Assembly (NCBI RefSeq): GCF_019823105.1
Contig: NZ_CP081958.1
Coordinates: 1,116,001 to 1,180,000 of the forward strand
Source of the DNA: Halobaculum magnesiiphilum
GTDB lineage: Archaea; Halobacteriota; Halobacteria; Halobacteriales; Haloferacaceae
DNA length: 64,000 nucleotides
Direction: 5' to 3'
The notes under the pieces are model-generated. The model did no database searches and was not told the DNA's origin. It worked only from the letters and a program-made list of their open reading frames with translations. Position numbers and translations under genes: made by a program. Of the stretch, positions 1-64,000 are shown one piece after another (positions within the stretch are counted from its first letter, which is position 1; each line of letters begins with the position of its first letter).

Positions 1-306
1 GTGAACGAGATCCGCCAGCAGGTCGAGTCCGTGCGGGGCTCGGTCGAGGAGACGGAATCGCGGGTCGGCGCGCTCGAACACGAACTCGCCGAGCAGCGCG
101 CGCTCGTCGAGGCGCTCGCCGAGGAGCAGGGCGTCGACGTGAACGCGGTGCTCGAGGAAGTCGAAACCGAGGCCGAGGGCGACGACGACTCGGCCGAGGA
201 CGGCAGCGAGGGCACCTCGGGCGACAGCGCCGGCGACGGAGCCTCCGCCGACGACGGGACCGACGGCGACGACGGGACCGACGGCGACGGAACCGACGAT
301 ACCTGA
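1..306 (+). CDS. Coiled-coil acidic small protein, 5' end cut by window edge
   Basis: The reading frame is open from base 1, and the first codon (GTG) is simply the window edge, so the true start is probably upstream. Residues about 1-45 form heptad-like helix typical of a coiled coil (E-R-V-x-x-L-E-x-E-L-A-E-Q-R). The last 45 residues are a low-complexity Asp/Gly/Ser/Thr tail containing repeated 'DGTDGD' units. The pattern resembles the haloarchaeal DUF5798 family, which carries about 25-30 more N-terminal residues; this is from memory and unchecked. Function is unknown. Confidence 0.6.
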   Translation: MNEIRQQVESVRGSVEETESRVGALEHELAEQRALVEALAEEQGVDVNAVLEEVETEAEGDDDSAEDGSEGTSGDSAGDGASADDGTDGDDGTDGDGTDDT

Positions 307-360
307 CCACAACTCACCACAACTGACGACGACCGATAGCCCGGTCCGTCGCTCCGTCGC

Positions 361-380
361 GACCGACCGACCGACCGACC
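361..380. repeat. Tetranucleotide repeat (GACC)x5
   Basis: Five perfect GACC units lie about 55 bp before the cysteine synthase start. This is a simple sequence repeat of the kind prone to slippage. No function is evident. Confidence 0.7.
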
Positions 381-432
381 CTGGCGACGAGCGGATAGAA
401 AGATACGTGACCGTCGGCAAGAATTGCGACGC

Positions 433-1413
433 ATGACCACCCATCGCGACCCCCTCGACTCCGTGTTGGAGACGGTCGGGGAGACGCCGCTCGTCCGGGT
501 GCACGCCGCGCCCGAGGCGGTGCCGGTGTACGCGAAGCTGGAGTCGTTCAACCCCGGCGCGTCGGTGAAGGACCGCATCGGGGCGTACATGCTCGAACGG
601 ATGCTGGAGGAAGGAACGATCTCCCCGGGCGGGACCGTCATCGAGCCGACCGCGGGCAACACGGGGATCGGCTTCGCGGTCGCGGCCGGCCAACTCGACG
701 TGAACGCGGTGTTCGTCGTGCCCGAGCGATTCAGCGTCGAGAAGCAGCAGCTCATGCGCGCGCTCGGCGCGGAGGTCGTCAACACGCCAAGCGAGGACGG
801 TATGGGCCGCGCCATCGAGCGCGCCCACGAGCTCGCCGAGGAACTCGACGACGCGGTCGTCCCCCAGCAGTTCTCGAACCCGCTGAACGCCGAGGCCCAC
901 TACGCGACGACGGGGCCGGAGGTGTTCGACGCGCTCGACGGCGAGGTCGGCGCCATCGTCGCCGGCATGGGCACCGGCGGGACGCTGATGGGGATGGCCG
1001 ACTACGCCCGCGATCGGGGCTCGGACGCGCGGATCGTCGGCGTCCAGCCCGAGGGGTCGACGTACGGGGACCTGTTCGGCGAGGACGCCGAGGAGGGCGA
1101 GTACAAGACCGAGGGGATCGGCACCCACGACGTGAGCACCAACGAGCTCGTCGACCCGGAGAAACTGGACGACCTGAAGACGATCCCCGACCGCGCGGTC
1201 CACGAAGAGATGGCCCGGCTGGCCCGCGAGGAGGGCCAGTTGGTCGCCTCCAGCGCGGCCGCGAACTCGCTGGCGGCGATCGAGGTCGCCGAGGAGATCC
1301 GCGACGGCGACGTGGACGCGCCCCACGACGCGGTCGTCACGGTGTTCGCGGACTCCAGCGAGCGATACCTCTCGAAGGGCGTCTACCGCGACTTCGAGGA
1401 GTGGACCGGGTGA
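433..1413 (+). CDS. cysK: Cysteine synthase (PLP-dependent)
   Basis: Makes L-cysteine from O-acetylserine (or a related activated serine) and sulfide in the cytoplasm. The fold type II PLP signature is clear: the Schiff-base lysine is K46 in 'NPGASVKDR', followed by the 'PTAGNTGIG' phosphate/substrate loop and the 'GMGTGGTLMG' PLP-phosphate loop. Length (326 aa) fits CysK/CysM and is too short for a cystathionine beta-synthase with CBS domains. ATG at 433 is chosen over an in-frame TTG at 424. Cystathionine beta-synthase-like or O-phosphoserine use cannot be excluded from sequence alone. The gene stands alone; cysS lies 60 kb away. Confidence 0.88.
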   Translation: MTTHRDPLDSVLETVGETPLVRVHAAPEAVPVYAKLESFNPGASVKDRIGAYMLERMLEEGTISPGGTVIEPTAGNTGIGFAVAAGQLDVNAVFVVPERFSVEKQQLMRALGAEVVNTPSEDGMGRAIERAHELAEELDDAVVPQQFSNPLNAEAHYATTGPEVFDALDGEVGAIVAGMGTGGTLMGMADYARDRGSDARIVGVQPEGSTYGDLFGEDAEEGEYKTEGIGTHDVSTNELVDPEKLDDLKTIPDRAVHEEMARLAREEGQLVASSAAANSLAAIEVAEEIRDGDVDAPHDAVVTVFADSSERYLSKGVYRDFEEWTG

Positions 1414-1430
1414 CCGGGTGAGCGAGGCGA

Positions 1431-1847
1431 TCAGTCGCGCCGCACCAGCTCCCGTTCGAGCAGGCGGACGTTGCGGCGGTTGAGCTTCACGACCGCATCG
1501 AGCGCGTCGCCGACGATCGGGACGGAGCCGACGAGGAGGTCGATCCCGACGTACAGCAGCATCCGCACGAGAAGGCGCTTGCGGGCGCCGAGCCGGAACG
1601 CGTCCCAGACGACAAGCAGCGCGAGTAGCGTCGCCAGGAGGTCGCCGACGACGGGGATCACGCCCGCGAGCGCGTCGACGCCGACGCGGTAGCGGACGAC
1701 GGGCAGTCGGATCGCGTCGTCGAGGAGATGCGCCACGCGTCTGGCGCGCCGGAGTCGGCGGGCGTCGGCGGGGGACGGCGCCAGCGACTCCGCGGGGCGA
1801 TCCGCGAGCGCGGCGCTCGCGTCCCCGCCGGCTGCCTCGGGAGCCAT
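1431..1847 (-). CDS. DUF4112 membrane protein
   Basis: 138 aa. The DUF4112 pattern is visible twice as 'GVIPVVGD' (about residues 62-69) and 'GSVPIVGDALDAVVKLNRRNVRLLERE' near the C-terminus (positions around 1450-1530), with two hydrophobic helices between. Conserved G-x-x-P-[VI]-[VG]-G-D motifs are typical of this family of small membrane proteins of unknown function. The gene is convergent with cysK and abuts the UPF0058 gene (adjacent at 1847), suggesting one transcript. A paralogue is at 43584-44042. Confidence 0.75.
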   Translation of the reverse strand: MAPEAAGGDASAALADRPAESLAPSPADARRLRRARRVAHLLDDAIRLPVVRYRVGVDALAGVIPVVGDLLATLLALLVVWDAFRLGARKRLLVRMLLYVGIDLLVGSVPIVGDALDAVVKLNRRNVRLLERELVRRD

Positions 1848-2125
1848 CAGAGCTTGGACTCGGCGTCGTCGGCGAGCTCCTCCATGCGCTTGCCGACGCG
1901 GCCGGCGTTGGAGAACTCGTCCTCCGACATCGCCGACGCGAGCGCGTTCCCGAGCACGAAGACGGCGTGTTTGTGCTCGCTCTTGGACTTGTGGACGTGC
2001 GAGGGGTCGACGCTCAGCTCGTGGTACGGCTCGAACAGCGACTCGTCGACCTCCTCACGCTCGGAGAAGTGCTCCATGATCGTGACCATCTGCTCGTGGA
2101 GTTCGAGGAGTTCGTCCTTGTGCAT
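1847..2125 (-). CDS. UPF0058 family protein
   Basis: 92 aa, mostly helical, with a conserved archaeal N-terminus 'MHKDELLELHEQMV' and a central 'SVDPSHVHKSKSEHKHAVF' stretch rich in His. The spacing and the His-rich centre match the archaeal UPF0058 family, whose function is unknown. A TATA-like 'CTTAACTC' (complement, about 2148-2156) lies 25-30 bp upstream, so the transcript is probably leaderless. It sits directly upstream of the DUF4112 gene with a shared boundary base. Confidence 0.75.
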   Translation of the reverse strand: MHKDELLELHEQMVTIMEHFSEREEVDESLFEPYHELSVDPSHVHKSKSEHKHAVFVLGNALASAMSEDEFSNAGRVGKRMEELADDAESKL

Positions 2126-2252
2126 GCGCGTCGATTGGCTACTCTGTGAGTTAAGCGTTGTTCGTGGGGTAGTCGCACGCGCCGGGCCGTGCGCGACCGG
2201 AGAACGTCCCCATCTCGTCCCCGTTCCCGCGACGACGGCGCGACTCCGACGC

Positions 2253-2285
2253 GACGGCGACAGTCGCGACGGCGACAGTCGCGAC
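2253..2285. repeat. Two-copy 15-bp tandem repeat
   Basis: The 15-nt unit GCGACGGCGACAGTC occurs twice in direct succession and begins a third time. It is in the non-coding gap between the UPF0058 and ribbon-helix-helix genes. No function is evident. Confidence 0.6.
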
Positions 2286-2354
2286 GAAGATGGACGTATC
2301 GGAGGGAAAAGGGAAGAAGGGACGGGGAGCCGACGGCGCGAGGAGCGGCCCGCC

Positions 2355-2570
2355 TCAGAAGACGTACTCGTCTTCGTGTCCCATCATCCCGTCGTCCTCG
2401 AACTCGGGATCCGTCTCGTTGTCCTGCGGACCGCTCGTCTTGTACGCCTTCATCCCGGTTGAGATCAGCTCCTCGATCGCCTCCTCCCGATTGACGAACT
2501 CACCCTGTTCGACCATCTGGGCGATCTGCATCTCGAGGTGCTCCGGGACCGTGATCTCGACTTTCGGCAT
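2355..2570 (-). CDS. Ribbon-helix-helix (CopG-like) protein
   Basis: 71 aa. Residues 1-46 match a CopG/Arc-type ribbon-helix-helix: an N-terminal beta strand ('MPKVEITVPEHL') followed by two helices with the 'FVNREEAIEELI' pattern common to archaeal RHH proteins. The C-terminal 25 residues are acidic and probably disordered. It probably binds DNA as a dimer; the target is unknown, and no toxin gene is adjacent. A strong TATA box (2595-2603) gives a leaderless transcript. Confidence 0.7.
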   Translation of the reverse strand: MPKVEITVPEHLEMQIAQMVEQGEFVNREEAIEELISTGMKAYKTSGPQDNETDPEFEDDGMMGHEDEYVF

Positions 2571-2594
2571 CTACGCGGGGCTTGACGGACGTAG

Positions 2595-2603
2595 TATTTA
2601 AAA
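2595..2603 (-). promoter_or_regulatory. TATA box of the RHH gene
   Basis: On the complement the sequence reads TTTTAAATA. Its centre is about 29 bp from the ATG at 2570, the usual archaeal TATA-to-start-site distance, which implies almost no 5' leader. Confidence 0.6.
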
Positions 2604-2788
2604 CCAGCGGGGGATGCTTGTCTCTGTAGAAAGTGATATTTTGAGATCGGTGTGGTCTAGTTCCAGTTTACGAAAGCGATCTTGGTCTAACGCGGTATCC
2701 CGACGCGGATCCGGACATCGGGCACGCGGGCGCGCCGGCGGCCGACCGGAGCCGACAGCCTCACGTGAGCGCGGCGGCTTTTCGACGT

Positions 2789-3391
2789 ATGAGCAGCGAG
2801 GTCACCGACCACACGGACCTCTACGAGGAGTTCTCCGACGAGCGGCTCCCGCCCGGCCAGCGGAAGACCGACCGGTTCCCGGTTCTCTCGAAGTCCGGGA
2901 CGCCCGATTGGCACCGCGACGACTGGCGCTTCGAGGTGTGGGGCGCCGTCGACGAGGACCTGACGTTCACGTACGACGAGTTCCGCGACCTCCCCGCGGA
3001 GACGCAGCGGCAGGACTTCCACTGCGTCACCGGCTGGTCGAAGTTCGACTGCGAGTTCACCGGCGTCACCTTCCCGCAGTTGGCCGAGCTCGCCGGCGTT
3101 CGCGACGACGCCGAGTGGGTGATGTTCCACGCCCTCGACGGGTACACGACGGACCTTCCCCTCGCGGAGTGCGACCGGGAGGAGGTACTGTTCGTCTACG
3201 ACTACGACGGCGAGCGGCTGCCCGACGACCACGGCGGTCCGCTTCGGGTCGTCACGCCCCACAAGTACGCGTACAAGGGCGCCAAGTGGGTGACCGGCGT
3301 GGAGTTCCTCGCCGAGCCCGAGCGCGGGTACTGGGAGAAGCGGGGGTACTCCGATACCGCGAATCCGTGGGAGGAAGAGCGGTACAGCTAG
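2789..3391 (+). CDS. Molybdopterin-dependent oxidoreductase, sulfite-oxidase fold (YedY/MsrP-like catalytic domain)
   Basis: 200 aa, a single Mo-cofactor domain without heme or dimerisation domains. The Mo-ligating cysteine is probably C79 in 'DFHCVTGWSKFD', the hallmark of the family. Later motifs are 'HALDGYTTDLPL' and the 'GGPLRVVTPHKYAYKGAKWV' C-terminal block. No twin-arginine signal is visible, so the protein is probably cytoplasmic, unlike bacterial MsrP. ATG 2789 is preferred over an in-frame GTG at 2765. The natural substrate (sulfite, sulfoxide or other) cannot be told from sequence. Confidence 0.8.
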   Translation: MSSEVTDHTDLYEEFSDERLPPGQRKTDRFPVLSKSGTPDWHRDDWRFEVWGAVDEDLTFTYDEFRDLPAETQRQDFHCVTGWSKFDCEFTGVTFPQLAELAGVRDDAEWVMFHALDGYTTDLPLAECDREEVLFVYDYDGERLPDDHGGPLRVVTPHKYAYKGAKWVTGVEFLAEPERGYWEKRGYSDTANPWEEERYS

Positions 3392-3610
3392 AGCGAGGCC
3401 GAGTGAGCGAAGCGAACGAGGCCTCGGACAACGGCGGAGCGGTCCTCGTGCCGCTCCGCCCACAAGAAGAGCGGGCCGAGCGAAGCGAGGCCTCGGCTGA
3501 CGGCGGCGAGCTTGTGGGCGAGCCGCCCACAACGAGAGCGAGGCCTCGGGCATCAGCGGCGAGGTCTCCGTGCCGAGCCGCCCACAAGAAGAGCGTGGCC
3601 GAGTGAACGA
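3392..3610. repeat. Array of three hairpin repeat units downstream of the oxidoreductase
   Basis: A non-coding stretch of 329 bases (3392-3720) is dominated by repeats. Three units end in CCGCCCACAA (about 3457, 3524 and 3579) and are separated by GAGCGAGGCC/GAGGCCTCGG linkers. The first unit contains a perfect 10-bp stem, GGCGGAGCGG (3433-3442) with CCGCTCCGCC (3451-3460), around the 8-nt loop TCCTCGTG. The third unit (3556-3587) is nearly identical to 17676-17707. It begins immediately after the stop codon, so a 3' UTR or terminator-like role is possible. No gene is seen in 3392-3720. Confidence 0.7.
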
Positions 3611-3720
3611 CGCCACAGACCCATCCACCCGCCACCGCGGCAGCGACTAGGACGGGAGAGACGCCCGCGGGCGCCTCCAGAATCAACGGCGTAAAGAGCG
3701 GGCCACCCCAATCGCGGGTA

Positions 3721-5082
3721 ATGAACCCGCCGGACGGCGAGGCCGGTGCCGCGCTCGTGCCCGACGCGGACGCGGCGCTGGTGAGCCGGAGCTGCGAGGT
3801 GTCGGACGTCTCCTTCGGGTCGTTCCTCGCGGCCGGGGACCGCCACCGGATCCACTGGGCCGCGCCCGACGGCCTCGAGGTGGTCGGCGGCGGCGCGGCC
3901 GCGCGCCTCACGGCCGACGGACCGGACCGCTTCGAGACGCTGCGGCGCGACGCCGAGACGCTGTTCTCGGTGGTCGACCACGAGGGCCCGGCGGCGACGC
4001 GCCCCCGCGTCTTCGGCGGCCTCGCGTTCGGCGCGGACCACGACGCCGCGGGCGTCTGGGAGGGCTTTCCCGCGGCCGCGTTCACGCTCCCGGCCGTCCA
4101 GCTCACCCGCGTCGACGACGGCACCTACCTCACCGTGACGCGGTACGGCCCGGACGCGGACGCCGACGGCGCCGAGGAGGCGCTGGCGGCCGCCCGCGAC
4201 CGCCTCGACGACCTCCCGATGATGCGCGCCCGCGGAGAGAAGCCGGGCGTCGTCGACACGGAGTGGCTCGTCGACCGCGAGGAGTGGACCGCCCAGGTGG
4301 CGAGCGTGATCGACCGCATCCGGGGCGGCGACCTCCGGAAGGTGGTGCTCGCGACGGCGCTGCGCGTCGACCTCGCCGAGGAGATCGACATCCCCGACAC
4401 GCTCGGGCGCCTGCGACGCACCTACCCCGAGTGTTACCGCTTCCTCGTCCAGCCGACCGGCGGGAAGGGCTTCTTCGGCCCGCCGCCCGAGCGCCTCGTC
4501 CGCCGCGAGGGCGAGGTGGTCGAGACGGAGGCGCTGGCGGGGTCGATGCCCCGCGGCGACACGCCCGAGGCGGACGCCGAGTACGCCCGCTCGCTCCTCG
4601 AATCCGACAAGCTCCAGCACGAACAGCGACTCGTCGTCGACACGATCTGCGAGCAGCTTGACGCCTTCGGCACCGTCGGGGAGGGCCAGCAGGACGTGCG
4701 CAAGCTCACCAACATCCAGCACCTCCAGACGCCGATCAACGCCGTCCTCGACGGCGACACCCACGTCCTGACGCTTGTCGAGGCGCTGCACCCGACGCCC
4801 GCGGTGGGCGGGCTGCCGCTCGACCTGGCGCTGTCGACCATCCGCGAGACGGAGACGTGGGACCGCGGGTGGTACGCCTCGCCGGTCGGCTGGTTCGACG
4901 CCGCCGGCGACGGCGAGTTCGCCGTCGGCATCCGCTCGGGCGTCGCCGGCGGCCGGGAGGCGACGCTGTTCGCCGGCAACGGCATCGTCGGCGACTCCGA
5001 CCCCGCCGACGAGTGGGACGAGCTCCAGCCGAAGGTGCGGCCGATCATGGACGAACTGGAGCGGGAGGCCCGGACGGAGTGA
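3721..5082 (+). CDS. menF: Isochorismate synthase
   Basis: 453 aa chorismate-binding enzyme converting chorismate to isochorismate, the entry step of menaquinone synthesis, the main respiratory quinone pathway in haloarchaea. Seen: a variable N-terminal region (about 1-190), then the chorismate-binding domain with 'LRKVVLATALRV', 'RFLVQPTGGKGFFG', 'ETEALAGSMPRG', 'HLQTPINAVL' and 'EALHPTPAVGG', ending with 'FAVGIRSGVAGG'. The 'PTPAVGG' and 'LAGSMPRG' motifs favour isochorismate synthase over anthranilate synthase component I, and no glutamine amidotransferase is adjacent. No other men genes are in the window. Confidence 0.85.
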   Translation: MNPPDGEAGAALVPDADAALVSRSCEVSDVSFGSFLAAGDRHRIHWAAPDGLEVVGGGAAARLTADGPDRFETLRRDAETLFSVVDHEGPAATRPRVFGGLAFGADHDAAGVWEGFPAAAFTLPAVQLTRVDDGTYLTVTRYGPDADADGAEEALAAARDRLDDLPMMRARGEKPGVVDTEWLVDREEWTAQVASVIDRIRGGDLRKVVLATALRVDLAEEIDIPDTLGRLRRTYPECYRFLVQPTGGKGFFGPPPERLVRREGEVVETEALAGSMPRGDTPEADAEYARSLLESDKLQHEQRLVVDTICEQLDAFGTVGEGQQDVRKLTNIQHLQTPINAVLDGDTHVLTLVEALHPTPAVGGLPLDLALSTIRETETWDRGWYASPVGWFDAAGDGEFAVGIRSGVAGGREATLFAGNGIVGDSDPADEWDELQPKVRPIMDELEREARTE

Positions 5083-5176
5083 GCGACGCGACCGTGAGCG
5101 AACGGAGCGAGTGACCGCTTCCGGCCCCGACGGCCGCCTGGCAAACGACTAACAGCCGTCGCCGCGAGTCGCCGGC

Positions 5177-6352
5177 ATGAGCGACGCAGGCGAGGTCGAG
5201 GGAGTCGACGCGGCCGTCATCGGGGAGAAGGTCGCGGCCGCGCGGGAGGCGGTCGCCGCCGGCGACGCGGACGCGTGGCTGTCGGTCGGCCGCGAGACGG
5301 ACGTGAGCCCGGAGCCGTGTTTCCCGTACCTGCTCGGGTTCGACGTGGTGTGGCCGACGGCGGTCGTCGTCGCCCCCGACTCGTCGGCGGTCGTGCTCGG
5401 CCGCCACGACGCGCCGACGGCCCGGGATCTGGGCGTTCACGACGTGCGCGCGTACGACGAGTCGATCGCCGAGCCGCTGCGGGAGGTGCTCGACGAGATG
5501 AACGCCGAGCGCGTCGCGCTCAACTACGACCGCGACGATGTCGTCGCCGACGGGCTCTCACACGGGCTGTTCCTCCAGCTTCGGGAGTACCTCCCCGACC
5601 GCGAGTTCACGAGCGCGAGCGACCTGATCCGCAGGCTCAGGGGCGTGAAGTCCGACACGGAGTACGAGCGCGTCCGCGCGGCCGCCACGGAAACCGAGGA
5701 ACTGCTTCAGACCGCGACGGCGACGTGGACGCCGGAGACGACCGAGCGGGAGTTCGCCGACTTCCTCCACGAGCGGATGACCGAGCGCGGCCTCGACTCC
5801 GCGTGGGCGTGGGACTACTGCCCGACGGTCCACATGGGCGACCGCGAGGTGGGGCACACGCTTCCCGCCGACCACACCGTCGACGAGGGCGAACTGCTGC
5901 ACGTCGACTTCGGGATCAGGCGCGACGGCTACGCCTCGGACATCCAGCGCCTCTGGGTTCGTGGGGAGGCGAGCGACGGGCTCCGGACGGCGTTCCGCGA
6001 CGTGCGCGCCGCGATCGACACCGGCCACGACGCGCTCGGGCCGGGCGCCGTCGGCCACGAGGTCGACGCCGCCGCGCGCGAGGAGCCCACCTCGCGGGGG
6101 TGGCCGGCCTTCGAGCACGCCTTCGGGCACCAGGTCGGCCGGGCGGCCCACGACGGGGGGACCCTGCTCGGTCCGGAGTGGGAGCGCTACGGCGAGGCGC
6201 CTCGCCACGAGGTCCGTCCGGGGGAGGTGTACACGATGGAGTTGGGCGTCGCGACCGAGTGGGGGTACGTCGGCCAGGAGGAGATGGTTCGGATCACCGA
6301 GACGGGCACCGAGTGGGTCGTCCCCCCGCAGACCGAGTTGCGGACGCTGTGA
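5177..6352 (+). CDS. M24 family metallopeptidase (Xaa-Pro peptidase-like)
   Basis: 391 aa. A creatinase-like N-terminal domain (about 1-150) precedes the pita-bread catalytic domain. The five metal ligands are visible: D244 ('HVDFGI'), D255 ('YASDIQ'), H318 ('FGHQVG'), E355 ('TMELGV') and the C-terminal Glu of 'GQEEMV' (about 369), so it should bind two divalent metals and act as an aminopeptidase on X-Pro bonds. A second M24 protein at 52390-53547 is only distantly similar. The substrate is unknown. It follows menF by 94 bp on the same strand. Confidence 0.8.
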   Translation: MSDAGEVEGVDAAVIGEKVAAAREAVAAGDADAWLSVGRETDVSPEPCFPYLLGFDVVWPTAVVVAPDSSAVVLGRHDAPTARDLGVHDVRAYDESIAEPLREVLDEMNAERVALNYDRDDVVADGLSHGLFLQLREYLPDREFTSASDLIRRLRGVKSDTEYERVRAAATETEELLQTATATWTPETTEREFADFLHERMTERGLDSAWAWDYCPTVHMGDREVGHTLPADHTVDEGELLHVDFGIRRDGYASDIQRLWVRGEASDGLRTAFRDVRAAIDTGHDALGPGAVGHEVDAAAREEPTSRGWPAFEHAFGHQVGRAAHDGGTLLGPEWERYGEAPRHEVRPGEVYTMELGVATEWGYVGQEEMVRITETGTEWVVPPQTELRTL

Positions 6353-6430
6353 GCCCGGTGGCGGAACTCGAAGGTCGCCCCCTGTCGCGTGGAGCGGCAC
6401 GGTGAAGTGCGGCGGGTCCGGAGGGCAGGT

Positions 6431-8134
6431 GTGAATTTCGACCTCGCGCTCGCCTCCCGCGCGGCGGTCGTCGCCGCTGCGGTCATCGCGGTCCTCGCGA
6501 CCGTCGCCCTGGACCGCCTCGCGCGGACGGACCGTGGTCCCACCCTCCGACGCCGACTGATCCTCGGGGTCCCGTGGGGGACGCTCGCCGTGGCGGCGGT
6601 GGTACTCGCGGTGTACCTGTTCGTCCAGGGCGGCTGGGGTCACTGGTACAACCCCGTCGTGATCCCGTTCCGGGCGTGGTCGTATCTCGCGCCGGTTGGC
6701 GTCGCCGTCGCGGGGTTCGCCCACGCCGGCCCCGGCCACCTGCTGGGCAACCTCTTCGGGACGCTCGCGGTCGCGCCGCTGGTCGAGTACGCCGTCGGGC
6801 ACTTCCCGCGTCGGCGCGGCAGCTCCTCGTTCGGCTCCGTTCGCGACAACCCCTACGCCCGGGCGTTCCTCCTGTTCCCCGCCGCGACGATCGCCGTCGG
6901 GCTCGTCTCGGGCGCGTTCGCGCTCGGTCCCGTGATCGGCTTCTCCGGTGTCGTCTTCGCGTTCGTCGGCGCCGCGCTGGTGTACTACCCGCTGGGGACC
7001 GTCGTCGCGCTGTCGGCGTCGGGACTGCTCTCGACGACCTACCGCGCGCTCAACTCGCCGGTCGTCGAGGCCAGCGGCCGCCCGGCGTACATCACGCCGT
7101 GGTGGGCCGACATCGCGATCCAGGGCCACGCGCTGGGGCTGCTCGTCGGCGTTCTCGCGGCGGCGTGGCTCGCGGCCGCCCGCGGCGACGACCTCCCGCG
7201 CCCCCGACGACTCGCGCTCGGGGCGCTGCTCGTCGGCGTCGAGCAGTCGCTGTGGGCGGTGTACTGGTACCGGGGCGGCGAGACGTTCGTCCTCTTCCGG
7301 GGGATCGGCCTCGCCGCGGTGGCCCTGCTCGCGGTGTTCGTGGCGGCGCTGGCGGCCGACCGCGACGCGCCCGCGGCCGACACCGTCCGGGAGGCGCTGC
7401 GGAACCTCACCCCCCGGCGCGGCTCAGTCGCGGTTCTGCTGGTCGTGCTCGCGGCGCTTTCGGGCCCGGCCGTGGCGGTCAACCTCGTCGCCGTCGGCGA
7501 CGAGCCGCTCCCCGGAGACCCGGTCGAGGTGCGCGGCTACGACGTCACCTACGCCGAGGGCGTCGAGAACGGGATGGTGTCGGTGATCGACGTGGAGGCG
7601 TTCGGCGAGACGACCGGCGTCACGACCTCCGGCGTCGTCGTCCGCAACCCCGACCGCGGCGTCTGGACGACCGCGGTCTCGAAGGGCCGGCTCGCCTTCT
7701 CGGGGCGACAGCGGGTCGTCCTCGGCGGCGTCGGCTGGCGCGAGGTCGTCACCGTCACCCGCAGCGGGTGGACGACCGTCGGCGGCGACGGCCCGGCCTA
7801 CCTGGTGCGGCTGACCCACGGGGGCGAGACGACGCTCGCGTTCCTGTCGAACGCGTCGACCGCGGAGCCGCGGATCGAGGGGCGCAACGTCTCGGTCGTC
7901 CCGACCGACTCCGGCTTTCAATTGCTCGTCGAGGGTGACAACCGAAGCGTCGCCGCGCCCGTTCCCGACCAAAACGAGACCGTGACGGCGAACGGGCTGT
8001 CGTTCGTCCGGGACGGACGGGCCGTGTTCGCGCTGGCCGGCGAGGTGACCGGCAGCGCCTCAGCCGACAACGCGACCGCGCCGACTCGGGTGCGGGTGGC
8101 GACGAAGGAGCAGTATAACGGACGAAACGGCTGA
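6431..8134 (+). CDS. Rhomboid intramembrane serine protease with C-terminal extra domain
   Basis: About 567 aa from GTG 6431 (an in-frame GTG also exists at 6389). A rhomboid core is visible: 'HLLGNLFG' in an early helix, the nucleophile in 'GFSGVVFAF' (S172 from this start) and the dyad histidine in 'IQGHALGLLVG' (H233). The core is followed by further membrane helices (about 270-365) and then about 200 non-membrane residues rich in beta-strand-like sequence and N-x-S/T sites, probably outside the cell. Rhomboids cleave membrane proteins near the bilayer; the substrate is unknown. It overlaps no neighbour and lies 78 bp after the M24 peptidase. Confidence 0.78.
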   Translation: MNFDLALASRAAVVAAAVIAVLATVALDRLARTDRGPTLRRRLILGVPWGTLAVAAVVLAVYLFVQGGWGHWYNPVVIPFRAWSYLAPVGVAVAGFAHAGPGHLLGNLFGTLAVAPLVEYAVGHFPRRRGSSSFGSVRDNPYARAFLLFPAATIAVGLVSGAFALGPVIGFSGVVFAFVGAALVYYPLGTVVALSASGLLSTTYRALNSPVVEASGRPAYITPWWADIAIQGHALGLLVGVLAAAWLAAARGDDLPRPRRLALGALLVGVEQSLWAVYWYRGGETFVLFRGIGLAAVALLAVFVAALAADRDAPAADTVREALRNLTPRRGSVAVLLVVLAALSGPAVAVNLVAVGDEPLPGDPVEVRGYDVTYAEGVENGMVSVIDVEAFGETTGVTTSGVVVRNPDRGVWTTAVSKGRLAFSGRQRVVLGGVGWREVVTVTRSGWTTVGGDGPAYLVRLTHGGETTLAFLSNASTAEPRIEGRNVSVVPTDSGFQLLVEGDNRSVAAPVPDQNETVTANGLSFVRDGRAVFALAGEVTGSASADNATAPTRVRVATKEQYNGRNG

Positions 8135-8162
8135 TCGGGGCGCGACGGGGACCGAACGGTCC

Positions 8163-8834
8163 TCAGTCGTCGCCGGCGGGAGGGCTATCCCCGCCGCGGT
8201 CCCACTCGATCCGGAACACCTCGGCGTCCACGTCGGCAGACTCGCTCGTCTGGTGGTCGTACGTCCGGTCGAGCGTGAGCGTCGCGGCGAACGCGTCGGT
8301 CACCCCGCCGCCGGCGTCGCCGGCGAACGACTCGACGAACTCGCGGCTGCCGGCGTTGTGGACGGAGTAGGAGACGTCCGCGAGGTCGGCGACCGTCTCC
8401 AGGAACGCGCGGTCGGCGTGTTCGTTGCCGGTCTGCGCGCCGAACGGGGGGTTCATGATCACGGTGACGGGACCTTCGGCAGTCAGGCGGTCGCGCGCGA
8501 GCGGCGGCCGCGTCGCGTCCCCACACACCCAGTGAACCTCGGTTCGAGCGCCGACGCGTCGCTCGTTCTCGCGGGCGACCCCGAGAGCGCCGGCGTCGAG
8601 TTCGACGCCGACGACGCGGGCGGCGCCGCGGAGGGCGGCGCCGAGCGCGAACATCCCCGTGCCAGCGCCGAGATCGACGACGGTCCGTCCGGCTACGTCG
8701 CCCCGGAGGTCCGCGAGGTGGACGACGTGGGCGGCGACGTCCGCGGGCGTCGGATACTGTTCGAGGCTGGCGGTCGGGTCGGCGAAGCCGGCGACGACCG
8801 CCAGCTCGCCCTCCAGCGCGCGTCGGCTCGACAC
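8163..8834 (-). CDS. METTL5-like RNA/DNA adenine methyltransferase
   Basis: 223 aa class I SAM-dependent methyltransferase. Motif I is 'VVDLGAGTGMFALGA' and motif IV is 'NPPFG' (N-P-P-F), which marks N6-adenine-type methyltransferases acting on RNA or DNA. An N-terminal 'LEQYPTPADVAAHVV' helix before motif I matches the archaeal METTL5/COG2263 family; eukaryotic METTL5 modifies 18S rRNA, so an rRNA target is a reasonable inference. It follows the small gene at 8838-9272 with only 3 bp between, so they form one operon. Confidence 0.75.
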   Translation of the reverse strand: MSSRRALEGELAVVAGFADPTASLEQYPTPADVAAHVVHLADLRGDVAGRTVVDLGAGTGMFALGAALRGAARVVGVELDAGALGVARENERRVGARTEVHWVCGDATRPPLARDRLTAEGPVTVIMNPPFGAQTGNEHADRAFLETVADLADVSYSVHNAGSREFVESFAGDAGGGVTDAFAATLTLDRTYDHQTSESADVDAEVFRIEWDRGGDSPPAGDD

Positions 8835-8837
8835 GCC

Positions 8838-9272
8838 TCAGGCGCCGGCGTCGCCGTCGGTTCGGTCGGCGTCCGCGTCGACGCCGAGGCCGCCGTCGAC
8901 GGTGAGCGAGACGCCCTCGCGGTCGGCGCGCTCGGTCAGCGCGTCGAGCGCCGGGCGAACCTTCGCGGGGTCGGCGACCGCGCCGGGGTCGATGACCAGC
9001 TCCCCCGCGCCGAGGTGGCTCGCGGCGCGCAACAGCGAGCGAAGCCGGTCGGCCTCCCGCTGCGTCTCGATGGAACAGTCGGCTTCGAACTCCGCTTGCA
9101 CGCGTAGCCCCGCGGGAACGTACCCCTCGTCGGCCAGCGCCGCGCGGAGGTCGCGCAGGTCGCCGGGGGCAGTCGACGGCAGGGCGTCGGCGTCGATGGT
9201 GACCGGCTCGGCGTCGACCGGCTCGGCGGTCGCGACGGCCCGCCGGACGTGCGTGGACGACTGGGTGCTCAT
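8838..9272 (-). CDS. Conserved haloarchaeal hypothetical protein
   Basis: 144 aa, acidic, no membrane segment. The central part (about 35-130) alternates helices and strands ('LRDLRAALADEGYVPAGLRV', 'EADRLRSLLRAASHLGAGELVIDPG') suggestive of a small alpha/beta domain. It is not recognised. ATG 9272 is chosen over upstream codons because a TATA-like element lies at 9291-9300. It is the first gene of an operon with the METTL5-like methyltransferase and diverges from tfb. Confidence 0.6.
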   Translation of the reverse strand: MSTQSSTHVRRAVATAEPVDAEPVTIDADALPSTAPGDLRDLRAALADEGYVPAGLRVQAEFEADCSIETQREADRLRSLLRAASHLGAGELVIDPGAVADPAKVRPALDALTERADREGVSLTVDGGLGVDADADRTDGDAGA

Positions 9273-9290
9273 ACCCGATCCGTATATCCG

Positions 9291-9300
9291 GTAATACAAA
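9291..9300 (-). promoter_or_regulatory. TATA box of the 8838-9272 gene
   Basis: The complement reads TTTGTATTAC, centred about 24 bp upstream of ATG 9272, consistent with a leaderless transcript. Confidence 0.5.
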
Positions 9301-9468
9301 AGCGTTTGTGAATGCCCCATAGTTATCTCGCGAGGACGAACCAGCGGAACCCCGCCGTCGATCCGGGGGTGACATACCTATCGGTTCGTCAGACACCGCT
9401 GAAACGGACGATACGGCCGTTCACGGCGCGTCTTCGGGACGAATCTCCCGACCGAGCTGCCCCAAAAG

Positions 9469-9476
9469 TTTAAATA
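9469..9476 (+). promoter_or_regulatory. Strong TATA box of tfb
   Basis: TTTAAATA preceded by the purine-rich AAAAG, a near-consensus haloarchaeal BRE/TATA. The predicted start site (about 9497-9500) coincides with the ATG at 9501, so the message is leaderless. Confidence 0.7.
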
Positions 9477-9500
9477 GGAGCCGCGTCAGAAGACTTATTA

Positions 9501-10457
9501 ATGGAAGGTCCGAGCCGACAGCGACAGCGAGAGGCGGGCGAGTCGGAGAAACAGTCGGACGAGGAGCTCACGTGTCCCGAGTGCTCCAGCGACAACGTCG
9601 TGATGGACGCGGACCAGGGGGAGTTGGTCTGTGACGACTGCGGGCTCGTTCTCGACGAGCGCCAGATCGACCGCGGGCCGGAGTGGCGGGCGTTCAACCA
9701 CTCCGAGCGGCAGTCGAAGTCGCGGGTGGGCGCGCCCGTGACGGAGACGATGCACGACAAGGGGCTGACGACGACAATCGACTGGAAGGACAAGGACGCC
9801 TACGGTCGGAGCCTCTCCTCGGAGAAGCGGTCGCAGATGCACCGCCTGCGCAAGTGGCAGGAACGCATCCGTACCAAGGACGCCGGCGAGCGCAATCTCC
9901 AGTTCGCCCTTTCGGAGATCGACCGCATGGCGAGCGCGCTCGGGGTTCCGCGCTCGGTACGCGAGGTCGCCTCCGTCATCTATCGCCGCGCGCTCAAGGA
10001 GGACCTCATCCGCGGTCGCTCCATCGAGGGCGTCGCCACGGCGGCGCTGTACGCCGCCTGCCGGCAGGAGGGCATCCCGCGGTCGCTCGACGAGGTCGCG
10101 GAGGTCTCGCGGGTCGAACAGAAGGAGATCGGCCGGACCTATCGCTACATCTCCCAGGAGCTCGGCCTCGAACTGAAGCCGGTGGACCCGAAACAGTTCG
10201 TCCCGCGGTTCGCCTCCGCGCTCGGCCTCAGCGAGGAGACGCAGGCGAAGGCGACCGAGATCATCGACGTGTCCGCCGAGCAGGGCCTGCTCTCGGGGAA
10301 GTCGCCGACGGGATTCGCCGCCGCCGCCATCTACGCGGCCTCCCTGCTGTGTAACGAGAAGAAAACCCAGCGCGAGGTCGCCGACGTGGCACAGGTCACC
10401 GAGGTCACCATCCGCAACCGGTATCAGGAACAGATCGAGGCGATGGGCTTCCGCTGA
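9501..10457 (+). CDS. tfb: Transcription initiation factor TFB (TFIIB homologue)
   Basis: 318 aa. The N-terminal zinc ribbon uses C25, C28, C44 and C47. A B-finger/linker region (about 60-115, '[13 protein letters not shown]...SRVGAP') is followed by two cyclin-like repeats: one around '[18 protein letters not shown]' and the other around '[14 protein letters not shown]', each ending in the '[15 protein letters not shown]' / '[15 protein letters not shown]' helix. The C-terminal '[12 protein letters not shown]' helix-turn-helix reads the BRE. It recruits RNA polymerase with TBP. Haloarchaea carry several tfb genes; which paralogue this is cannot be told. Confidence 0.95.
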
Positions 10458-10510
10458 CGGACGGCGAGGACCGACGAGACCGACGACACCGACCCGACGA
10501 CGCCCCGCGA

Positions 10511-10520
10511 ACCTTTTTCT
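10511..10520 (+). terminator. U-tract after tfb
   Basis: A five-T run (10514-10518) in a GC-rich context, about 55 bp past the tfb stop. Archaeal termination commonly uses such T-tracts; there is no convincing hairpin. Confidence 0.35.
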
Positions 10521-10715
10521 GCAATAGCGGGACCACGCCCGCCGTGACCTGAGTATCGCCGCGCGACGGTCAGCGAACGCGAGGTCGACGAATCGGAGGC
10601 CTCGATGCGAACGGCGCAGCCGTGAGCGAGTGCGGTCATCCGTCGCGTGTACTGAACGCCGAACCGGATCCCCGTTCGGCGGCGACCGCCCGTCAGCCAC
10701 TACCGAGCGTCCCGC

Positions 10716-12380
10716 TCACTGTTCGACGAACACGACGACCTGCCGGTCCCACAGCCCCAGCCGGAGGTCGTACTGGCGATAGCCGTCGCCGAGGTTCGTG
10801 TTCACCGCGACGCGGCGGTCGGGCGTAGTGACCACCACCGGCGGCGCGTCGGACCCGAACTCGGCGGCCGTCCGGACGCTCGTCGTCTCGGCGTCCATGC
10901 GCTCGAAGTACCACTGGAGCGGGAGCCGCGCCCCCCACGCGTCGCGGTCGCCGGCGGCGACCGGCGGGAGCGCGTACTCCTGCTCGGTATCCAGTCGGTC
11001 GCCGACGTACGCCACGTCCGCGCCCGCCGAGCCGTCGCTCTCGTCGATAGCGGCCTCGGCGGCCGCGAGCATCGGGTCGATGTCGTCCGACGGCTGGGCG
11101 AACTGCGCGAACTCGGACCCCGGCTCGGAGTCGGCGTAGACGCCGGCTGCCGTCGCGCCGTAGCCGACGAGCCCCGTCGAGACGACGAGGAGCACGGCGA
11201 CGAGCCACGCGGGGTCGCTCGCCGTCGCCCGCGAGCGGAGGCCGCGGGCGACCCACGCGAGGCCGACGGCGCCGGGAAGCGCGAGCAGCGGGACGACGTG
11301 GACCGCCGTCCACGGCTCGACGCCCATCGAGGCGATCGGGAACGCGAGCAGCCCGAACCCGGCGGCGTACGCGCCGAAGGCGACGACGCCTCGGGTGCCC
11401 GAACTGTAGCGGTCCCGGAGAAACCCGACGAGCCCGAACGCCAGCGCCGGCCACGCAGTGACGACGAGGGTTCGGGCGTAACCGGCGACGGCCGGGAGGA
11501 AGGAGTTGCCGTCCGCGGGCGGCGTCAAGCGCGCGGTGAACCGCAGCGCGACGAACCGCTCGGGCGCCTCGACGAACGCGAACGACACCGCCGCCGGCAA
11601 CGTCGCGGGGTTCCACAGCCCGGGCTCGATTCCGCCCCCGCGCGGGGCGAACACCAACAGCGCCGCCCCGAGGAACACGAACAGCGCCCGGGCGAGCGTC
11701 GTCGACTCGGCGCGGAGCCACGCGACGCCGGCCGAGAGGCGCGCGTGCGCCGCCGCCGGGACACCTACGACACGCGCCTCGTCGAGGACGAGCGCGCCAG
11801 CGACGAGCCACAGCGGGAGGTACACGACGGCGAACCCCGAGGAGCCGAGCGTGAGCGCGAGCGCCGCCGCCGCGAGGTAGATCGGCCAGCGTGCGCCCGT
11901 GGTTCGGTGGCGGACGACGCCGCCGACGACCAGCAGGCCGAACGCGGCCGCGAGCACGTCGCCGCGGAGGAATCGAGAGTAGTAGACGAGCAGCGGCGAC
12001 CCCGCCAAAAGCGCCGACAGCGCGACCGTCTCGTCGTCGCGCAGCGGGCCGCGAAACAGCAGCGCGGCCGCGGGGAGCAGCCCCCCGACGAGCGCGACCG
12101 CCGAGCGGGCGGCCGCATCGGAGGTCCCGAGGAGGTTGATCCCCCACCGCGTCGCGAGGTACACGACCGGACCGCCCGCCGCCGGGCGGTACGAGTAGAC
12201 GCCGGTGTCGAGATAGCGGAGCGTCCAGTAGCCGACCCGTCCCTCCCCCCAGTGGAACGGACGGGCGCCGAGGAACGCGAAGCGGGCGACGAGCGCGAGC
12301 GCGACGACGGCCGCGACCGCGAGGACGGTTCGGTCGAGTCCCGCGGGCCGCGTCGCGCCGGTACCGTCGCCGTCGGACAT
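10716..12380 (-). CDS. Agl23-like (TIGR03663) integral membrane glycosyltransferase-fold protein
   Basis: 554 aa with about 10-12 membrane helices. The N-terminal loop after helix 1 carries 'LGARPFHWGEGRVGYWTLRYLDTGVYSYRP', where family members usually have D-E for G-E; such an acidic pair is the metal/catalytic motif of GT39/GT83-type polyprenyl-phosphate-sugar transferases. A C-terminal soluble portion (about 410-554) is acidic and exported. Members of this family are annotated as flippase-associated Agl23 proteins of the S-layer N-glycosylation system. The W-G-E (rather than W-D-E) variant is worth noting. No other agl genes are nearby. Confidence 0.68.
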   Translation of the reverse strand: MSDGDGTGATRPAGLDRTVLAVAAVVALALVARFAFLGARPFHWGEGRVGYWTLRYLDTGVYSYRPAAGGPVVYLATRWGINLLGTSDAAARSAVALVGGLLPAAALLFRGPLRDDETVALSALLAGSPLLVYYSRFLRGDVLAAAFGLLVVGGVVRHRTTGARWPIYLAAAALALTLGSSGFAVVYLPLWLVAGALVLDEARVVGVPAAAHARLSAGVAWLRAESTTLARALFVFLGAALLVFAPRGGGIEPGLWNPATLPAAVSFAFVEAPERFVALRFTARLTPPADGNSFLPAVAGYARTLVVTAWPALAFGLVGFLRDRYSSGTRGVVAFGAYAAGFGLLAFPIASMGVEPWTAVHVVPLLALPGAVGLAWVARGLRSRATASDPAWLVAVLLVVSTGLVGYGATAAGVYADSEPGSEFAQFAQPSDDIDPMLAAAEAAIDESDGSAGADVAYVGDRLDTEQEYALPPVAAGDRDAWGARLPLQWYFERMDAETTSVRTAAEFGSDAPPVVVTTPDRRVAVNTNLGDGYRQYDLRLGLWDRQVVVFVEQ

Positions 12381-12572
12381 ACCCGGCCGTGTCCCCGCCG
12401 CGGTAGTATGTCTTCGGGTTTCGCCCGATCCGACCCCCGCATCGACTCATCGGCGCCGGGGGACGGGACGACGGTCGCGACGAGTCGCAGTCGTGAGACG
12501 GAGACGATCGCTATGAGGCGACGGTCGCCACGAGGCGACACGCTCATTCCGCCCGGTCGCCGACGGACGGGT

Positions 12573-12881
12573 ATGTCGCTGGTCGCATCCCTGCCGGGCC
12601 GTCCGCTCACGGACGGCGAGGTCGCCTCGCTGAACCGCGCCGACTCGGTCGAGCTCGCCGTCGCCGTCGAGAGCGACACCGACTCCGAGGCCGCCGACGC
12701 CAACGCGGCCGCCGACGGCGCCGAGGGACTGCTCCTCGCGACCGACGCGTGGGTGAAGGGGCTCGACTTCCTCGGGGGCGCCTGGGAGGTGGTCGAATCG
12801 GTCGAGATCGAGGACGAAGCCGACCGGTACGAGGCGCTGCGGGCGTGTGAGGACGCCGTTCGCGCGAACCGGGCGGAGTGA
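12573..12881 (+). CDS. Small acidic haloarchaeal hypothetical protein
   Basis: 102 aa. Codon use and acidity match neighbouring genes. The second half ('GLLLATDAWVKGLDFLGGAWEVVESVEIEDEADRYEALRACEDAVR' spans about 51-98) looks like a small alpha/beta fold ending in an amphipathic helix. It is not recognised. The start ATG is followed by hydrophobic 'SLVASLPGRPLTDGEV', which is too short for a signal peptide. Diverges from the Agl23-like gene. Confidence 0.6.
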   Translation: MSLVASLPGRPLTDGEVASLNRADSVELAVAVESDTDSEAADANAAADGAEGLLLATDAWVKGLDFLGGAWEVVESVEIEDEADRYEALRACEDAVRANRAE

Positions 12882-12988
12882 ACCGGCGACACGAGCCGTC
12901 GATAGCGTCCGTCTGCAGGACGCCGATCGGTGAGGACCGACCGAAACCGGCCGCCGACTTTTTCGACTGGCGCTCGTAGGTGCGCTCG

Positions 12989-13435
12989 ATGTACGACGAC
13001 ATCCTGGTGCCGACGGACGGAAGCCCGGCGGCCGACGCGGCCGTGGAGCACGCGGTGACGCTGGCGGACCGCTTCGACGCGACTGTACACGCGCTGTACG
13101 TCGTCGACGCGACCGCCTACTCGGCCATCGAGGCCGGAACCGACGTGGTCGCCGAGGCGCTCGAAACCGAGGGCGAGGACGCCGTCGCCCGGATCGCGGA
13201 AGCGGCCGACGACGCCGACCTGCCCGTGATCGAGTCTGTCATCTCCGGGACGGCCTACCGCTCGATCCTCGAGTACGCCGACGAGCACGGTATCGACATG
13301 ATCGTGATGGGCACCCACGGACGCCGCGGACTCGACCGCTACCTCCTCGGGTCGGTCACCGAGCGCGTCGTTCGCTCGGCGAACCAGCCCGTGCTCACGG
13401 TCCGACACGAGGGGGACGACGCGGACGCCGAGTGA
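12989..13435 (+). CDS. Universal stress protein (single UspA domain)
   Basis: 148 aa. Typical Usp fold: 'YDDILVPTDGS' first strand and loop, 'VHALYVVDA' second strand, and the ATP-binding signature G-T-H-G-R-R-G-(9)-G-S-V-T near the C-terminus ('GTHGRRGLDRYLLGSVTERV'). The intact signature suggests the ATP-binding class. ATG 12989 is preferred over GTG 12980. A T-rich TATA-like element (about 12956-12962) lies upstream. Other Usp domains are at 60272-61261 and in the tail of the APC transporter at 56795-58978. Confidence 0.85.
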   Translation: MYDDILVPTDGSPAADAAVEHAVTLADRFDATVHALYVVDATAYSAIEAGTDVVAEALETEGEDAVARIAEAADDADLPVIESVISGTAYRSILEYADEHGIDMIVMGTHGRRGLDRYLLGSVTERVVRSANQPVLTVRHEGDDADAE

Positions 13436-13524
13436 CGACTCGACGGAGGGAGGTCGGCGCGTTCGACCGCCCTCGACGATTCCGCAAGACTCGGGTTTAA
13501 GCCGGACGGCGCGGACACCCGAGT

Positions 13525-14805
13525 ATGAGCCAGACTGTCGCTCACGACGAGCTGTCGGCGTTCCGCCGCGACCTCCATCGCCACCCGGAACCGGCGTGGT
13601 GCGAGTTCTACACCACCGCCCGGATCGTCGACGAGCTGGAATCCCGGGACCTCACCGCGGTTCACTACGGTCCCGAGATCCTCGGCGCCGAGCGGATGAA
13701 CGTCCCCGACGACGACGAGCTCGCCGAGTGGTTCGAGCGCGCCCGCGAGGCCGGCGCCCGCGAGGACGTGCTCGCCGAGATCGAGGGCGGCTACACCGGC
13801 GCCGTCGCGGTGCTCGAACGCGGCGAGGGGCCGGTGATCGGCGTCCGCGTCGACATCGACGCCCTCCCGATCCTCGAATCGGAGGACGGCGAGCACGCGC
13901 CCGCCGGCGAGGGGTTCCGCTCGGAGCACGAGGGCTACATGCACGCCTGCGGCCACGACGCGCACGCGACGTTCGGCCTCGGCCTCATCGACGAGATCCT
14001 CGATTCGGAGTTCGAGGGCACGCTGAAGGTGTTCTTCCAGCCCGGCGAGGAGCAGATCGTCGGCGGCGAGCCGATGGCCGAGTCGGACCTCATCGACGAC
14101 GTGGAGTACTTCCTCGCCGCGCACGTCGGACTCGACCACCCGACGGGCGAGGTGATCTGCGGCATCGACGGCTTCCTCGCCGTCTCGCACTTCCTCGCCG
14201 AGTTCGAGGGCGAACCGTCCCACGCTGGGGGGCACCCCGAGCAGGGCAAGAACACGGTACAGGCGGCCGCGGCGGCCATCCAGAACCTCTACGGCATCCC
14301 CCGCCACGCCGACGGGCCGACCCGGGTGAACGCCGGGATCGTCGGCGGCGGGACGGCGACGAACATCATCCCGGAGGAGTGCTTCGTCGAGGGCGAGGTC
14401 CGGGGCGGCACGACCGAGCTAATGGAGTACATGGACGGAAAGGCGGAGACAGTGATCGAGTCGGCCACCGACATGCACGAGGTCGACGTGGACATCGAGC
14501 AGCTCGGGCGCGCCCCCTCGGCGACGAGCGATCAGGAGCTGATCGACGCCATCGCGCCCGTCGCGGGCGACGTGGAGGGGGTGACGAACGTGATCGAGCG
14601 CGACGAACTCGGTGGCAGCGAGGACGCGACCTACATGATGCAGGCGGTCCAGGACAACGGCGGCTACGCCAGCTACGTCGGCGTCGGCACCAGCCACCCC
14701 GGCGGCCACCACACGAGCACCTTCGACGTGGAGGAGGAGTCGTTGGACATCGGCGTCGACTTCCTCACCGCGGCGGTGCTGGCGATCGCCGAGACACGTC
14801 CCTGA
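13525..14805 (+). CDS. M20 amidohydrolase, AbgA-like (p-aminobenzoyl-glutamate hydrolase subunit A type)
   Basis: 426 aa zinc-type M20D peptidase. Metal-site motifs: 'HACGHDAHATFG' (Cys and His ligands), 'FQPGEEQ' (catalytic/ligand Glu), 'AAHVGLDHPTG', and a C-terminal 'SHPGGHHTSTFD' His. An insertion after the first domain ('GPEILGAERMNVPDDDELAEWFERAREAGA', about 50-80) has a direct counterpart in E. coli AbgA and sets it apart from IAA-amino-acid hydrolases. AbgA acts with AbgB to cleave the folate breakdown product; no AbgB is adjacent here, so the substrate remains open. TATA-like GTTTAAG at about 13495-13501. Confidence 0.78.
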   Translation: MSQTVAHDELSAFRRDLHRHPEPAWCEFYTTARIVDELESRDLTAVHYGPEILGAERMNVPDDDELAEWFERAREAGAREDVLAEIEGGYTGAVAVLERGEGPVIGVRVDIDALPILESEDGEHAPAGEGFRSEHEGYMHACGHDAHATFGLGLIDEILDSEFEGTLKVFFQPGEEQIVGGEPMAESDLIDDVEYFLAAHVGLDHPTGEVICGIDGFLAVSHFLAEFEGEPSHAGGHPEQGKNTVQAAAAAIQNLYGIPRHADGPTRVNAGIVGGGTATNIIPEECFVEGEVRGGTTELMEYMDGKAETVIESATDMHEVDVDIEQLGRAPSATSDQELIDAIAPVAGDVEGVTNVIERDELGGSEDATYMMQAVQDNGGYASYVGVGTSHPGGHHTSTFDVEEESLDIGVDFLTAAVLAIAETRP

Positions 14806-14862
14806 GGTCAACATCCCCAGTCTCGCCGCCGGTCGGCGAATCGTACTCCCCGACTCCCCGCC

Positions 14863-16014
14863 TCAGGCGACCGTCCCGATGAGGTAATCGAACGCCATAC
14901 TCGTCACGTACGGCAACACCAGCGCGAACAGCACCTCCTGCAGCATCCCGGTGTTCAACGGCAGCTCGCTCGTTCGCTCGATCTGGTCCATCCGGAGACG
15001 CTCGTACAGGTACCGGCTCGTCTCCTCGGGGGAGGCTGGCTCCGCGTAGGGGAACCGGTCGGCTGTGTCGCCGATGTCTGCCGTTCGCTGCGCGAGCACG
15101 TCGATCTTGTGTTCCTTCGCGGCCCCGATGTACCCGCGGAGCCACAGCATCGGGCCGAAGAACAGCGCGACGCCGAACGCGAGCCCGGCGAGGATGAACG
15201 TCGAGGAGAACAGCGACGTGGGGTCCGCCCCGATGGCCACCGTCTGGAAGGTGGTGAACAGCGCGAGGAGCACGAAGTACGTGACAGCGATCGATTTGAA
15301 CAGCCGTCCCACCGCCTCCAGTCCGCCGGCCCCGTGCGGATCCGAGAAGTCGATCAGCCCCCCGCGACGGATCTTCAGCGGCAGTATCACGAGCGCGCCG
15401 ACGATCAGTCCGAGCAGCTCGCCGCCGATCGGGTACAGCGCCAGCGGGATGATCACGTAGAACCGGACCGCCGCGACGGCCGGGCCGGTGAGTTCGACGA
15501 CGGGGCCGATCAGGCTCTCCGGGTTCGTGAGCAACTGTGTCGCGTACAGGGCCCAGCCGACGAGGACGATCCCGAGGATCACGCGGGCGGGAACGATCGA
15601 CTCGATCTCCACAGTCTCCTTCGAATCCCCCGAATCGGGGATCCCCAGCGCGGTCGTCAGCCGGCGTGAAACCGATCCCTCGGGATCGAAGTCCGTGAGG
15701 TCCGGATCGACGGCGTCCGGGAGATCCGCCGTGGCGCGGGCGTACCGCCCCTTCAGTCGGCGCATGACCCAGACGACCCCGAGCCACGCGGGGATCTGGA
15801 ACACCTCCCCGGGGTTCACAGCCATCGACAGCGTCCCCGTGCGCGTCCACCCGACGACCGAGAGGAGCGGGATGTGTATCCCGACGACGGCGGCGACGAG
15901 CAGATACGGGGCGCCGGTCTCCCAGCCGACCGCGCGGGCGAGTCGAGTGAACCCAAGTCGCCGGGCCGCGCGTTCGATCCACAGATCGCGAACCGAGGGG
16001 TCCGTACCGGGCAT
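14863..16014 (-). CDS. Conserved haloarchaeal multi-pass membrane protein
   Basis: 383 aa with about six hydrophobic helices: pairs near residues 40-95, helices near 140-165 and 180-230, and a pair near 245-300. A soluble loop with acidic residues separates the first helices from the rest, and the C-terminal third is largely soluble before a last hydrophobic stretch. No catalytic motif is seen and the family is not recognised. ATG 16014 fits a TATA-like TTATTGTTAA (complement, about 16041-16050). It is convergent with the amidohydrolase. Confidence 0.65.
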   Translation of the reverse strand: MPGTDPSVRDLWIERAARRLGFTRLARAVGWETGAPYLLVAAVVGIHIPLLSVVGWTRTGTLSMAVNPGEVFQIPAWLGVVWVMRRLKGRYARATADLPDAVDPDLTDFDPEGSVSRRLTTALGIPDSGDSKETVEIESIVPARVILGIVLVGWALYATQLLTNPESLIGPVVELTGPAVAAVRFYVIIPLALYPIGGELLGLIVGALVILPLKIRRGGLIDFSDPHGAGGLEAVGRLFKSIAVTYFVLLALFTTFQTVAIGADPTSLFSSTFILAGLAFGVALFFGPMLWLRGYIGAAKEHKIDVLAQRTADIGDTADRFPYAEPASPEETSRYLYERLRMDQIERTSELPLNTGMLQEVLFALVLPYVTSMAFDYLIGTVA

Positions 16015-16172
16015 GCATGTTGCCACGAAATGGAGACAAGTTAACAATAACTGTTAGCGCCGTCTCCGTCACACGGCCGACCCTCGCGCCACCCGCGCGC
16101 GTCGCCATCGGGAGGGGCGTCGCGTACGCTGAAGGCGAACGGGAAGAGAACGGGGAGTCGTTCGAGCGCGGG

Positions 16173-17543
16173 CTAGTACTTCGGGTCCGCGCCGGTCACG
16201 TCGTACACCTGCTCCATCAGGCGGTCGCGCTCGTCGCGCCACGCCTCGAACGCGCCCGGGCGGGAGGGGTAGCGGCCGTAGTGGTCCATCAGGTCGTCGG
16301 CGACGCGCTTCGTCTTGTAGAAGTCCCAGATCTGGCCCCAGTGGCCGTAGCTGTCCTTGATCACTTCGAGCACGAGCCGTGGCTTCACCGACGCGCTCCC
16401 CTCGTACAGCGCCTCCGCGAGGCTCTCCCCCGGCAGCGACGCGAGCAGGCCCATCAGCTCGTCCACGTCGACGGCCGTCGAGAGGATATTGTACACGTCG
16501 AGGGCCGCGTAGCGCCCGCCGAAGTGGCTCATGACGCGCTCGTTGTAGTGCCACAGCGACTCCTCGCTCACGTCGCCGGCGTCGATCGCCTCGACCGCTT
16601 GCTCGGCGGCGTATTTCCCGGCGTAGGCGGCGCCGGCGATGCCGCCGCCGGTGGTGGGGTTGACGTGGCCGGCGGCGTCGCCGACGGCGATGAACCCGTC
16701 CGCGACGGCCGAGTCGTACGGGCGCCGGGTGGGGAGCGCGGCGCCGAGCTTGTCGGTCACCTCGGCGCCCTCGAACTCGGGGCGGTGCTGGAGGTCGCGC
16801 TTGAGGTCGTCGACGAGCTTCATGGGCTCCTCGGTCATCTGGAAGCCGAGGCCGGCGTTGATCTCGGTGTCCGTGCGTGGGAAGTACCAGAGGTAGCCCG
16901 CGGCGCGTTCGGTCGGCTTGAACACGAGCGCGTCGTCCCACTCGACGGGCTCGGGCACCTCGACGATCTCGCGGTACGCCGAGCAGAACTGCGAGAACGA
17001 GACGTTCGTGTCGAACGTCGCGTCCGCCAGATCCGCCTTGTCCTGGAGGATGGACAGCGACCCCGCGGCGTCGATGGTCACGTCGGCGTCGTACTCGACG
17101 ACCTCCCCCTTCCGTTTCGCGCGCACGCCCGTCACGCGGCCTGAGTCGGTCTGGGTCACGTCCTGGACGACGGTGTCGTAGTGGAACTCGACGCCGCGGC
17201 GCTCGGCGCCCGCGATGATGTTCCGGCCGTACTCCCAGCGGTCGATGACCGCGAGTTCGCCGGGGATCGGGATCTCTAGCACCGTGTCGTGACTCGGGAT
17301 CTCGAAGCGGCCGTGGTCCACGTCGGTGTTGGTGAACGCCGAGTCGATCTCGGATTTCGGGATCGACTCGGGGAACTTGTCGGCGCCCTTCAGCGCGTCG
17401 CCGCAGGCGATGTGGCCCGCCTCCTCCTCGTCCTTCCGCTCGACGATGACGACGTCGAGGCCCGCGTCGGCGGCCGTCGCGGCGGCGTAACAGCCCGCCG
17501 TGCCCGCGCCGACGACGACGATGTCGGGCTCGTGTGTGGTCAT
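16173..17543 (-). CDS. Geranylgeranyl reductase (digeranylgeranylglycerophospholipid reductase)
   Basis: 456 aa flavoprotein. The N-terminal FAD Rossmann motif is 'VVVGAGTAGCYAA', the GG-doublet/'GHIACGDALKG' motif follows, and the second FAD contact is 'GFIAVGDAAGHVNPTTGGGIAGA' near residues 285-307. This family reduces the double bonds of geranylgeranyl chains in archaeol-type lipids or of isoprenoid quinone side chains. It is probably membrane-associated through its C-terminal helical region. A T-rich TATA-like element lies about 25 bp upstream (complement GGCTTTTTC near 17563-17571). The repeat block beginning at 17587 lies directly upstream. Confidence 0.85.
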   Translation of the reverse strand: MTTHEPDIVVVGAGTAGCYAAATAADAGLDVVIVERKDEEEAGHIACGDALKGADKFPESIPKSEIDSAFTNTDVDHGRFEIPSHDTVLEIPIPGELAVIDRWEYGRNIIAGAERRGVEFHYDTVVQDVTQTDSGRVTGVRAKRKGEVVEYDADVTIDAAGSLSILQDKADLADATFDTNVSFSQFCSAYREIVEVPEPVEWDDALVFKPTERAAGYLWYFPRTDTEINAGLGFQMTEEPMKLVDDLKRDLQHRPEFEGAEVTDKLGAALPTRRPYDSAVADGFIAVGDAAGHVNPTTGGGIAGAAYAGKYAAEQAVEAIDAGDVSEESLWHYNERVMSHFGGRYAALDVYNILSTAVDVDELMGLLASLPGESLAEALYEGSASVKPRLVLEVIKDSYGHWGQIWDFYKTKRVADDLMDHYGRYPSRPGAFEAWRDERDRLMEQVYDVTGADPKY

Positions 17544-17586
17544 TGTCGCACCTCGTTCGTGAGTCGTGAAAAAGCCAGTCGTTCCA

Positions 17587-17782
17587 TGCGCGGTCGAGCG
17601 AAGCGAGTCCGCGAAATACGGCGTTCACAAATCGCTTTGCGATTTGTGCGCTCACGAGACCGGAGGTCTCGTGAACGGCGAGGTCTCCGTGCCGAGCCGC
17701 CCATAAGTCGTGCGCGGTCGAGCGAAGCGAGACCGCGATGCGAGCGGGGAGTGCGCGGTCGAACGGACGTGAGACCGCGACG
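17587..17782. repeat. Repeat block with a three-hairpin element bracketed by 28-nt direct repeats
   Basis: The 331-base gap 17544-17874 holds no gene. A 28-nt sequence beginning TGCGCGGTCGAGCGAAGCGA occurs at 17587-17614 and 17711-17738 with one mismatch, with a diverged third copy near 17752-17780. Between the first two lies an 88-nt element (17620-17707) of three successive hairpins: 17626-17648 (10-bp arms, loop TTT), 17653-17673 (9-bp arms, loop GGA) and 17676-17699 (CGGC and GG stems around loop TCTCCGTG with a tandem G-A mismatch). The same layout recurs at 35612-35700. The block lies 3' of the uridine phosphorylase gene. Confidence 0.75.
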
Positions 17783-17874
17783 GCGAACGGCGAACGAAGT
17801 GAGCCGTGAGCGGAACGACCCGCGAGCCGTGCGGGACGGGAGGGAGCGGAGCGAGCCGTGAGGAGCCCGAGCCC

Positions 17875-18645
17875 TCACCGAATCGCGTCCCTGACGACCG
17901 GGATCAGGTCGTAGAGCCGGTCGCGAGCCTCGTGAAACAGCCGCTCCCATCCCTCCGGCGTCACGTAGTCGCTGATCGCGAACGCGGCGCCCGCGTCGAT
18001 CCCGCGGACCTCCGCGACCGCGAAGAGGGCCGCCGCCTCCATCTCGACCGTCAGGTACCCCCGTTCCGCGAGTTGTCGTGCCTCGAACGCGGTCTCCCGA
18101 AACGCCGCGTCGGTCGACCACGTCGGACCCACCGCCACCGGACGGTCGGCGGCCCGGCATTCCGTTTCGAGCGCGTCGGTCACGGCCGGGGTCGCCTCCG
18201 CCGGCACGCCGTCAGGAAGGTAGTGGTACGAGGTCCCCTCGTCACGGAGCGCGCTGTCGGCGACGACGGCCGTCTCGGTGTCCAGATCGGTGGTCAGCGC
18301 CCCGGCGTAGCCGACGATGCAGACCGTCTCCACGCCGGCGGCGGCCAGCACGTCGACGACCATCGCGGTCGCCGGGGCGCCGATGCCGAACTCGCCGGCG
18401 ACCGCGACGGTGCCGTCGGTGCCCGCGAGCTCGTGGAGACTCGCCAGCCCCGGCGCGTCGATCGCCCCGTCCTCGGCACCCAGCTCCGAGACGACGCGAT
18501 CGAACGTCGACGCGGAGTACGTGAGGACGACCGACTCGGGCAACGGATCGAACTCCCCGTTGAGATCGCGATAGTACGTGAGGTCGTCGTCGGGCCCGGT
18601 GATCGGGTCGTGGTCGTGTTTGGTCGGGAACTGGGGGACAGTCAC
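17875..18645 (-). CDS. udp: Nucleoside phosphorylase (uridine phosphorylase type)
   Basis: 256 aa PNP/UDP-family enzyme that splits nucleosides with phosphate to free base and ribose-1-phosphate. Seen: 'VAGEFGIGAPATAMVVDVL' (the G-x-G-x-P-S/A substrate loop), 'VGYAGAL', and the 'LTVEMEAAALFAVAEVRG' stretch in which E-M-E binds the ribose hydroxyls. It sits just downstream of the BMP-type nucleoside importer on the same strand (71 bp gap), which supports a nucleoside substrate; uridine over purine nucleosides is an inference. A T-run about 25 bp upstream (complement CGTTTTTGC, about 18670-18678) may be its own promoter. Confidence 0.8.
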   Translation of the reverse strand: MTVPQFPTKHDHDPITGPDDDLTYYRDLNGEFDPLPESVVLTYSASTFDRVVSELGAEDGAIDAPGLASLHELAGTDGTVAVAGEFGIGAPATAMVVDVLAAAGVETVCIVGYAGALTTDLDTETAVVADSALRDEGTSYHYLPDGVPAEATPAVTDALETECRAADRPVAVGPTWSTDAAFRETAFEARQLAERGYLTVEMEAAALFAVAEVRGIDAGAAFAISDYVTPEGWERLFHEARDRLYDLIPVVRDAIR

Positions 18646-18716
18646 GGTTCGGTGTGAACGCGAGACAGCAAAAACGTCGTCCCGGTGTGCCCGACGGCGA
18701 TCGCTCGCGGGGACGC

Positions 18717-19829
18717 TTACTCCTCGCCGGACTCGTAGTGCTCCCCGGCCGCCTCCGGCAGCCGCGTCCGGCCGAACAGCGCGAGCACGACGATGACCGA
18801 CACGTACGGGATGGTCCGCACGAGCGGCCGCGGGATCGCGAGCACGTTCTGCCCCTGCAGCGACAGCTGGAGCGCGTCCAGCCCCGCGAACAGCAGCGTC
18901 GACAGCATCGCGCCGATCGGGTTGTAGTTGCCCAGCAGGTAGGTCACGATGGCGATGAAGCCCTTCCCGTTGACCATCGTCGGCCCGTTACCGACGAACT
19001 GCCCCAGCGACAGCGACAGCGCCGCGCCGCCGACGCCCGCGAGCACGCCCGACAGCAGCACCGCCGCATAACGCACCCGGGAGACGTTCACGCCGGCGGT
19101 GTCGAGCGCCTTGGGGTTCTCGCCGGAGGCGCGCACCCATCGGCCGAAGGAGGTGCGGTTGAGCGTCCACCACGAGGCGCCGACGGCGACGAACATCAGG
19201 TACACGATGGGCGAGGCCTCGAACAGCGCGCCGACGAAGGGGAGCCCCGCGAGCGAATCGAGTCCCGCGACGACCGTCGTCGAGACGACCGGGATCCCCG
19301 ATCTCGCGAGCAACCCGCCGATGTCCGGGAACGTCGTGCCGGCGCTGGCGTTCGTCGACCCGAAGACGACCGTGGAGGCGAACGGCGCGAGCCCGAGCGC
19401 GATGAGCCAGATCGCCAGTCCAGCGATGATCTGGTCGGCGCGGAACTCGATGCAGACGATCGCGAACAGCAGCGCCAACAGCGTCGAGGCGAGCACGCCG
19501 CCGAGGAGCCCGGCCCACACCGAGCCGGTGATCGAGGTGACGTACACGCCGCCGAACGCCGAGACGATGAGTAGCCCCTCCAGCCCGATGTTGATGACGC
19601 CGGACTTCTCGGCGAAGATGCCGCCGAGCGCCGCGAAGGCGATGGGCACCGACAGCCGGAGGGCCGCCGCCAGCGTCGACTTCTGGAACAGCAGCGCCAG
19701 GACGGCGAGCAACACGTCGGTCGCGCCCGCGAGCGCGAGCCCGGCGACCACGAGCAGCGCGACCCCAGCGGTCGCCGCCGCGATCCGAGCACGCGTGCCC
19801 AGCCCGTCGACGACGGAGGCGACGCTCAC
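18717..19829 (-). CDS. Nucleoside ABC transporter permease 2 (YufQ/BmpC type)
   Basis: 370 aa with about 9-10 helices. Characteristic BPD_transp_2 motifs are seen: 'LRLSVPIAFAALGGIFAEKSGVINIGLEGLL' region (positions about 19560-19650), and 'ALGLAPFAS'. The 'EKSGVINIGLEG' loop is the classic signature of the second permease in BMP-type purine/pyrimidine nucleoside importers. Its start overlaps the stop of the upstream permease by 4 bp, indicating translational coupling. Confidence 0.88.
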   Translation of the reverse strand: MSVASVVDGLGTRARIAAATAGVALLVVAGLALAGATDVLLAVLALLFQKSTLAAALRLSVPIAFAALGGIFAEKSGVINIGLEGLLIVSAFGGVYVTSITGSVWAGLLGGVLASTLLALLFAIVCIEFRADQIIAGLAIWLIALGLAPFASTVVFGSTNASAGTTFPDIGGLLARSGIPVVSTTVVAGLDSLAGLPFVGALFEASPIVYLMFVAVGASWWTLNRTSFGRWVRASGENPKALDTAGVNVSRVRYAAVLLSGVLAGVGGAALSLSLGQFVGNGPTMVNGKGFIAIVTYLLGNYNPIGAMLSTLLFAGLDALQLSLQGQNVLAIPRPLVRTIPYVSVIVVLALFGRTRLPEAAGEHYESGEE

Positions 19830-21172
19830 GCCTCCTCACCCCCGTCGGTCGCGACGGCGTCGCGGCTCCCCCCGAACCGGTCGCGCACGTCGACGCGCTG
19901 GCCGATCATCCGGAAGAACTCCGGCATCGCCACGAACAGGACGATGAGCCCGCGGAGGACGCCCACGAGCTCGGGCGGCACGTCCGTCCCCACGTCGACG
20001 ACGATGGATCCGGACTTGAGGACGCCGAACAGCAGCGCCGCCGCGATCGCGCCGACCGGGCTGTTGCCCGCGAGGATGGAGACGGTGATGCCGTCGAAGC
20101 CGTAATCCGGGATGCCGGTCTGGAAGTTGCCCGCGATCGTCAGGACGTACACCGCGCCGCCGATGCCCGCGAGCGCGCCCGACAGCGCCATCGAGGCGAC
20201 GACGGTCCGGGCGGCGTCGACGCCGCCGTACTCGGCGGCCTCCGGCTGGATGCCGCTCGTGCGCACGTCGTAGCCGAACGACGTGCCCCGGAGCAGGTAC
20301 GCGACCGCGACGGCGACGACGATCGCCAGCGCCAGCGCCAACAGCGACGCGTCGGTGCGCCCGGGGAACAGCGGCTGCGGGAACAGCGTGAACTCCGGGA
20401 GCGTCCGCGTCTGGTTCGCGAAGCTTTCGGGGTCCTTGAACGGCCCCGAGGCGAGATACAGCGCGAACGACGTGGCGACGAAGTTGAGCATGATCGTCGT
20501 GATCACCTCGTTGGCGTCGGCGTACGCCTTCAGCGCGCCCGGAATGGCGCCCCAGATCCCCCCGACGAACGCGCCGACCGCCAGTCCGACGGGGACGAGC
20601 ACGAGCGTGCCCACGACCCCCGAGACGGCTCCCGAGAGGGCGTACACGGCGAGCGCGCTGGCGAGCGCGCCGAACACGAGCTGACCCTGCCCGCCGATGT
20701 TGAACACGCCGGCCTTGAACGCCACCGCGACCGCGATGCCCGTGAACACGAGCACGGTCGTCTCCGAGACGGTGGTGGCGAACTGGCCGTTGAGCGGGTT
20801 CGCGAGGAAGTCGCCGAACGCCCCGAGGAACAGGCTGTCGTACACGACGATCGGGTCGTAACAGAAGCCGATGCCCAGCAGGGAGTACGCCGCCGACTCA
20901 CAGGAGGTCATCCGCCCCGCCACGAGGATGAGCACGAACCCGATCGCCACCGACAGCAGCAGCGCCGACCCCGAGATGAGCAGCCGCTCGGTCGCGCTCG
21001 CGGCGACGAGTCGGTCGAGCGCGTCGAAGGCGCGGTCGCGGGGGGAGCGGGAGCCGCCCGACTCGCCGGGAGCGGCGCCGTCGCGGACGGCGGCGTCGTC
21101 TGCCGCATCGCCGGGGGCGGCGCCCGTGTCGCTGTCAGGGTCGCCGTCGGCGTCGCCGCCCGCGTCAGTCAT
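19826..21172 (-). CDS. Nucleoside ABC transporter permease 1 (YufP/NupB type)
   Basis: 448 aa. A disordered acidic N-terminus (about 1-50, 'GDADGDPDSDTGAAPGDAAD') is followed by about 10 helices with the permease signatures 'FKAGVFNIGGQGQLVFGA' and 'GFDGITVSILAGNSPVGAI'. It pairs with the permease at 18717-19829 to form the channel. Both ends overlap neighbours (4 bp and 8 bp), so the importer genes are translationally coupled. Confidence 0.88.
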   Translation of the reverse strand: MTDAGGDADGDPDSDTGAAPGDAADDAAVRDGAAPGESGGSRSPRDRAFDALDRLVAASATERLLISGSALLLSVAIGFVLILVAGRMTSCESAAYSLLGIGFCYDPIVVYDSLFLGAFGDFLANPLNGQFATTVSETTVLVFTGIAVAVAFKAGVFNIGGQGQLVFGALASALAVYALSGAVSGVVGTLVLVPVGLAVGAFVGGIWGAIPGALKAYADANEVITTIMLNFVATSFALYLASGPFKDPESFANQTRTLPEFTLFPQPLFPGRTDASLLALALAIVVAVAVAYLLRGTSFGYDVRTSGIQPEAAEYGGVDAARTVVASMALSGALAGIGGAVYVLTIAGNFQTGIPDYGFDGITVSILAGNSPVGAIAAALLFGVLKSGSIVVDVGTDVPPELVGVLRGLIVLFVAMPEFFRMIGQRVDVRDRFGGSRDAVATDGGEEA

Positions 21173-22901
21173 CGGCCACCTCCGCGTCGGCGTCGTCGCC
21201 GGGAGCCGTCCCGGCGTCGGTCGCGTCGGACCGATCGCCGCCGGCGTCAGCGTGGACGACGCGTTCGGCCCGCGGGAGGTTCTCGGGACGCTCGCCGGCC
21301 ATCATGAGCCCGAGCTGTTCCTCGGTCACCTCGTCGGGGTCGACTACGCCGACGATCCGCCCGCGGTACATCACCGCCAGCCGGTCCGAGAGGCCCCGGA
21401 CCTCGTCGAGCTTCGAGGAGACCAGCAGGACCGCCCGGCCCTCGTCGCGCAGGTCGATCAGGCGGTCGTGGATGAACTCCGTCGAGCCGATGTCGACGCC
21501 GCGGGTCGGGTGGGAGGCGACGAGACAGGAGGGGTCGCGCGCGAACTCCCGGCCGACGATGAACTTCTGCTGGTTGCCGCCGGACAGCGACTTCGCCTCG
21601 GCGCCGGCGTCGGGCGGGCGAACGTCGTACTCGTCGATGATGTCGGTCGCGTGGTCCCCGGCGCGGTCCCAGTCGAGGCGACCGCGCTCGGCGAACGGCT
21701 CGTCGTGTTGGGAGCCGAGCACGCCGTTCTCGGTGAGGTCGAAGTCCATCACGAGCCCGCGCTCCTGGCGGTCCTCGGGGATGTACGCCATCCCCTCGCG
21801 GGTGCGCTCCCGGCGGGAGCCGTCGGTCACGTCGCGGCCGTCGATCTCGACGCGTCCCTTCGCGGGCGTGTGCAGCCCGGTGACGACCTCGACCAGCTCC
21901 GACTGGCCGTTGCCGTCGACGCCGGCGATGCCGAACACCTCCCCCTCGCGGACGGCGAAGGACACGTCGTCGACGGCGACCACGTCGCGGTCGTCACGGG
22001 CGGTGACGCCCTCGAGCGACAGCGTCGCCGCGCCCGGGTTCGCGGGCGGCGTCTCCGTCTCCAGCATCACCTCGCGGCCGACCATCAGCTCGGCCAGCTC
22101 CTCGCGGGTCGTGCCGGCCGTCTCGACTGTGCCGACGTTGTGGCCGTCCCGGAGGACGGTCACCTCGTCGGCGGCCTCCAGCGCTTCGCCGAGCTTGTGC
22201 GTGATGAAGATGACCGTCTTGCCGGCGTCGGTCAGCTCCTCGAGCACCTCGAAGAGGTCCTCGACCTCCTGTGGCGTGAGTACGGCCGTCGGCTCGTCGA
22301 GGATGAGCACCTCCGCGCCGCGGTACAGCGCCTTCAGGATCTCGACGCGCTGTTGGACGCCCACGCCCACGTCCTCGATGCGCGCGTCCGGCTCCACGTC
22401 GAAGCCGTAGCGGTCGGACAGCTCCAAGACGTCCTCGCGTGCGGCCTCACGGTCGACCGCGAGCCCGCCCCACTTTCGGGGCTCGTTGCCCAGCGTGATG
22501 TTCTCGGCGACGGTCATCGGGTCGACCAGCATGAAGTGCTGGTGGATCATCCCGACGCCGGCGTGGATGGCGTCGCCGGGGGAGTCGAAGCGCCGCGGCT
22601 CGTCGGCGATGGCGGCGAGCCCGTCGTCGCCCCCGCGGCTCTCGCCGTCGCTGCCGTCCTCCTCGTCTTCGTCGCCCTCGCCGTCCGCCTCGTACGTCAG
22701 GCCGTCCCCGTCGACGTACACGTCGCCCTCGGTGGGCTCGTACAGCCCGTAGAGGACGTTCATCAGGGTGGTCTTGCCCGCGCCGTTCTCGCCGAGGAGG
22801 GCGTGGACCGTCCCCCGCTCGACCGAGAGCGTGACGTCGTCGTTGGCGACGACGCCGGGGAAGCGCTTCGTTATCGAGTCGAGGCGGACGGCCTCCGTCA
22901 T
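21165..22901 (-). CDS. Nucleoside ABC transporter ATP-binding protein (two cassettes, YufO/RbsA-like)
   Basis: 578 aa with two ABC domains. Cassette 1: Walker A 'GENGAGKTT' (about 37-45), Walker B 'EVLILDEPTAVL'. Cassette 2: the degenerate 'GIAGVDGNGQSEL' P-loop usual for this family, signature 'LSGGNQQKF' and 'SHPTRGVDIGS'. Unusual is an acidic insertion of about 35 residues after the cassette 1 P-loop region (positions about 22600-22710, 'DEDEEDGSDGESRGGDD'), with a short acidic C-terminal tail. A TATA-like GTTTATC (complement, about 22929-22935) suggests a promoter of its own in addition to readthrough from the lipoprotein gene. Confidence 0.9.
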   Translation of the reverse strand: MTEAVRLDSITKRFPGVVANDDVTLSVERGTVHALLGENGAGKTTLMNVLYGLYEPTEGDVYVDGDGLTYEADGEGDEDEEDGSDGESRGGDDGLAAIADEPRRFDSPGDAIHAGVGMIHQHFMLVDPMTVAENITLGNEPRKWGGLAVDREAAREDVLELSDRYGFDVEPDARIEDVGVGVQQRVEILKALYRGAEVLILDEPTAVLTPQEVEDLFEVLEELTDAGKTVIFITHKLGEALEAADEVTVLRDGHNVGTVETAGTTREELAELMVGREVMLETETPPANPGAATLSLEGVTARDDRDVVAVDDVSFAVREGEVFGIAGVDGNGQSELVEVVTGLHTPAKGRVEIDGRDVTDGSRRERTREGMAYIPEDRQERGLVMDFDLTENGVLGSQHDEPFAERGRLDWDRAGDHATDIIDEYDVRPPDAGAEAKSLSGGNQQKFIVGREFARDPSCLVASHPTRGVDIGSTEFIHDRLIDLRDEGRAVLLVSSKLDEVRGLSDRLAVMYRGRIVGVVDPDEVTEEQLGLMMAGERPENLPRAERVVHADAGGDRSDATDAGTAPGDDADAEVADD

Positions 22902-22928
22902 GTCACCGGGCGTTTCGGCGGGGACGGG

Positions 22929-22935
22929 ATAAACG
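22929..22935 (-). promoter_or_regulatory. Probable TATA box of the importer ATPase operon
   Basis: GTTTATC on the complement, about 30 bp from the ATG at 22901. A perfect inverted repeat (GATACC-ACAC-GGTATC, 22983-22998) lies about 50 bp further upstream. Confidence 0.45.
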
Positions 22936-23042
22936 GCGCGTTTTCCCGGAACGACCGTTCAAGAAACCGGACTGTCAGACGAGATACCACACGGTATCGG
23001 CGTGTACGAGAAATCGATCGGGAGCGGTCCGTGCCGACTGTT

Positions 23043-23059
23043 CCGCCGTCGAGCGGCGG
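23043..23059 (-). terminator. Hairpin just after the lipoprotein stop codon
   Basis: CCGCCG-TCGAG-CGGCGG forms a perfect 6-bp stem, about 14 bp past the stop of the BMP lipoprotein gene. In binding-protein operons such a hairpin often stabilises or partly terminates the message so that the lipoprotein is made in excess; here this is inference. Confidence 0.4.
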
Positions 23060-23073
23060 GTGACCGGAGCGGG

Positions 23074-24219
23074 TTACTCCGGGCTGTCGGGGACGGAGAT
23101 CTCGCCGTCGATGATGGCCTCGCGCGACGACTGGATCTCCGATTTCACGTCCTCGGGGATCTGGTCGCCGAGCTCCGTCCCGTAGACGATGTCGACGCCG
23201 TCATCGGCCAGGCCGAGGCTGGTCGCCGTGCCCGCCTCGAACTCGCCGTTCACGGTCGCCCCCGCGGCGTTGTAGACGGCGGTGTCGACGCGCTTGACCA
23301 TCGACGCGAGGATCACGTCCTGGTAATCCGTCGTCACCGACTGGTCGCGGTCGACGCCGATGGCGAACTTGCCCTCGTCGCGGGCGGCCTGGAAGACGCC
23401 GGCGCCGGTGTTCCCGGCGGCGTGGTAGACGATGTCCGCGCCGGAGCTGTACATCGACAGCGCGGCCTCCTGGCCGGCCGAGGGGTCGGAGAAACTGCCG
23501 GTGTAGGTCGTCTGTACGTCGACGTCCTCGTTTGCCGCCTTCACGCCGGCGGTGAAGCCGGCCTCGAACTTCGCGATGAGCGAGGACTCCACGCCGCCGA
23601 CGAAGCCGACGTTCGTGGAGTCGCCGGCGGTGGAGCTCTCGCCCGCCGAGAACGACCGGCTCGTAAGCAGGCCGGCCAGCTGGCCGACGAGGTACGATCC
23701 CTCGTGCTCCTTGAACGTGTACGAGCGAACGTTGTCGGCGTCGACGACGCTGTCGACGATCATGAAGTCCTGATCGGGGTAGTCGGGCGCGGTCTGTGAG
23801 AGCGCGTCCGCCTGCAGGAACCCGATACAGGAGACCAGGTCGTAGTCGGGGTCCGTCGACTGCGCGTACTGGGTCTGGTAGGTGCTGAACTGCGACACCG
23901 AGTCGGGCTCGGACTCGTCGTACGAGAGGTCGAACTCCTCGGCCGCCTGCTGGATACCCGTCTGAGCCTGGTCGTTGAACGAGCCGTCGCCGAGCCCGCC
24001 GGTCGCGTACACCATCCCGACGTTCGTCGTGTCCGAGCCGGACGCCTCGGTCTCGGACGCTTCGGTGTCCTCGTCGTCGGCCGCCGGCGTCGATGCTTCG
24101 GTCTCATCGCCGTCGGAACCGCCCGACTCCGGGCCGCCGGTACAGCCCGCGAGCCCGACGAGCCCCGCCGCGCCGACGCCTTTCACGAACTTCCGCCTGT
24201 CGAACCGGTCTGTGTCCAT
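23074..24219 (-). CDS. BMP-family nucleoside-binding lipoprotein
   Basis: 381 aa extracellular solute-binding protein of the Med/BmpA family. The N-terminus has a twin-arginine motif (R8-R9-K-F) and a lipobox ending at C26 ('GLAGC'), so it is a Tat-exported lipoprotein, as is usual in haloarchaea. A Ser/Thr/Glu-rich linker follows to about residue 65. The binding domain shows 'VGMVYATGGLGDGSFND', 'DVVYHAAGNTGAG'-like 'DIVYHAAGNTGAGVF' and 'IGVDRDQS', all typical of this family. It feeds the permeases and ATPase encoded downstream. TATA box at 24243-24252. Confidence 0.9.
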   Translation of the reverse strand: MDTDRFDRRKFVKGVGAAGLVGLAGCTGGPESGGSDGDETEASTPAADDEDTEASETEASGSDTTNVGMVYATGGLGDGSFNDQAQTGIQQAAEEFDLSYDESEPDSVSQFSTYQTQYAQSTDPDYDLVSCIGFLQADALSQTAPDYPDQDFMIVDSVVDADNVRSYTFKEHEGSYLVGQLAGLLTSRSFSAGESSTAGDSTNVGFVGGVESSLIAKFEAGFTAGVKAANEDVDVQTTYTGSFSDPSAGQEAALSMYSSGADIVYHAAGNTGAGVFQAARDEGKFAIGVDRDQSVTTDYQDVILASMVKRVDTAVYNAAGATVNGEFEAGTATSLGLADDGVDIVYGTELGDQIPEDVKSEIQSSREAIIDGEISVPDSPE

Positions 24220-24242
24220 ACCCGCAAACCAGACGGATGAAT

Positions 24243-24252
24243 GGTTAAAATC
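24243..24252 (-). promoter_or_regulatory. TATA box of the nucleoside importer operon
   Basis: The complement reads ATTTTAACCA, about 28 bp from the ATG at 24219, so the transcript is leaderless. Confidence 0.55.
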
Positions 24253-24309
24253 TCCGCATCCACGCCGGGAGCGACAGGATCTCTGACAGATCGGTTCCGA
24301 CGGGTCGCC

Positions 24310-25671
24310 TCAATCGACCGCCTCGACCGCCGCCTCGACGACGCCGGCGACCTCCTCGACGAACGGGTCGAGCTCGTCGTGTTCCGCGTACACGCGCACG
24401 TACGGCTCGGTGCCGGACGGGCGAACGAGCGTCCACGAGCCGTCGGCGAAGGAGAGCCGGACGCCGTACTCCGAGTCCACCTCGGCGGCGGGGAACGCCG
24501 CCGGCAACGTCTCCGCGAGCCGCTCCATGGCGGCGGCCTTGTCGTCGTCGGGGCACTCGACGCTGACCTTCCGGTACGGCCGCTCGGTGACGGGCGCACG
24601 CAGGCCGTCGAGTCCCTCGTCGGCGACGAGCCGGGTGAACACTGCCGCGCTGGCAACGGCGTCGATCCAGTCGCCGAGGGCGGTGTGAACGTGCTTCCAC
24701 GGCTCGGCCGCGAAGACCACGTCGCCGCCGGCGTCGCGGGCGGCGGCGATGCCGTCGTGGAGGTAGCCGAGCGCGACGCGCTCGACGCGCCCGCCGGCGG
24801 CCTCGACGCGCTCGTCGATCCGGCCCGACGCGTTCGGCGTCGTCACGACGACCGGATCGGCCGCGTCGCTCGCGCGGATGTACCGCTCAGCGAGGATCGC
24901 CAGCACCGTGTCCTCGTGGACGACTTCGCCGTCGCCGTCGACGACGACGATCCGGTCGGAGTCGCCGTCGTGGCCGATCCCGACGTCGGCGGCCCCCTCG
25001 CGAACGAACTCGCGGAGGTCCGCCAGCGACTCGGGCGTCGGCTTCGACTCCCGGCCGGGGAAGTGGCCGTCGACGGTCGCGTTGAGCGTCACCACGTCCG
25101 CGCCCAGCTCCCTGAGCACCTGCGGGGTCGCGACCGCGGACATCCCGTTGCCGCAGTCGACGGCGACGCGGACGCCCTCGGGGTCGGCGCCGAACGCCCG
25201 GGCGTACTCGACGACGGCCAAGCGGTACGCGTCGAGCACGCCCTCGTCGGCGCCGTCGCCCCATTCGTCCCAGTCGGCCGGCGTGACATCGGCGCCGACC
25301 CGCTCCTCGACGGCCGTCTCGGCCGCCTCGCCGTACTCGACGCCGTCGACGAACGCCTTGACGCCGTTGTCGGTCGGCGGGTTGTGCGAGGCGGTGAGCA
25401 TGACGCCGCGGCGCCCGCGCGAGGCGAACGCCAGCGCCGGCGTCGGCACCTGACCGAGCCGGCGCACCTCCGCGCCCGCCGACTCCAGGCCCGCCTCGGC
25501 GGCGGCCGCCAGGGCGGGTCCGGTGACGCGACCGTCCCGTCCGACGACGAACTCCCGGTCGCCGGCCTCCCGGGCGTGGTCGCCGAGCGCCCGCGCCACC
25601 TCGAGGACGAGCCCCGGCGTGACGCGCTCGGTCGCGCTGCCGCGGATGCCGGCGGTTCCGAACAGGTCCAT
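24310..25671 (-). CDS. glmM: Phosphohexomutase (phosphoglucosamine mutase / phosphomannomutase)
   Basis: 453 aa alpha-D-phosphohexomutase. The phosphoserine is S95 in 'TASHNPPTDNG'; the metal loop is 'GHDGDSDRIVVVDGDG'; the sugar loop 'GYLHDGI...GDVVFAAEPW' and the phosphate-binding 'RPSGTEPYVRVY' C-terminus are all present. It interconverts hexose or hexosamine 1- and 6-phosphates for nucleotide-sugar synthesis. Haloarchaea have several such genes; glmM is the usual label for this subgroup but the substrate is not proven. ATG 25671 is chosen because the conserved N-terminus is 'MDLFGTAGIRG'. Confidence 0.83.
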   Translation of the reverse strand: MDLFGTAGIRGSATERVTPGLVLEVARALGDHAREAGDREFVVGRDGRVTGPALAAAAEAGLESAGAEVRRLGQVPTPALAFASRGRRGVMLTASHNPPTDNGVKAFVDGVEYGEAAETAVEERVGADVTPADWDEWGDGADEGVLDAYRLAVVEYARAFGADPEGVRVAVDCGNGMSAVATPQVLRELGADVVTLNATVDGHFPGRESKPTPESLADLREFVREGAADVGIGHDGDSDRIVVVDGDGEVVHEDTVLAILAERYIRASDAADPVVVTTPNASGRIDERVEAAGGRVERVALGYLHDGIAAARDAGGDVVFAAEPWKHVHTALGDWIDAVASAAVFTRLVADEGLDGLRAPVTERPYRKVSVECPDDDKAAAMERLAETLPAAFPAAEVDSEYGVRLSFADGSWTLVRPSGTEPYVRVYAEHDELDPFVEEVAGVVEAAVEAVD

Positions 25672-25958
25672 ACCGGACCGTCCGCGGCGGTCCCCAAGAC
25701 TCCCTCGGTCCGGGACGCCGACCGGCCGAACGTTCAAGCGTGGTGACGGGGCCAGTCCCCTCGATGCGCTGACCGCGGCCCCGGTGCGAGAGCGGCTGTG
25801 CGACGGCACGCGCCGGGGAACGGAACACAGGGGCGACGCCGTCGCCTGTCAGCACCACGTCGAGCCGCCGCCGTCGGTATCGGACGGGCGTCGCCCCCGC
25901 GGTTCGTCGAATCGTGGTCGCCGGCGACGGATCAGACGGACTGAGCCGGCGCCGTCGA

Positions 25959-26864
25959 TCAGATCCCGTCGGCCGCGGTGCTCACCAGCCAGATCCCCGC
26001 CGCCATCGTCGCTCCCCCGACGACGAAGCCCGGACCGATCGCCTCCCCGAGCAACGCGGCTCCCAGCGCCGTGCCGACGAGCGGCTGGGCGAAGAAGAAC
26101 GCCGCGACGGTGCCCGCCGACACCGTCTCCAGCCCCTTGTACCAGAGGTACCACGCCGCCGCCGTCGAACCGAGGCCGAGGTACGCGACCGCCAGCAGCG
26201 CGCCCGGCGACGCCATCGCCGCAAGCGGCGGCGCCCGCACCGCCAGCTCCGCTGCCGACAGCGCCGCCAGCGGCGGCAGGGAGGCGAGACAGGAGTACGT
26301 CGCCGCCGTCAGCGCCGAGTACTTCCGCACGAGGGGCACCCCCCAGACGGTGTAGCCGGCCCACGCGATGCTCGCGAGGACGAGCGCGCCCACGCCGGCG
26401 ACGTTTCCGCCGCCGAGGCGCGTCAGGTCGTACTGCCCCGCGAGCACGAGCAGCGTGCCGGCGGCCGCGAGCGCCATTCCGCCGGCCGAGCGGCGGGTCA
26501 CCTCCTCGCCGAGCACTGCCGCGCCGAGGACGACCGTGAAGACGGGCGTCAACACCGTCAACAGGGATCCCTGGCTGGCGTTCGTCAGCTCCGTGCCGAG
26601 GAACTGGCTGGCGATGGTGAGGGCCACCCACCCGCCGAGGACGGCGAACCCCCGGTAGTCCGCCCGGTCGACGGCGACGCCGCGGGCGCGGACGACCGCG
26701 TACAGGGCGACGGCGCCGACGGCGACGCGGAGGAACCCGAGCGTGAGCGGCGGGATCAGGTCGAACCCCCACTTGCTCACGACGTACATCCCGCCCCAGA
26801 TGGCCGCCGCCAGCAGCGGCGCGAGCGCGAACGCGTACCGGCGCGTGACCGACGCCGCGCTCAC
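25959..26864 (-). CDS. DMT-family (EamA) transporter
   Basis: 301 aa with ten hydrophobic segments in two repeats of five, the drug/metabolite transporter arrangement. Each half has the EamA pattern, e.g. 'AAAIWGGMYVVSKWGFDLIPPLTLGFLRV' (N-terminal; read around 26720-26820) and 'AFFFAQPLVGTALGAALLGE' near the C-terminus. Probably an exporter of an amino acid or small metabolite. The preceding 287-base gap (25672-25958) shows no gene or clear signal. Confidence 0.8.
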   Translation of the reverse strand: MSAASVTRRYAFALAPLLAAAIWGGMYVVSKWGFDLIPPLTLGFLRVAVGAVALYAVVRARGVAVDRADYRGFAVLGGWVALTIASQFLGTELTNASQGSLLTVLTPVFTVVLGAAVLGEEVTRRSAGGMALAAAGTLLVLAGQYDLTRLGGGNVAGVGALVLASIAWAGYTVWGVPLVRKYSALTAATYSCLASLPPLAALSAAELAVRAPPLAAMASPGALLAVAYLGLGSTAAAWYLWYKGLETVSAGTVAAFFFAQPLVGTALGAALLGEAIGPGFVVGGATMAAGIWLVSTAADGI

Positions 26865-27037
26865 GCGTCGGACCCCCCGCGCCCCGCCGCGGCGACGGCG
26901 CCCCCGGCGAGCGCCGTTCTCGTTCGAACCGGCATTCCGGTTGCGGCGAGACGGCGACGGGTGAAAACGCTTCCCGGATCCCGCCGTCGCCCCCGGCCGT
27001 CGCCGGCTTTTCGTCGCTCGACGTCGAACCGTCGCGT

Positions 27038-27328
27038 ATGAGCGACGAAGCGGAGGACCGAACTCGCGCGCACGTGTTCGTCTCCGGGCGCGTGCAGGGC
27101 GTCTTCTACCGCGCGAACACCCGCGACGCCGCGCGCGACCGCGGCGTCGACGGCTGGGTACGGAACCTCGACGACGGGCGCGTCGAGGCGGTGTTCGAGG
27201 GGCCGCGCGACGCCGTCGAGGGGATGGTCGAGTGGTGTCACACGGGGAGGCCGAGCGCGGTCGTCGAGGACGTCGACGCCGAATACGAGGAGCCGGAGGG
27301 CGAGCGGGGCTTCACGATCCGGCGATAG
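27038..27328 (+). CDS. Acylphosphatase
   Basis: 96 aa. The active-site loop 'GRVQGVFYRANTRD' carries R25 (phosphate binding) and 'GWVRNLDDGRVEA' carries N43 (orients the water), both intact. It hydrolyses acyl phosphates such as 1,3-bisphosphoglycerate. Length is normal for the family after an acidic N-terminal extension of about eight residues. A TATA-like GGCTTTT lies about 27 bp upstream. Confidence 0.9.
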   Translation: MSDEAEDRTRAHVFVSGRVQGVFYRANTRDAARDRGVDGWVRNLDDGRVEAVFEGPRDAVEGMVEWCHTGRPSAVVEDVDAEYEEPEGERGFTIRR

Positions 27329-27434
27329 CGGCCGCGCCGAGTCGGCTCGGCGGCGACAAAGGCCGTCGAGCCACCGGAGGGCCGACCGGGACGCGATCGG
27401 ATCGTCGGCGAGCGTCGTCACGCGACACCCGGCG

Positions 27435-29978
27435 TCAGTCTGCGCCCGTCGCTTCCGTCCGGTTACCGCCGCCGAGGAACGGCACCGAGAGCCCGGACTC
27501 CGCTTCGACCGGCTTCGTCGGGTCGTGACCCTTGAGGCCGTCCCAAATGACCAGCGCCGACGGGAGCACCAGCATCGACGTGACGAACGAGTAGAGGATC
27601 GACAGCGCGGTGAGCGTCCCGAACTGGCCGAGGATGCTCAACACCGAGAACACGAGCACGCCGATACCCGTCGTCGTCGTGAGCATGCTCCCGAGGAGCG
27701 CGCCGCCCGTCCCGCGGACGGTGCGCTCCAAGGCTGTGACGAGGTCGTGTTCGCCGCGCTCGTCGATGAACCGGTGGACGACGTGGACCGAGTAGTCGAT
27801 CCCCAGCCCGATGGTCAACGAGAGGATCGTCGCCGTGAACGCGTTGAACGCGATGCCGGCGAGCCGCATCGTCGCCGCGACGAGCGCCACCGACGCGACG
27901 ATCGGGATCGTGTTGACGAGCCCCAGCGACGGCAGCCCCTCGAGGAGGCCGTAGATGACGAGCAGGAACACCACGGTGAGCGAGAGCGCCACGGCGAGGC
28001 TCTGGACGGCGGAGGTGAAGATGAGGTCCGACACCGCGGCGAACACCACGGTGCTGCCGGTGGCGACCGCGACGCCGCTGGTGTCGCGGTAGCGGTCGGC
28101 GACCGCGCGCCCGTCGGCCGTCACCGCCGACTGGTCGGCGTCAGCTTCGGTCGAGTACACCACCTGTGTGCTGCGACGGTCCTCCGAAAGGTACTGGAGC
28201 GCCCGATCGCGCGAGGACGACGACAGCAGGTAGTCGTAGATCTCTCCGAGGTTGTCGTCGGGAACGCCGTTGGCGTTCCGGTCGTTCCGCTCGACGAGCC
28301 GGCGGAACTCCGGGTCGGAGTCCGCGCGCTGTTGGATCACCGTCACGATGCTTTGCGACTCCGCACGGCCGTCCTCGGAGACGAACGTGCTCGGGGCATC
28401 CTCACCCATGCGATGGATCTCCTCCAGCCTCGTCGGGTCCTCCATGTCGCCCTCGACGTAGATCGTGACCGACCCGCCCTGGCTCGCGGTGAACTTCTCC
28501 TCGAGGAAGTTGAGCGTCGCGACGGCGGAGTAGTCGCCGGGGGCGAACGGCTCGGGAAGCTCCTCGAGGTACTCGGGCGTCTCCTCGGGCGGAAGGAAGT
28601 CCTCCTGCGAGAACGACGTGGAGATGCCCGCCGCGTAGCCGCCCGAGACCGCGGTGAGGACGAGCACGAGCGCGAGGAACACCCGCGGGGCGCGTTCGCC
28701 GACGGAGACGCCGACGCGGAGCACACTCGCGAGGCCGCTCCCCTCCGCGCCCAGCGGCGCCTGCGAGAACGTCGGGATCGGGATGGCGTCGCGACGGCGG
28801 TCGATCAGCACCTTCGCCGCCGGCAGGAACACGCCGAACAGGAGGAACGTGAACAGGATGCCGGCGGCCGCGACCAGCCCGAACTCCCGGATCGGCGCGA
28901 GGTCGGACGTGAGATTCGCGAGGAAGCCGATGACCGTCGTTCCCGTCACGATGAAGAACGCCACGAGGAGCTGGCGCACCGCCAGGTTCATCGCCTCCTC
29001 GACACCGTAGCCCTCGGCCCGGTCCTCCCGGTAGCGGTTCACCGCGTGAATGCCGAAGTCGATCCCGACCGCGAGCAGGAGCGGCGGCACCGAGATCATC
29101 ATCTGACTGAACGGGATCCCGACGAGCCCGAGGAACCCGAACGTCCACACGACCGCCAACAGCAGCGCGAACGAACCGAGCAGGAGGTCGATGAGGTCCC
29201 GGTACGCGACGACCAGGAAGCCGATGATCAACAGCACCGCCGCGGGCGTGACGATGAGCAGCGAGTCGGTGATCACCGACGAGAACTCCGCGGAGATGAT
29301 CCCCGAGCCGAAGACGGTGATGTCGCCGCCGACGGTGTCGACGACGCGCTGGCTCCGGAGCTGGATGTCCGTCAGCGGGCTGGACCCGCTCTGTCCGGCC
29401 GCCGCGCCGCCCCCGCCGGCGCCGGGTATCTCGTGAGTGACGACGCCGATCGTGGCCGACGCGGACGCGGACTCGGCGTTGAAGTCGTCGGACACCCCGC
29501 CGGTGAACGCGGCGTTGTCCGCGTTCTCACGGACCGCCCGGTCGATCTCGGTGGGCGTCGCCCGTTCGAGCGCGCGGATCTGCGCCTCGGTCGTGGTCGC
29601 GTCCGGGTCGATCGTTCGCGCGACCGTCGCCGCCGGGGAGGAGACGCCGACCACGCGCAAGCCGTCCGTCTCCTGAAGCCGGTGTTGTGCCTCGAGCATC
29701 CGCACCATTGCGGGCTTCGAGAGGACGTTCCGGTCCCGCTGGACGAGCTGCGTCGAGCCGGTGTCCTCGGAGAACGACGGGCCGAACTCCCGCTGGATGT
29801 CCGAGAGGGCCTCCTCGGCGGGGATCCCCGAGGTGAACTGCTCGGTCCCGGCGGCCGTCGAGACGTTCGCCAACCCGCCGGCGAACACCAGCGTGAGCAG
29901 CAGGAACGCCACGACGATCCGCCCGGGACGCTCGGTGATCTCCGTGGCGACCGCGGCGGCGAGCCCCCCGTCGGTCAT
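27435..29978 (-). CDS. RND/MMPL-family exporter
   Basis: 847 aa, two repeats each of one helix, a large extracellular domain and about five further helices. The family motifs 'GIDFGIHAVNRYRED' (first half) and 'GLGIDYSVHVVHRF' (second half) carry the acidic residues of the proton relay. Related proteins export lipids or hydrophobic compounds. It overlaps the stop of the upstream gene by 4 bp, so the two form a tightly coupled pair expressed from the promoter at about 31560. The C-terminus is a short soluble tail. Confidence 0.88.
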   Translation of the reverse strand: MTDGGLAAAVATEITERPGRIVVAFLLLTLVFAGGLANVSTAAGTEQFTSGIPAEEALSDIQREFGPSFSEDTGSTQLVQRDRNVLSKPAMVRMLEAQHRLQETDGLRVVGVSSPAATVARTIDPDATTTEAQIRALERATPTEIDRAVRENADNAAFTGGVSDDFNAESASASATIGVVTHEIPGAGGGGAAAGQSGSSPLTDIQLRSQRVVDTVGGDITVFGSGIISAEFSSVITDSLLIVTPAAVLLIIGFLVVAYRDLIDLLLGSFALLLAVVWTFGFLGLVGIPFSQMMISVPPLLLAVGIDFGIHAVNRYREDRAEGYGVEEAMNLAVRQLLVAFFIVTGTTVIGFLANLTSDLAPIREFGLVAAAGILFTFLLFGVFLPAAKVLIDRRRDAIPIPTFSQAPLGAEGSGLASVLRVGVSVGERAPRVFLALVLVLTAVSGGYAAGISTSFSQEDFLPPEETPEYLEELPEPFAPGDYSAVATLNFLEEKFTASQGGSVTIYVEGDMEDPTRLEEIHRMGEDAPSTFVSEDGRAESQSIVTVIQQRADSDPEFRRLVERNDRNANGVPDDNLGEIYDYLLSSSSRDRALQYLSEDRRSTQVVYSTEADADQSAVTADGRAVADRYRDTSGVAVATGSTVVFAAVSDLIFTSAVQSLAVALSLTVVFLLVIYGLLEGLPSLGLVNTIPIVASVALVAATMRLAGIAFNAFTATILSLTIGLGIDYSVHVVHRFIDERGEHDLVTALERTVRGTGGALLGSMLTTTTGIGVLVFSVLSILGQFGTLTALSILYSFVTSMLVLPSALVIWDGLKGHDPTKPVEAESGLSVPFLGGGNRTEATGAD

Positions 29979-31528
29979 CTGTTGCGCCGGAGGTAGACGC
30001 CGCCGACGAGCCCGAGGGCGACGACCACCGCCGCGACGCCGATGGCGCCCAGCGGCAGGCCGTTCCCGCCGGGCGCGGCCGCCTCGATCGGCACCTCGTA
30101 GGTGTCGGAGATCAGGGTGTCACCGTCGGCGGTCTCGTACCGGAAGTCGACGCTCGCGGGGTACGTCTTGCCGTCGATGGCGCCGCCGGCCATCGAGAGG
30201 GCGAACGTCACCTCCCGCGTCTCGCCGGGGGCGAGCTCGGCGATGAACCCCTCGTCGTCCGACGACGACAGCGGCGCATCGAGGAACAGCTTCGCCGACA
30301 CGTCGCGGACGATCTCGTCACGGTTGTTCGTCACCTCGAGGGTGAGCGTCCCGCCGCCCCCGACCTCGAACGTCCCGTTGACCGGGCTCACCGCGAACTC
30401 GTCGCGGGATTCGGCGATCGAGACCGGCGCGTCGATCGAGTCCCCGGTTCGCCGTGTTCCCTCTGTGTCGCGGTACTGGACGCGCAGCGTGAACTGCCGC
30501 GGTCCCGCCTCGGCGGCGTCGGACACCTCGACGTCGAACGCGAACTCGGCCGACTCGCCGGGTTCGAGCGTGCCGACGGCGACTTCCGGCTCCAGCGGCG
30601 AAACGTTCGGATTCGACGCCTCGAACAGGACGACCGCGTTCGTCACGGTCTCCTCGCCGGTGTTGGTCACGGTGCCGGTGACCTGTCCCTCCTCGCCGAC
30701 GCGGAGGGTGCTCGCGAGGTCGTCGACCCCGAACGTCTGTTCGGGCAGCGGCAACACGCCGAACGAGAGCGGACGCGAGGTGGCCGATTCGCCCCCTTCA
30801 GTCTCGTACTCGACGGTCGCGTCGACGGCGTACTCGCGCGTCTCCGCCGAGTCGACGAGCGTCGCGTCGACCTCGACGGTCCGGGTCTCGTTGGGGGCGA
30901 GCGTGCCGACGAACCGGCGGGCGTTCGCGGAGTCGCCGAAGGAGAGGTCGCTGTTGCCCGACTGGAGCGCGAGCACCGCGTTGGTGGCCGTCTCGCCGCC
31001 GACGTTGCGCACGGTCGCCGACACGGTGCCGGAGCCGCCGACGGGCGCGGCCGACTCGACGTCCTCGATCTCGAAGCGGGCGCGTTCCTGCACCCGAACC
31101 GTCGCGTACACGGTCTCGGTCACTACCTCGTCCTCGTCGTCCTCGTCGCGGTACTTGACGGTGATCGGGACACGGTGTTCACCGCCGGGAATGTCGGCGG
31201 CCACGTCGATCTGTACCGTCACCGACCGGGTGGCGCCGTCGCCCATCCGACCGAGATCCCGGGTGGACGAGAGCACCTCGATGCCGTCGATGTCGCCGAC
31301 GGTGGCGTTCACGTCGATCGCCGCCTCGACGCGGTCGTCGCGGTCGGCGGCGTCGTTCGTCAGTTCGATCGTGAGCTCCTGGGTCGTTCCCGGCTGGATC
31401 ACCGGCTCGGCCACGTCCGTCTCGAAGCGGGGATCCTCGTCGGCCGCGACGACGCCGACGAAGCCCGTTCCGACGGCCGACACGACCAGTAGTGCGGCGA
31501 TCAACAGCGTCTGTGGGCGACGTGACAT
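29975..31528 (-). CDS. Exported CARDB/COG1361-like protein, partner of the MMPL exporter
   Basis: 517 aa. An N-terminal Sec-like signal ('LLIAALLVVSAVGTGFVGVVAA') is followed by about three to four immunoglobulin-like repeats, each with the 'V-x-V-x-N-x-G-E-x-x-x-x-N-A-V' pattern ('TVTNTGEETVTNAVV', 'TVRNVGGETATNAVL'), and a C-terminal transmembrane anchor ending 'GVYLRRNR'. It is therefore held outside the cell by one C-terminal helix. Such COG1361 proteins are regularly paired with MMPL exporters in archaea; it may act as a periplasmic-space adaptor. First gene of the operon. Confidence 0.82.
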   Translation of the reverse strand: MSRRPQTLLIAALLVVSAVGTGFVGVVAADEDPRFETDVAEPVIQPGTTQELTIELTNDAADRDDRVEAAIDVNATVGDIDGIEVLSSTRDLGRMGDGATRSVTVQIDVAADIPGGEHRVPITVKYRDEDDEDEVVTETVYATVRVQERARFEIEDVESAAPVGGSGTVSATVRNVGGETATNAVLALQSGNSDLSFGDSANARRFVGTLAPNETRTVEVDATLVDSAETREYAVDATVEYETEGGESATSRPLSFGVLPLPEQTFGVDDLASTLRVGEEGQVTGTVTNTGEETVTNAVVLFEASNPNVSPLEPEVAVGTLEPGESAEFAFDVEVSDAAEAGPRQFTLRVQYRDTEGTRRTGDSIDAPVSIAESRDEFAVSPVNGTFEVGGGGTLTLEVTNNRDEIVRDVSAKLFLDAPLSSSDDEGFIAELAPGETREVTFALSMAGGAIDGKTYPASVDFRYETADGDTLISDTYEVPIEAAAPGGNGLPLGAIGVAAVVVALGLVGGVYLRRNR

Positions 31529-31537
31529 CGGTGTTGT

Positions 31538-31549
31538 CTGAACGTTCAG
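31538..31549. promoter_or_regulatory. Palindromic operator of the MMPL operon
   Basis: CTGAACGTTCAG is a perfect 12-bp palindrome lying between the TATA box (31558-31566) and the start codon (31528), overlapping the predicted transcription start. The core TGAACGTTCA is of the kind bound by TetR-family repressors; no TetR gene is in the window. Confidence 0.6.
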
Positions 31550-31557
31550 TCAGGGTC

Positions 31558-31566
31558 GTATATAAT
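31558..31566 (-). promoter_or_regulatory. TATA box of the MMPL operon
   Basis: ATTATATAC on the complement, about 34 bp from the start codon at 31528, giving a start site near 31535, inside the palindrome. Confidence 0.6.
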
Positions 31567-31603
31567 CCGTTTGAAACCGGGCGTGCGATCGACGCATCGG
31601 TCG

Positions 31604-32323
31604 CTACGCCGGGACCGCGTACGTCTCATGGAGGTGGTCGACCACGGTCGAGACCGTGTCCGGGTCGTACGTCCAGAAACCGTAGAACCGGCGGTCCTCG
31701 GGGTCGCCGCGCTCCTCGGCGAGGAGCAGACAGGCGTCGGCGGGGTCGCCGCCGCCGTCGAACGCCACGAACCACGAGCGCCGTATCTCTGCCGTGTCCT
31801 CCTGATGAACGCTCACGTCCTCGATCGCGGGCACGTCGTCGCTCGGTGCACAGTACGTGTGCACGTCGATGTCCTTCGTGGCGAGGTCCTCGTAGACGCC
31901 CTTCTGTGCGCGGATGGCGTCGACGCGCTGGAAGCCGGCGTGCAGCTCGCCCGTGCCGGCGCGCCACGCGCGGTCCTCCATCTCCCGCGTTGCGGCCATC
32001 ATCCGGGAGATGTCGTAGGACGTGAACGTCGTCCCGTCGAGGTGTTCGAGGATCGGCGCCAGGGCGCTCTGCTCGCCCGGGCCGACGGCGATGTCGCCGT
32101 CGAGGTGTCGGAGGTCGACCGCCGCGAGCACCTCGTCGTCGCGCTCGTCGGACAACACGACGTACCCGGAGAGGCCGCTGTCGGTCGTCCCCTCCCGGAT
32201 CCGGACGGCCTGCGAGTCGAAGTACTCGCGCAGCTCCGCGACGGCGTCGTCGTTCGGCGGGTCGAACACCGTCAGACGCTTCTCTCGGCCCTCGACCGAG
32301 TCGATGACTGCCCGGAGTGACAT
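31604..32323 (-). CDS. DICT sensory domain protein
   Basis: 239 aa cytoplasmic protein. The N-terminal 'MSLRAVIDSVEGREKRLTVF' and later 'DISRMMAATREMEDRAWRAG' (about 120-140) match the DICT domain, which is found in haloarchaeal and bacterial signalling proteins, often next to bacteriorhodopsin-type or diguanylate regulators. No DNA-binding domain is seen, so it probably works with a separate regulator. ATG 32323 is chosen because it begins the conserved domain; a TATA-like GCTTTTACC (complement, about 32352-32361) is upstream. Confidence 0.7.
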   Translation of the reverse strand: MSLRAVIDSVEGREKRLTVFDPPNDDAVAELREYFDSQAVRIREGTTDSGLSGYVVLSDERDDEVLAAVDLRHLDGDIAVGPGEQSALAPILEHLDGTTFTSYDISRMMAATREMEDRAWRAGTGELHAGFQRVDAIRAQKGVYEDLATKDIDVHTYCAPSDDVPAIEDVSVHQEDTAEIRRSWFVAFDGGGDPADACLLLAEERGDPEDRRFYGFWTYDPDTVSTVVDHLHETYAVPA

Positions 32324-32435
32324 CTGGGTTCGACAGTCATACACCGGGCACCGGTAAAAGCCTATCACCGACGTGCACCGGCGCTGACAGACCGCCGAGT
32401 CGACACCGACGGGAACGACTCGGGTGGCGCCGGCG

Positions 32436-32474
32436 GTCGGGGGCGCCGGTCGGGGGCGCCGGTCGGGGGCGCCG
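32436..32474. repeat. Three-copy 13-bp tandem repeat
   Basis: GTCGGGGGCGCCG repeated three times without mismatch in the non-coding region between the DICT and DoxX genes. Confidence 0.8.
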
Positions 32475-32663
32475 GCGGACGACGACGCCGAGGACATCGC
32501 GTGAATCGGTCCGGGCGACGGGACGACGGAGTGCCACAATTATTGACAGCGATTCGATAACTCTGGACGAGTCGATCTGGACGCCGACAAGAGGGACCAA
32601 GAGAACGCCGCTACGCGGCCGTACGGTCGATCTCGTGTGGGTGTCCCCCTCGGTGACGCCCGT

Positions 32664-32698
32664 GTAACCCGGTTACCCCTATGTCAGGGAAATTATAA
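32664..32698 (+). promoter_or_regulatory. DoxX promoter with inverted repeat
   Basis: GTAACC-C-GGTTAC (32664-32676) is a perfect 6+1+6 inverted repeat. It sits about 14 bp upstream of the TATA-like AAATTATAA (32690-32698), which is about 30 bp from ATG 32725. A site just upstream of BRE/TATA is the position expected for an activator. Confidence 0.5.
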
Positions 32699-32724
32699 CT
32701 TTGGGCGGCGTGTACGGAGGAGTG

Positions 32725-33177
32725 ATGCTCGATACGATCCTGCTTCAGGGTACGTCAGACCTGTTCGCGAGTACCGGCTCCGCGGAGGCCTTCCTCCTCG
32801 CGCGGCTCCTGTTCGGCTTCGTCCTCGCGTTCATGGGACTGAACCACTTCATGATGACCGACGGGCTCGCCGGCTACTCGGAGGCGAAGGGGATCCCCGC
32901 GCCCCGGCTCGCGACGCTGTTCTCCGGCGGGCTGCTGATATTCGGCGGTCTGGGCGTCGCCACGGGCGCGTTCGTCACGCTCGCGGCCGGCGGGCTCGCG
33001 GTGTTCCTCCTGCTGTCGGCGGTCACGATCCACGACTTCTGGGCGGTCCCCGAGGACCAACAGCAGGACGAGATGACCTCGTTCCTCAAGAACACCGTGA
33101 TGGCGGGCGCGTCGCTGGCGTTCCTCGCCCTCGCGTCGGCGCCGTGGCCGTACGCGCTGAACCTCTCGCTGCTGTAG
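32725..33177 (+). CDS. DoxX-family membrane protein
   Basis: 150 aa with four helices ('LLARLLFGFVLAFMGLNHF', 'LATLFSGGLLIFGGLGVATG', 'AVFLLLSAVTIHDFW' and a C-terminal one). The pattern of four helices with 'GLNHF' and a mid-loop 'IHDFW' fits DoxX/DoxD-like quinol oxidase subunits and detoxification proteins. In some bacteria such proteins work with sulfur-compound or peroxide defence. Its isolated promoter with an inverted repeat suggests regulated expression. Confidence 0.72.
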   Translation: MLDTILLQGTSDLFASTGSAEAFLLARLLFGFVLAFMGLNHFMMTDGLAGYSEAKGIPAPRLATLFSGGLLIFGGLGVATGAFVTLAAGGLAVFLLLSAVTIHDFWAVPEDQQQDEMTSFLKNTVMAGASLAFLALASAPWPYALNLSLL

Positions 33178-33193
33178 ATCTCGCTGCTGTAGA
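33164..33193. repeat. 15-bp tandem duplication over the DoxX stop codon
   Basis: TCTCGCTGCTGTAGA occurs twice in direct succession; the first copy contains the stop codon of the DoxX gene and the second lies in the downstream gap. Confidence 0.8.
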
Positions 33194-33286
33194 GCGACCG
33201 TCCCGACGGAACCGAACCGACGACCGACGGCGACGCGATCCCGTCGAGCCGGCGGGCTTTTGTCGCCGGCGCGTTCCCCTCCCGAC

Positions 33287-34357
33287 ATGCGAATCGGCTT
33301 CCTGCTCAACCCCGTCGCGGGGATGGGCGGCCGGGTGGGCCTGAAGGGCACCGACGGGAAGGTCGCCGAGGCGCGCGCCCGCGGCGCCGAACCGCGAGCG
33401 CCCGACCGTGCCCGCCGCGCGCTCGACGCCCTCGCCGAACGCGCCCCCGACGCGGAACTGCTGGCGTGGGGCGACCCGATGGGCGCGAGCGAGGCCCGCG
33501 AGGCCGGCTTCGACCCCGAGGTGCTCGGCGCGCCCGCGGGCGGCGATGAGGGGACCGACGCCGACGACACGGCCGCGGCCGTCGCGGCGTTTCTCGACGC
33601 CGGCGTCGATCTCGTACTGTTCGTCGGCGGCGACGGAACCGCCGCCGACGTGGCGGCGGCGCTGGCGGGGAGCGAGGTGCCGATGCTCGGCGTCCCCGCG
33701 GGCGTGAAGGTGTACTCATCGGTGTTCGCGGTCTCCCCCGAGGACGCCGCCTACGTTGCCGCGACGTTCGAGCGCACCGAGCGCCGCGAGGTGATGGACA
33801 TCGACGAGGACGAGTACCGCGAGGGGGAGGTCCGCCCGGAACTGCGCGCGGTCGCGCACGTCCCCGTCGCCGAGCAGTTGCAGTCGGGCAAGCAGATCGG
33901 CGGCGGCACCGTCGAGTCGCTGGCGGTCGGGGTCGCGGACGACGTTCGTGCGCGTCCGGAGACGACGTGGGTGCTCGGCCCCGGCTCGACCGTCGGCGAG
34001 GTGAAGGCGGAGCTCGGGTTCGAGGGGTCGCCCATCGGCGTCGACGTGTACCGCGACGGCGACGTGCTCGCGCTCGACGCCGCCGAGTCGGAGATCCTCG
34101 ACTCGCTCGGCGAGGACAACGTCATCGTCGTCACCCCCATCGGTGGACAAGGGTTCGTCTTCGGCCGCGGCAACCCGCAGCTGTCGCCGGCGGTCATCCG
34201 CGAGTGCGACCTAGAGATCGTCGCCTCCCGCGACAAGCTGGACGACCTCCGGGTGCTGCGCGTCGACACCGACGACCCCGAACTGGACGAGGCACTCCGC
34301 GGGTGGGTGAAGGTGCGCGTCGGTCGCTTCGAGCGCCGGATGATGAAGATAGTGTGA
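33287..34357 (+). CDS. ATP-NAD kinase family protein (PpnK/COG3199-like)
   Basis: 356 aa. 'FLLNPVAGMGGRVGLKGTDG' at the N-terminus and the 'FVGGDGTAADVAAAL' motif (GGDGT at 114-118) define the NAD kinase/diacylglycerol kinase fold; 'GVPAGVKVYSSVFA' and the C-terminal 'TPIGGQGFVFGRGNPQLSP' are typical of the COG3199 group. The GGDGT motif binds ATP phosphate. Whether the substrate is NAD or another molecule (this group is larger than canonical PpnK) is uncertain. Confidence 0.75.
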   Translation: MRIGFLLNPVAGMGGRVGLKGTDGKVAEARARGAEPRAPDRARRALDALAERAPDAELLAWGDPMGASEAREAGFDPEVLGAPAGGDEGTDADDTAAAVAAFLDAGVDLVLFVGGDGTAADVAAALAGSEVPMLGVPAGVKVYSSVFAVSPEDAAYVAATFERTERREVMDIDEDEYREGEVRPELRAVAHVPVAEQLQSGKQIGGGTVESLAVGVADDVRARPETTWVLGPGSTVGEVKAELGFEGSPIGVDVYRDGDVLALDAAESEILDSLGEDNVIVVTPIGGQGFVFGRGNPQLSPAVIRECDLEIVASRDKLDDLRVLRVDTDDPELDEALRGWVKVRVGRFERRMMKIV

Positions 34358-34479
34358 GGCCCGGACCCGGCGGGTGGGGGGAGGGGTACTTGAACCGGAG
34401 GGTCGATCCTTACAGATACGGCCAAGAATATAATGGACATAGGGTCAAGGTTAAGGTCGTATAGAGGTTCTCCCCGCGT

Positions 34480-35511
34480 ATGGAGACGCGGAAGGTTCAG
34501 CGGTTGGGGCCCTCGACGCTGGCGATGACGCTGCCCGCCGAGTGGGCGAAAGAACAGAACGTCGAGAAGGGAGACGAGGTGTCGCTGCGGATGGGCGGCA
34601 AGGGGACGCTGACGGTGCTGCCCGAGTCCGCGAGCACGGAGGACGCGGAGGCGACGCTGCACGCCGACAACCTCGACTCCGACGCCCTGGAGCGGGCGAT
34701 CCTCGCGCAGTACGTGCTCGGCCGGCGCGTGATCAACATCACGACGGAGGACGGCGCGCTCGGCTCCGACCACATCAACGCGGTATACAAGGCCGAGACG
34801 CAGCTCATGGGGCTTGGCGTCATCGAGGAGACGCCCGAGAACATCGCCATCCGCTGTTCGGTCGACCCGGAGGACTTCACGCTCGACAACCTGCTGGAGC
34901 GCCTGGAGAACACCGGCTCCACGATGCGCGGGGAGGCGGTGAAGGCACTGGCTCACGGCAACGCCGACCTCGCCCAGCGGGCGCTCAACCGCGAGCGGCA
35001 GGCGAACAAGATCTTCGTCCTCCTCCTTCGCCTGATCTTCACGGCCTACCAGAACCCGAACCTCGCGCGCGCCGTCGGGCTGGACTCGGGGTTCCCGCTG
35101 ATCGGCTACCGCTCGATCGCGAAGAACCTCGAACTCATCGCGGACAACGCCGAGGACATCGCCGAGATCGCGATGGAGGCCGAGGACAACACCCTCGACG
35201 TGGACGACGCCACGATGCGGCGCATCCGCGACTTCACCGACCAGGTCGACGAGATCACCGCGATGGCCGTCGAGGCGGCCGTCAAGCGCGACTACTCGCT
35301 CACCATCGAGGTGAAGTACCTGTTCCGCGAGCTGAAGGACCGCGAGGAGGACATCCTCACGGACCTGCCGGAGATGTCGAACGCGCAGCTGTTGCAGGTG
35401 CGCGAGGTGCTCGTCAGCCTCCAGGAGACGGCGCAGTACGCGATGCGGATCGCGGAGGTCTCCGCGAACCTGGCGCTGAACGAGGAGAACGAGTTCGTGA
35501 CGATCGAGTAG
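34480..35511 (+). CDS. AbrB-PhoU fusion regulator (phosphate uptake regulator type)
   Basis: 343 aa. Residues 1-45 form a SpoVT/AbrB swapped-hairpin DNA-binding domain ('METRKVQRLGPSTLAMTLPAEWAKEQNVEKGDEV'), followed by PhoU-like three-helix bundles (about 115-340, with 'LELIADNAEDIAEIAMEAED' and 'VKRDYSLTIEVKYLFRELKDREEDI'). The combination suggests a transcription regulator responding to phosphate or metal status through the PhoU part. No pst genes are in the window. TATA-like TTAAGG about 27 bp upstream. Confidence 0.8.
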   Translation: METRKVQRLGPSTLAMTLPAEWAKEQNVEKGDEVSLRMGGKGTLTVLPESASTEDAEATLHADNLDSDALERAILAQYVLGRRVINITTEDGALGSDHINAVYKAETQLMGLGVIEETPENIAIRCSVDPEDFTLDNLLERLENTGSTMRGEAVKALAHGNADLAQRALNRERQANKIFVLLLRLIFTAYQNPNLARAVGLDSGFPLIGYRSIAKNLELIADNAEDIAEIAMEAEDNTLDVDDATMRRIRDFTDQVDEITAMAVEAAVKRDYSLTIEVKYLFRELKDREEDILTDLPEMSNAQLLQVREVLVSLQETAQYAMRIAEVSANLALNEENEFVTIE

Positions 35512-35731
35512 GGCGGGACCGACCACCGGGAGGTCCCGGAAAACGAGCGGGGAGCGGAGCGACCCGCGAGTAAGGCGAGACGCGAGGCGGAGCCGAGCGT
35601 CTCGTGGGAACGGCGTTCACGAGACGCGTCGCGTCTCGTGAGCTCACGAGAGCTTTGCTCTCGTGAACGGCGCGGTCCTGTGCCGCGCCGCCCACGAAAC
35701 GAGCGAGGCCGACCGCGGAGAACCCTTGCCG
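35512..35731. repeat. Repeat block with second copy of the three-hairpin element
   Basis: Convergent, gene-free gap. It begins with a likely terminator stem for the upstream gene (CGGGACC ... GGTCCCG, about 35514-35538). The element at 35612-35700 has hairpins at 35618-35640 (10-bp arms, loop GTC), 35645-35665 (9-bp arms, loop TTT) and 35668-35690 (CGGCGCGG/CCGCGCCG, 7-nt loop). Lengths, the 4-nt linker (AGCT here, CGCT at 17649) and the flanking GGCGTT and CCGCCCA agree with 17620-17707, though the stems differ. Confidence 0.75.
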
Positions 35732-36244
35732 TTACTCCTCCGCCTCGGCGACCCCGTCGGCCGCCCGGTCGCCGTCAGTTTTCTCCGCACTCAGTGGGTT
35801 CCGACGCCGGATGTGACAGTCGAACGCCGGGTGCTCCGCGAAGTGCCGGATCAGCATGTGTCGCCGCGATCCGGTGATCCCGGTTCGGCCGACGTCGTCG
35901 GCGTCGAACCGGTCCGGCAGCCGGTCGTACAGCCGGACCAGCGCGTCGAAGGAGTCGAACACCTTCGCGTTGCCTGCGGACTCGGCGGCCTTGCGGGAGA
36001 CCACGTAACTTCCGTCGGCGCGGAACTCCCCGGCGGTGCGGAAGAACTCCCGCCGCTCGGTCAGCGCGTCCGCCAGCGACTCCCGCAGGTCGGCGGCGGC
36101 CTCGCGTGTCAGTTCGTGTCGCTGTCCGTCCACCTCCACGACGATGCCATCGCCGTCCGGGGAGGCGGTTGCGTTACCGTCCGAGAACTCGATCAGGAGC
36201 GGGTGGACTCCGGAACATACCCGGAGGTGTTCCCCCGGAGACAA
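35732..36244 (-). CDS. Conserved haloarchaeal hypothetical protein
   Basis: 170 aa. Start is uncertain: the frame opens with a TTG at 36244 and has no ATG until late, so TTG is used here. The N-terminal half is beta-strand-like ('IVVEVDGQRHELTREAAADLRESLADAL'), the C-terminal half carries a helix-rich 'FDSFDALVRLYDRLPDRFDADDVGRTGITGSRRHMLIRHFAEHPAFDCHI' region (around 35790-35950), possibly a small nucleic-acid-binding module. Not recognised. Convergent with the PhoU gene across the repeat block. Confidence 0.55.
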   Translation of the reverse strand: MSPGEHLRVCSGVHPLLIEFSDGNATASPDGDGIVVEVDGQRHELTREAAADLRESLADALTERREFFRTAGEFRADGSYVVSRKAAESAGNAKVFDSFDALVRLYDRLPDRFDADDVGRTGITGSRRHMLIRHFAEHPAFDCHIRRRNPLSAEKTDGDRAADGVAEAEE

Positions 36245-36292
36245 AGCCTTGTCGGCGCTGGCGAGTTCCGCACCGCGAGCGCCCCGCCCCGA

Positions 36293-37534
36293 TCAGAAGA
36301 GCCCGTCGTCCGTCTCCGTCCCGTCGGGCGTGCTCGTCGGCGTCGCGGTCGGCGTTGCCGTCGGCGTCGACGACGCGGTCCCGGTGGTCGAGTCGTCGCC
36401 CGAGCCGCCGTCGGACGTGTCGGTCCCCGTCGGCGTGTCCGTCGCGGTGCCGTCGTCGGAGTCGCTGCCGTCGGATTCGTCGCCGTCGCCGTCGGCGGAC
36501 CCGTCCGAGCCGGCGCCGTCGGCGGACCCGTCCGAGCCGGCGCCGTCGCCGGCGGGCTTGGTGCCGAACACGTCCGTCTCGACCGTCCGCTGGTAGCTGT
36601 CGAGTTCGATCCGCTGCTCGCCGCCGCCGCCGTTCGAGAGGTCGATCACGAGGTAGAACGGCATCCGCAGGTCCGTCACCTGGTTCCGTCGGAGGTGCGA
36701 GACCCACCACTCGTCGAGCCGCTGGGTCCGGATCGCGGTCGTCGCCTCGACGGCGACCGTCTCCCCGGGGGCGATGGTGGTCGTCTTGGCGGCCTCGCCG
36801 CTCCCCATCGTGACGTCGTTCATGTGGATGTCGTAGCCGATCTCGGAGACGACGATCGGGTACTGCTTGGGGTTATGGAGGTACAGCGTCATCCCGATCT
36901 CCGTCCGCTCGTCGTTCACCGTCCCCCACTCCGCCTCGGTGCGCTCGAGGATCAACACCGGATCGGAGACGATCGGCGAACTCGCGTTCAGCGGCTTCGG
37001 CTCGTCGGTGCGGAACGCCTCGATGACGGAGGTGTCGATGTCGCGGGACACCTGCGTCGAGTAGCTCCGCCCCAGCGTCGACGAGGTGGCCTTCGCGTCG
37101 ACCCGTAGCTCCGTGTGCTCCCCGTTGCGGACGTGGCTCACCCACCACGCGGGGATCTTCGAGTTGTCCAGCTCGGTGGTGAACGGAACCGAGGTGTTGC
37201 CGGCGCCGACCGAGACGCCCTCCTTGGTCCCGTTCGCCATCGCGATGCCGTTCATCGAGACCCCGTAGTCGACCGTCACGCCCCCGAGATCGACGCCGAT
37301 CGGGTTCGGGTTACGTACCGTCAGATCGCTTTCGATAACGGTCGTCTCGTTCGTCACCTCGCCGAAGCGGTTCTCGACGCCCCCGACCGACGGCGCCCCG
37401 ACGACGCCGAGCGCGAACGCCCCGCCGACGGACCCGCCGAGAACGAGAAGCACGACGAGCACGGTCCTGACGGTCGAGAGACCGCGATCTGTTCCCCCAG
37501 GTATCGGATCGAGCTCCGACGGTACTCTCATCAT
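36293..37534 (-). CDS. Membrane-anchored LEA type 2 family protein
   Basis: 413 aa. One N-terminal helix (about 24-47, 'VRTVLVVLLVLGGSVGGAF') anchors two LEA_2/WHy-like beta domains. Each has the diagnostic N-P-N/K motif: 'LTVRNPNPIGVDLGGVTVDYGVSMNG' and 'LYLHNPKQYPIVVSEIGYDIHMND', and each ends in 'WWVSH'. The last about 90 residues are a low-complexity Asp/Ser/Gly/Thr tail. The domain faces outside. In plants these domains are linked to desiccation stress; the role in halophiles is unknown. Confidence 0.75.
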   Translation of the reverse strand: MMRVPSELDPIPGGTDRGLSTVRTVLVVLLVLGGSVGGAFALGVVGAPSVGGVENRFGEVTNETTVIESDLTVRNPNPIGVDLGGVTVDYGVSMNGIAMANGTKEGVSVGAGNTSVPFTTELDNSKIPAWWVSHVRNGEHTELRVDAKATSSTLGRSYSTQVSRDIDTSVIEAFRTDEPKPLNASSPIVSDPVLILERTEAEWGTVNDERTEIGMTLYLHNPKQYPIVVSEIGYDIHMNDVTMGSGEAAKTTTIAPGETVAVEATTAIRTQRLDEWWVSHLRRNQVTDLRMPFYLVIDLSNGGGGEQRIELDSYQRTVETDVFGTKPAGDGAGSDGSADGAGSDGSADGDGDESDGSDSDDGTATDTPTGTDTSDGGSGDDSTTGTASSTPTATPTATPTSTPDGTETDDGLF

Positions 37535-37692
37535 CGACGCCGTACCGCTCCCCCGAACATATACGATCCGACCGAGACCGACCCGGCGATCGGCCGGGCG
37601 TCGCGACCGTGAGCGGTCGCGTCGTGTCCCGTGAACCCCGCGTCGTGCGGGCCTTCCGCAAGCGTTAGGTGCGCTCCGTCGGAGCGACGCGT

Positions 37693-37878
37693 ATGGAAAC
37701 CGAGACTCTCGAAAGCGACAAGGCGATCGGCGTTTCGCTGGTGTTCGGTGCGTTCGCCGTCGTCGGCGCGGGGTTCATGCTGGCGGGCGCCTCCCAGATC
37801 GTGATGGCCTGGGGGTTCGCGCTGGCGATGGCGGCGGCGACCCTCTCGGTCGTCGCGCTCCAGGCGTTCGACATGTGA
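37693..37878 (+). CDS. Small two-helix membrane protein
   Basis: 61 aa: a short acidic N-terminus then two hydrophobic helices (about 13-33 and 36-58). Function and family are not recognised, but codon use and the acid N-terminus look native. ATG 37693 lies 15 bp after a candidate 'GTGCGCTCC' stretch; no clear TATA. Confidence 0.6.
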   Translation: METETLESDKAIGVSLVFGAFAVVGAGFMLAGASQIVMAWGFALAMAAATLSVVALQAFDM

Positions 37879-37965
37879 CGTGGGCGGTCACGTCGGCGAT
37901 CGATTCCGGAGGTCCGGTTGAGGGAAGCGTTAAGAACGACCGCGCCCAATGATCAAACAGCACAA

Positions 37966-38190
37966 ATGACGGAGTACACCGACGAGGAGAAGCGCATCCT
38001 CGCGTACCTGCGCGACAGCGTCTCCCGGGGGGAGGAGTACTTCCGGGCGAAGAACATCGCGGAGGCCATCGGCCTCTCCGCCAAACAGGTCGGCACCCGA
38101 CTCCCGACGCTCGCGGAGAAGGCCGAGGAGGTCGATATCGAGAAGTGGGGCCGCGCACGTTCGACCACCTGGCGCGTCGAGCTTCCGTAG
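37966..38190 (+). CDS. Small winged-helix protein
   Basis: 74 aa. Pattern of three helices and a wing: 'EEKRILAYLRDSVSRGEEYFRAKNIAEAIGLSAKQVGTRLPTLAEKAEEVDIEKWG' (positions about 37980-38145) with 'LSAKQVGTRLPTL' as the recognition helix, and a C-terminal 'ARSTTWRVEL' strand. This matches a family of small haloarchaeal DNA-binding proteins (DUF7123 by memory). Targets unknown. TATA-like 'GCGTTAAGAAC' about 27-38 bp upstream. Confidence 0.65.
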   Translation: MTEYTDEEKRILAYLRDSVSRGEEYFRAKNIAEAIGLSAKQVGTRLPTLAEKAEEVDIEKWGRARSTTWRVELP

Positions 38191-38359
38191 CCGCCGACGC
38201 TCGATGGTCCGGGTTCCACCGCCCGTGTCCCGGACTCGCAGAGTTCGTACGCCGCCGTTCGGCGGGCGACCGCGGGGCGCTCGGGCGCGTCCCGCGGCGG
38301 CGACGCGGTCGTCGGACGAACCCACCCGTTTTTTCGCCCCGCGCCCGTACCTCGGTTCG

Positions 38360-38788
38360 ATGACCGTGCGTGTACGCCGGGAGTTCGTCTTCGACGCGGA
38401 CCCGGCCGACGTCTGGGCGTTCATCTCCGATCCGGCCAAGCGTGCCGGGGCGATCAGCGTCGTCGACGAGTACGAGGTCGGCGACGACGGAACCGCGACG
38501 TGGCACGTCCGCCTGCCGATCCCGGTGATCCGCTCCAGCATCGCCGTCGACACCGAGGAGGTGCGCAAGGAGCCGCCCGAGTACGTCAAGTTCGTCGGGA
38601 AGTCGCGGGCGTTCCGCGTCACCGGCGAGCACACCGTCTCGGAGACCGACGACGGGCGCGCCCGCCTCGTCAACGGGTTCGTCGTCGACGGGCGCGTCCC
38701 CGGCGTCGAGTCGTTCTTCGAGCGCAAGTTCGGCGAGGAACTGGACAACCTGCAGGACGCCTTGGAGCGCGAGTTGGGGCTGGCATGA
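38360..38788 (+). CDS. SRPBCC (START-like) family protein
   Basis: 142 aa. 'VRVRREFVFDADPADVWAFISDPAKRAGAISVVDEYEVGDDG' opens a typical SRPBCC helix-grip fold, with the long C-terminal helix 'GVESFFERKFGEELDNLQDALEREL'. The cavity binds a hydrophobic ligand; CoxG-like carbon monoxide dehydrogenase subunits belong here, but no cox genes are nearby. Its stop overlaps the start of the nitrilase gene (ATGA), so the two are translationally coupled. Confidence 0.78.
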   Translation: MTVRVRREFVFDADPADVWAFISDPAKRAGAISVVDEYEVGDDGTATWHVRLPIPVIRSSIAVDTEEVRKEPPEYVKFVGKSRAFRVTGEHTVSETDDGRARLVNGFVVDGRVPGVESFFERKFGEELDNLQDALERELGLA

Positions 38789-39597
38789 AGCTCGCGCTCG
38801 CGCAGATCGAGGTCCGGACGGCCGACCGCGACGGCAACCTCGACCGGGCGCTCTCGGCCGTCGCCGACGCCGCCGAGCGCGACGCCGACCTGATCGCGCT
38901 CCCGGAACTGTGGAACGTCGGCTACTTCGCGTTCGAGGCGTACGAGCGCGGCGCCGAGCCCCTGGGGGGACCGACGCTGACCCGGCTCGCCGACGCCGCG
39001 CGCGAACACGACATCGCGGTGCTGGCGGGAACGATCGTCGAGGACCTCGCCGAGAGCGCCGCCGCCGCGGCGGACGTGCCCGACGACGAGGGGCTCGCGA
39101 ACACCGCCGTCCTGTTCGACTCGGACGGGACCAGACGCGCGGTGTACCGCAAGCACCACCTGTTCGGCTATCAGTCGGCCGAGACGCGACTCCTGACGCC
39201 CGGCGAGTCGCTCCCGGTCGTCGATCTCCTCGGCTTCCGGGTCGCGGTGACGACCTGTTACGACCTCCGCTTCCCCGAGCAGTTCCGAGCGCTCGCGGAC
39301 GAGGGGGCCGACCTCGTGGTCGTCCCCAGCGCGTGGCCGTACCCGCGGGTCGAGCACTGGCGGACGCTCCCGCGGGCGCGGGCCATCGAGAACCTCGCGT
39401 ACGTCGCGACGGTGAACGGGTCGGGGAGCTTCGAGGACGCCGACCTCCTCGGCCGGTCGACCGTGTACGACCCGTGGGGGACGACGCTGGCGTCAACCGG
39501 CGACGAGCCGGCGCTCGTCACCGCCGAGGTCGAGCCCGAGCGCGTCGGGCGCGTGCGCGAGGAGTTCCCGGCGCTGCGCGACAGGCGAGACTACTGA
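38785..39597 (+). CDS. Carbon-nitrogen hydrolase (nitrilase superfamily)
   Basis: 270 aa. The catalytic triad is intact: E41 ('LPELWN'), K123 ('RKHHLFGY') and C158 ('TTCYDLRFPE'). The 'CYDLRFPE' sequence is typical of the omega-amidase / Nit2-like and N-carbamoyl branches rather than true nitrilases. It hydrolyses a linear amide; the substrate may be a dicarboxylate omega-amide such as 2-oxoglutaramate (inference). Forms an operon with the SRPBCC gene. Confidence 0.85.
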   Translation: MKLALAQIEVRTADRDGNLDRALSAVADAAERDADLIALPELWNVGYFAFEAYERGAEPLGGPTLTRLADAAREHDIAVLAGTIVEDLAESAAAAADVPDDEGLANTAVLFDSDGTRRAVYRKHHLFGYQSAETRLLTPGESLPVVDLLGFRVAVTTCYDLRFPEQFRALADEGADLVVVPSAWPYPRVEHWRTLPRARAIENLAYVATVNGSGSFEDADLLGRSTVYDPWGTTLASTGDEPALVTAEVEPERVGRVREEFPALRDRRDY

Positions 39598-39647
39598 GCG
39601 GTCGAAGACGAGACACGTACGGGTCGGCGGGTCGACGATCGGGCGGC

Positions 39648-39893
39648 CTACTCGACGTAGTGAACGAAGACGGTGCGGTCCCCATCGAGCAGTTGACAGA
39701 GGCGCTCGCGGACGTCCGGCGCCACGTCGACGTGCGCGAGCGGGACCTCCTCGACGCGCAACACCGTCCCGCCGTCGTCGGATCCGACGGCGTCGCCGGG
39801 GTCCCCGAGTCGGCGGTGGTCGACGATGCGACGCGGCGTTGACAGCAGGTCCTCGGCACCGCCGAGCAGTGCCTCGGCCCTGAGGCGAGCCAT
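39648..39893 (-). CDS. Conserved haloarchaeal hypothetical protein
   Basis: 81 aa. Small domain rich in strands: 'LLSTPRRIVDHRRLGDPGDAV', 'VLRVEEVPLAHVDVAPDVRERLCQLL', ending 'TVFVHYVE' (positions about 39651-39860). Not recognised. A TATA-like GGTTATTGTC (complement, about 39912-39921) lies about 25 bp upstream. Convergent with the nitrilase gene. Confidence 0.55.
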   Translation of the reverse strand: MARLRAEALLGGAEDLLSTPRRIVDHRRLGDPGDAVGSDDGGTVLRVEEVPLAHVDVAPDVRERLCQLLDGDRTVFVHYVE

Positions 39894-40192
39894 ACCGACA
39901 CGTCCCGACGCGTGACAATAACCGTTGTCGTCGCCCCGATCCTCGCCGACCGGTGCCGGTGCATTTATCCCGATCAGCCCGATACGATCGGATGCCGGCG
40001 AACCGACGCTTTTCTCGTCGTAAGCTGGCACAACTCAAGATCCGCGCCGCCGCACCCGACGCGACCGCGCGCGCCCGTTCCGCGGTCAGGGGTCCACCGC
40101 GCCGGACGCGCGCACCACCGCCTCCCCACCCCCACCTTCGTTCGCGACCGCCGTTCACACGACACCGCCGACGAGCCGCCGCTCCCCCCTGG
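39894..40192. other. 299-base gap, no gene seen
   Basis: Apart from the promoter of the gene at 39648-39893 and a lone TTTATCCCG (about 39964-39972) without a convincing gene, nothing is seen. Confidence 0.5.
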
Positions 40193-41317
40193 CTACCGTT
40201 CGAGTTCGATCCGCTCTCCCGCGCGGGCCGACGCCTGCACCGCCGCAAGCGTCCGCATGTCGACGAGCCCGTCGGCCCCGTCCGGCTCGATGTCGCCGCC
40301 GGTCGCGACCGCGTGCGCGAAGTAGTCGAACTCCTCGACCGTCTCGTCGGCACCGAGGCCCGCGAACTCCATCGTCCCCTCGGCCGTCTCCACGGTCACC
40401 TCGCGGTCGGCGCCCGGCTGAAACGCCGACCGGACCGCGATCCGTCCCTCGGTCCCCAGCAGCTCCAGCGACGTGTTCGGGTGGCCGGAGAACGACGCCG
40501 AGAAGTTCCCGACCCAGCCGTCCGCGTCGCCGCCGCCGAACTCGACGCGGAAGTCGACGTGCTGGTCGACCTCGTCGAAGGCGTCGTCGGGCGAGCGGAC
40601 CGTCGCCGACACGGCCGTCGGGTCGTCGCCGGCGACGAACCGCGCGGTGTTGAGCGGGTACACGCCCACGTCGTACAGCGCGCCCCCGCCCGCGAGGCGG
40701 CCGTCGAGGCGCCACTGCTCGGGACCGGCGTCGCCCGCCAGCACCGGGAACGTGAAGTCGCCGACCGCGCGCTGGAGGTCGCCGATGCCGCCGGCGGCGA
40801 CGAACGCCCGCAGGCGCCGCATCACGGGGTCCGTCTGCATCCGGTAGGCTGTCATCAGCCGGACGCCCGCGTCCTCACAGGCGCCCACGAGCCGCTCGGC
40901 GCGCTCGACGGTCGCCTCCAGCGGCTTCTCGCAGATCACGTGCTTGCCGTGGCCCGCGGCCGTCTCGACGTGGGGGAGGTGGAGCCGGTTCGGGGTGGCG
41001 ACGTAGACGGCGTCGTACTCGTCGGTCGCCGCGCCCGCCTCGTACTCGTCGTAATCGAGGGCAGTGACGCCGAACTCGTCGGCCAGCGCCGCGCGCTTGT
41101 CCGCGTCGCCGCTGACGACGACCGTCGGCCGCGCGTAGTCGCCGCGCGCCATCGCCGGGATCGACACCGACCGTGCGTAGTTGCCGCAGCCGACCGTCGC
41201 GATCCTGGTCGTCGTGTCGTCCCCGTCGCTCCCGCTCCCGTCTCCGTTTCCGCCCTCGTCCCCGCCGCTGTCCACCCAGTCGCGCCGCCCCGCGTCCGCG
41301 AACGTCGACTCGAACAT
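40193..41317 (-). CDS. gfo6: D-xylose 1-dehydrogenase-like oxidoreductase (Gfo/Idh/MocA family)
   Basis: 374 aa. A disordered Gly/Asp-rich stretch (about 18-33) precedes the NAD(P)-binding Rossmann domain 'IATVGCGNYARSVSIPAM', the catalytic lysine motif 'VICEKPLEATVERAERLV', and the 'GGALYDVGVYPLNTARF' dimerisation/substrate region. N-terminal 'RRDW', 'DEYDAVYVATPNRLHLPHVETAAG' and 'YRMQTDPVMRRLR' closely resemble the haloarchaeal xylose dehydrogenase (Haloarcula XacA/Gfo6). It would oxidise D-xylose or glucose-type sugars at C1. It lies 557 bp downstream of the aldehyde dehydrogenase on the same strand; a TATA-like TTTAG is about 27 bp upstream. Confidence 0.75.
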   Translation of the reverse strand: MFESTFADAGRRDWVDSGGDEGGNGDGSGSDGDDTTTRIATVGCGNYARSVSIPAMARGDYARPTVVVSGDADKRAALADEFGVTALDYDEYEAGAATDEYDAVYVATPNRLHLPHVETAAGHGKHVICEKPLEATVERAERLVGACEDAGVRLMTAYRMQTDPVMRRLRAFVAAGGIGDLQRAVGDFTFPVLAGDAGPEQWRLDGRLAGGGALYDVGVYPLNTARFVAGDDPTAVSATVRSPDDAFDEVDQHVDFRVEFGGGDADGWVGNFSASFSGHPNTSLELLGTEGRIAVRSAFQPGADREVTVETAEGTMEFAGLGADETVEEFDYFAHAVATGGDIEPDGADGLVDMRTLAAVQASARAGERIELER

Positions 41318-41874
41318 ACGCGCACCGTCCGCGTCGAGGTGCTAAACCGCACCGGCCCGTCGATAATCGTATCCGATAATTCGAGCGGTGTGTTGAAGTA
41401 ACGAACGCGCCCCGATAGTGACACCGCGGGACCGAACCCCGTTCGGACGCACCCCCCAGCGCGTCCGCACACGCCGGCCGTTTCGGCCGGTCCGGTTCGG
41501 CTTCGCGGGCCAGGGACATCGGGTCCCGAGCGAACCGGGGCCGATCGCGCGACGGCGATTTCGCCCATCCGCGCGACCCGGCCGGGACAACTCCCGCTCC
41601 CACTCCCGTCCCGGCCTCACGGCCCCGGAACCGCGTAGACGCGCGGTTCGACGCGGCGACGGACGCGACGCAGCGTATACCCTCACGCGTCGCGCCCGCC
41701 GCCGTCGAGACGGGAGCGGCACTCACGTCCACTCGGTGGCGACGCTGTCGATCGCGGCGGTCGACGCACCGGTCGAACTCCCCGCGAATCTCGGTGCCGG
41801 CGTTGTCCCGTCCGAGACAGCGTGCCTGTCCGTCAGTCGTCTGTGCTCGATCGTCCGTGTTCGGTCGCCCGTGG
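41318..41874. other. 557-base gap between two dehydrogenase genes
   Basis: No coding frame has haloarchaeal codon or acidic character. The left end holds the oxidoreductase promoter and an AT-rich patch with TATC/GATAA elements (about 41362-41400); the right end has degenerate GTCGTCCGTG-type repeats (about 41828-41884). The middle is GC-rich with no recognised element. Confidence 0.5.
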
Positions 41875-43404
41875 TCAGTCGTCCTTGGTCTTGATGTCCG
41901 CGGAGAGGCCCTGGGCCATCTGGATGTCCTTCGAGTTGTTGAGCGTCCAGGCCGTGCGCTCGGTCACCGCCTCGATGACCTCCCGGGCCGATGGGTAGCC
42001 GTTCCCGGACTTCTTCACGCCGCCGAAGGGGAGCTGGACCTCCGCGCCGATACACGGGAGGTTGCCGTACGCGAGGCCGACCTCGGCGTTGTCACGGTAG
42101 TAGTTGATCTGGCGGTAGTCCTCCGAGATGATGGCTCCCGCGAGCCCGTAGTCGGTGTCGTTGTGGATCTCGACGGCCTCCTCGATGTCGCCGCTGTACT
42201 TCAGCAGGGCGACGTGCGGGCCGAACACCTCCTCGTGGGTGCACCGGAGGTCCGCCTTGGCGTCGGCCTCGTAGACGAACGGGCCGACCCAGTGGCCGTC
42301 CTCGTGGCCGTCGGGGATCTCGTCGGCGTCCAGCTCCTCGCGGTCGACGAGCACGTTCACGCCCTCGTCCTTCGCGAGCTGGTTGTACTTGGAGACTTTC
42401 TCCTTGTGCTCCGGCTCGATGAGCGGTCCCATGAACGTGTCCTCGTCCAGCGGGTCGCCGACGGCGACCGACCTCGCGTTCTCGACGAAGCGTTCCTTGA
42501 ACTCGTCGTACACGTCCTCGTGGACGATGAGGCGCTCGGAAGAGACGCAGCGTTGGCCCGTCGTCTTGAAGCTCGACATCGTGGCCGAGTGGACCGCCAC
42601 GTCCAGGTCGGCGTTCTCGGTGATCACGATCCCGTTCTTTCCGCCCATCTCGCAGGCCGCGAGCTTGCCGGGTTCGCCGCCGACCTTGCCGGCGATCTTG
42701 TGGCCGACCTCGGCCGAGCCGGTGAACAGGACCGTATCCACGCGGTCGTCCTCGACGATGGCGTTGCCCGCGTCGCCGAAGCCCTGCACGAGGTTGAACA
42801 CGCCGTCCGGGACGCCCGAATCCTCGAACATCTCCGCGAGGATCTGCGCGCACCACGGCGTCTGCTCGGCGGGCTTGAACACGACCGTGTTGCCCTCGAC
42901 GAGCGCGACGGCCATGTGCCAGAACGGGATGGCGACCGGGAAGTTCCACGGCGTGATACACCCCACCACGCCCCGCGGCTTCCGCCGCATGTACGCGTCC
43001 TTGCTCGGGATCTCCGAGGGTACCACGTCGCCCTTGGGGTGGCGGGCGTCGCCGGCGGCCCACTCGACCATGTGCCACGCCTCGGTCACGTCGGCCTTCC
43101 CCTCGGAGATCTCTTTCCCGCACTCCATGGTGACGATCTCGCCGAGCTCCTCGTGGCGTTCCTTGAGCTCGTGGTAGATGTCCCAGAGGTACTCGGCCCG
43201 GCCGATGTGGGACAGCTCCTTCCACTCCTCGAACGCCTCGTCGGCGGCGGCGACCGCGCGCTCGACGTCGGCCTCGGTGCCGCGGCGGAACTCGCCCAGC
43301 TCCTCGCCGTTGGCGGGGTTCTCGCTGGTGAACGTCTCGTCCCCGGTGCCGCCGGTCCACTGGCCGTCGATGTAGTGCTGGTAGACACCGTCGTCTCGAC
43401 TCAT
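41875..43404 (-). CDS. Aldehyde dehydrogenase (ALDH superfamily)
   Basis: 509 aa NAD(P)-dependent ALDH. The active site is intact: N154 ('TPWNFP'), E252 ('ACEMGGKNG') and nucleophile C286 ('GQRCVSSE'); the Rossmann motif is 'LFTGSAEVGHKI'. 'GAEVQLPFGGVKKSGNGYPSARE' near the C-terminus is characteristic. Neighbourhood to the xylose-dehydrogenase-like gene makes 2-oxoglutarate semialdehyde dehydrogenase of the xylose pathway possible, but the ALDH7-like features leave other aldehydes open. ATG 43404 is set by the TATA box at 43427-43436. Confidence 0.82.
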   Translation of the reverse strand: MSRDDGVYQHYIDGQWTGGTGDETFTSENPANGEELGEFRRGTEADVERAVAAADEAFEEWKELSHIGRAEYLWDIYHELKERHEELGEIVTMECGKEISEGKADVTEAWHMVEWAAGDARHPKGDVVPSEIPSKDAYMRRKPRGVVGCITPWNFPVAIPFWHMAVALVEGNTVVFKPAEQTPWCAQILAEMFEDSGVPDGVFNLVQGFGDAGNAIVEDDRVDTVLFTGSAEVGHKIAGKVGGEPGKLAACEMGGKNGIVITENADLDVAVHSATMSSFKTTGQRCVSSERLIVHEDVYDEFKERFVENARSVAVGDPLDEDTFMGPLIEPEHKEKVSKYNQLAKDEGVNVLVDREELDADEIPDGHEDGHWVGPFVYEADAKADLRCTHEEVFGPHVALLKYSGDIEEAVEIHNDTDYGLAGAIISEDYRQINYYRDNAEVGLAYGNLPCIGAEVQLPFGGVKKSGNGYPSAREVIEAVTERTAWTLNNSKDIQMAQGLSADIKTKDD

Positions 43405-43426
43405 GGGCAAATCTTGCGTCACCGGC

Positions 43427-43436
43427 GTCATATAGG
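43427..43436 (-). promoter_or_regulatory. TATA box of the aldehyde dehydrogenase gene
   Basis: CCTATATGAC on the complement, about 27 bp from ATG 43404, indicating a leaderless transcript and ruling out the longer upstream frame. Confidence 0.6.
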
Positions 43437-43583
43437 TGCGGGAAGTTCGCCGCCCGTCCGGATCGACCCCGCCTTCGGCGCCGGGTTTCGCGGGGGATCC
43501 CCACCAGCGCCGTCGATGCCGGGGATTCCAATCGATCCGCCACCGCCGCAAGACCCTTTCCTCGCGGTCGCCTCCGCTCGACC

Positions 43584-44042
43584 ATGACCGACGCCGAGTC
43601 GCTCACGATGGACCTGCCCGAATCGGTCGACGAACCGGCGCTGCGGCGCGTGAAGACCGTCGCCCGCGTCATGGACGAGGCGGTCGAGATCCCGGGGACG
43701 GGCATCCGCGTCGGGCTCGATCCCGTGCTCGGCGTGGTGCCCGGTGCCGGCGACGCCGTCGCCGCGGGGATCTCGCTGTACATCGTCGCCGAGGCCGCCT
43801 ACCTCGGCGTCCCGCTGTCGACGATCGTCCGCATGCTCGCGAACGTCGCCGCCGACGCGGTGCTCGGGTCGATCCCCGTCGTCGGGCCGGTGTTCGACAC
43901 GTTCATCAGGGCGAACAAGTGGAACGCCTCCTACATCGAGGAGTTCGTCGCCGACGCCGCCGGCGACGACGAGGGCGAGGCCGTCGATGCGGCCGCCGAC
44001 GAGGACGACGGGCCCGTCGTCATCGAGATCACCGAGGAGTAA
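43584..44042 (+). CDS. DUF4112 membrane protein (second copy)
   Basis: 152 aa. Same motif pair as the 1431-1847 protein: 'GVVPGAGDAVAAGISLYIV' and 'GSIPVVGPVFDTFIRANKWN', with two hydrophobic helices. The C-terminal 30 residues are highly acidic. Function unknown. Diverges from the aldehyde dehydrogenase. Confidence 0.8.
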   Translation: MTDAESLTMDLPESVDEPALRRVKTVARVMDEAVEIPGTGIRVGLDPVLGVVPGAGDAVAAGISLYIVAEAAYLGVPLSTIVRMLANVAADAVLGSIPVVGPVFDTFIRANKWNASYIEEFVADAAGDDEGEAVDAAADEDDGPVVIEITEE

Positions 44043-44069
44043 ATTCGGGCGACCGAGGCCGCGCGCGAC

Positions 44070-44936
44070 TCACGGCTCACTCCGTTTGCCGTTCGCCGTC
44101 GAGGCCTCACTGCGTTCGGCCTCGCTTCGTTCGGCCGCGCGCTTCTCGATCTCCCCCTTCAACCCCGGCGCGTCGAAGTCGTGGTCCGGCCGGATCGCGA
44201 CGAAGTCGAGGTACTCCCGGGCGGCGAGCACGTCCTCGGGCGGGTACGTCGACAGCGCCGCCTCGACGGCGTCGGCCGCGCCGATCAGCGGCTCCAGCGC
44301 CGCCAGCCCGCACGCGAGGTCGTATTCGCGGGCGTCGAGCGCCCCCGGCTCCCGGACGCTCGTCGCGTCGATGAAGTAGAGGTCGCCGTCGAGGATCAGC
44401 ACGTTCTCCGCGCGCAAGTCGCCGTGCGCGAGACCGTTGTCGTGGAGCCGCCCGAGCGCGCGGAACAGCTCCGGCGCGAGTTCGCGTTCGGCGTCGACAT
44501 CGAGCTCGTCGAGCGGACGGAACGCCGGGAGGTACTCGACGACGAGCACGCCCAGCCCGTCGATCTCCAGCGCCTCGACCGGCTCGGGCGCGTTGACGCC
44601 GATGGCGCGCATCCGCTCGGTCGCCTCCAGCTCGTGGCGGGCCATCTCCGCGGGCGTGCCGAAGTGCTCGAAGAAGCCCTCCGTGCCCGAGGAGAACGCC
44701 CCGAGGTTGCGCCCGGCGGTGAACAGCGCGTGGACGACGGAGTTCTGGCGGCTCACCACCTTCACGAAGTACGCCTCGCCGTCGGTGCGGAGGATGAACG
44801 GCGTCGACAGCCAGTTGTCGGCGTCGAGGAACTCCACGCGCGCGCTCCCGTCGCCGTAGCGGGCGGCGAGGTCGCGCGCGACCGCCTCCAGCCGGTCCCA
44901 CTCGACGGTCCCACGGAGGAGGCGCTGGAGGTCCAT
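44070..44936 (-). CDS. RIO-like protein kinase with repeat-derived C-terminus
   Basis: 288 aa. Kinase features: a lysine in 'YFVKVVS' (ATP), the catalytic loop 'LAHGDLRAENVLI' with D, and 'LYFIDATS' as the metal-binding D of the D-F-G-equivalent. The compact catalytic loop with H-G-D resembles RIO1/Bud32-type archaeal kinases. The last about 20 residues read 'ERSEAERSEASTANGKRSEP', encoded by DNA that looks like the intergenic GAGCGAAGCGAG/GAGGCCTCG repeats seen elsewhere (44070-44160), so the tail was probably gained from a repeat. TATA box at 44961-44970. Confidence 0.72.
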   Translation of the reverse strand: MDLQRLLRGTVEWDRLEAVARDLAARYGDGSARVEFLDADNWLSTPFILRTDGEAYFVKVVSRQNSVVHALFTAGRNLGAFSSGTEGFFEHFGTPAEMARHELEATERMRAIGVNAPEPVEALEIDGLGVLVVEYLPAFRPLDELDVDAERELAPELFRALGRLHDNGLAHGDLRAENVLILDGDLYFIDATSVREPGALDAREYDLACGLAALEPLIGAADAVEAALSTYPPEDVLAAREYLDFVAIRPDHDFDAPGLKGEIEKRAAERSEAERSEASTANGKRSEP

Positions 44937-44960
44937 GGAGTCGGAGTAGTCCGTGGACGG

Positions 44961-44970
44961 GGATAAATCG
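44961..44970 (-). promoter_or_regulatory. TATA box of the RIO-like kinase gene
   Basis: CGATTTATCC on the complement, about 30 bp from ATG 44936; leaderless. Confidence 0.55.
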
Positions 44971-45050
44971 TTGCGAGGGTTCCGGCGCGGATATTGCGTC
45001 GACCGAAAGCCATCGAAACAGGTATTCGGGACGCCGCCCGTGCTTCGGTC

Positions 45051-46190
45051 ATGAACTTCGAGCTGCCCGCGGAACACCGGATGATCCGGGACCAGGTCCG
45101 GGAGTTCTGCGAGGAGGAGATCGCTCCCATCGCCCAGGACATCGAGGACGACCATCGCTTCCCCGAGGAGATCTTCGAGCAGCTCGGCCAACTCGACATG
45201 ATGGGCGTCCCGATCGCCGAGGAGCACGGCGGGCTCGGCGGCGACACCCTGATGTACGCGGTCGTCGCCGAGGAACTCGGTCGCGTTTCCGGCGGCATCG
45301 GCCTCTCGTACGTGGCACACACCTCCCTCGGCTCGAAGCCGATCGAGCTGTTCGGCACCGACGAGCAGCAGGAGGAGTGGCTCCGCCCGCTCGCGGAGGG
45401 CGGCGGCATGGGCGCGTGGGCGCTCACCGAGCCCGGCTCCGGCTCGGACGCCTCCGACATGGACACTACTGCAGAGAGGGACGGCGACGAGTACGTCCTG
45501 AACGGCACGAAGCAGTTCATCACGAACGCCAGCGTCGCTAACTCGGTGCTCGTGAAGGCCGTCACCGACCCCGACGCCGGCTACGACGGCATCTCGACGT
45601 TCATCGTCGACCCCGACGACGAGGGCTTCGAGGTGACGACCGTCTGGGACAAGATGGGACTCAACTGCTCGCCGACCTGCGAGATCCAGCTGAACGACGT
45701 GCGGATCCCGGAGGACCGTCTGCTCGGCGAGGAGGGCGACGGCTGGGACCAGACGAAGAAGACGCTCGACGGCGGTCGGATCTCCATCGCCGCCCTCTCG
45801 ACGGGCCTGGCGCAGGGCGCCTACGAGGCGGCCAAGGAGTACTCCGGCGAGCGCGAGCAGTTCGGGCAGCCGATCTCGAAGTTCGACGCCGTCCGCGACA
45901 TGGTCGTCGACATGCACCGCAAGACCGAGCGCGCGCGCCTGCTCACCCACAAGGCGGCGACGATGTACGACGAGGGCGAGGACGTGACGCGCGCGTCGGC
46001 GCTCGCGAAGCTCGACGCCAGCGAGGCCGCCCGCGAGGTCGCCGAGGACTCGGTGCAGGTCCACGGCGGCTACGGCTACACCACCGACTTCCCGCCCCAG
46101 CGGTTCTACCGCGACGCGAAGCTCATGGAGATCGGCGAAGGGACGAGCGAGATCCAACACCTCATTATCGGCCGCCAGCTCGGACTGTAA
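45051..46190 (+). CDS. Acyl-CoA dehydrogenase
   Basis: 379 aa flavoenzyme that introduces the first double bond in fatty acyl-CoA or amino-acid-derived acyl-CoA breakdown, passing electrons to ETF. Domains in order: N-terminal helical ('MNFELPAEHRMIRDQVREFC'), beta domain with FAD-contact 'AWALTEPGSGSDA', and C-terminal helical with 'GYTTDFPPQRFYRD'. The catalytic base is E363 in the C-terminal 'GEGTSEIQ'. Length and the E at the short/medium-chain position fit a typical ACAD. No other fatty-acid genes are adjacent. Confidence 0.9.
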   Translation: MNFELPAEHRMIRDQVREFCEEEIAPIAQDIEDDHRFPEEIFEQLGQLDMMGVPIAEEHGGLGGDTLMYAVVAEELGRVSGGIGLSYVAHTSLGSKPIELFGTDEQQEEWLRPLAEGGGMGAWALTEPGSGSDASDMDTTAERDGDEYVLNGTKQFITNASVANSVLVKAVTDPDAGYDGISTFIVDPDDEGFEVTTVWDKMGLNCSPTCEIQLNDVRIPEDRLLGEEGDGWDQTKKTLDGGRISIAALSTGLAQGAYEAAKEYSGEREQFGQPISKFDAVRDMVVDMHRKTERARLLTHKAATMYDEGEDVTRASALAKLDASEAAREVAEDSVQVHGGYGYTTDFPPQRFYRDAKLMEIGEGTSEIQHLIIGRQLGL

Positions 46191-46328
46191 CCGGAAATCG
46201 GATCTCGCGGTATCGGAAAGACAGTTCACGAAATTAACATGACTGCGGCCCGTCGGTGGGAATCCGATCTGATAATTCAGTAGCTGACTTTATGTTCAGT
46301 CTCAAGTCACCCGGATACACTCACCGGT

Positions 46329-48602
46329 ATGGTCACAGATCTGGAACTCCTCGTCGCCGCAGCGGTCGGCTCCGCGGTGGTGTCGACCGGCGCGGGGGGG
46401 CTCGCGTATCTGCGGACCCGCGAGCGAACGGATCATGCCGGCGCCGCCATCGCCGCGACCCTCGGGCTCGTCGCGGTGTGGGCGACGGTGTTCGCCCTCC
46501 AACTGGCGGCCGGAACCACGTCCCCGGGGGCGGGACTGCTCAAGCTGAAGTGGCTCGTCGCCACGCCCGTTGTCACCACGTCGCTTCTGTTCGCGATCGC
46601 GTACGCCGGCCACGACGGATGGCTGACGCCGCCGCGTGTCGCCGCGCTCGCCGTCGAACCCGCCGTCGCCGGCGCGGTCGCCGTCGTGAACCCCGGCGGC
46701 GTCTTCTTCGCCGCCATCGCGCCATGGAGGGTCGGCGGCGCGACCGTGCTCGTTCCCGATCCCGGCCCGGCGCTGCTCGCGCACATCGTGTACGGCGTAC
46801 TCGCCGGCGCGGCGTTCGTTTGGCTGCTGGGGCGGGTCGCGGTTCGCTCGTCGGGCACCTACCGGACGCAGGCGGCCGTGCTGTGTGCGGGAACCGCGAC
46901 GCCGGTGGCGACCGCGACGCTGTTCGTGCTCCGGCCGTCGTGGGCGCCGCCGTTCGACGCGACGCCGCTGGGCTTCGGGGTGGTGAGCCTGCTGTTGCTC
47001 GTCGCGATGTGGAGGTACGACCTGTTCGACGTGGCGTCGGTCGCACACGAGACGGTGTTCGCCGGGCTCGACGACGCGGTCGTCGTCGTCGACGACGACG
47101 GCCACGTCGTCGAGACGAACCCGTCCGCCCGCGACGCGTTCGAGCTCGGTCCAGACGTGGTCGGTGCCGACGCCGAGCGGGTGTTGCCCGAGGCCGTCGT
47201 CTCGTCGGGGCTGCTCGACGGCGACGACGCCGAGGTCGCGCTCGACGGGGCCGCCGACGGATCGGACGGTCACCCGGGGGCGTCCCGACGGGGGCCGCCG
47301 GCGGATCCGACGTACTTCGAGGCGACCTCTGAGTCGCTCGGGCGCGAGGGACTCCGGCTGCTCGTGTTCCGGGACGTGACCGAGCGCACGGAGATGCAGC
47401 GACGCTATCGGGCGTACGTTGAGCACTCACAGGACGTCGTCGCGGTCGCGGACGCAGACGGCGTCCTCGAGTACATCAGCCCCGCGGTCGAGTCCGTGCT
47501 CGGGTACGATCCCGAACGGCTCGAGGGCGGGGTGTTCACCGACTACATCCACCCGGACGACCGTCGCTCGGTCGCCGAGCCCTTCGCCGAGAGCCTCGGC
47601 CGGCCGGGCGAGCGCGTCCGCGTCTCCTTCCGCGTCGAACACCGCGACGGCGGCTGGCGGGTCCTCGACGGCGTCGGCGTCAACCGCTTTCACGACCCGC
47701 ACATCGGCGGCTACCTGCTCACCCTCCGCGACGAGACCCAGCGGGACCGCTACGAACAGCGCCTCCGCGTGTTGACGCGCGTCCTCCGGCACGACCTCCG
47801 CAACGAGCTCAACGTCGTGCACGGCTACGCGGACGTGATCGCCGCCGAAGGCGGCGACACGGCCGAGCACGCCGAGCGTATCCAACGGTCCGCCGAGCGG
47901 CTCGCCTCGCTGGGAACCCGCGTCCGCGGCGTCGACCAGACGCTTCGGCGGACGGACCACGGCGGCCGCCCGGTCGACGTGACCCGCGTCGTCGGGGAGG
48001 TTGCCGACCGCGCCCGCGAGCGGTTCCCGGGGATGACGGTGACCGTCGACGCCGACGAGACGATCGCGTACGCCGACGAGCTGCTCGCCACCGCGGTGTG
48101 GAACGTCGTGGAGAACGCCGCTCGCCACCACGACGGCGACCGGCCGGCCGTGGCGATCACGCTGTCGGACGGCGACGACACGGTCGAGCTCCGGATCGCC
48201 GACGACGGTCCGGGGATCCCCGCGGAGGACCGCGAGGCGGTCGAGTCGGGCCACGAGACGCAACTTCGCCACGCCAGCGGGCTCGGCCTCTGGCTCGTCA
48301 GGTGGATCGTCGACGGCGTCGACGGCGAGCTCTCCTTCGTCGACGGCGCCGACGCGACCGACGACGACACAGCCGACGACGCGACCGCCGACGGCGCGGC
48401 CGCCGAGGCGATCGACGAGGTCGGAACGGTCGTCGTCATCCGCCTGCGCGCGGCCGACACGGAGTCGGTGTCGGCGTCGTCGATCGAGCAGATGGACCCG
48501 TGGGGCGTCGCCAGGGCGGCCCCCGAGCGGACCGACGGCGGAGCCGGTGACGCGGGGCCGTTCGGAGGGTCGGTCGCGTCGCGGCCGTCGAACGACGACT
48601 GA
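46329..48602 (+). CDS. Membrane sensor histidine kinase
   Basis: 757 aa. About seven N-terminal helices (residues 5-228) match the 7TM sensor region of haloarchaeal kinases. A PAS-like segment (about 240-350) and a second PAS domain (about 362-470, 'YVEHSQDVVAVADADGVLEYISPAVESVLGY') follow. The HisKA-like phosphoacceptor is H488 in 'LRHDLRNELN'; the ATPase domain has N-box 'AVWNVVENAARHH', G1 'DDGPGIP' and G2 'GLGLWLVRWIV'. The C-terminal 60 residues are an acidic disordered tail. No response regulator is adjacent. TATA-like ACTTTATGT at about 46287-46295. Confidence 0.85.
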   Translation: MVTDLELLVAAAVGSAVVSTGAGGLAYLRTRERTDHAGAAIAATLGLVAVWATVFALQLAAGTTSPGAGLLKLKWLVATPVVTTSLLFAIAYAGHDGWLTPPRVAALAVEPAVAGAVAVVNPGGVFFAAIAPWRVGGATVLVPDPGPALLAHIVYGVLAGAAFVWLLGRVAVRSSGTYRTQAAVLCAGTATPVATATLFVLRPSWAPPFDATPLGFGVVSLLLLVAMWRYDLFDVASVAHETVFAGLDDAVVVVDDDGHVVETNPSARDAFELGPDVVGADAERVLPEAVVSSGLLDGDDAEVALDGAADGSDGHPGASRRGPPADPTYFEATSESLGREGLRLLVFRDVTERTEMQRRYRAYVEHSQDVVAVADADGVLEYISPAVESVLGYDPERLEGGVFTDYIHPDDRRSVAEPFAESLGRPGERVRVSFRVEHRDGGWRVLDGVGVNRFHDPHIGGYLLTLRDETQRDRYEQRLRVLTRVLRHDLRNELNVVHGYADVIAAEGGDTAEHAERIQRSAERLASLGTRVRGVDQTLRRTDHGGRPVDVTRVVGEVADRARERFPGMTVTVDADETIAYADELLATAVWNVVENAARHHDGDRPAVAITLSDGDDTVELRIADDGPGIPAEDREAVESGHETQLRHASGLGLWLVRWIVDGVDGELSFVDGADATDDDTADDATADGAAAEAIDEVGTVVVIRLRAADTESVSASSIEQMDPWGVARAAPERTDGGAGDAGPFGGSVASRPSNDD

Positions 48603-48636
48603 TCGCGACGGGAGACAACCACTGAGCTGTGACCGC

Positions 48637-49008
48637 CTACGACGACGCGACGAACACCAGCGGCTCCCAATCGCCGCGCTCCTCCGGCCCGAGCTCCGTC
48701 CCCGCGGTGAACGCCCGGTCGTGAGCTGCCCGAGCGGCCGCAAGGACCGCCGCGGACGCGTCGAGCGTCGCCGCGAACTCGCGCCACACGTGCGGCGGAA
48801 CGAGGAGGAAGTACGTCCGTCCGTCGCGACGGACCAGGGGGTCGTACTCGAACGCCCGCCGGTACTCGAAGACGATGTCGGCGACCCCCGGGTACGCGCG
48901 GACGTCCGCCTGCATCGCGGTCATCGTCTCCCGCACGGCGGACTCGTCGACGCCGGCGGTCGCCGCCGCGTCCGCGACGTGGGGCGCGAGCGGACCGAGC
49001 TCGTCCAT
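48637..49008 (-). CDS. Conserved haloarchaeal hypothetical protein
   Basis: 123 aa, no membrane segment. Helix-rich N-terminus ('ELGPLAPHVADAAATAGVDESAVRETMTAM') followed by 'FEYRRAFEYDPLVRRDGRTYFLLVPPHVWREFAATL', a compact mixed domain (positions about 48770-48990). Not recognised. The ATG is 70 bp from the divergent TIM-barrel gene. Confidence 0.55.
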   Translation of the reverse strand: MDELGPLAPHVADAAATAGVDESAVRETMTAMQADVRAYPGVADIVFEYRRAFEYDPLVRRDGRTYFLLVPPHVWREFAATLDASAAVLAAARAAHDRAFTAGTELGPEERGDWEPLVFVASS

Positions 49009-49078
49009 ACTCCCGCTGGGAGCCGCGGCGGCATGAGCGATGCGGTGGGTCGAAGTGCCGACGGGCGCTACGGTCGGT

Positions 49079-49918
49079 ATGGACGCGGACATCGGATTCG
49101 TCACCCAGGTGGGCATGGATCTCCGTACGGCGGTCGGGACGGCCGCCGACCACGGCTACGACTACGTCGAGGTGATGCTCGACGGCGCGGGCGCCCGAAA
49201 CCGACTCGCCCCCCGTCGCGAGGAGCTTCGCGAGGCGCTCGCGGACCACGGGGTCGGCTGCACGGTCCACCTCCCGTTCGGGTCGATCGATCCCGGCTCC
49301 CCCTTCGACGCGGTTCGCTCGGGCGCCGTCGCCGAACTTGAGGCGCACCTCGACCTCGCTGCGGATCTGGGCGCGACGAAGGCGACGCTGCACCCGACGA
49401 CGGACGCGTGGGCGCCCGCCCACGACGACGAGACTGTCGGCGACCACATCGTCGAGTCGGTCCGTCACCTCGACGCGTACGCCGCCGACCGCGACGTGGA
49501 GCTAGTCGCCGAGAACGTCCCGAAGGGCCGCTTCGACACGAACCGGATCGGCGAGCTGCTCGACCGGACCGACGTGTCGATGTGTCTCGACACCGGCCAC
49601 GCCCGCGTCGACGGCCGCGACGACGGCGGCATCGCGGCGCTGATCGAGGAGCGCGCCGACCGCATCTCGCATTTCCACCTGAACGACGTGCGCACCGCCG
49701 ACGACGAGCACCTCCCGATCGGCGCCGGCTTCGTCGACTTCGCGCGGCTGTTCCGGGCGCTGCCCGACGACTGGACGGGGACGCTCTCGGCGGAGGTGTT
49801 CACTCACGACGCCGCGTACCTCGGCCACAGCCTCGATCGGATCGGGGAGCTGCTGGCGGCCGCCGAAACCGAAGAGCGGGACGCCGACCGCGACGGCGAC
49901 ACGGAGGGCGGCGAATGA
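49079..49918 (+). CDS. Sugar phosphate isomerase/epimerase-like TIM-barrel protein
   Basis: 279 aa xylose-isomerase-like/AP-endonuclease 2 fold. Metal-site motifs: 'YDYVEVMLDG', 'TLHPTTDAW', 'ELVAENVPKG' (Glu), 'MCLDTGHARVDGRD' (Asp/His), 'ISHFHLNDVR' (His) and 'LSAEVFTHD' (Glu). This arrangement of E, D, H, H, E binds a divalent metal. Could isomerise a sugar phosphate or, less likely, act as an endonuclease IV (key loops differ). The stop overlaps the kinase start (ATGA), indicating joint function. Confidence 0.75.
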   Translation: MDADIGFVTQVGMDLRTAVGTAADHGYDYVEVMLDGAGARNRLAPRREELREALADHGVGCTVHLPFGSIDPGSPFDAVRSGAVAELEAHLDLAADLGATKATLHPTTDAWAPAHDDETVGDHIVESVRHLDAYAADRDVELVAENVPKGRFDTNRIGELLDRTDVSMCLDTGHARVDGRDDGGIAALIEERADRISHFHLNDVRTADDEHLPIGAGFVDFARLFRALPDDWTGTLSAEVFTHDAAYLGHSLDRIGELLAAAETEERDADRDGDTEGGE

Positions 49919-50871
49919 CCCGCCTCGTCGTCGGTGAGTGCATCGTCGACCTCCACCCGGCGGCCGCCTCGGCGGGCGACCTCGGCGACGCCGACGCGTA
50001 CGCCCGCCACCCGGGCGGCGCGCCGGCGAACGTTGCCGTCGGGCTCGCGCGCCTCGGCGAGGCGCCGGGGCTGTGGACACGCCTCGGCGACGACGGCTTC
50101 GGCGACTTCCTCGCGGACACGCTCCGCGGGGAGGGAATCCCGGAGACGTACGTCGAGCGCGACCCGGACGCGCCGACCGGCCTCGCGTTGGTCGCGCTCG
50201 ACGCCGACGGCGAGCGGTCGTTCTCGCTGTACCTGGAGGGGACGGCCGCGGCCGCGCTCGACCCCGCGACCGTCGACGACGCGACGCTCGCGGACCTCGA
50301 CTGGATCCACGTCGGCGGCGTCGAGTTGGCCCACGAGCCGTCGCGCTCGGCGGTCTTCGACCTGCTCGACCGTGCCCCCGACGCCGCCACCGTCTCGTTC
50401 GACCCGAACGCGCGGCCGTCGCTGTGGCGGGAGTTCGACTACGCCGACACGCTCGCGCGGGCGCTCCCGGACGTGGACGTGCTCGTCGCCTCCGCGGAGG
50501 ACCTCGACCCCGCCGGCTACGAGGGGACCGCCGAGGCGCTCGCCTCCGGCGTCGTCGCCGACGGCCCCCACACCGCGGTGATCACCCGCGGCGCGGCGGG
50601 GGCGTACGCCCGCTCGACCGCCGAGGCGCCGTGGGGCGCCGGCCACGCCGAGCACCCGGGGTTCGAGGCCGACGTGGTCGACACGACCGGCGCGGGCGAC
50701 GCCTTCACCGCCGGCGCGATCGCGGCGCTCGACGGGGGGTCGTCGCTCTCGGACGCGCTCCGGTTCGCGAACGCCGTCGGCGCGCGGGCGACGACCGCGC
50801 AGGGGGCGATGGCAGCGTTGCCGACGCGCGTGGAGGTCGAGGCGTTCCTCGACGGCGAGAGCGATCGATAG
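49915..50871 (+). CDS. PfkB-family carbohydrate kinase
   Basis: 318 aa ribokinase fold. N-terminal 'RHPGGAPANVAVGLARLG' (substrate-binding GG motif 1) and the C-terminal 'DTTGAGDAFTAGA' with catalytic base D262 (motif 2, 256-264) are intact. Fructokinase-like sequence 'GGAPANVAVGLARLG' and 'FDPNARPSLW' suggest a hexose or keto-sugar substrate. Overlaps the TIM-barrel isomerase by 4 bp; together they could convert one sugar to a ketose and phosphorylate it. Ends with short inverted repeats (GCCGGC pairs) before the convergent MFS gene. Confidence 0.82.
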   Translation: MTRLVVGECIVDLHPAAASAGDLGDADAYARHPGGAPANVAVGLARLGEAPGLWTRLGDDGFGDFLADTLRGEGIPETYVERDPDAPTGLALVALDADGERSFSLYLEGTAAAALDPATVDDATLADLDWIHVGGVELAHEPSRSAVFDLLDRAPDAATVSFDPNARPSLWREFDYADTLARALPDVDVLVASAEDLDPAGYEGTAEALASGVVADGPHTAVITRGAAGAYARSTAEAPWGAGHAEHPGFEADVVDTTGAGDAFTAGAIAALDGGSSLSDALRFANAVGARATTAQGAMAALPTRVEVEAFLDGESDR

Positions 50872-50957
50872 CGGGCGTTCGATGGCCGGCGTTCGGTAGC
50901 CGGCGGGTCCGCGCGGTCGACGGTCCCGTGCGGTCGACGGGGCCGGCGGGGTCGCCT

Positions 50958-52274
50958 TCACCGGTCGAGAACGACGAGCGCCAACCCGACGAACACCAGC
51001 GCCGCCCCCAACGAGAACGTCGGGAGGTAGCCCGCGGCGCCGGCGACCACCCCGCCCAGGGCGGAGCCGACGGCGGTCGCGAGCCCCGCGGCCGCCGCCT
51101 GCGCGCCGAGGGCGGCGCCGCGGGTCGACTCGTCGGCGAGGCGGCTGACGATGCCGGCGGTGGTGACCGCGATGAACGCCCAGGTCGCGCCGATGAGGCC
51201 GAACGCGAGCGCATAGCCCGCCAGCGCCGGGAGCGCGGCGGCCGGGAGGGCGACCCCCACGAGCGCGACGCCGGGGAAGAGGGCTCCGCGGCCGGCCAGC
51301 GCGCCCGCCTGCACGACCCGCGGGGCGTACCGCCCGGCGAGCCGGCCGGCCGGCCCGTAGCAGACCGCCGAGCCGAGGTTGCCCGCGAGGTAGACGCCGA
51401 AGACGGCCCCGTCGTCGACGCGCTCGGCGAGGAACGCCGGCACCGGCCCCCAGAAGACGGCGAAGCCCAACGAGAAGACGACGACCGCGAGGACGTACCG
51501 CCGCAGCGACGGGGAGAAGCCGGCCAGCGGGACGGGACTCCGGGCGCCGTCCCGTCGCGATCCCGCCCCGTTACGGAGCGCCCGAAGCTCCCAGAAGATC
51601 CGCGCCGGGCCGTAGAGGCTCGCGCGGAGGTAGCGCCCGGCGCCCCAGTTCGCATGGGGGAGTCGGGCGTACACCCGGCGGAAGCGGTCGGCGGAGACGG
51701 TCGACGGCTCGGGGTACCACGCCCGCGCGAGCAACAGGGCCGCCCCCGCGACGCCCGCGAGAAGGAGAAACAGCAGGCGCTGGCCCGCGATCGGGTCGAC
51801 GCCCAAGCGGGGGACGGCGAGCGTCCACGCGGTGCCGACGAGCAGGCCCGCGACCCAGCCGTACCCCTGCCAGGCGTTCAGCGAGGCGATGTGGCCGTCC
51901 CACTCGTCGACGGGCGCGCCCTCCACGACGATCAGGTTCAGGACGGGGACCGCGGCGGCGACGACGAACCACAGTGCGGCGTTGAGCAACAACACGGCCA
52001 CCGGCGTCGTCGCCAGCGGCACGAGCGCGAGCACCACCGCGGTCGCGCCGAGCGCGACGAGGACGAACGGCCGCCGTCGGCGCGTCCGGGCCGCGAGGGC
52101 TGCCCACGCGAGCGCGCCGGGGACGCCCACGAGCGCCGCGGTCGCGGCGATCAGGCCGACGAACGCCAGGCTGGCGTCCAACGCGATCGCGTACAGCGGC
52201 ACCAGCACGGAGGCGCCACCGACGGCGGCGTACCCCAGTCCCCATGCGACCAACCAGCGGCGGGCGCGATCCAC
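50958..52274 (-). CDS. MFS transporter
   Basis: 438 aa with 12 hydrophobic segments and a central cytoplasmic loop after segment 6 (about 205-265, 'ARAWYPEPSTVSADRFRRVYARLPHANWGAGRYLRASLYGPA' region). The GTG start at 52274 is set by a TATA-like GATTTGTC (complement, about 52294-52301). No substrate motif; could move a sugar, drug or metabolite. Convergent with the PfkB kinase and divergent from the Xaa-Pro peptidase. Confidence 0.8.
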   Translation of the reverse strand: MDRARRWLVAWGLGYAAVGGASVLVPLYAIALDASLAFVGLIAATAALVGVPGALAWAALAARTRRRRPFVLVALGATAVVLALVPLATTPVAVLLLNAALWFVVAAAVPVLNLIVVEGAPVDEWDGHIASLNAWQGYGWVAGLLVGTAWTLAVPRLGVDPIAGQRLLFLLLAGVAGAALLLARAWYPEPSTVSADRFRRVYARLPHANWGAGRYLRASLYGPARIFWELRALRNGAGSRRDGARSPVPLAGFSPSLRRYVLAVVVFSLGFAVFWGPVPAFLAERVDDGAVFGVYLAGNLGSAVCYGPAGRLAGRYAPRVVQAGALAGRGALFPGVALVGVALPAAALPALAGYALAFGLIGATWAFIAVTTAGIVSRLADESTRGAALGAQAAAAGLATAVGSALGGVVAGAAGYLPTFSLGAALVFVGLALVVLDR

Positions 52275-52389
52275 GGACGGGAGTGTTCCGGGGGCGACAA
52301 ATCCCTTCCGCCACCGGGCGGCGACGCCGGGAGGGCGGGGGGCTCCCCGCTCCGACGCGTTCAACTCGGCGGCGACGGAACCGTCGCGC

Positions 52390-53547
52390 ATGACCGAAGA
52401 TGACGCCCCCGACGCCTCGTCCGAGGACGACGCCCCGTACGCCCGCCGCCTCGACGCCGCCCGCGACCGCCTCCGCAGCGGCGCCGGCGACGCCCTCGTT
52501 CTGTTCCCGAGCACGAACCTCCGCTATCTCACGGGCTACAGCGAGCACCCCAGCGAGCGCCACTTCCTGCTGTTCGTCGTGCCCGACGCCGACCCGGTGT
52601 TCCTCGTCCCCGAACTCTCCGGCGAGCAGGTCCGTGCCGAAACCGCCGTCGACGACGTGCGCACGTGGGGCGACGACGAGGACCCCGTCGCGGCGGTCGG
52701 TTCCGTCGCGGCCGACCTCGCGCTCGCGAACGACGCCCCGCACGTCCTCGTCGACGACACCATGCACGCCCGGTTCACGCAGGACCTCCACGAGGTGCTC
52801 CCGGGCGCGACGTTCGGCCTCGCGAGCGAGGTACTCGCGGACCTGCGGGTCATCAAGGACGACGCGGAGGTCGCCGCGCTCCGCCGCGCGGGCGAGGCCG
52901 CCGACGCGGTGATCCGCGAACTCCGGGCCGACGGCGACGACGTGGTCGGCATGACCGAGGCGGATCTCGCGCGCCACATCGAGGACCGCCTCGTCGCCAA
53001 CGGCGGCACGGGCGTCTCCTTCGAGACCATCGTCGGATCGGGGCCGAACGGCGCGATGCCCCACCACACCCACGGCGACCGCGTGATCCGGGCGGGCGAC
53101 CCCGTCGTCCTCGACTTCGGCACCCGCGTCGACGGCTACCCGTCGGACCAGACTCGCACGCTCGTGTTCGGTGACGCGTCGCCGCCAGAGGGCTTCCGGG
53201 AGGTCCACCGCGTCGTCCGCGAGGCACAGGAGGCGGCCGTCGAGGCGGTCGAGCCGGGCGTCACGACGGGCGAGGTCGACGCCGCCGCCCGCGAGGTCAT
53301 CGAGGAGGCGGGCTACGGTGAGGAGTTCATCCACCGCACGGGCCACGGCGTCGGCCTCGACGTGCACGAGGAGCCGTTCGTCGTCGCCGGCGGCGAGCGC
53401 GAAATCGAGGCCGGGATGGTGTTCAGCGTCGAACCCGGCGTCTACCTCCCCGACGAGTTCGGCGTCCGGATCGAGGACCTGGTCGTCGTCACCGACGACG
53501 GCTGCGTCCGGCTCAACCGAACCGACCGCGACTGGAAGACGGCGTAG
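52390..53547 (+). CDS. M24 family Xaa-Pro aminopeptidase/dipeptidase
   Basis: 385 aa. The pita-bread metal ligands are all present: D242 ('VLDFGT'), D253 ('YPSDQTR'), H319 ('RTGHGVGLDVHE'), E348 ('FSVEPGVYLP') and E362 ('RIEDLVV'); the second His of 'HHTHGDR' is also typical of prolidases. N-terminal domain 'LVLFPSTNLRYLTGY' is creatinase-like. It cleaves X-Pro peptides. Its motif set is closer to canonical PepQ than that of the other M24 gene (5177). Confidence 0.87.
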   Translation: MTEDDAPDASSEDDAPYARRLDAARDRLRSGAGDALVLFPSTNLRYLTGYSEHPSERHFLLFVVPDADPVFLVPELSGEQVRAETAVDDVRTWGDDEDPVAAVGSVAADLALANDAPHVLVDDTMHARFTQDLHEVLPGATFGLASEVLADLRVIKDDAEVAALRRAGEAADAVIRELRADGDDVVGMTEADLARHIEDRLVANGGTGVSFETIVGSGPNGAMPHHTHGDRVIRAGDPVVLDFGTRVDGYPSDQTRTLVFGDASPPEGFREVHRVVREAQEAAVEAVEPGVTTGEVDAAAREVIEEAGYGEEFIHRTGHGVGLDVHEEPFVVAGGEREIEAGMVFSVEPGVYLPDEFGVRIEDLVVVTDDGCVRLNRTDRDWKTA

Positions 53548-53700
53548 TCCCGGAACGTGACTGATTTCTGAACTGTATCCCGCGACTGACGGCCTCACCG
53601 ATCACCCGCACGTGTTCGGGGTCGCCCGATCCGTCGGTTTCGGTCGGCCGAAAATAGTCAGCGACGTGAGAGTTAAGCCCGCGGGTCGGGTAGCCCCGAT

Positions 53701-54513
53701 ATGGTCGACGCCGGCGCGTACGCGTTCGTGTTCCTCGCGGGGCTGGTCACCGCGCTCGCGACCGGGCTGGGCGCGATCCCGTTCTTCCTCGTCGACGACA
53801 TCGGCGACCGCTGGAACGTCGCGCTGTGGGGGCTCGCGTCGGGGATCATGATCGGGGCGTCGGTGTTCGGGCTCGTGAGCGAGGGGCTCGCGTACGGCGG
53901 CCCGCTGGAGTTGGCCGCCGGCGCCGCCGCGGGCGTCCTGCTGGTCGTCGTCGCCCACGAGGTGATCGAGGACGTGGAGGTTCACCCCCGGAAGTACGAG
54001 GAGGCCGACTACCGGAAGCTCCTGCTCATCCTCGGCGTGCTGACGGTCCACAGCTTCCCCGAGGGCGTCGCCGTCGGCGTCTCCTTCGCGGGGTTGGGTT
54101 TCGACACGCCCGGCGGGATCCTCGTGTTCGGCACCGCGGTGCCGCTGCTCGCGGTGTTCATGACCGTCGCCATCTCGATCCACAACGTCCCCGAGGGCGT
54201 GGCGGTGTCGATCCCGCTGCGCTCGATGGACGTGTCGCCCCCGAGGATGGTCTGGTGGGCGGTGTTCTCCAGCCTCCCGCAGCCGATCGGCGCCGTGATC
54301 GCCTTCTACTTCGTCACGCTCGCCGAGCGGTTCCTCCCGTTCGGCTTCGGCTTCGCCGCCGGGGCGATGGTGTATCTCGTGCTCACGGAGTTCATCCCGG
54401 AGGCGCTGGAGCTGGGCCAGGGGCTCGCGGGCGACGGGAAACGCGAGCTCGTCGCCGGCGTCCTCGTGGGGATCGGCGCGATGGTGCCGCTGCTGGCGGT
54501 CACGTCGGTGTAG
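53701..54513 (+). CDS. ZIP-family divalent metal transporter
   Basis: 270 aa with about eight helices. The signature helices IV and V carry 'VHSFPEGVAVG' and 'SIHNVPEGVAVS', the metal-binding H/N-x-x-E-G motifs of ZIP transporters. A His-poor cytoplasmic loop after helix III ('EDVEVHPRKYEEADYRK') may sense metal. Imports Zn2+ or Fe2+-type metals. TATA-like AGTTAAGCC about 28 bp upstream. Confidence 0.87.
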   Translation: MVDAGAYAFVFLAGLVTALATGLGAIPFFLVDDIGDRWNVALWGLASGIMIGASVFGLVSEGLAYGGPLELAAGAAAGVLLVVVAHEVIEDVEVHPRKYEEADYRKLLLILGVLTVHSFPEGVAVGVSFAGLGFDTPGGILVFGTAVPLLAVFMTVAISIHNVPEGVAVSIPLRSMDVSPPRMVWWAVFSSLPQPIGAVIAFYFVTLAERFLPFGFGFAAGAMVYLVLTEFIPEALELGQGLAGDGKRELVAGVLVGIGAMVPLLAVTSV

Positions 54514-54548
54514 CGCGCGAGAACGGGCGTTCGGGCGGGGCGGTCGCG

Positions 54549-54833
54549 TTAGTGCGAGTGGCCCATCGCGTCCGAGAGGCTCTGCCCGAAGCGCTCCTCG
54601 AACAGCTCCTCGGCCTTCTCGTTGATGTCGAGCACGTCCTGGGGCGGCTGGCCCTCGCTGTGGTGGGCGATGGCGTGGGCCTGCTGGGCGAACGCCTGCA
54701 GGACGACGTCGCTGATGACCTCGCTGGGGTTCTCGCCCTGCTCGGCGAGCATGTCGACGAGCCCCTCGGGGAGGTCGACCTCGTCGCTGTCGCCGTCCGG
54801 TCCGGTGACTGTGTAGGTTTCAGTTCCAACCAT
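54549..54833 (-). CDS. Conserved haloarchaeal hypothetical protein
   Basis: 94 aa, acidic, with a beta start ('TETYTVTGPDGDSDEVDLPEG') then helices ('LVDMLAEQGENPSEVISDVVLQAFAQQAHAIAHHSEGQPPQDVLDINEKAEELFEERFGQSLS') and an ending 'MGHSH'. Not recognised; the C-terminal His residues may bind metal. A TATA-like CTTTACGTC (complement, about 54853-54861) lies about 25 bp upstream. Confidence 0.6.
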   Translation of the reverse strand: MVGTETYTVTGPDGDSDEVDLPEGLVDMLAEQGENPSEVISDVVLQAFAQQAHAIAHHSEGQPPQDVLDINEKAEELFEERFGQSLSDAMGHSH

Positions 54834-55613
54834 GGCGTGGGCGAGGCGTGGCTGACGTAAAGGTCCGTGGGTATGGATACTCGGTCGGCGAGGGTGTCGT
54901 CGGTGTGCTCTGTGGGTCGGGGAGGTTCGCAGCGATGGAGACTCCGGAAGCCCCCGCGGTTCTCGACGTATTCTCAGTGGGTAACGAGCAGACGACCCTG
55001 AGCACTCCGGAAGCCCCCGCGGTTCTCGACGTCCGCGACTCGCTGTCGTTCGAAAGACGCTTCGCGTCTTTCGTGATGACGAGACGGCGGAGCCGTCTCG
55101 AACCACGCTCCTCGCGCTCACTCCGTTCGCGCTCCGGTGCTTCCGTCGTCTCGACGGTCGAGAACCGCGGCCCCTTCCATTCCCACCCATCGCATCCTCG
55201 CTTACGTCGGAGCAAGCTCCGACGAACTCACGTTCACTCCGTTCACGTGAGCCTCCCCAGCCGCCTGCGATGCTCGGCTCGCTCACTCCGTTCGCTCCCT
55301 GCGCTTCTCGTCGCTCGCGCGCTACCGGCCGCGACGGAGCGCGGCCGGCGCGCGCCAACCTACTGGTCCCATGTATTGTACCGCGAGCGAGCCAGCCGAA
55401 GGCTGGCGAGCGAGCGGCTTTGGCATTACGGGAAATCTTCGATTTCCCGTCAGCAGCAGGAACGCGTCGCGTTCCTGCAGCATGAACGGGTTTTCGCCGA
55501 GCGGTTCCCGCAGGCCGCCGGAGTTCTCGTGAGCGAAGCGAACGAGAGCACGGAAGTCGAGTGAAGCGAGTCTTCCGGAGGCGGCCGAGGAAACCCGAGG
55601 CGAAAAGAGGTTC
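54834..55613. repeat. 780-base gene-free repeat block with many 3-nt-loop hairpins
   Basis: No credible gene. A 29-nt direct repeat occurs at 54941-54969 and 55004-55032 (34 nt between), with a partial inverted copy near 55156-55175. Perfect hairpins follow: 55051-55073 (loop TTC), 55080-55100 (loop GGA), 55205-55224 (loop AA), 55391-55407 (loop GAA), 55428-55450 (loop TTC) and 55456-55478 (loop GTC), with arms of 7-10 bp. Three copies of TCACTCCGTTC occur at about 55110, 55230 and 55280. The right end carries GTGAGCGAAGCGAACGAG-type sequence. The block ends at the thioredoxin reductase stop codon. Confidence 0.75.
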
Positions 55614-56672
55614 TCAGTCGTCCGCGGCCGCCGGCTCCTCCTCGGTCTGCGCCGCCGCCTCGCGCTTCAGGTCCTCCAGATAGTCGTCGGCGTCGATGGC
55701 CGCCTTGCTTCCCATTCCGGCGGCAGTCACGGCCTGCTGGTAGTGGTAATCGACCACGTCGCCGGCGCCGAACAGCCCCGGCACTCCCGTCGCGGTCTGG
55801 CCGCCGCCGGTGCCGCCGACCGTCTTCAGGTAGCCGTCGTCGTCGAGTTCGACGCCCGTGTCCGCGAGGTAGTCGGTGTTGGGCGTGTGGCCGATGGCGT
55901 AGAACACCGCGCCGACCTCGAACTCCCACTCCTCGGTGTCGGGGTCGTCGAGCTTGTCAGTCGGGTGCCCCTCGGGGTGGCGCACGAGCGTGACCGACTC
56001 GACGCCCGCCTCGGCACTCCCATGGAGCTCGGTCACCTCGGTGTTCCGCATGATCTCGATGTTGCCCTCGTCGACGTGGTCCATCACGCGGTCGATCCAG
56101 TAGTCCTCGGCGCGGAACTCCTCGCGACGGTGGGCGATGTACACCGTGTCCGCGAACTTCGTCAGGAAGCTGGCCTCCTCCATCGCGGCGTCGCCGCCGC
56201 CGACGACGAGCATGTCCTCGCCGCGGAAGAACGCCCCGTCACAGGTCGCACACGTCGAGAGCCCGAAGCCCATCAGCTCGTCCTCGCCGGGGATCCCGAG
56301 CGTCCGGGCGGAGGCGCCCGAGGCGGCGATGACGGCGTCGGCGGTGTAGACGTCGCCGTTGGAGAGTTCGACCCTGAAAGGTCGCTGGGAGTCGTCCACG
56401 CGCTCGACGATGCCGTTCTTCACGTCGGCGCCGAAGCGCTTCGCCTGCTCCTTGGCGTTGTTGATGAACTCCGCGCCGTTGATCCCCTCGGGAAAGCCCG
56501 GGAAGTTCTCGACCTCGGAGGTGAGCGTGAGCTGCCCGCCCGGCTCGTCGCCCTCGAACACGAGCGGCTCGTTGTTGGACCGGGCCGCGTAGATCGCCGC
56601 CGTCAGGCCGGCGGAGCCGGTTCCGGCGACGATCAGCGGGCGATGTTCGACGATATCGTCGGTGTCCGTCAT
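55614..56672 (-). CDS. trxB: Thioredoxin reductase
   Basis: 352 aa. FAD Rossmann 'IVAGTGSAGLTAAIYAARS' at the N-terminus, redox-active Cys pair C141 and C144 ('STCATCDGAFF', the CATC motif), NADPH motif 'VVGGGDAAMEEASFL', and a final FAD contact 'GLFGAGDVVDYHYQQAVTAAGMGS'. Reduces thioredoxin with NADPH in the cytoplasm, part of thiol homeostasis. The C-terminal acidic tail is typical of halophiles. The first Gly motif is G-T-G-S-A-G. Confidence 0.9.
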   Translation of the reverse strand: MTDTDDIVEHRPLIVAGTGSAGLTAAIYAARSNNEPLVFEGDEPGGQLTLTSEVENFPGFPEGINGAEFINNAKEQAKRFGADVKNGIVERVDDSQRPFRVELSNGDVYTADAVIAASGASARTLGIPGEDELMGFGLSTCATCDGAFFRGEDMLVVGGGDAAMEEASFLTKFADTVYIAHRREEFRAEDYWIDRVMDHVDEGNIEIMRNTEVTELHGSAEAGVESVTLVRHPEGHPTDKLDDPDTEEWEFEVGAVFYAIGHTPNTDYLADTGVELDDDGYLKTVGGTGGGQTATGVPGLFGAGDVVDYHYQQAVTAAGMGSKAAIDADDYLEDLKREAAAQTEEEPAAADD

Positions 56673-56794
56673 TACCGCTCGGTAGGGCCGAACGGGGTTT
56701 GTACGTTGTGCTGTCGTGCTCGGACCGCGGACATCGGTATTGGGTGGATCAAGCAAGACGGGGCTTGTCGCCGGGCGGATCGCGACGCGTCCGG

Positions 56795-58978
56795 TCAGAA
56801 CGCGAGTCGTTCGACCAGCCGGCGGGACAGCCCGACGCGGCTGGACTCGTGCGGGTACACCGTGACGGTCGTACAGCCCGGGTTCGGGAACTCCGGCCGC
56901 TCGTCGAGCAGGGCGTTGCGGAGGCGGTGGTCGGCGCCCCGGCGGACGAGCAGGTCCGGCATCGGCGGGCGGCCGCCGTCGGTTCGGACCGACTCGGTGC
57001 CGACGGGAACCGACACCAGCTCGGCCAGCTCCGCGCGGTAGTCCTCGACGAGCCGTCGCTGTTTGTCCGAGCCGTCGCCGGCCGCCGGCTGCCACAGCGA
57101 CAGCTCGCCGCCGTTGGCTGCGGCGACCGCCTCGGCGACGTCGACCGCCAGCGGCGGGTACGGGCCCACGTCGCCCGAGAGCACGACGCGCTCGGGGTCG
57201 TCGTAGCCGAGGTTGTCGACCAGCAGCACGTCGCAAGGGGCGTGCCTGACGACCCAGTCGATCGGGTCGCCGAACAGCCGCGAGCGGAGCCGGAGCGGCT
57301 CGTGCTCGGCGACGATCCGGTCCACGCCGCGGTGGGACGCGAAGTTGACCACCGCGTGTTTCGTGTCGTGGCTGACGATCTCGTCGGCCTCGACGTCGAC
57401 GTCGAACTCGTCTGCCAGCGCCTCCATTCGCGTCTCGAAGGAGCGGTCGGCCGCCGACTGGGCGGCCACGTCCTCGGTGAGCGGCGCCTGATCGGGTACC
57501 TCCTCGAACCGGACGGCGACGACGCGGCCGCCGTCCCCGCGGACGAGATCCGCCGCCAGCGCGACGAGCGAGCGCTCGCGCTCCGGATCGAGGTCCTTCG
57601 TGAGCGCGAGCAGCACCTCACTGGTGTCGGGGCGCTCGGCCAGCGCGGACTCGATCTCCGAGAGCGCCTCCCGGCTGACCTGCCGCCGGATCGCGTCGGT
57701 CGCGGCGCCCTCGCGGTCGACCCGCGGGCGGACGTACAGGAGGTACCAGACGACGCTGCCGACGGTGATGACGGCGGCGCCCGCGAGCGCGACGGTGCCC
57801 ATCTGGGTCAACAGCAGGAGCCCGGAGACCGCGCCGAACACCTGGATCCACGGGTAGAGCGGCGAGGTGAACACCGGCTCGTACTCGGCGGTCCCCTCGC
57901 GGAAGGCGATCACGGCGACGTTGATCATCGCGAACACCATTATCTGGAACGCGCTCGCGAGCTTGGCGATGTCGAGGATCGGGACGAACGCGATGAGCGC
58001 GAGCAGCACCGCGCCGGTCAGGGTGATCGACGTGACGGGCGTGCCGAACCGCTCGCTGACCGACGACAACGACGGCGGCGCGAGCTGGTCCCGGCTCATC
58101 GCGAACGGATACCGCGACGACGAGAGGATGCCCGCGTTCGCCGTCGAGACGAGCGCGAGCATCGCCGCGACGATTACCACGACGACGCCCGCCCGGCCGA
58201 GCGTCTGCTCGGCGCCGACGGCGACGGGCGTCAGCGAGCCGGCGACGCTGCCTGGGTCGGTGATGCCGACCAGCACGGCGACGACGACGACGTACAGGAT
58301 CGTCGTGAACGCCAACGATCCGAGGATCCCCAGCGGGATGTTCCGCCCCGGGTCCTCGACCTCCTCGGCCACGCTCGCGACCTTGGTGACGCCCGCGTAC
58401 GAGACGAACACGAGCCCGGTCGCCGCGAGGATTCCCTCGACGCCGAAGCCGAGGAAGTTCGCGTAGTTGGCCGACTGAACGCTCGGGGCGCTCCCGGCGG
58501 CGAACCACCCCAGCGCCGCCAGCATCACGACGACGATGGCGACCTGGAGCCGGCCAGTCTGCTTGGCACCGACGACGTTCACGAGGATCAACACCGCCGC
58601 GAGCCCCAGCGCGACGGGTTTGAGGGGAAGATCGAACAGCAAGAGGAGGTACGGAACGCCGCCCACAAGCGCGAGCGCGCCCTTGAACGACAGCGAGAAC
58701 CACGTGCCGACGCCGGCGATGGTCCCGAGCAGCGGGCCCATCCCGCGTTCGATGTAGATGTACGTCCCGCCGGCCTCGGGCATCGCCGTCGCCATCTCCG
58801 ATTTCGACAGCGCCGCCGGGACGACGAGCAGTCCCGCGAGCGCGTACGCGAGGATCACCGCGGGCCCGGCGATCTCCAGCGCCAGCGCCGGGAGGATGAA
58901 GATGCCGCTGCCGATCATGGCGCCGATGCTGATCGCGAGGACGGACGGGAGACCGAGGTCTCGTTCGAGTTCCTTCAT
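56795..58978 (-). CDS. APC-family amino acid transporter with C-terminal USP-like domains
   Basis: 727 aa. Residues 1-425 form the APC permease with 12 helices and the 'SIGAMIGSGIFILPA' first-helix motif. Residues about 440-727 form a cytosolic tail with Usp-like folds ('TSEVLLALTKDLDPERERSLVALAADLVRGDGGRVVAVRF' and 'DVLLVDNLGYDDPERVVLSGDVGP'), an arrangement known in archaeal cationic amino acid transporters (USP domains bind nucleotides). It diverges from an Lrp-family regulator, suggesting amino-acid-dependent control. Confidence 0.85.
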   Translation of the reverse strand: MKELERDLGLPSVLAISIGAMIGSGIFILPALALEIAGPAVILAYALAGLLVVPAALSKSEMATAMPEAGGTYIYIERGMGPLLGTIAGVGTWFSLSFKGALALVGGVPYLLLLFDLPLKPVALGLAAVLILVNVVGAKQTGRLQVAIVVVMLAALGWFAAGSAPSVQSANYANFLGFGVEGILAATGLVFVSYAGVTKVASVAEEVEDPGRNIPLGILGSLAFTTILYVVVVAVLVGITDPGSVAGSLTPVAVGAEQTLGRAGVVVVIVAAMLALVSTANAGILSSSRYPFAMSRDQLAPPSLSSVSERFGTPVTSITLTGAVLLALIAFVPILDIAKLASAFQIMVFAMINVAVIAFREGTAEYEPVFTSPLYPWIQVFGAVSGLLLLTQMGTVALAGAAVITVGSVVWYLLYVRPRVDREGAATDAIRRQVSREALSEIESALAERPDTSEVLLALTKDLDPERERSLVALAADLVRGDGGRVVAVRFEEVPDQAPLTEDVAAQSAADRSFETRMEALADEFDVDVEADEIVSHDTKHAVVNFASHRGVDRIVAEHEPLRLRSRLFGDPIDWVVRHAPCDVLLVDNLGYDDPERVVLSGDVGPYPPLAVDVAEAVAAANGGELSLWQPAAGDGSDKQRRLVEDYRAELAELVSVPVGTESVRTDGGRPPMPDLLVRRGADHRLRNALLDERPEFPNPGCTTVTVYPHESSRVGLSRRLVERLAF

Positions 58979-59055
58979 GGTGAGGTGTGGGGCGGGCGGT
59001 CCGGGTTCCGGCGCGGGACGGCCCGGGTGCTTGTTCGCGCCTACGTGACGGAACC

Positions 59056-59090
59056 AGATAAACGGGGCGCTTCTATTGACGGATCGTCAA
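59056..59090. promoter_or_regulatory. Intergenic control region of the APC transporter and Lrp regulator
   Basis: TTGACG-GAT-CGTCAA (59076-59090) is a perfect 6+3+6 inverted repeat, about 12 bp upstream of a TATA-like GTTTATCT on the complement (59056-59063) that could serve the transporter. The Lrp gene starts at 59227. A symmetric Lrp-type operator is a reasonable inference. Confidence 0.5.
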
Positions 59091-59226
59091 CGATCGGTAT
59101 GGATTACTCGCTTCCCGTCCGCAACGCGGCGCCGTCACGGGCCGGCGACCGCGCGATCGATGGGGCGCCGCACGCGTCGGCGACCGGGGAACACTAAAGC
59201 GTCGGCGTGAGCACTCCACGATAGAG

Positions 59227-59718
59227 ATGAAGGACGGCGAGCTGGATTCGGTCGACAGACACATCCTCTATTACCTCCAGCAGGACGCCCGGGGGACCTC
59301 CTCGAGCGACATCGCCGAGAAGCTCGACCTCTCGGCGAGCACGGTCCGGACCCGGCTCAACAAGCTCGAGGAGTCGGGGATCGTCCGCGGCTACCACATC
59401 GACATCGACTACGACCTCGCGGGCTACCCGCTGTACACGAAGATCGTCTGCACCGCGCGGGTCCCCGAGCGCGACGAGTTGGGCAAGAAGGCACGGGAGA
59501 TCCGCGGCGTGACGGCGGTGCGGGAGATCATGACCGGCGAGCGGAACGTGTACGTGAACGCGATCGGCCGCGACCACGACGACCTCGACCGGATCAACCG
59601 GGAGCTGGACGAGCTGGGGCTGGAGATCATCGACGAACAGCTCATCCGCGACGAACACGTCTGCCCGTACCGCGGCTTCCTCGACCCCGAGGAGGACCCG
59701 GAAGCCGACGAGCAGTGA
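59227..59718 (+). CDS. Lrp/AsnC family transcriptional regulator
   Basis: 163 aa. N-terminal winged helix 'VDRHILYYLQQDARGTSSSDIAEKLDLSASTVRTRLNKLEESGIVRGYHIDIDY' with recognition helix 'SASTVRTRLNKL', followed by a RAM/AsnC_trans_reg ligand domain (about 65-150, 'TKIVCTARVPERDELGKKAREIRGVTAVREIMTGERNVYVNAI'). Probably oligomeric, binds an amino acid and controls its own and the divergent APC transporter's expression. Same-strand distance to transporter promoter fits. Confidence 0.87.
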   Translation: MKDGELDSVDRHILYYLQQDARGTSSSDIAEKLDLSASTVRTRLNKLEESGIVRGYHIDIDYDLAGYPLYTKIVCTARVPERDELGKKAREIRGVTAVREIMTGERNVYVNAIGRDHDDLDRINRELDELGLEIIDEQLIRDEHVCPYRGFLDPEEDPEADEQ

Positions 59719-59874
59719 TCGGACGGGGCAGGCACCCAGCCCGATCACGCCGGGTCGCCGCCGCGATCCCGGCGCGCGCCGAGGGGGGCTGCACGCGACA
59801 GTCCGGTCCCGTCGCGCTCGGGAGTCGCAGCGATGGCGACACGCTCAGGGGGCGTCGCCCGGATCGGTCGTGAC

Positions 59875-60162
59875 ATGCCCGCCGACCTCGACGAGAAGAC
59901 GACCCGGTACGGGGAGATGCTCGCGGACGCGCTCGCGGCGGCGGAGGTGTCCGTCCCCGAGGGAACGCCGCTGCACGGGATGGCCGAGGAGTGCGAGGAG
60001 ATGGCCGTCTCCTACCTCGAGGACGGCCGCCACTTCCGCGAGAACGACGACCCGGTGAACGCGCTGGCGTCGTACTCCTACGGCTACGGCTGGCTCGACT
60101 GCGGCGTCCGCATGGGGCTGTTCGCGATCCCCGACGACACCGAGCTGTTCACCACGGAGTGA
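59875..60162 (+). CDS. DUF357 domain protein
   Basis: 95 aa helical protein with 'SYLEDGRHFRENDDPVNALASYSYGYGWLDCGVRMG', the DUF357 core that is nearly universal in archaea. Members are helical bundles of unknown role, sometimes near tRNA or RNA-processing genes. ATG 59875 is used; an in-frame ATG at 59833 gives an unusual basic extension and is rejected. Confidence 0.8.
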   Translation: MPADLDEKTTRYGEMLADALAAAEVSVPEGTPLHGMAEECEEMAVSYLEDGRHFRENDDPVNALASYSYGYGWLDCGVRMGLFAIPDDTELFTTE

Positions 60163-60257
60163 CGACGCCGACGACCTCGACGGATCCCGATGGCCTCCCC
60201 GGACGTTGACGGCCTCCCCGAACGCGGGAGCCGGCGGCGGATTTATCGTTCGATCCA

Positions 60258-60269
60258 CACAACGTTGTG
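60258..60269. promoter_or_regulatory. Palindromic operator of the tandem USP gene
   Basis: CACAACGTTGTG, a perfect 12-bp palindrome between the TATA box GATTTATCG (60240-60248) and the ATG at 60272, overlapping the predicted transcription start. Confidence 0.55.
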
Positions 60270-60271
60270 AC

Positions 60272-61261
60272 ATGGAGGACATGGAGTTCGCGGACGTCGT
60301 CGTCGCGACCGACGGGAGCGAGCCCGCGGCGGCCGCCGTCGAGACGGGACTGTCGCTGGCGACCGCCCTCGGCGCGCGGCTCCACGCGTGTACGGTGGTC
60401 GACCCGTTCGCCATCGGTCAGCGACTGCCCGACCTCCGGGCGGCCCGCGAGGAGGCCGACGAGCGCGTCGCCGCGATCGCCGAGCGCGCCCGGGAGGCCG
60501 GCGTCGACGCGGAGCCGGTCGTCCGGGAGGGAACCCCACACCGCGAGCTGTCGGCGTACGTCGACGATGTCGACGCTAACCTGTTCGTGATCGGCACCCA
60601 CGGCCGCGGCGGGGCGCGGCGCGCGCTGCTCGGGAGCGTCGCCGAGAAGCTCGTGCGCACGGTCGAGGTGCCCGTGCTCGTGGTCCACGGGAACGACCGA
60701 CCGGGCGATGACGGCCCGAACTGGACCGACGCCGCGGAGATCGTGCTCGCGACCGACGGCAGCGACGCGGCCGCGCCCGCCGAGCGGACCGGCGTCGCGC
60801 TCTCGGAAGCACTGGGCGCACGCCTGACCGCCGTCAGCGTCGTCGACGAGTCGGGCACCGTGGCGAACGTCGGCGGCGGGATGCTCACCGAGGAGACGAT
60901 CGCGGCCGTCAGGCGGGCGCTCGACGAACGCGCCGGCGACGCCGTCGAGCGCGTGGTCGAGCGCACCCGCGAGGCCGGCGCCGAGGCCGCGGGCGAGGTG
61001 ATCGGCGGGGAGCCGAGCCGCGCGATCTGTGGGTACGCGAGCGACGCCGACGCTGACCTGATCGTCGTCGGCACCCACGGCCGCGGGGGGATCCGACGGA
61101 TCGTGCTCGGCAGCGTCGCCGAGCGCGTGATCCGCTGTGCCGACCGGCCGGTCCTGGTCGTTCCGGCGGCCGCCGGCGACCTGGCTGAGGACGAGGGCGA
61201 CACGGAGGCAGAGGCAAACGAGGAGGCGGATACGGAAGCGGAACCGAGGGCCGAGGAGTAG
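60272..61261 (+). CDS. Tandem universal stress protein
   Basis: 329 aa with two Usp domains. Domain 1 (about 7-145): 'DVVVATDGSEPAAAAV' and 'GTHGRGGARRALLGSVAEKLVR'. Domain 2 (about 155-300): 'EIVLATDGSDAAAPAE' and 'GTHGRGGIRRIVLGSVAERVIR'. Both keep the G-T-H-G-x-G-G ... G-S ATP-binding signature, so it can bind two nucleotides. The C-terminal 30 residues are an acidic tail. Promoter as above; leaderless transcript with a palindrome over the start site suggests repression under some condition. Confidence 0.87.
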   Translation: MEDMEFADVVVATDGSEPAAAAVETGLSLATALGARLHACTVVDPFAIGQRLPDLRAAREEADERVAAIAERAREAGVDAEPVVREGTPHRELSAYVDDVDANLFVIGTHGRGGARRALLGSVAEKLVRTVEVPVLVVHGNDRPGDDGPNWTDAAEIVLATDGSDAAAPAERTGVALSEALGARLTAVSVVDESGTVANVGGGMLTEETIAAVRRALDERAGDAVERVVERTREAGAEAAGEVIGGEPSRAICGYASDADADLIVVGTHGRGGIRRIVLGSVAERVIRCADRPVLVVPAAAGDLAEDEGDTEAEANEEADTEAEPRAEE

Positions 61262-61276
61262 GCGTCGCCCTCGGCG

Positions 61277-62788
61277 TCAGTCGAACCGAACCTCCGGGCC
61301 GTCGTCGCCGTCCTCGACGGCCAGCCCCAGCGCCTCCAGGTCGTCGCGCAGGCGGTCGGCCCGCTCGTAGTTGCCGGCCGCGCGTTCCGCCTCGCGCACG
61401 TCGAGCACGAGCTCCGCGAGGTCGCCGACGAGTTCCACGTCGCCGCCGGCCTCGCGGCCGAGTTCGAGCCCGAACACGTCGCCGCCGAGCTCCTCGAACG
61501 TCTCGACGGCGCGGCGGAGGCCGCGGTAGTCGTAGGCGCCCCCGGCGTCGGCGCGGTCGTCGGCGGAATCCACGCCGTCGACGTGTCGATGGACGGCGCT
61601 CCCGAGGTCCAGCAGCCCGCCGAACGCCTCGCGGACGTTCAGGTCGTCGTTCATCGCCGTGGTGAACTCCTCGCGGGCCTCGTCGACGGCCGCGCGGAGG
61701 GCGTCGTCGGTCGCCTTCGCGCGGGCGTCGACGGAGTCGCAGGCGTCGACCGCGGTCTCGTAGGCGCGTTCGAGTCGCTCCCAGCGCTCCTCGGCCTCCG
61801 CCATCGCGTCCTCCGAGAAGGTCTGGTCGCCGCGGTACTGCGCGCCCAGATAGAACGTCCGGACGACGTTCACCCCGAACTCGTCGAGGGCGTCCTCGAC
61901 GGTGAAGAAGTTGCCGAGGCTGGAGGACATCTTGTCCTCGGTCGTCTCCAGCAGGCCGTTGTGGAGCCAGTAGCGCGCGAACGTGTGGCCCGTCGCGGCC
62001 TCGCTTTGGGCGATCTCGTTCTCGTGGTGCGGGAACACCAGATCCCGGCCGCCCATGTGGATATCGAGAGTGTCCCCGAGGTGGGTCGTGGACATCGCCG
62101 AGCACTCGATGTGCCAGCCGGGGCGACCCTCGCCCCACGGCGAGTCCCACGTCTGGCCCGTCGGGAGGTCGCCCTCGTGGTCGTGTTTGCGGTGCTCGCG
62201 GACGGCGTCGGCGCCGACGCCGTCGGCCTTCCACAGCGCGAAGTCGGCGGGGTGGCGCTTCTCGGCGAGCAGGGCCTCGTCCTCGTCGGCCTCCAGCTCC
62301 TCCGGGCGCTGGTTCGAGAGGTGGCCGTAGTCGCCGAAGCTGGTCACGTCGAAGTAGACGGAGCCGTTCGTCTCGTAGGCGTGGCCCGACTCGATCAGGC
62401 GCTCGACGAGCGCGACGATCTCCGGGACGTGCTCGGAGACGCGGGGGTACACCGCCGCGCGCTTGAGGTTGAGCCCGCGCATGTCCTCGATGACCTCGCG
62501 GGTGAAGTGGCGGGCCACGTCGGCCTCGGTGTCCCAGCCATCGCGCTCGCCGACGCGGGCGGCGATCTTCTCGTTCACGTCGGTGACGTTCTCGACGTGA
62601 CGCACGTCGTAGCCGAGGTGGTCGAGCCACCGGTGGACCACGTCGGCGTGGAACCACAGCCGGGCGTGCCCGAGGTGCGCGTCGTCCGAGACCGTCAGCC
62701 CACAGACGTACAGCAGGACCTCGTCGTCGCTGGCCGGCTCGAACGCCTCCCGTTCGCCCGTCAGGGTGTTGGTCACGGACAGACCCAT
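61277..62788 (-). CDS. cysS: Cysteinyl-tRNA synthetase
   Basis: 503 aa class I aminoacyl-tRNA synthetase. The HIGH-type motif is 'HLGH' (38-41), the KMSKS-type motif is 'KMSSS' (286-290), and the zinc ligands that recognise cysteine (C29, C229, H254, E258) are intact. The anticodon-binding C-terminal helical domain follows. Charges tRNA-Cys with cysteine; acidic insertions are halophilic adaptation. Start ATG 62788 is set by the conserved 'MGLSVTNTLTGERE'. TATA-like GTTTAAC (complement) at about 62816-62822. Confidence 0.95.
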   Translation of the reverse strand: MGLSVTNTLTGEREAFEPASDDEVLLYVCGLTVSDDAHLGHARLWFHADVVHRWLDHLGYDVRHVENVTDVNEKIAARVGERDGWDTEADVARHFTREVIEDMRGLNLKRAAVYPRVSEHVPEIVALVERLIESGHAYETNGSVYFDVTSFGDYGHLSNQRPEELEADEDEALLAEKRHPADFALWKADGVGADAVREHRKHDHEGDLPTGQTWDSPWGEGRPGWHIECSAMSTTHLGDTLDIHMGGRDLVFPHHENEIAQSEAATGHTFARYWLHNGLLETTEDKMSSSLGNFFTVEDALDEFGVNVVRTFYLGAQYRGDQTFSEDAMAEAEERWERLERAYETAVDACDSVDARAKATDDALRAAVDEAREEFTTAMNDDLNVREAFGGLLDLGSAVHRHVDGVDSADDRADAGGAYDYRGLRRAVETFEELGGDVFGLELGREAGGDVELVGDLAELVLDVREAERAAGNYERADRLRDDLEALGLAVEDGDDGPEVRFD

Positions 62789-62936
62789 ATCAGGCGCGGC
62801 TACGCGGTCCTCCGTGTTAAACGGTCGAAGATCGAATCGAGTCGACGGCCGGGTCAGGTCGAACATCGAGTCGACGGGCGGCGACGCGAAGCGTCGGCGG
62901 GAGACCGGCCGCCGTCGAGGCCGCGTGCCGGCGGCC

Positions 62937-63455
62937 TCAGCCGTCCAGCGCGGCCTCGACGGCACGCAACGCGTCGGCGCCGGCGCGGCCGCCCACCACC
63001 ACGGCCAGCCCGGTCGGCGTCACCCCGGCGGCGTCGACGGCGACGCCCGCGACGCGGAGTCGCCCGAGCACGCGTTCGAGCGCGCGCGGGTCGACGTCGC
63101 CGGCGGCGACGACCGCGGTCGCGTCGCCCGCGCCGGCGGCGTACGCGCTTGAGCCGACCGCGAGCACTGGCTCCGCGGTTTCGTCGTCGCCGGCGGCGTC
63201 GACGGGATCGACGGCGCCGACGCCGCGTTCCATCCGGACGCGTGCGCCGGCGTCGGCCGGGGCGTCGGCGTCCGAACCCGCGCGTTCGTCCAGTTCGTTC
63301 GCGAACCGACGCAGCGCCGTCGCCACCGCGTCGCGGTCGGCGTCGATGTCGAGCGTCGCCGCGGCGGCCGCGTAGTTCACGACGCCGGCGCGGAGGGCGT
63401 CGTACAGGAACGGTCGCTCGCGAACGGCGGCTCGGGTCTCCTCGGCGACGGTCAT
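62937..63455 (-). CDS. Conserved haloarchaeal hypothetical protein (HTH-like N-terminus)
   Basis: 172 aa. The N-terminus 'MTVAEETRAAVRERPFLYDALRAGVVNYAAAAATLD' resembles the start of a haloarchaeal family (DUF7523 by memory) with an HTH-like helix set. The C-terminal 'VDPRALERVLGRLRVAGVAVDAAGVTPTGLAVVVGG' looks like a small ACT/ferredoxin-like beta-alpha domain, which could bind an amino acid. ATG 63455 fits a TATA-like CGATTATG (complement, about 63481-63488). Function unknown. Confidence 0.62.
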   Translation of the reverse strand: MTVAEETRAAVRERPFLYDALRAGVVNYAAAAATLDIDADRDAVATALRRFANELDERAGSDADAPADAGARVRMERGVGAVDPVDAAGDDETAEPVLAVGSSAYAAGAGDATAVVAAGDVDPRALERVLGRLRVAGVAVDAAGVTPTGLAVVVGGRAGADALRAVEAALDG

Positions 63456-63605
63456 CGACGGAAGGGCGGCGCGGGCGGACATAATCGCGACGGTTCGGAC
63501 GCCCGAGGATCGGGCGGTCCCCACTGAAGGACGTTTCAGTAACACGCCGGACAGAAACATCATTCAGATTACTGTTTAGTGGGGCCGGGCCGATCGATCA
63601 CCCGC

Positions 63606-63860
63606 ATGAGACGGCCCACCCACGGCGGACGCGGTGTCCCCGAGACGGACGTATCGGTCGGCCCGACGGCGGCGGCCGCGGCGCTCGCGCTCGCCACGTT
63701 CCTCGCGTACGCGTTTCCCCCGGTCGCGACGGCGGCGGTCGGCGCGGCGGTCGCGCTCGCGGGGCGGCGGCTCGTGCGCGCGATTCGGGCACGGGCGGCC
63801 GGCGATCGCCGCCGGCGACGGCTCTGTCTGCCCGGCACCCGCGCCTGCGTCGAGGTCTGA
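63606..63860 (+). CDS. Small membrane protein, hypothetical
   Basis: 84 aa with one or two helices (about 21-52, 'TAAAAALALATFLAYAFPPVATAAVGAAVALAG') and a basic C-terminal part. TATA-like GTTTAGTGG (63573-63581) is about 27 bp upstream of ATG 63606, supporting expression. Not recognised. Confidence 0.55.
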   Translation: MRRPTHGGRGVPETDVSVGPTAAAAALALATFLAYAFPPVATAAVGAAVALAGRRLVRAIRARAAGDRRRRRLCLPGTRACVEV

Positions 63861-63997
63861 TCCGGTCCCGCTCCGGTTCCCGCTGACGCCCCTCCCCCGC
63901 ATTCGCTCCCGGTCCCCCTGACCCCCCTCCCGCGTTCGATCGCCGCGCTGCCTCCCCTGCCGAAGGCGTAAAGGTCGCTCCGGCCCTCGATTCGGCC

Positions 63998-64000
63998 ATG
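63998..64000 (+). other. Probable start codon of a gene continuing past the window
   Basis: The window ends with an ATG preceded at the usual distance by a TATA-like GCGTAAAGG (about 63966-63975). Only three bases are visible, so nothing can be said of the product. Confidence 0.35.

Follow-up and report, generated by a model that had tools for sequence, protein, structure and literature searches.

A 54-bp pair of tagged hairpins inserted into resident hairpins of Halobaculum magnesiiphilum: a probable non-autonomous mobile DNA element of haloarchaea

The window analyzed herein is a 64,000-nucleotide stretch of the Halobaculum magnesiiphilum genome (hereafter the host genome), corresponding to G000:C1:1116001-1180000 in the genome coordinates used. 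The original prediction described two segments in this window, 17620-17707 (88 nt) and 35612-35700 (89 nt), as two copies of a single three-hairpin element, and both segments were indeed present at these positions. The features of the window are as follows.

3431-3585, plus strand: three intact hairpin-A units in tandem, located after the ORF that ends at 3391 and representing the target without insert
17587-17614, no strand assigned: hairpin B, a 28-bp direct repeat (D3) on the left of the copy-1 composite
17620-17703, plus strand: hairpin A split by copy 1, with the 5' foot GGC at 17620-17622 and the remainder at 17677-17703 (GGCGAGGTCTCCGTGCCGAGCCGCCCA), the latter being the predicted third hairpin
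17623-17676, plus strand: copy 1 of the 54-bp double-hairpin insert (type T1), GTTCAC-H1-CGC-H2-GTGAAC, with perfect inverted repeats and covariance-model matches; H1 17626-17648 (loop 17636-17638), linker 17649-17651, H2 17652-17674 (loop 17662-17664)
17711-17738, no strand assigned: hairpin B, the 28-bp direct repeat (D3) on the right of the copy-1 composite
35612-35694, plus strand: hairpin A split by copy 2, with the foot GGC at 35612-35614 and the remainder at 35669-35694
35615-35668, plus strand: copy 2 of the 54-bp double-hairpin insert, with empty and filled orthologues; H1 35618-35640, linker 35641-35643, H2 35644-35666
55051-55100, plus strand: T2 double hairpin, GTCGTTCGAAAGACGC..CGTCTTTCG-TGATGA-CGAGACGGC..GCCGTCTCGAACCACG, from the hairpin-pair scan
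55428-55478, minus strand: T3 double hairpin, from the hairpin-pair scan

In both copies, H1 and H2 were perfect hairpins with 10-bp stems and 3-nt loops, and the segments folded at -46.3 (copy 1) and -59.8 kcal/mol (copy 2) with z-scores of -4.9 and -6.9, respectively, none of 200 dinucleotide shuffles being as stable. The third hairpin proved perfect in copy 2 but imperfect in copy 1, where it contains two internal mismatches. The GGC and GCC of hairpin A pair around the insert in copy 1, and removal of the insert from copy 2 restored perfect 10-bp arms (GGCGGCGCGG/CCGCGCCGCC). Both copies lie 3' of a gene as originally noted; copy 1, however, is flanked by two minus-strand genes and is thus also located 5' of the next gene, on the opposite strand. 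The location of both copies 3' of a gene, together with four further copies in the host genome that follow a stop codon on the same strand, would suit the view first put forward, namely a three-hairpin structured RNA or 3'-UTR element kept by selection on the RNA fold. On the other hand, copy 1 is antisense to both of its neighbours, and Rfam 15 gave no match above the gathering score in the window; a tRNA search likewise returned nothing.

The orthologous and paralogous sites revealed that the three hairpins do not constitute one element: H1 and H2 together form a 54-bp insertion, whose target, the third hairpin, occurs empty elsewhere. At the copy-2 orthologue, hairpin A is uninterrupted in G014 (L106; ..AAACGGC^GGCGCGGTCCTG..) and in G017 (L107; ..TACCGGC^GGCGCGGTCTCC..), the general form of these empty sites being ..CGGC^GGCGCGGTC..(C)CGCGCCGCC and the difference from the filled form being exactly 54 bp, whereas the site is filled in G015 (L104), where GTTCAC-H1-H2-GTGAAC stands between the same letters as in the host genome. 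Hairpin A without H1/H2 is also represented by the three tandem units at 3431-3585 of the window. The 88/89-nt segments are therefore composites, in which a 54-bp double hairpin is embedded within a resident GC-rich hairpin A. Locus 1 alone gives no boundary, since the species difference there is a 97-bp block between the two 28-bp repeats that is missing from G015, namely a whole array unit and not a clean 54 bp. At locus 2, the distribution of filled and empty sites points to a gain rather than a precise loss.

The same boundaries were identical in about 60 copies. A relaxed pattern yielded 61 matches, 58 of which were exactly 54 nt long and 56 distinct in sequence, and the 54-nt copies were preceded by C in 58/58 and followed by G in 57/58 cases. 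Because CG is found on both sides of the insert, the insert can be read equally well as 54 bp without duplication or as a 52-bp element that duplicated the 2-bp CG. A target duplication of 6-7 bp, considered in view of the direct repeat ACGGCG on both sides, was rejected, as the empty sites assign most of these letters to the target and leave at most CG. Two side observations concern other orthologous regions: comparison of L004 with L063 showed that in G015 an additional 54-mer, of a different subtype, is found 142 bp downstream in the array's next hairpin A, a place at which the host genome has no insert of this kind; and at the orthologous site L008/L141 two species carry different 54-mer subtypes, which would reflect either independent insertions or replacement.

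As for abundance, the count of two copies was too low. A covariance model built from the two segments, the check originally proposed, retrieved nine full copies (E < 1e-11) and looser relatives in the host genome, and a second model of the 64-nt core, built from eleven copies, found eleven clear, strong copies there. Family-wide, the core model matched in 145/170 genomes and 26/28 genera; class-wide at E <= 1e-6, it matched in 226/391 genomes and 66/86 genera, although these class-wide matches may include other paired-hairpin types and our detailed reading was confined to the family-level matches. Among named genomes, a strict pattern matched Halobaculum saliterrae and Candidatus Halobonum tyrrellensis. 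Scanning 464 kb of the host genome for perfect hairpins (arms >= 8 bp) lying close together in pairs, we detected 19 such pairs, as compared with none in one dinucleotide-Markov randomized copy; about a quarter of the 19 either resemble chance repeats in coding sequence or are overlapping pairs from a single array. Neither convincing stand-alone half-elements nor an autonomous version was found in these 464 kb.

A sister 54-mer (T5) was located upstream of IS605-type tnpA/tnpB genes, within a near-terminal palindrome. Its flanks are always ..GATACAGC / GCCGCA.. or their counterpart on the opposite strand, the 54-mer occurring in both orientations, and the empty site GGGATACAGCGYYGCAC (at most one mismatch) was present in 75/167 genomes and 21/28 genera. 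Within the host genome, the IS605-type end at C1:919300 is filled, and that at C1:731189, beside another tnpB, is empty. A candidate assignment of the T5 context to the TnpB 3' guide-RNA region was discarded, since the ORFs place T5 upstream of tnpA/tnpB. Nor do we claim a strand polarity for the GGCGTTCAC sites over 2.3 Mb, where one-strandedness was apparent among the matches listed, forward ones first. By folding, the T5 insertion point falls within the near-terminal palindrome, on its 3' arm (GGCGCT..AGC^GCC), and the entry point in hairpin A is GGC^GGC; the cut hence lies precisely 3 bp from the foot in both hairpins. When the 6-mer centred on this point is considered, an inverted partner is found within 60 nt at 31/56 loci, as against 13% at other CG steps in the same flanks, but the 56 loci belong mainly to two target families and the 31 are not independent targets, so that few independent targets underlie the target rule. 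The corresponding 8-mer has such a partner at 0/56 loci, which places the foot at exactly 3 bp. A looser test, which allowed one mismatch in the 8-mer, gave 46% versus 33% in controls, a less clear contrast than that of the centred exact test. Insertion takes place at a CG step and adds exactly the 54-bp unit, and C^G steps situated exactly 3 bp from the foot of a further hairpin (GGC^G) are strongly preferred.

The 54-mers share a layout of an outer CGTT/AACG tag and two hairpins, each with a 10-bp stem and a 3-nt loop, joined by a 3-nt linker, and nearly all T1 copies have the terminal inverted repeats GTTCAC..GTGAAC. Among the 56 distinct sequences, 1193 of 1232 pair cells were standard and 137 had changed on both sides, neither value being reached by any of 2000 shuffles, and the eleven copies of the host genome alone gave a similar result. 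The proposal that the fold is preserved while the stem sequence is not was thereby borne out, in that the family has numerous copies and retains its structure through many stem changes affecting both sides. Loop entropy was 1.7-2.0 bits per site (near random) versus about 0 for the tags, and GTT..AAC and the linker G-C hardly vary. In eight orthologous pairs verified by both flanks or by a long alignment, the loop was replaced by its exact reverse complement in three (ACC/GGT, TGT/ACA, and GCA/TGC) with few other changes; the pair L002/L104 was identical. As these reverse-complemented loops show, the palindromes flip in place, and the flips point to events in the DNA palindromes themselves. 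This is difficult to reconcile with selection on an RNA fold, for which the strong pairing and covariation would otherwise speak, and the third hairpin moreover occurs without H1/H2, and H1/H2 occur without the third hairpin at the IS605-type end; a structured RNA element is accordingly highly unlikely.

Mutation bias alone, in which quasipalindrome correction by strand switching makes the arms complementary without any selection on the fold, the element possibly being an inactive relic that travelled with its host repeats, would account for the loop flips, for the scarcity of intermediates (19 wobble and 39 mismatch cells among the 1232), and for array units being gained and lost as blocks. 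It offers no explanation, however, for the conservation of the tag and unpaired-linker positions next to saturated loops, as correction acts within the arms, nor for exact insertion at a fixed distance from the foot in unrelated targets, and we thus regard it as an improbable explanation when taken alone. The conserved tags and linker, left unexplained by strand switching, instead suggest that something recognizes them.

Taken together, we consider it likely (a probability of roughly 80%) that the 54-bp inverted pair of tagged hairpins is a non-autonomous mobile DNA element, that the predicted third hairpin is its target, and that the folded hairpins are read in trans. In the mechanism that we envisage, the hairpins, folded from a single strand or as a cruciform, would be recognized by a trans-acting enzyme, and this recognition would preserve both the pairing and the tags; within the palindromes, strand switching would flip the loops and transfer the sequence of one arm to the other, leaving the stems swapped yet still self-complementary.

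With regard to the candidate mover, the 54-mers might be terminal-only remnants of IS605-type elements (PATE type) moved in trans by a Y1 (HUH) transposase. Such an origin would fit the two Y1_Tnp genes in the host genome, and the IS605 type has hairpins near both ends and no target duplication, with terminal-only 52-bp versions reported (PMC3119063). Nevertheless, the 54-mer possesses inverted terminal repeats, which PATEs by definition do not have, and no paired hairpins of the 54-mer kind were seen around the two Y1_Tnp genes of the host genome. Y1_Tnp was also not detected in the element-rich genomes G017, G018, G101, and G020 (some of them drafts); a link to the Y1 transposase by presence was therefore not supported, and Y1 would not be obligatory as the mover. 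We thus hold an origin from IS605-type remnants to be doubtful, and retain the reading of a non-autonomous element recognized in trans. The further-reaching possibility, that a widespread gene-less haloarchaeal family moves as folded DNA and is aimed at hairpins 3 bp from the foot by machinery other than the Y1 transposase, with both donor and target read by shape, is put forward only tentatively, and we would not expect it to hold in full.

Paired hairpins with other tags (T2, T3, and T4) were also identified. T2 is polymorphic near locus 1 (L090 and L091), being present in G015 and G019 and absent from the host genome and G016. T3 recurs in the host genome at C1:1299221 and, nested inside T2, at C1:1281400, where four hairpins stand in a row (L036, C1:1281400-1281482). 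At 54900-55560 of the window, T2 and T3 lie within a larger repeat with ends like AAGCCCCCGCGG...CCGCGGCCCCTTCCATTCCCACCC, which was also observed in L013, L015, L027, and L065. A T4-like double hairpin resides in frame within mutS (L016, C1:1563029-1566130), where it accounts for about 20 additional residues; the conserved blocks on either side of it both align to solved MutS. Another double hairpin (L014, C1:904543-904640) begins with a hairpin whose 14-bp arm is formed by the terminal part of a gene (DnaK-like C-terminus) and whose loop contains the stop codon; this hairpin gives the impression of having taken up a copy of local sequence. In L072 (about 2000-2100), a T3-type pair with an in-frame TAG lies inside tnpB, and the same IS carries a T5 insert. 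The intergenic arrays at 17587-17870 of the window and at L093 consist of hairpin A and hairpin B units (GCGGTCGAGCGAAGCGAGACCGC type), the number of which varies among species, and in G016 a unit of about 77 bp is tandemly repeated at the former site.

Paired inverted palindromes dispersed as a unit are known from the REPINs, the GTAG-tagged REP dimers mobilized by RAYT, and the 54-mer resembles them in this respect. The 54-mer differs from them in the lack of a GTAG tag and of a linked RAYT-type gene, and its hairpins are separate and perfect.

The original prediction knew of no described family with this layout, which holds insofar as Rfam is concerned, but two described groups are close in kind: the small mobile repeats of Haloquadratum walsbyi (SMR-A and SMR-B; Dyall-Smith et al., 2011; PMC3119063) and the CGTC-tagged REP dimers of bacteria (Di Nocera et al., 2013; PMC3733652). 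The 54-mer belongs to neither, as each misses some of the defining features, the SMRs being compared by description. Like the SMRs, which are gene-less, occur in tens of copies, and carry terminal inverted repeats (PMC3119063), the 54-mer has inverted termini; SMRs show no target duplication (PMC3119063), and the 54-mer shows exact 54-bp differences from which a 2-bp CG duplication is indistinguishable. The terminal repeats of the SMRs are described as bearing no relation to known transposons (PMC3119063). SMR-A inserts in near-terminal palindromes of IS605-type elements and PATEs (PMC3119063), just as the 54-mer is found at AGC^GCC upstream of tnpA/tnpB, while the 54-mer additionally targets the intergenic hairpin A. 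The SMRs are also longer, at about 110 bp (SMR-A) or 80 bp (HqIRS41), and more than 95% identical within a type (PMC3119063), in contrast to the 54 bp and the variable stems and loops observed here. The palindrome-associated transposable elements (PATEs) are likewise short, gene-less, palindromic, haloarchaeal, and free of target duplication, but they have no terminal inverted repeats (PMC3119063).

The CGTC-tagged REPs share with the 54-mer an arrangement of tag, stem-loop, and short tail in an inverted pair with the tags outside, as well as complementary stem variants, insertion of some members in palindromes, and the lack of a dedicated transposase (PMC3733652). Dimers with outer tags predominate among them (PMC3733652), in line with the absence of convincing stand-alone halves noted above, and some reside in DNA synthesis and repair genes (PMC3733652), as does the related T4-like pair in mutS. 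They differ in the terminal tag, which is CGTC (or TGTC/CCTC) (PMC3733652) as opposed to CGTT in T1, CGTC being found only in the first half of T4; in the stem of 8-9 bp and loop of 4-5 nt (PMC3733652) as opposed to 10 bp and 3 nt, which would read as 9 bp and 5 nt only with the final C-G pair assigned to the loop; and in the CCA tails (PMC3733652) as opposed to the linker AGC/CGC. Archaea are not named in the text of that paper outside its reference list (PMC3733652). The mobilization of the haloarchaeal SMRs has been termed enigmatic since 2011 (PMC3119063), and the bacterial CGTC REPs have no known transposase (PMC3733652). Against this background, the 54-mer represents an archaeal counterpart to the bacterial REP dimers, displaying natural hairpin flipping at orthologous sites; as a single 54-bp unit, it has exactly defined boundaries, occurs at filled sites that have empty counterparts, follows a fixed target geometry, and comes in many natural variants, and its mover can therefore be tested directly.
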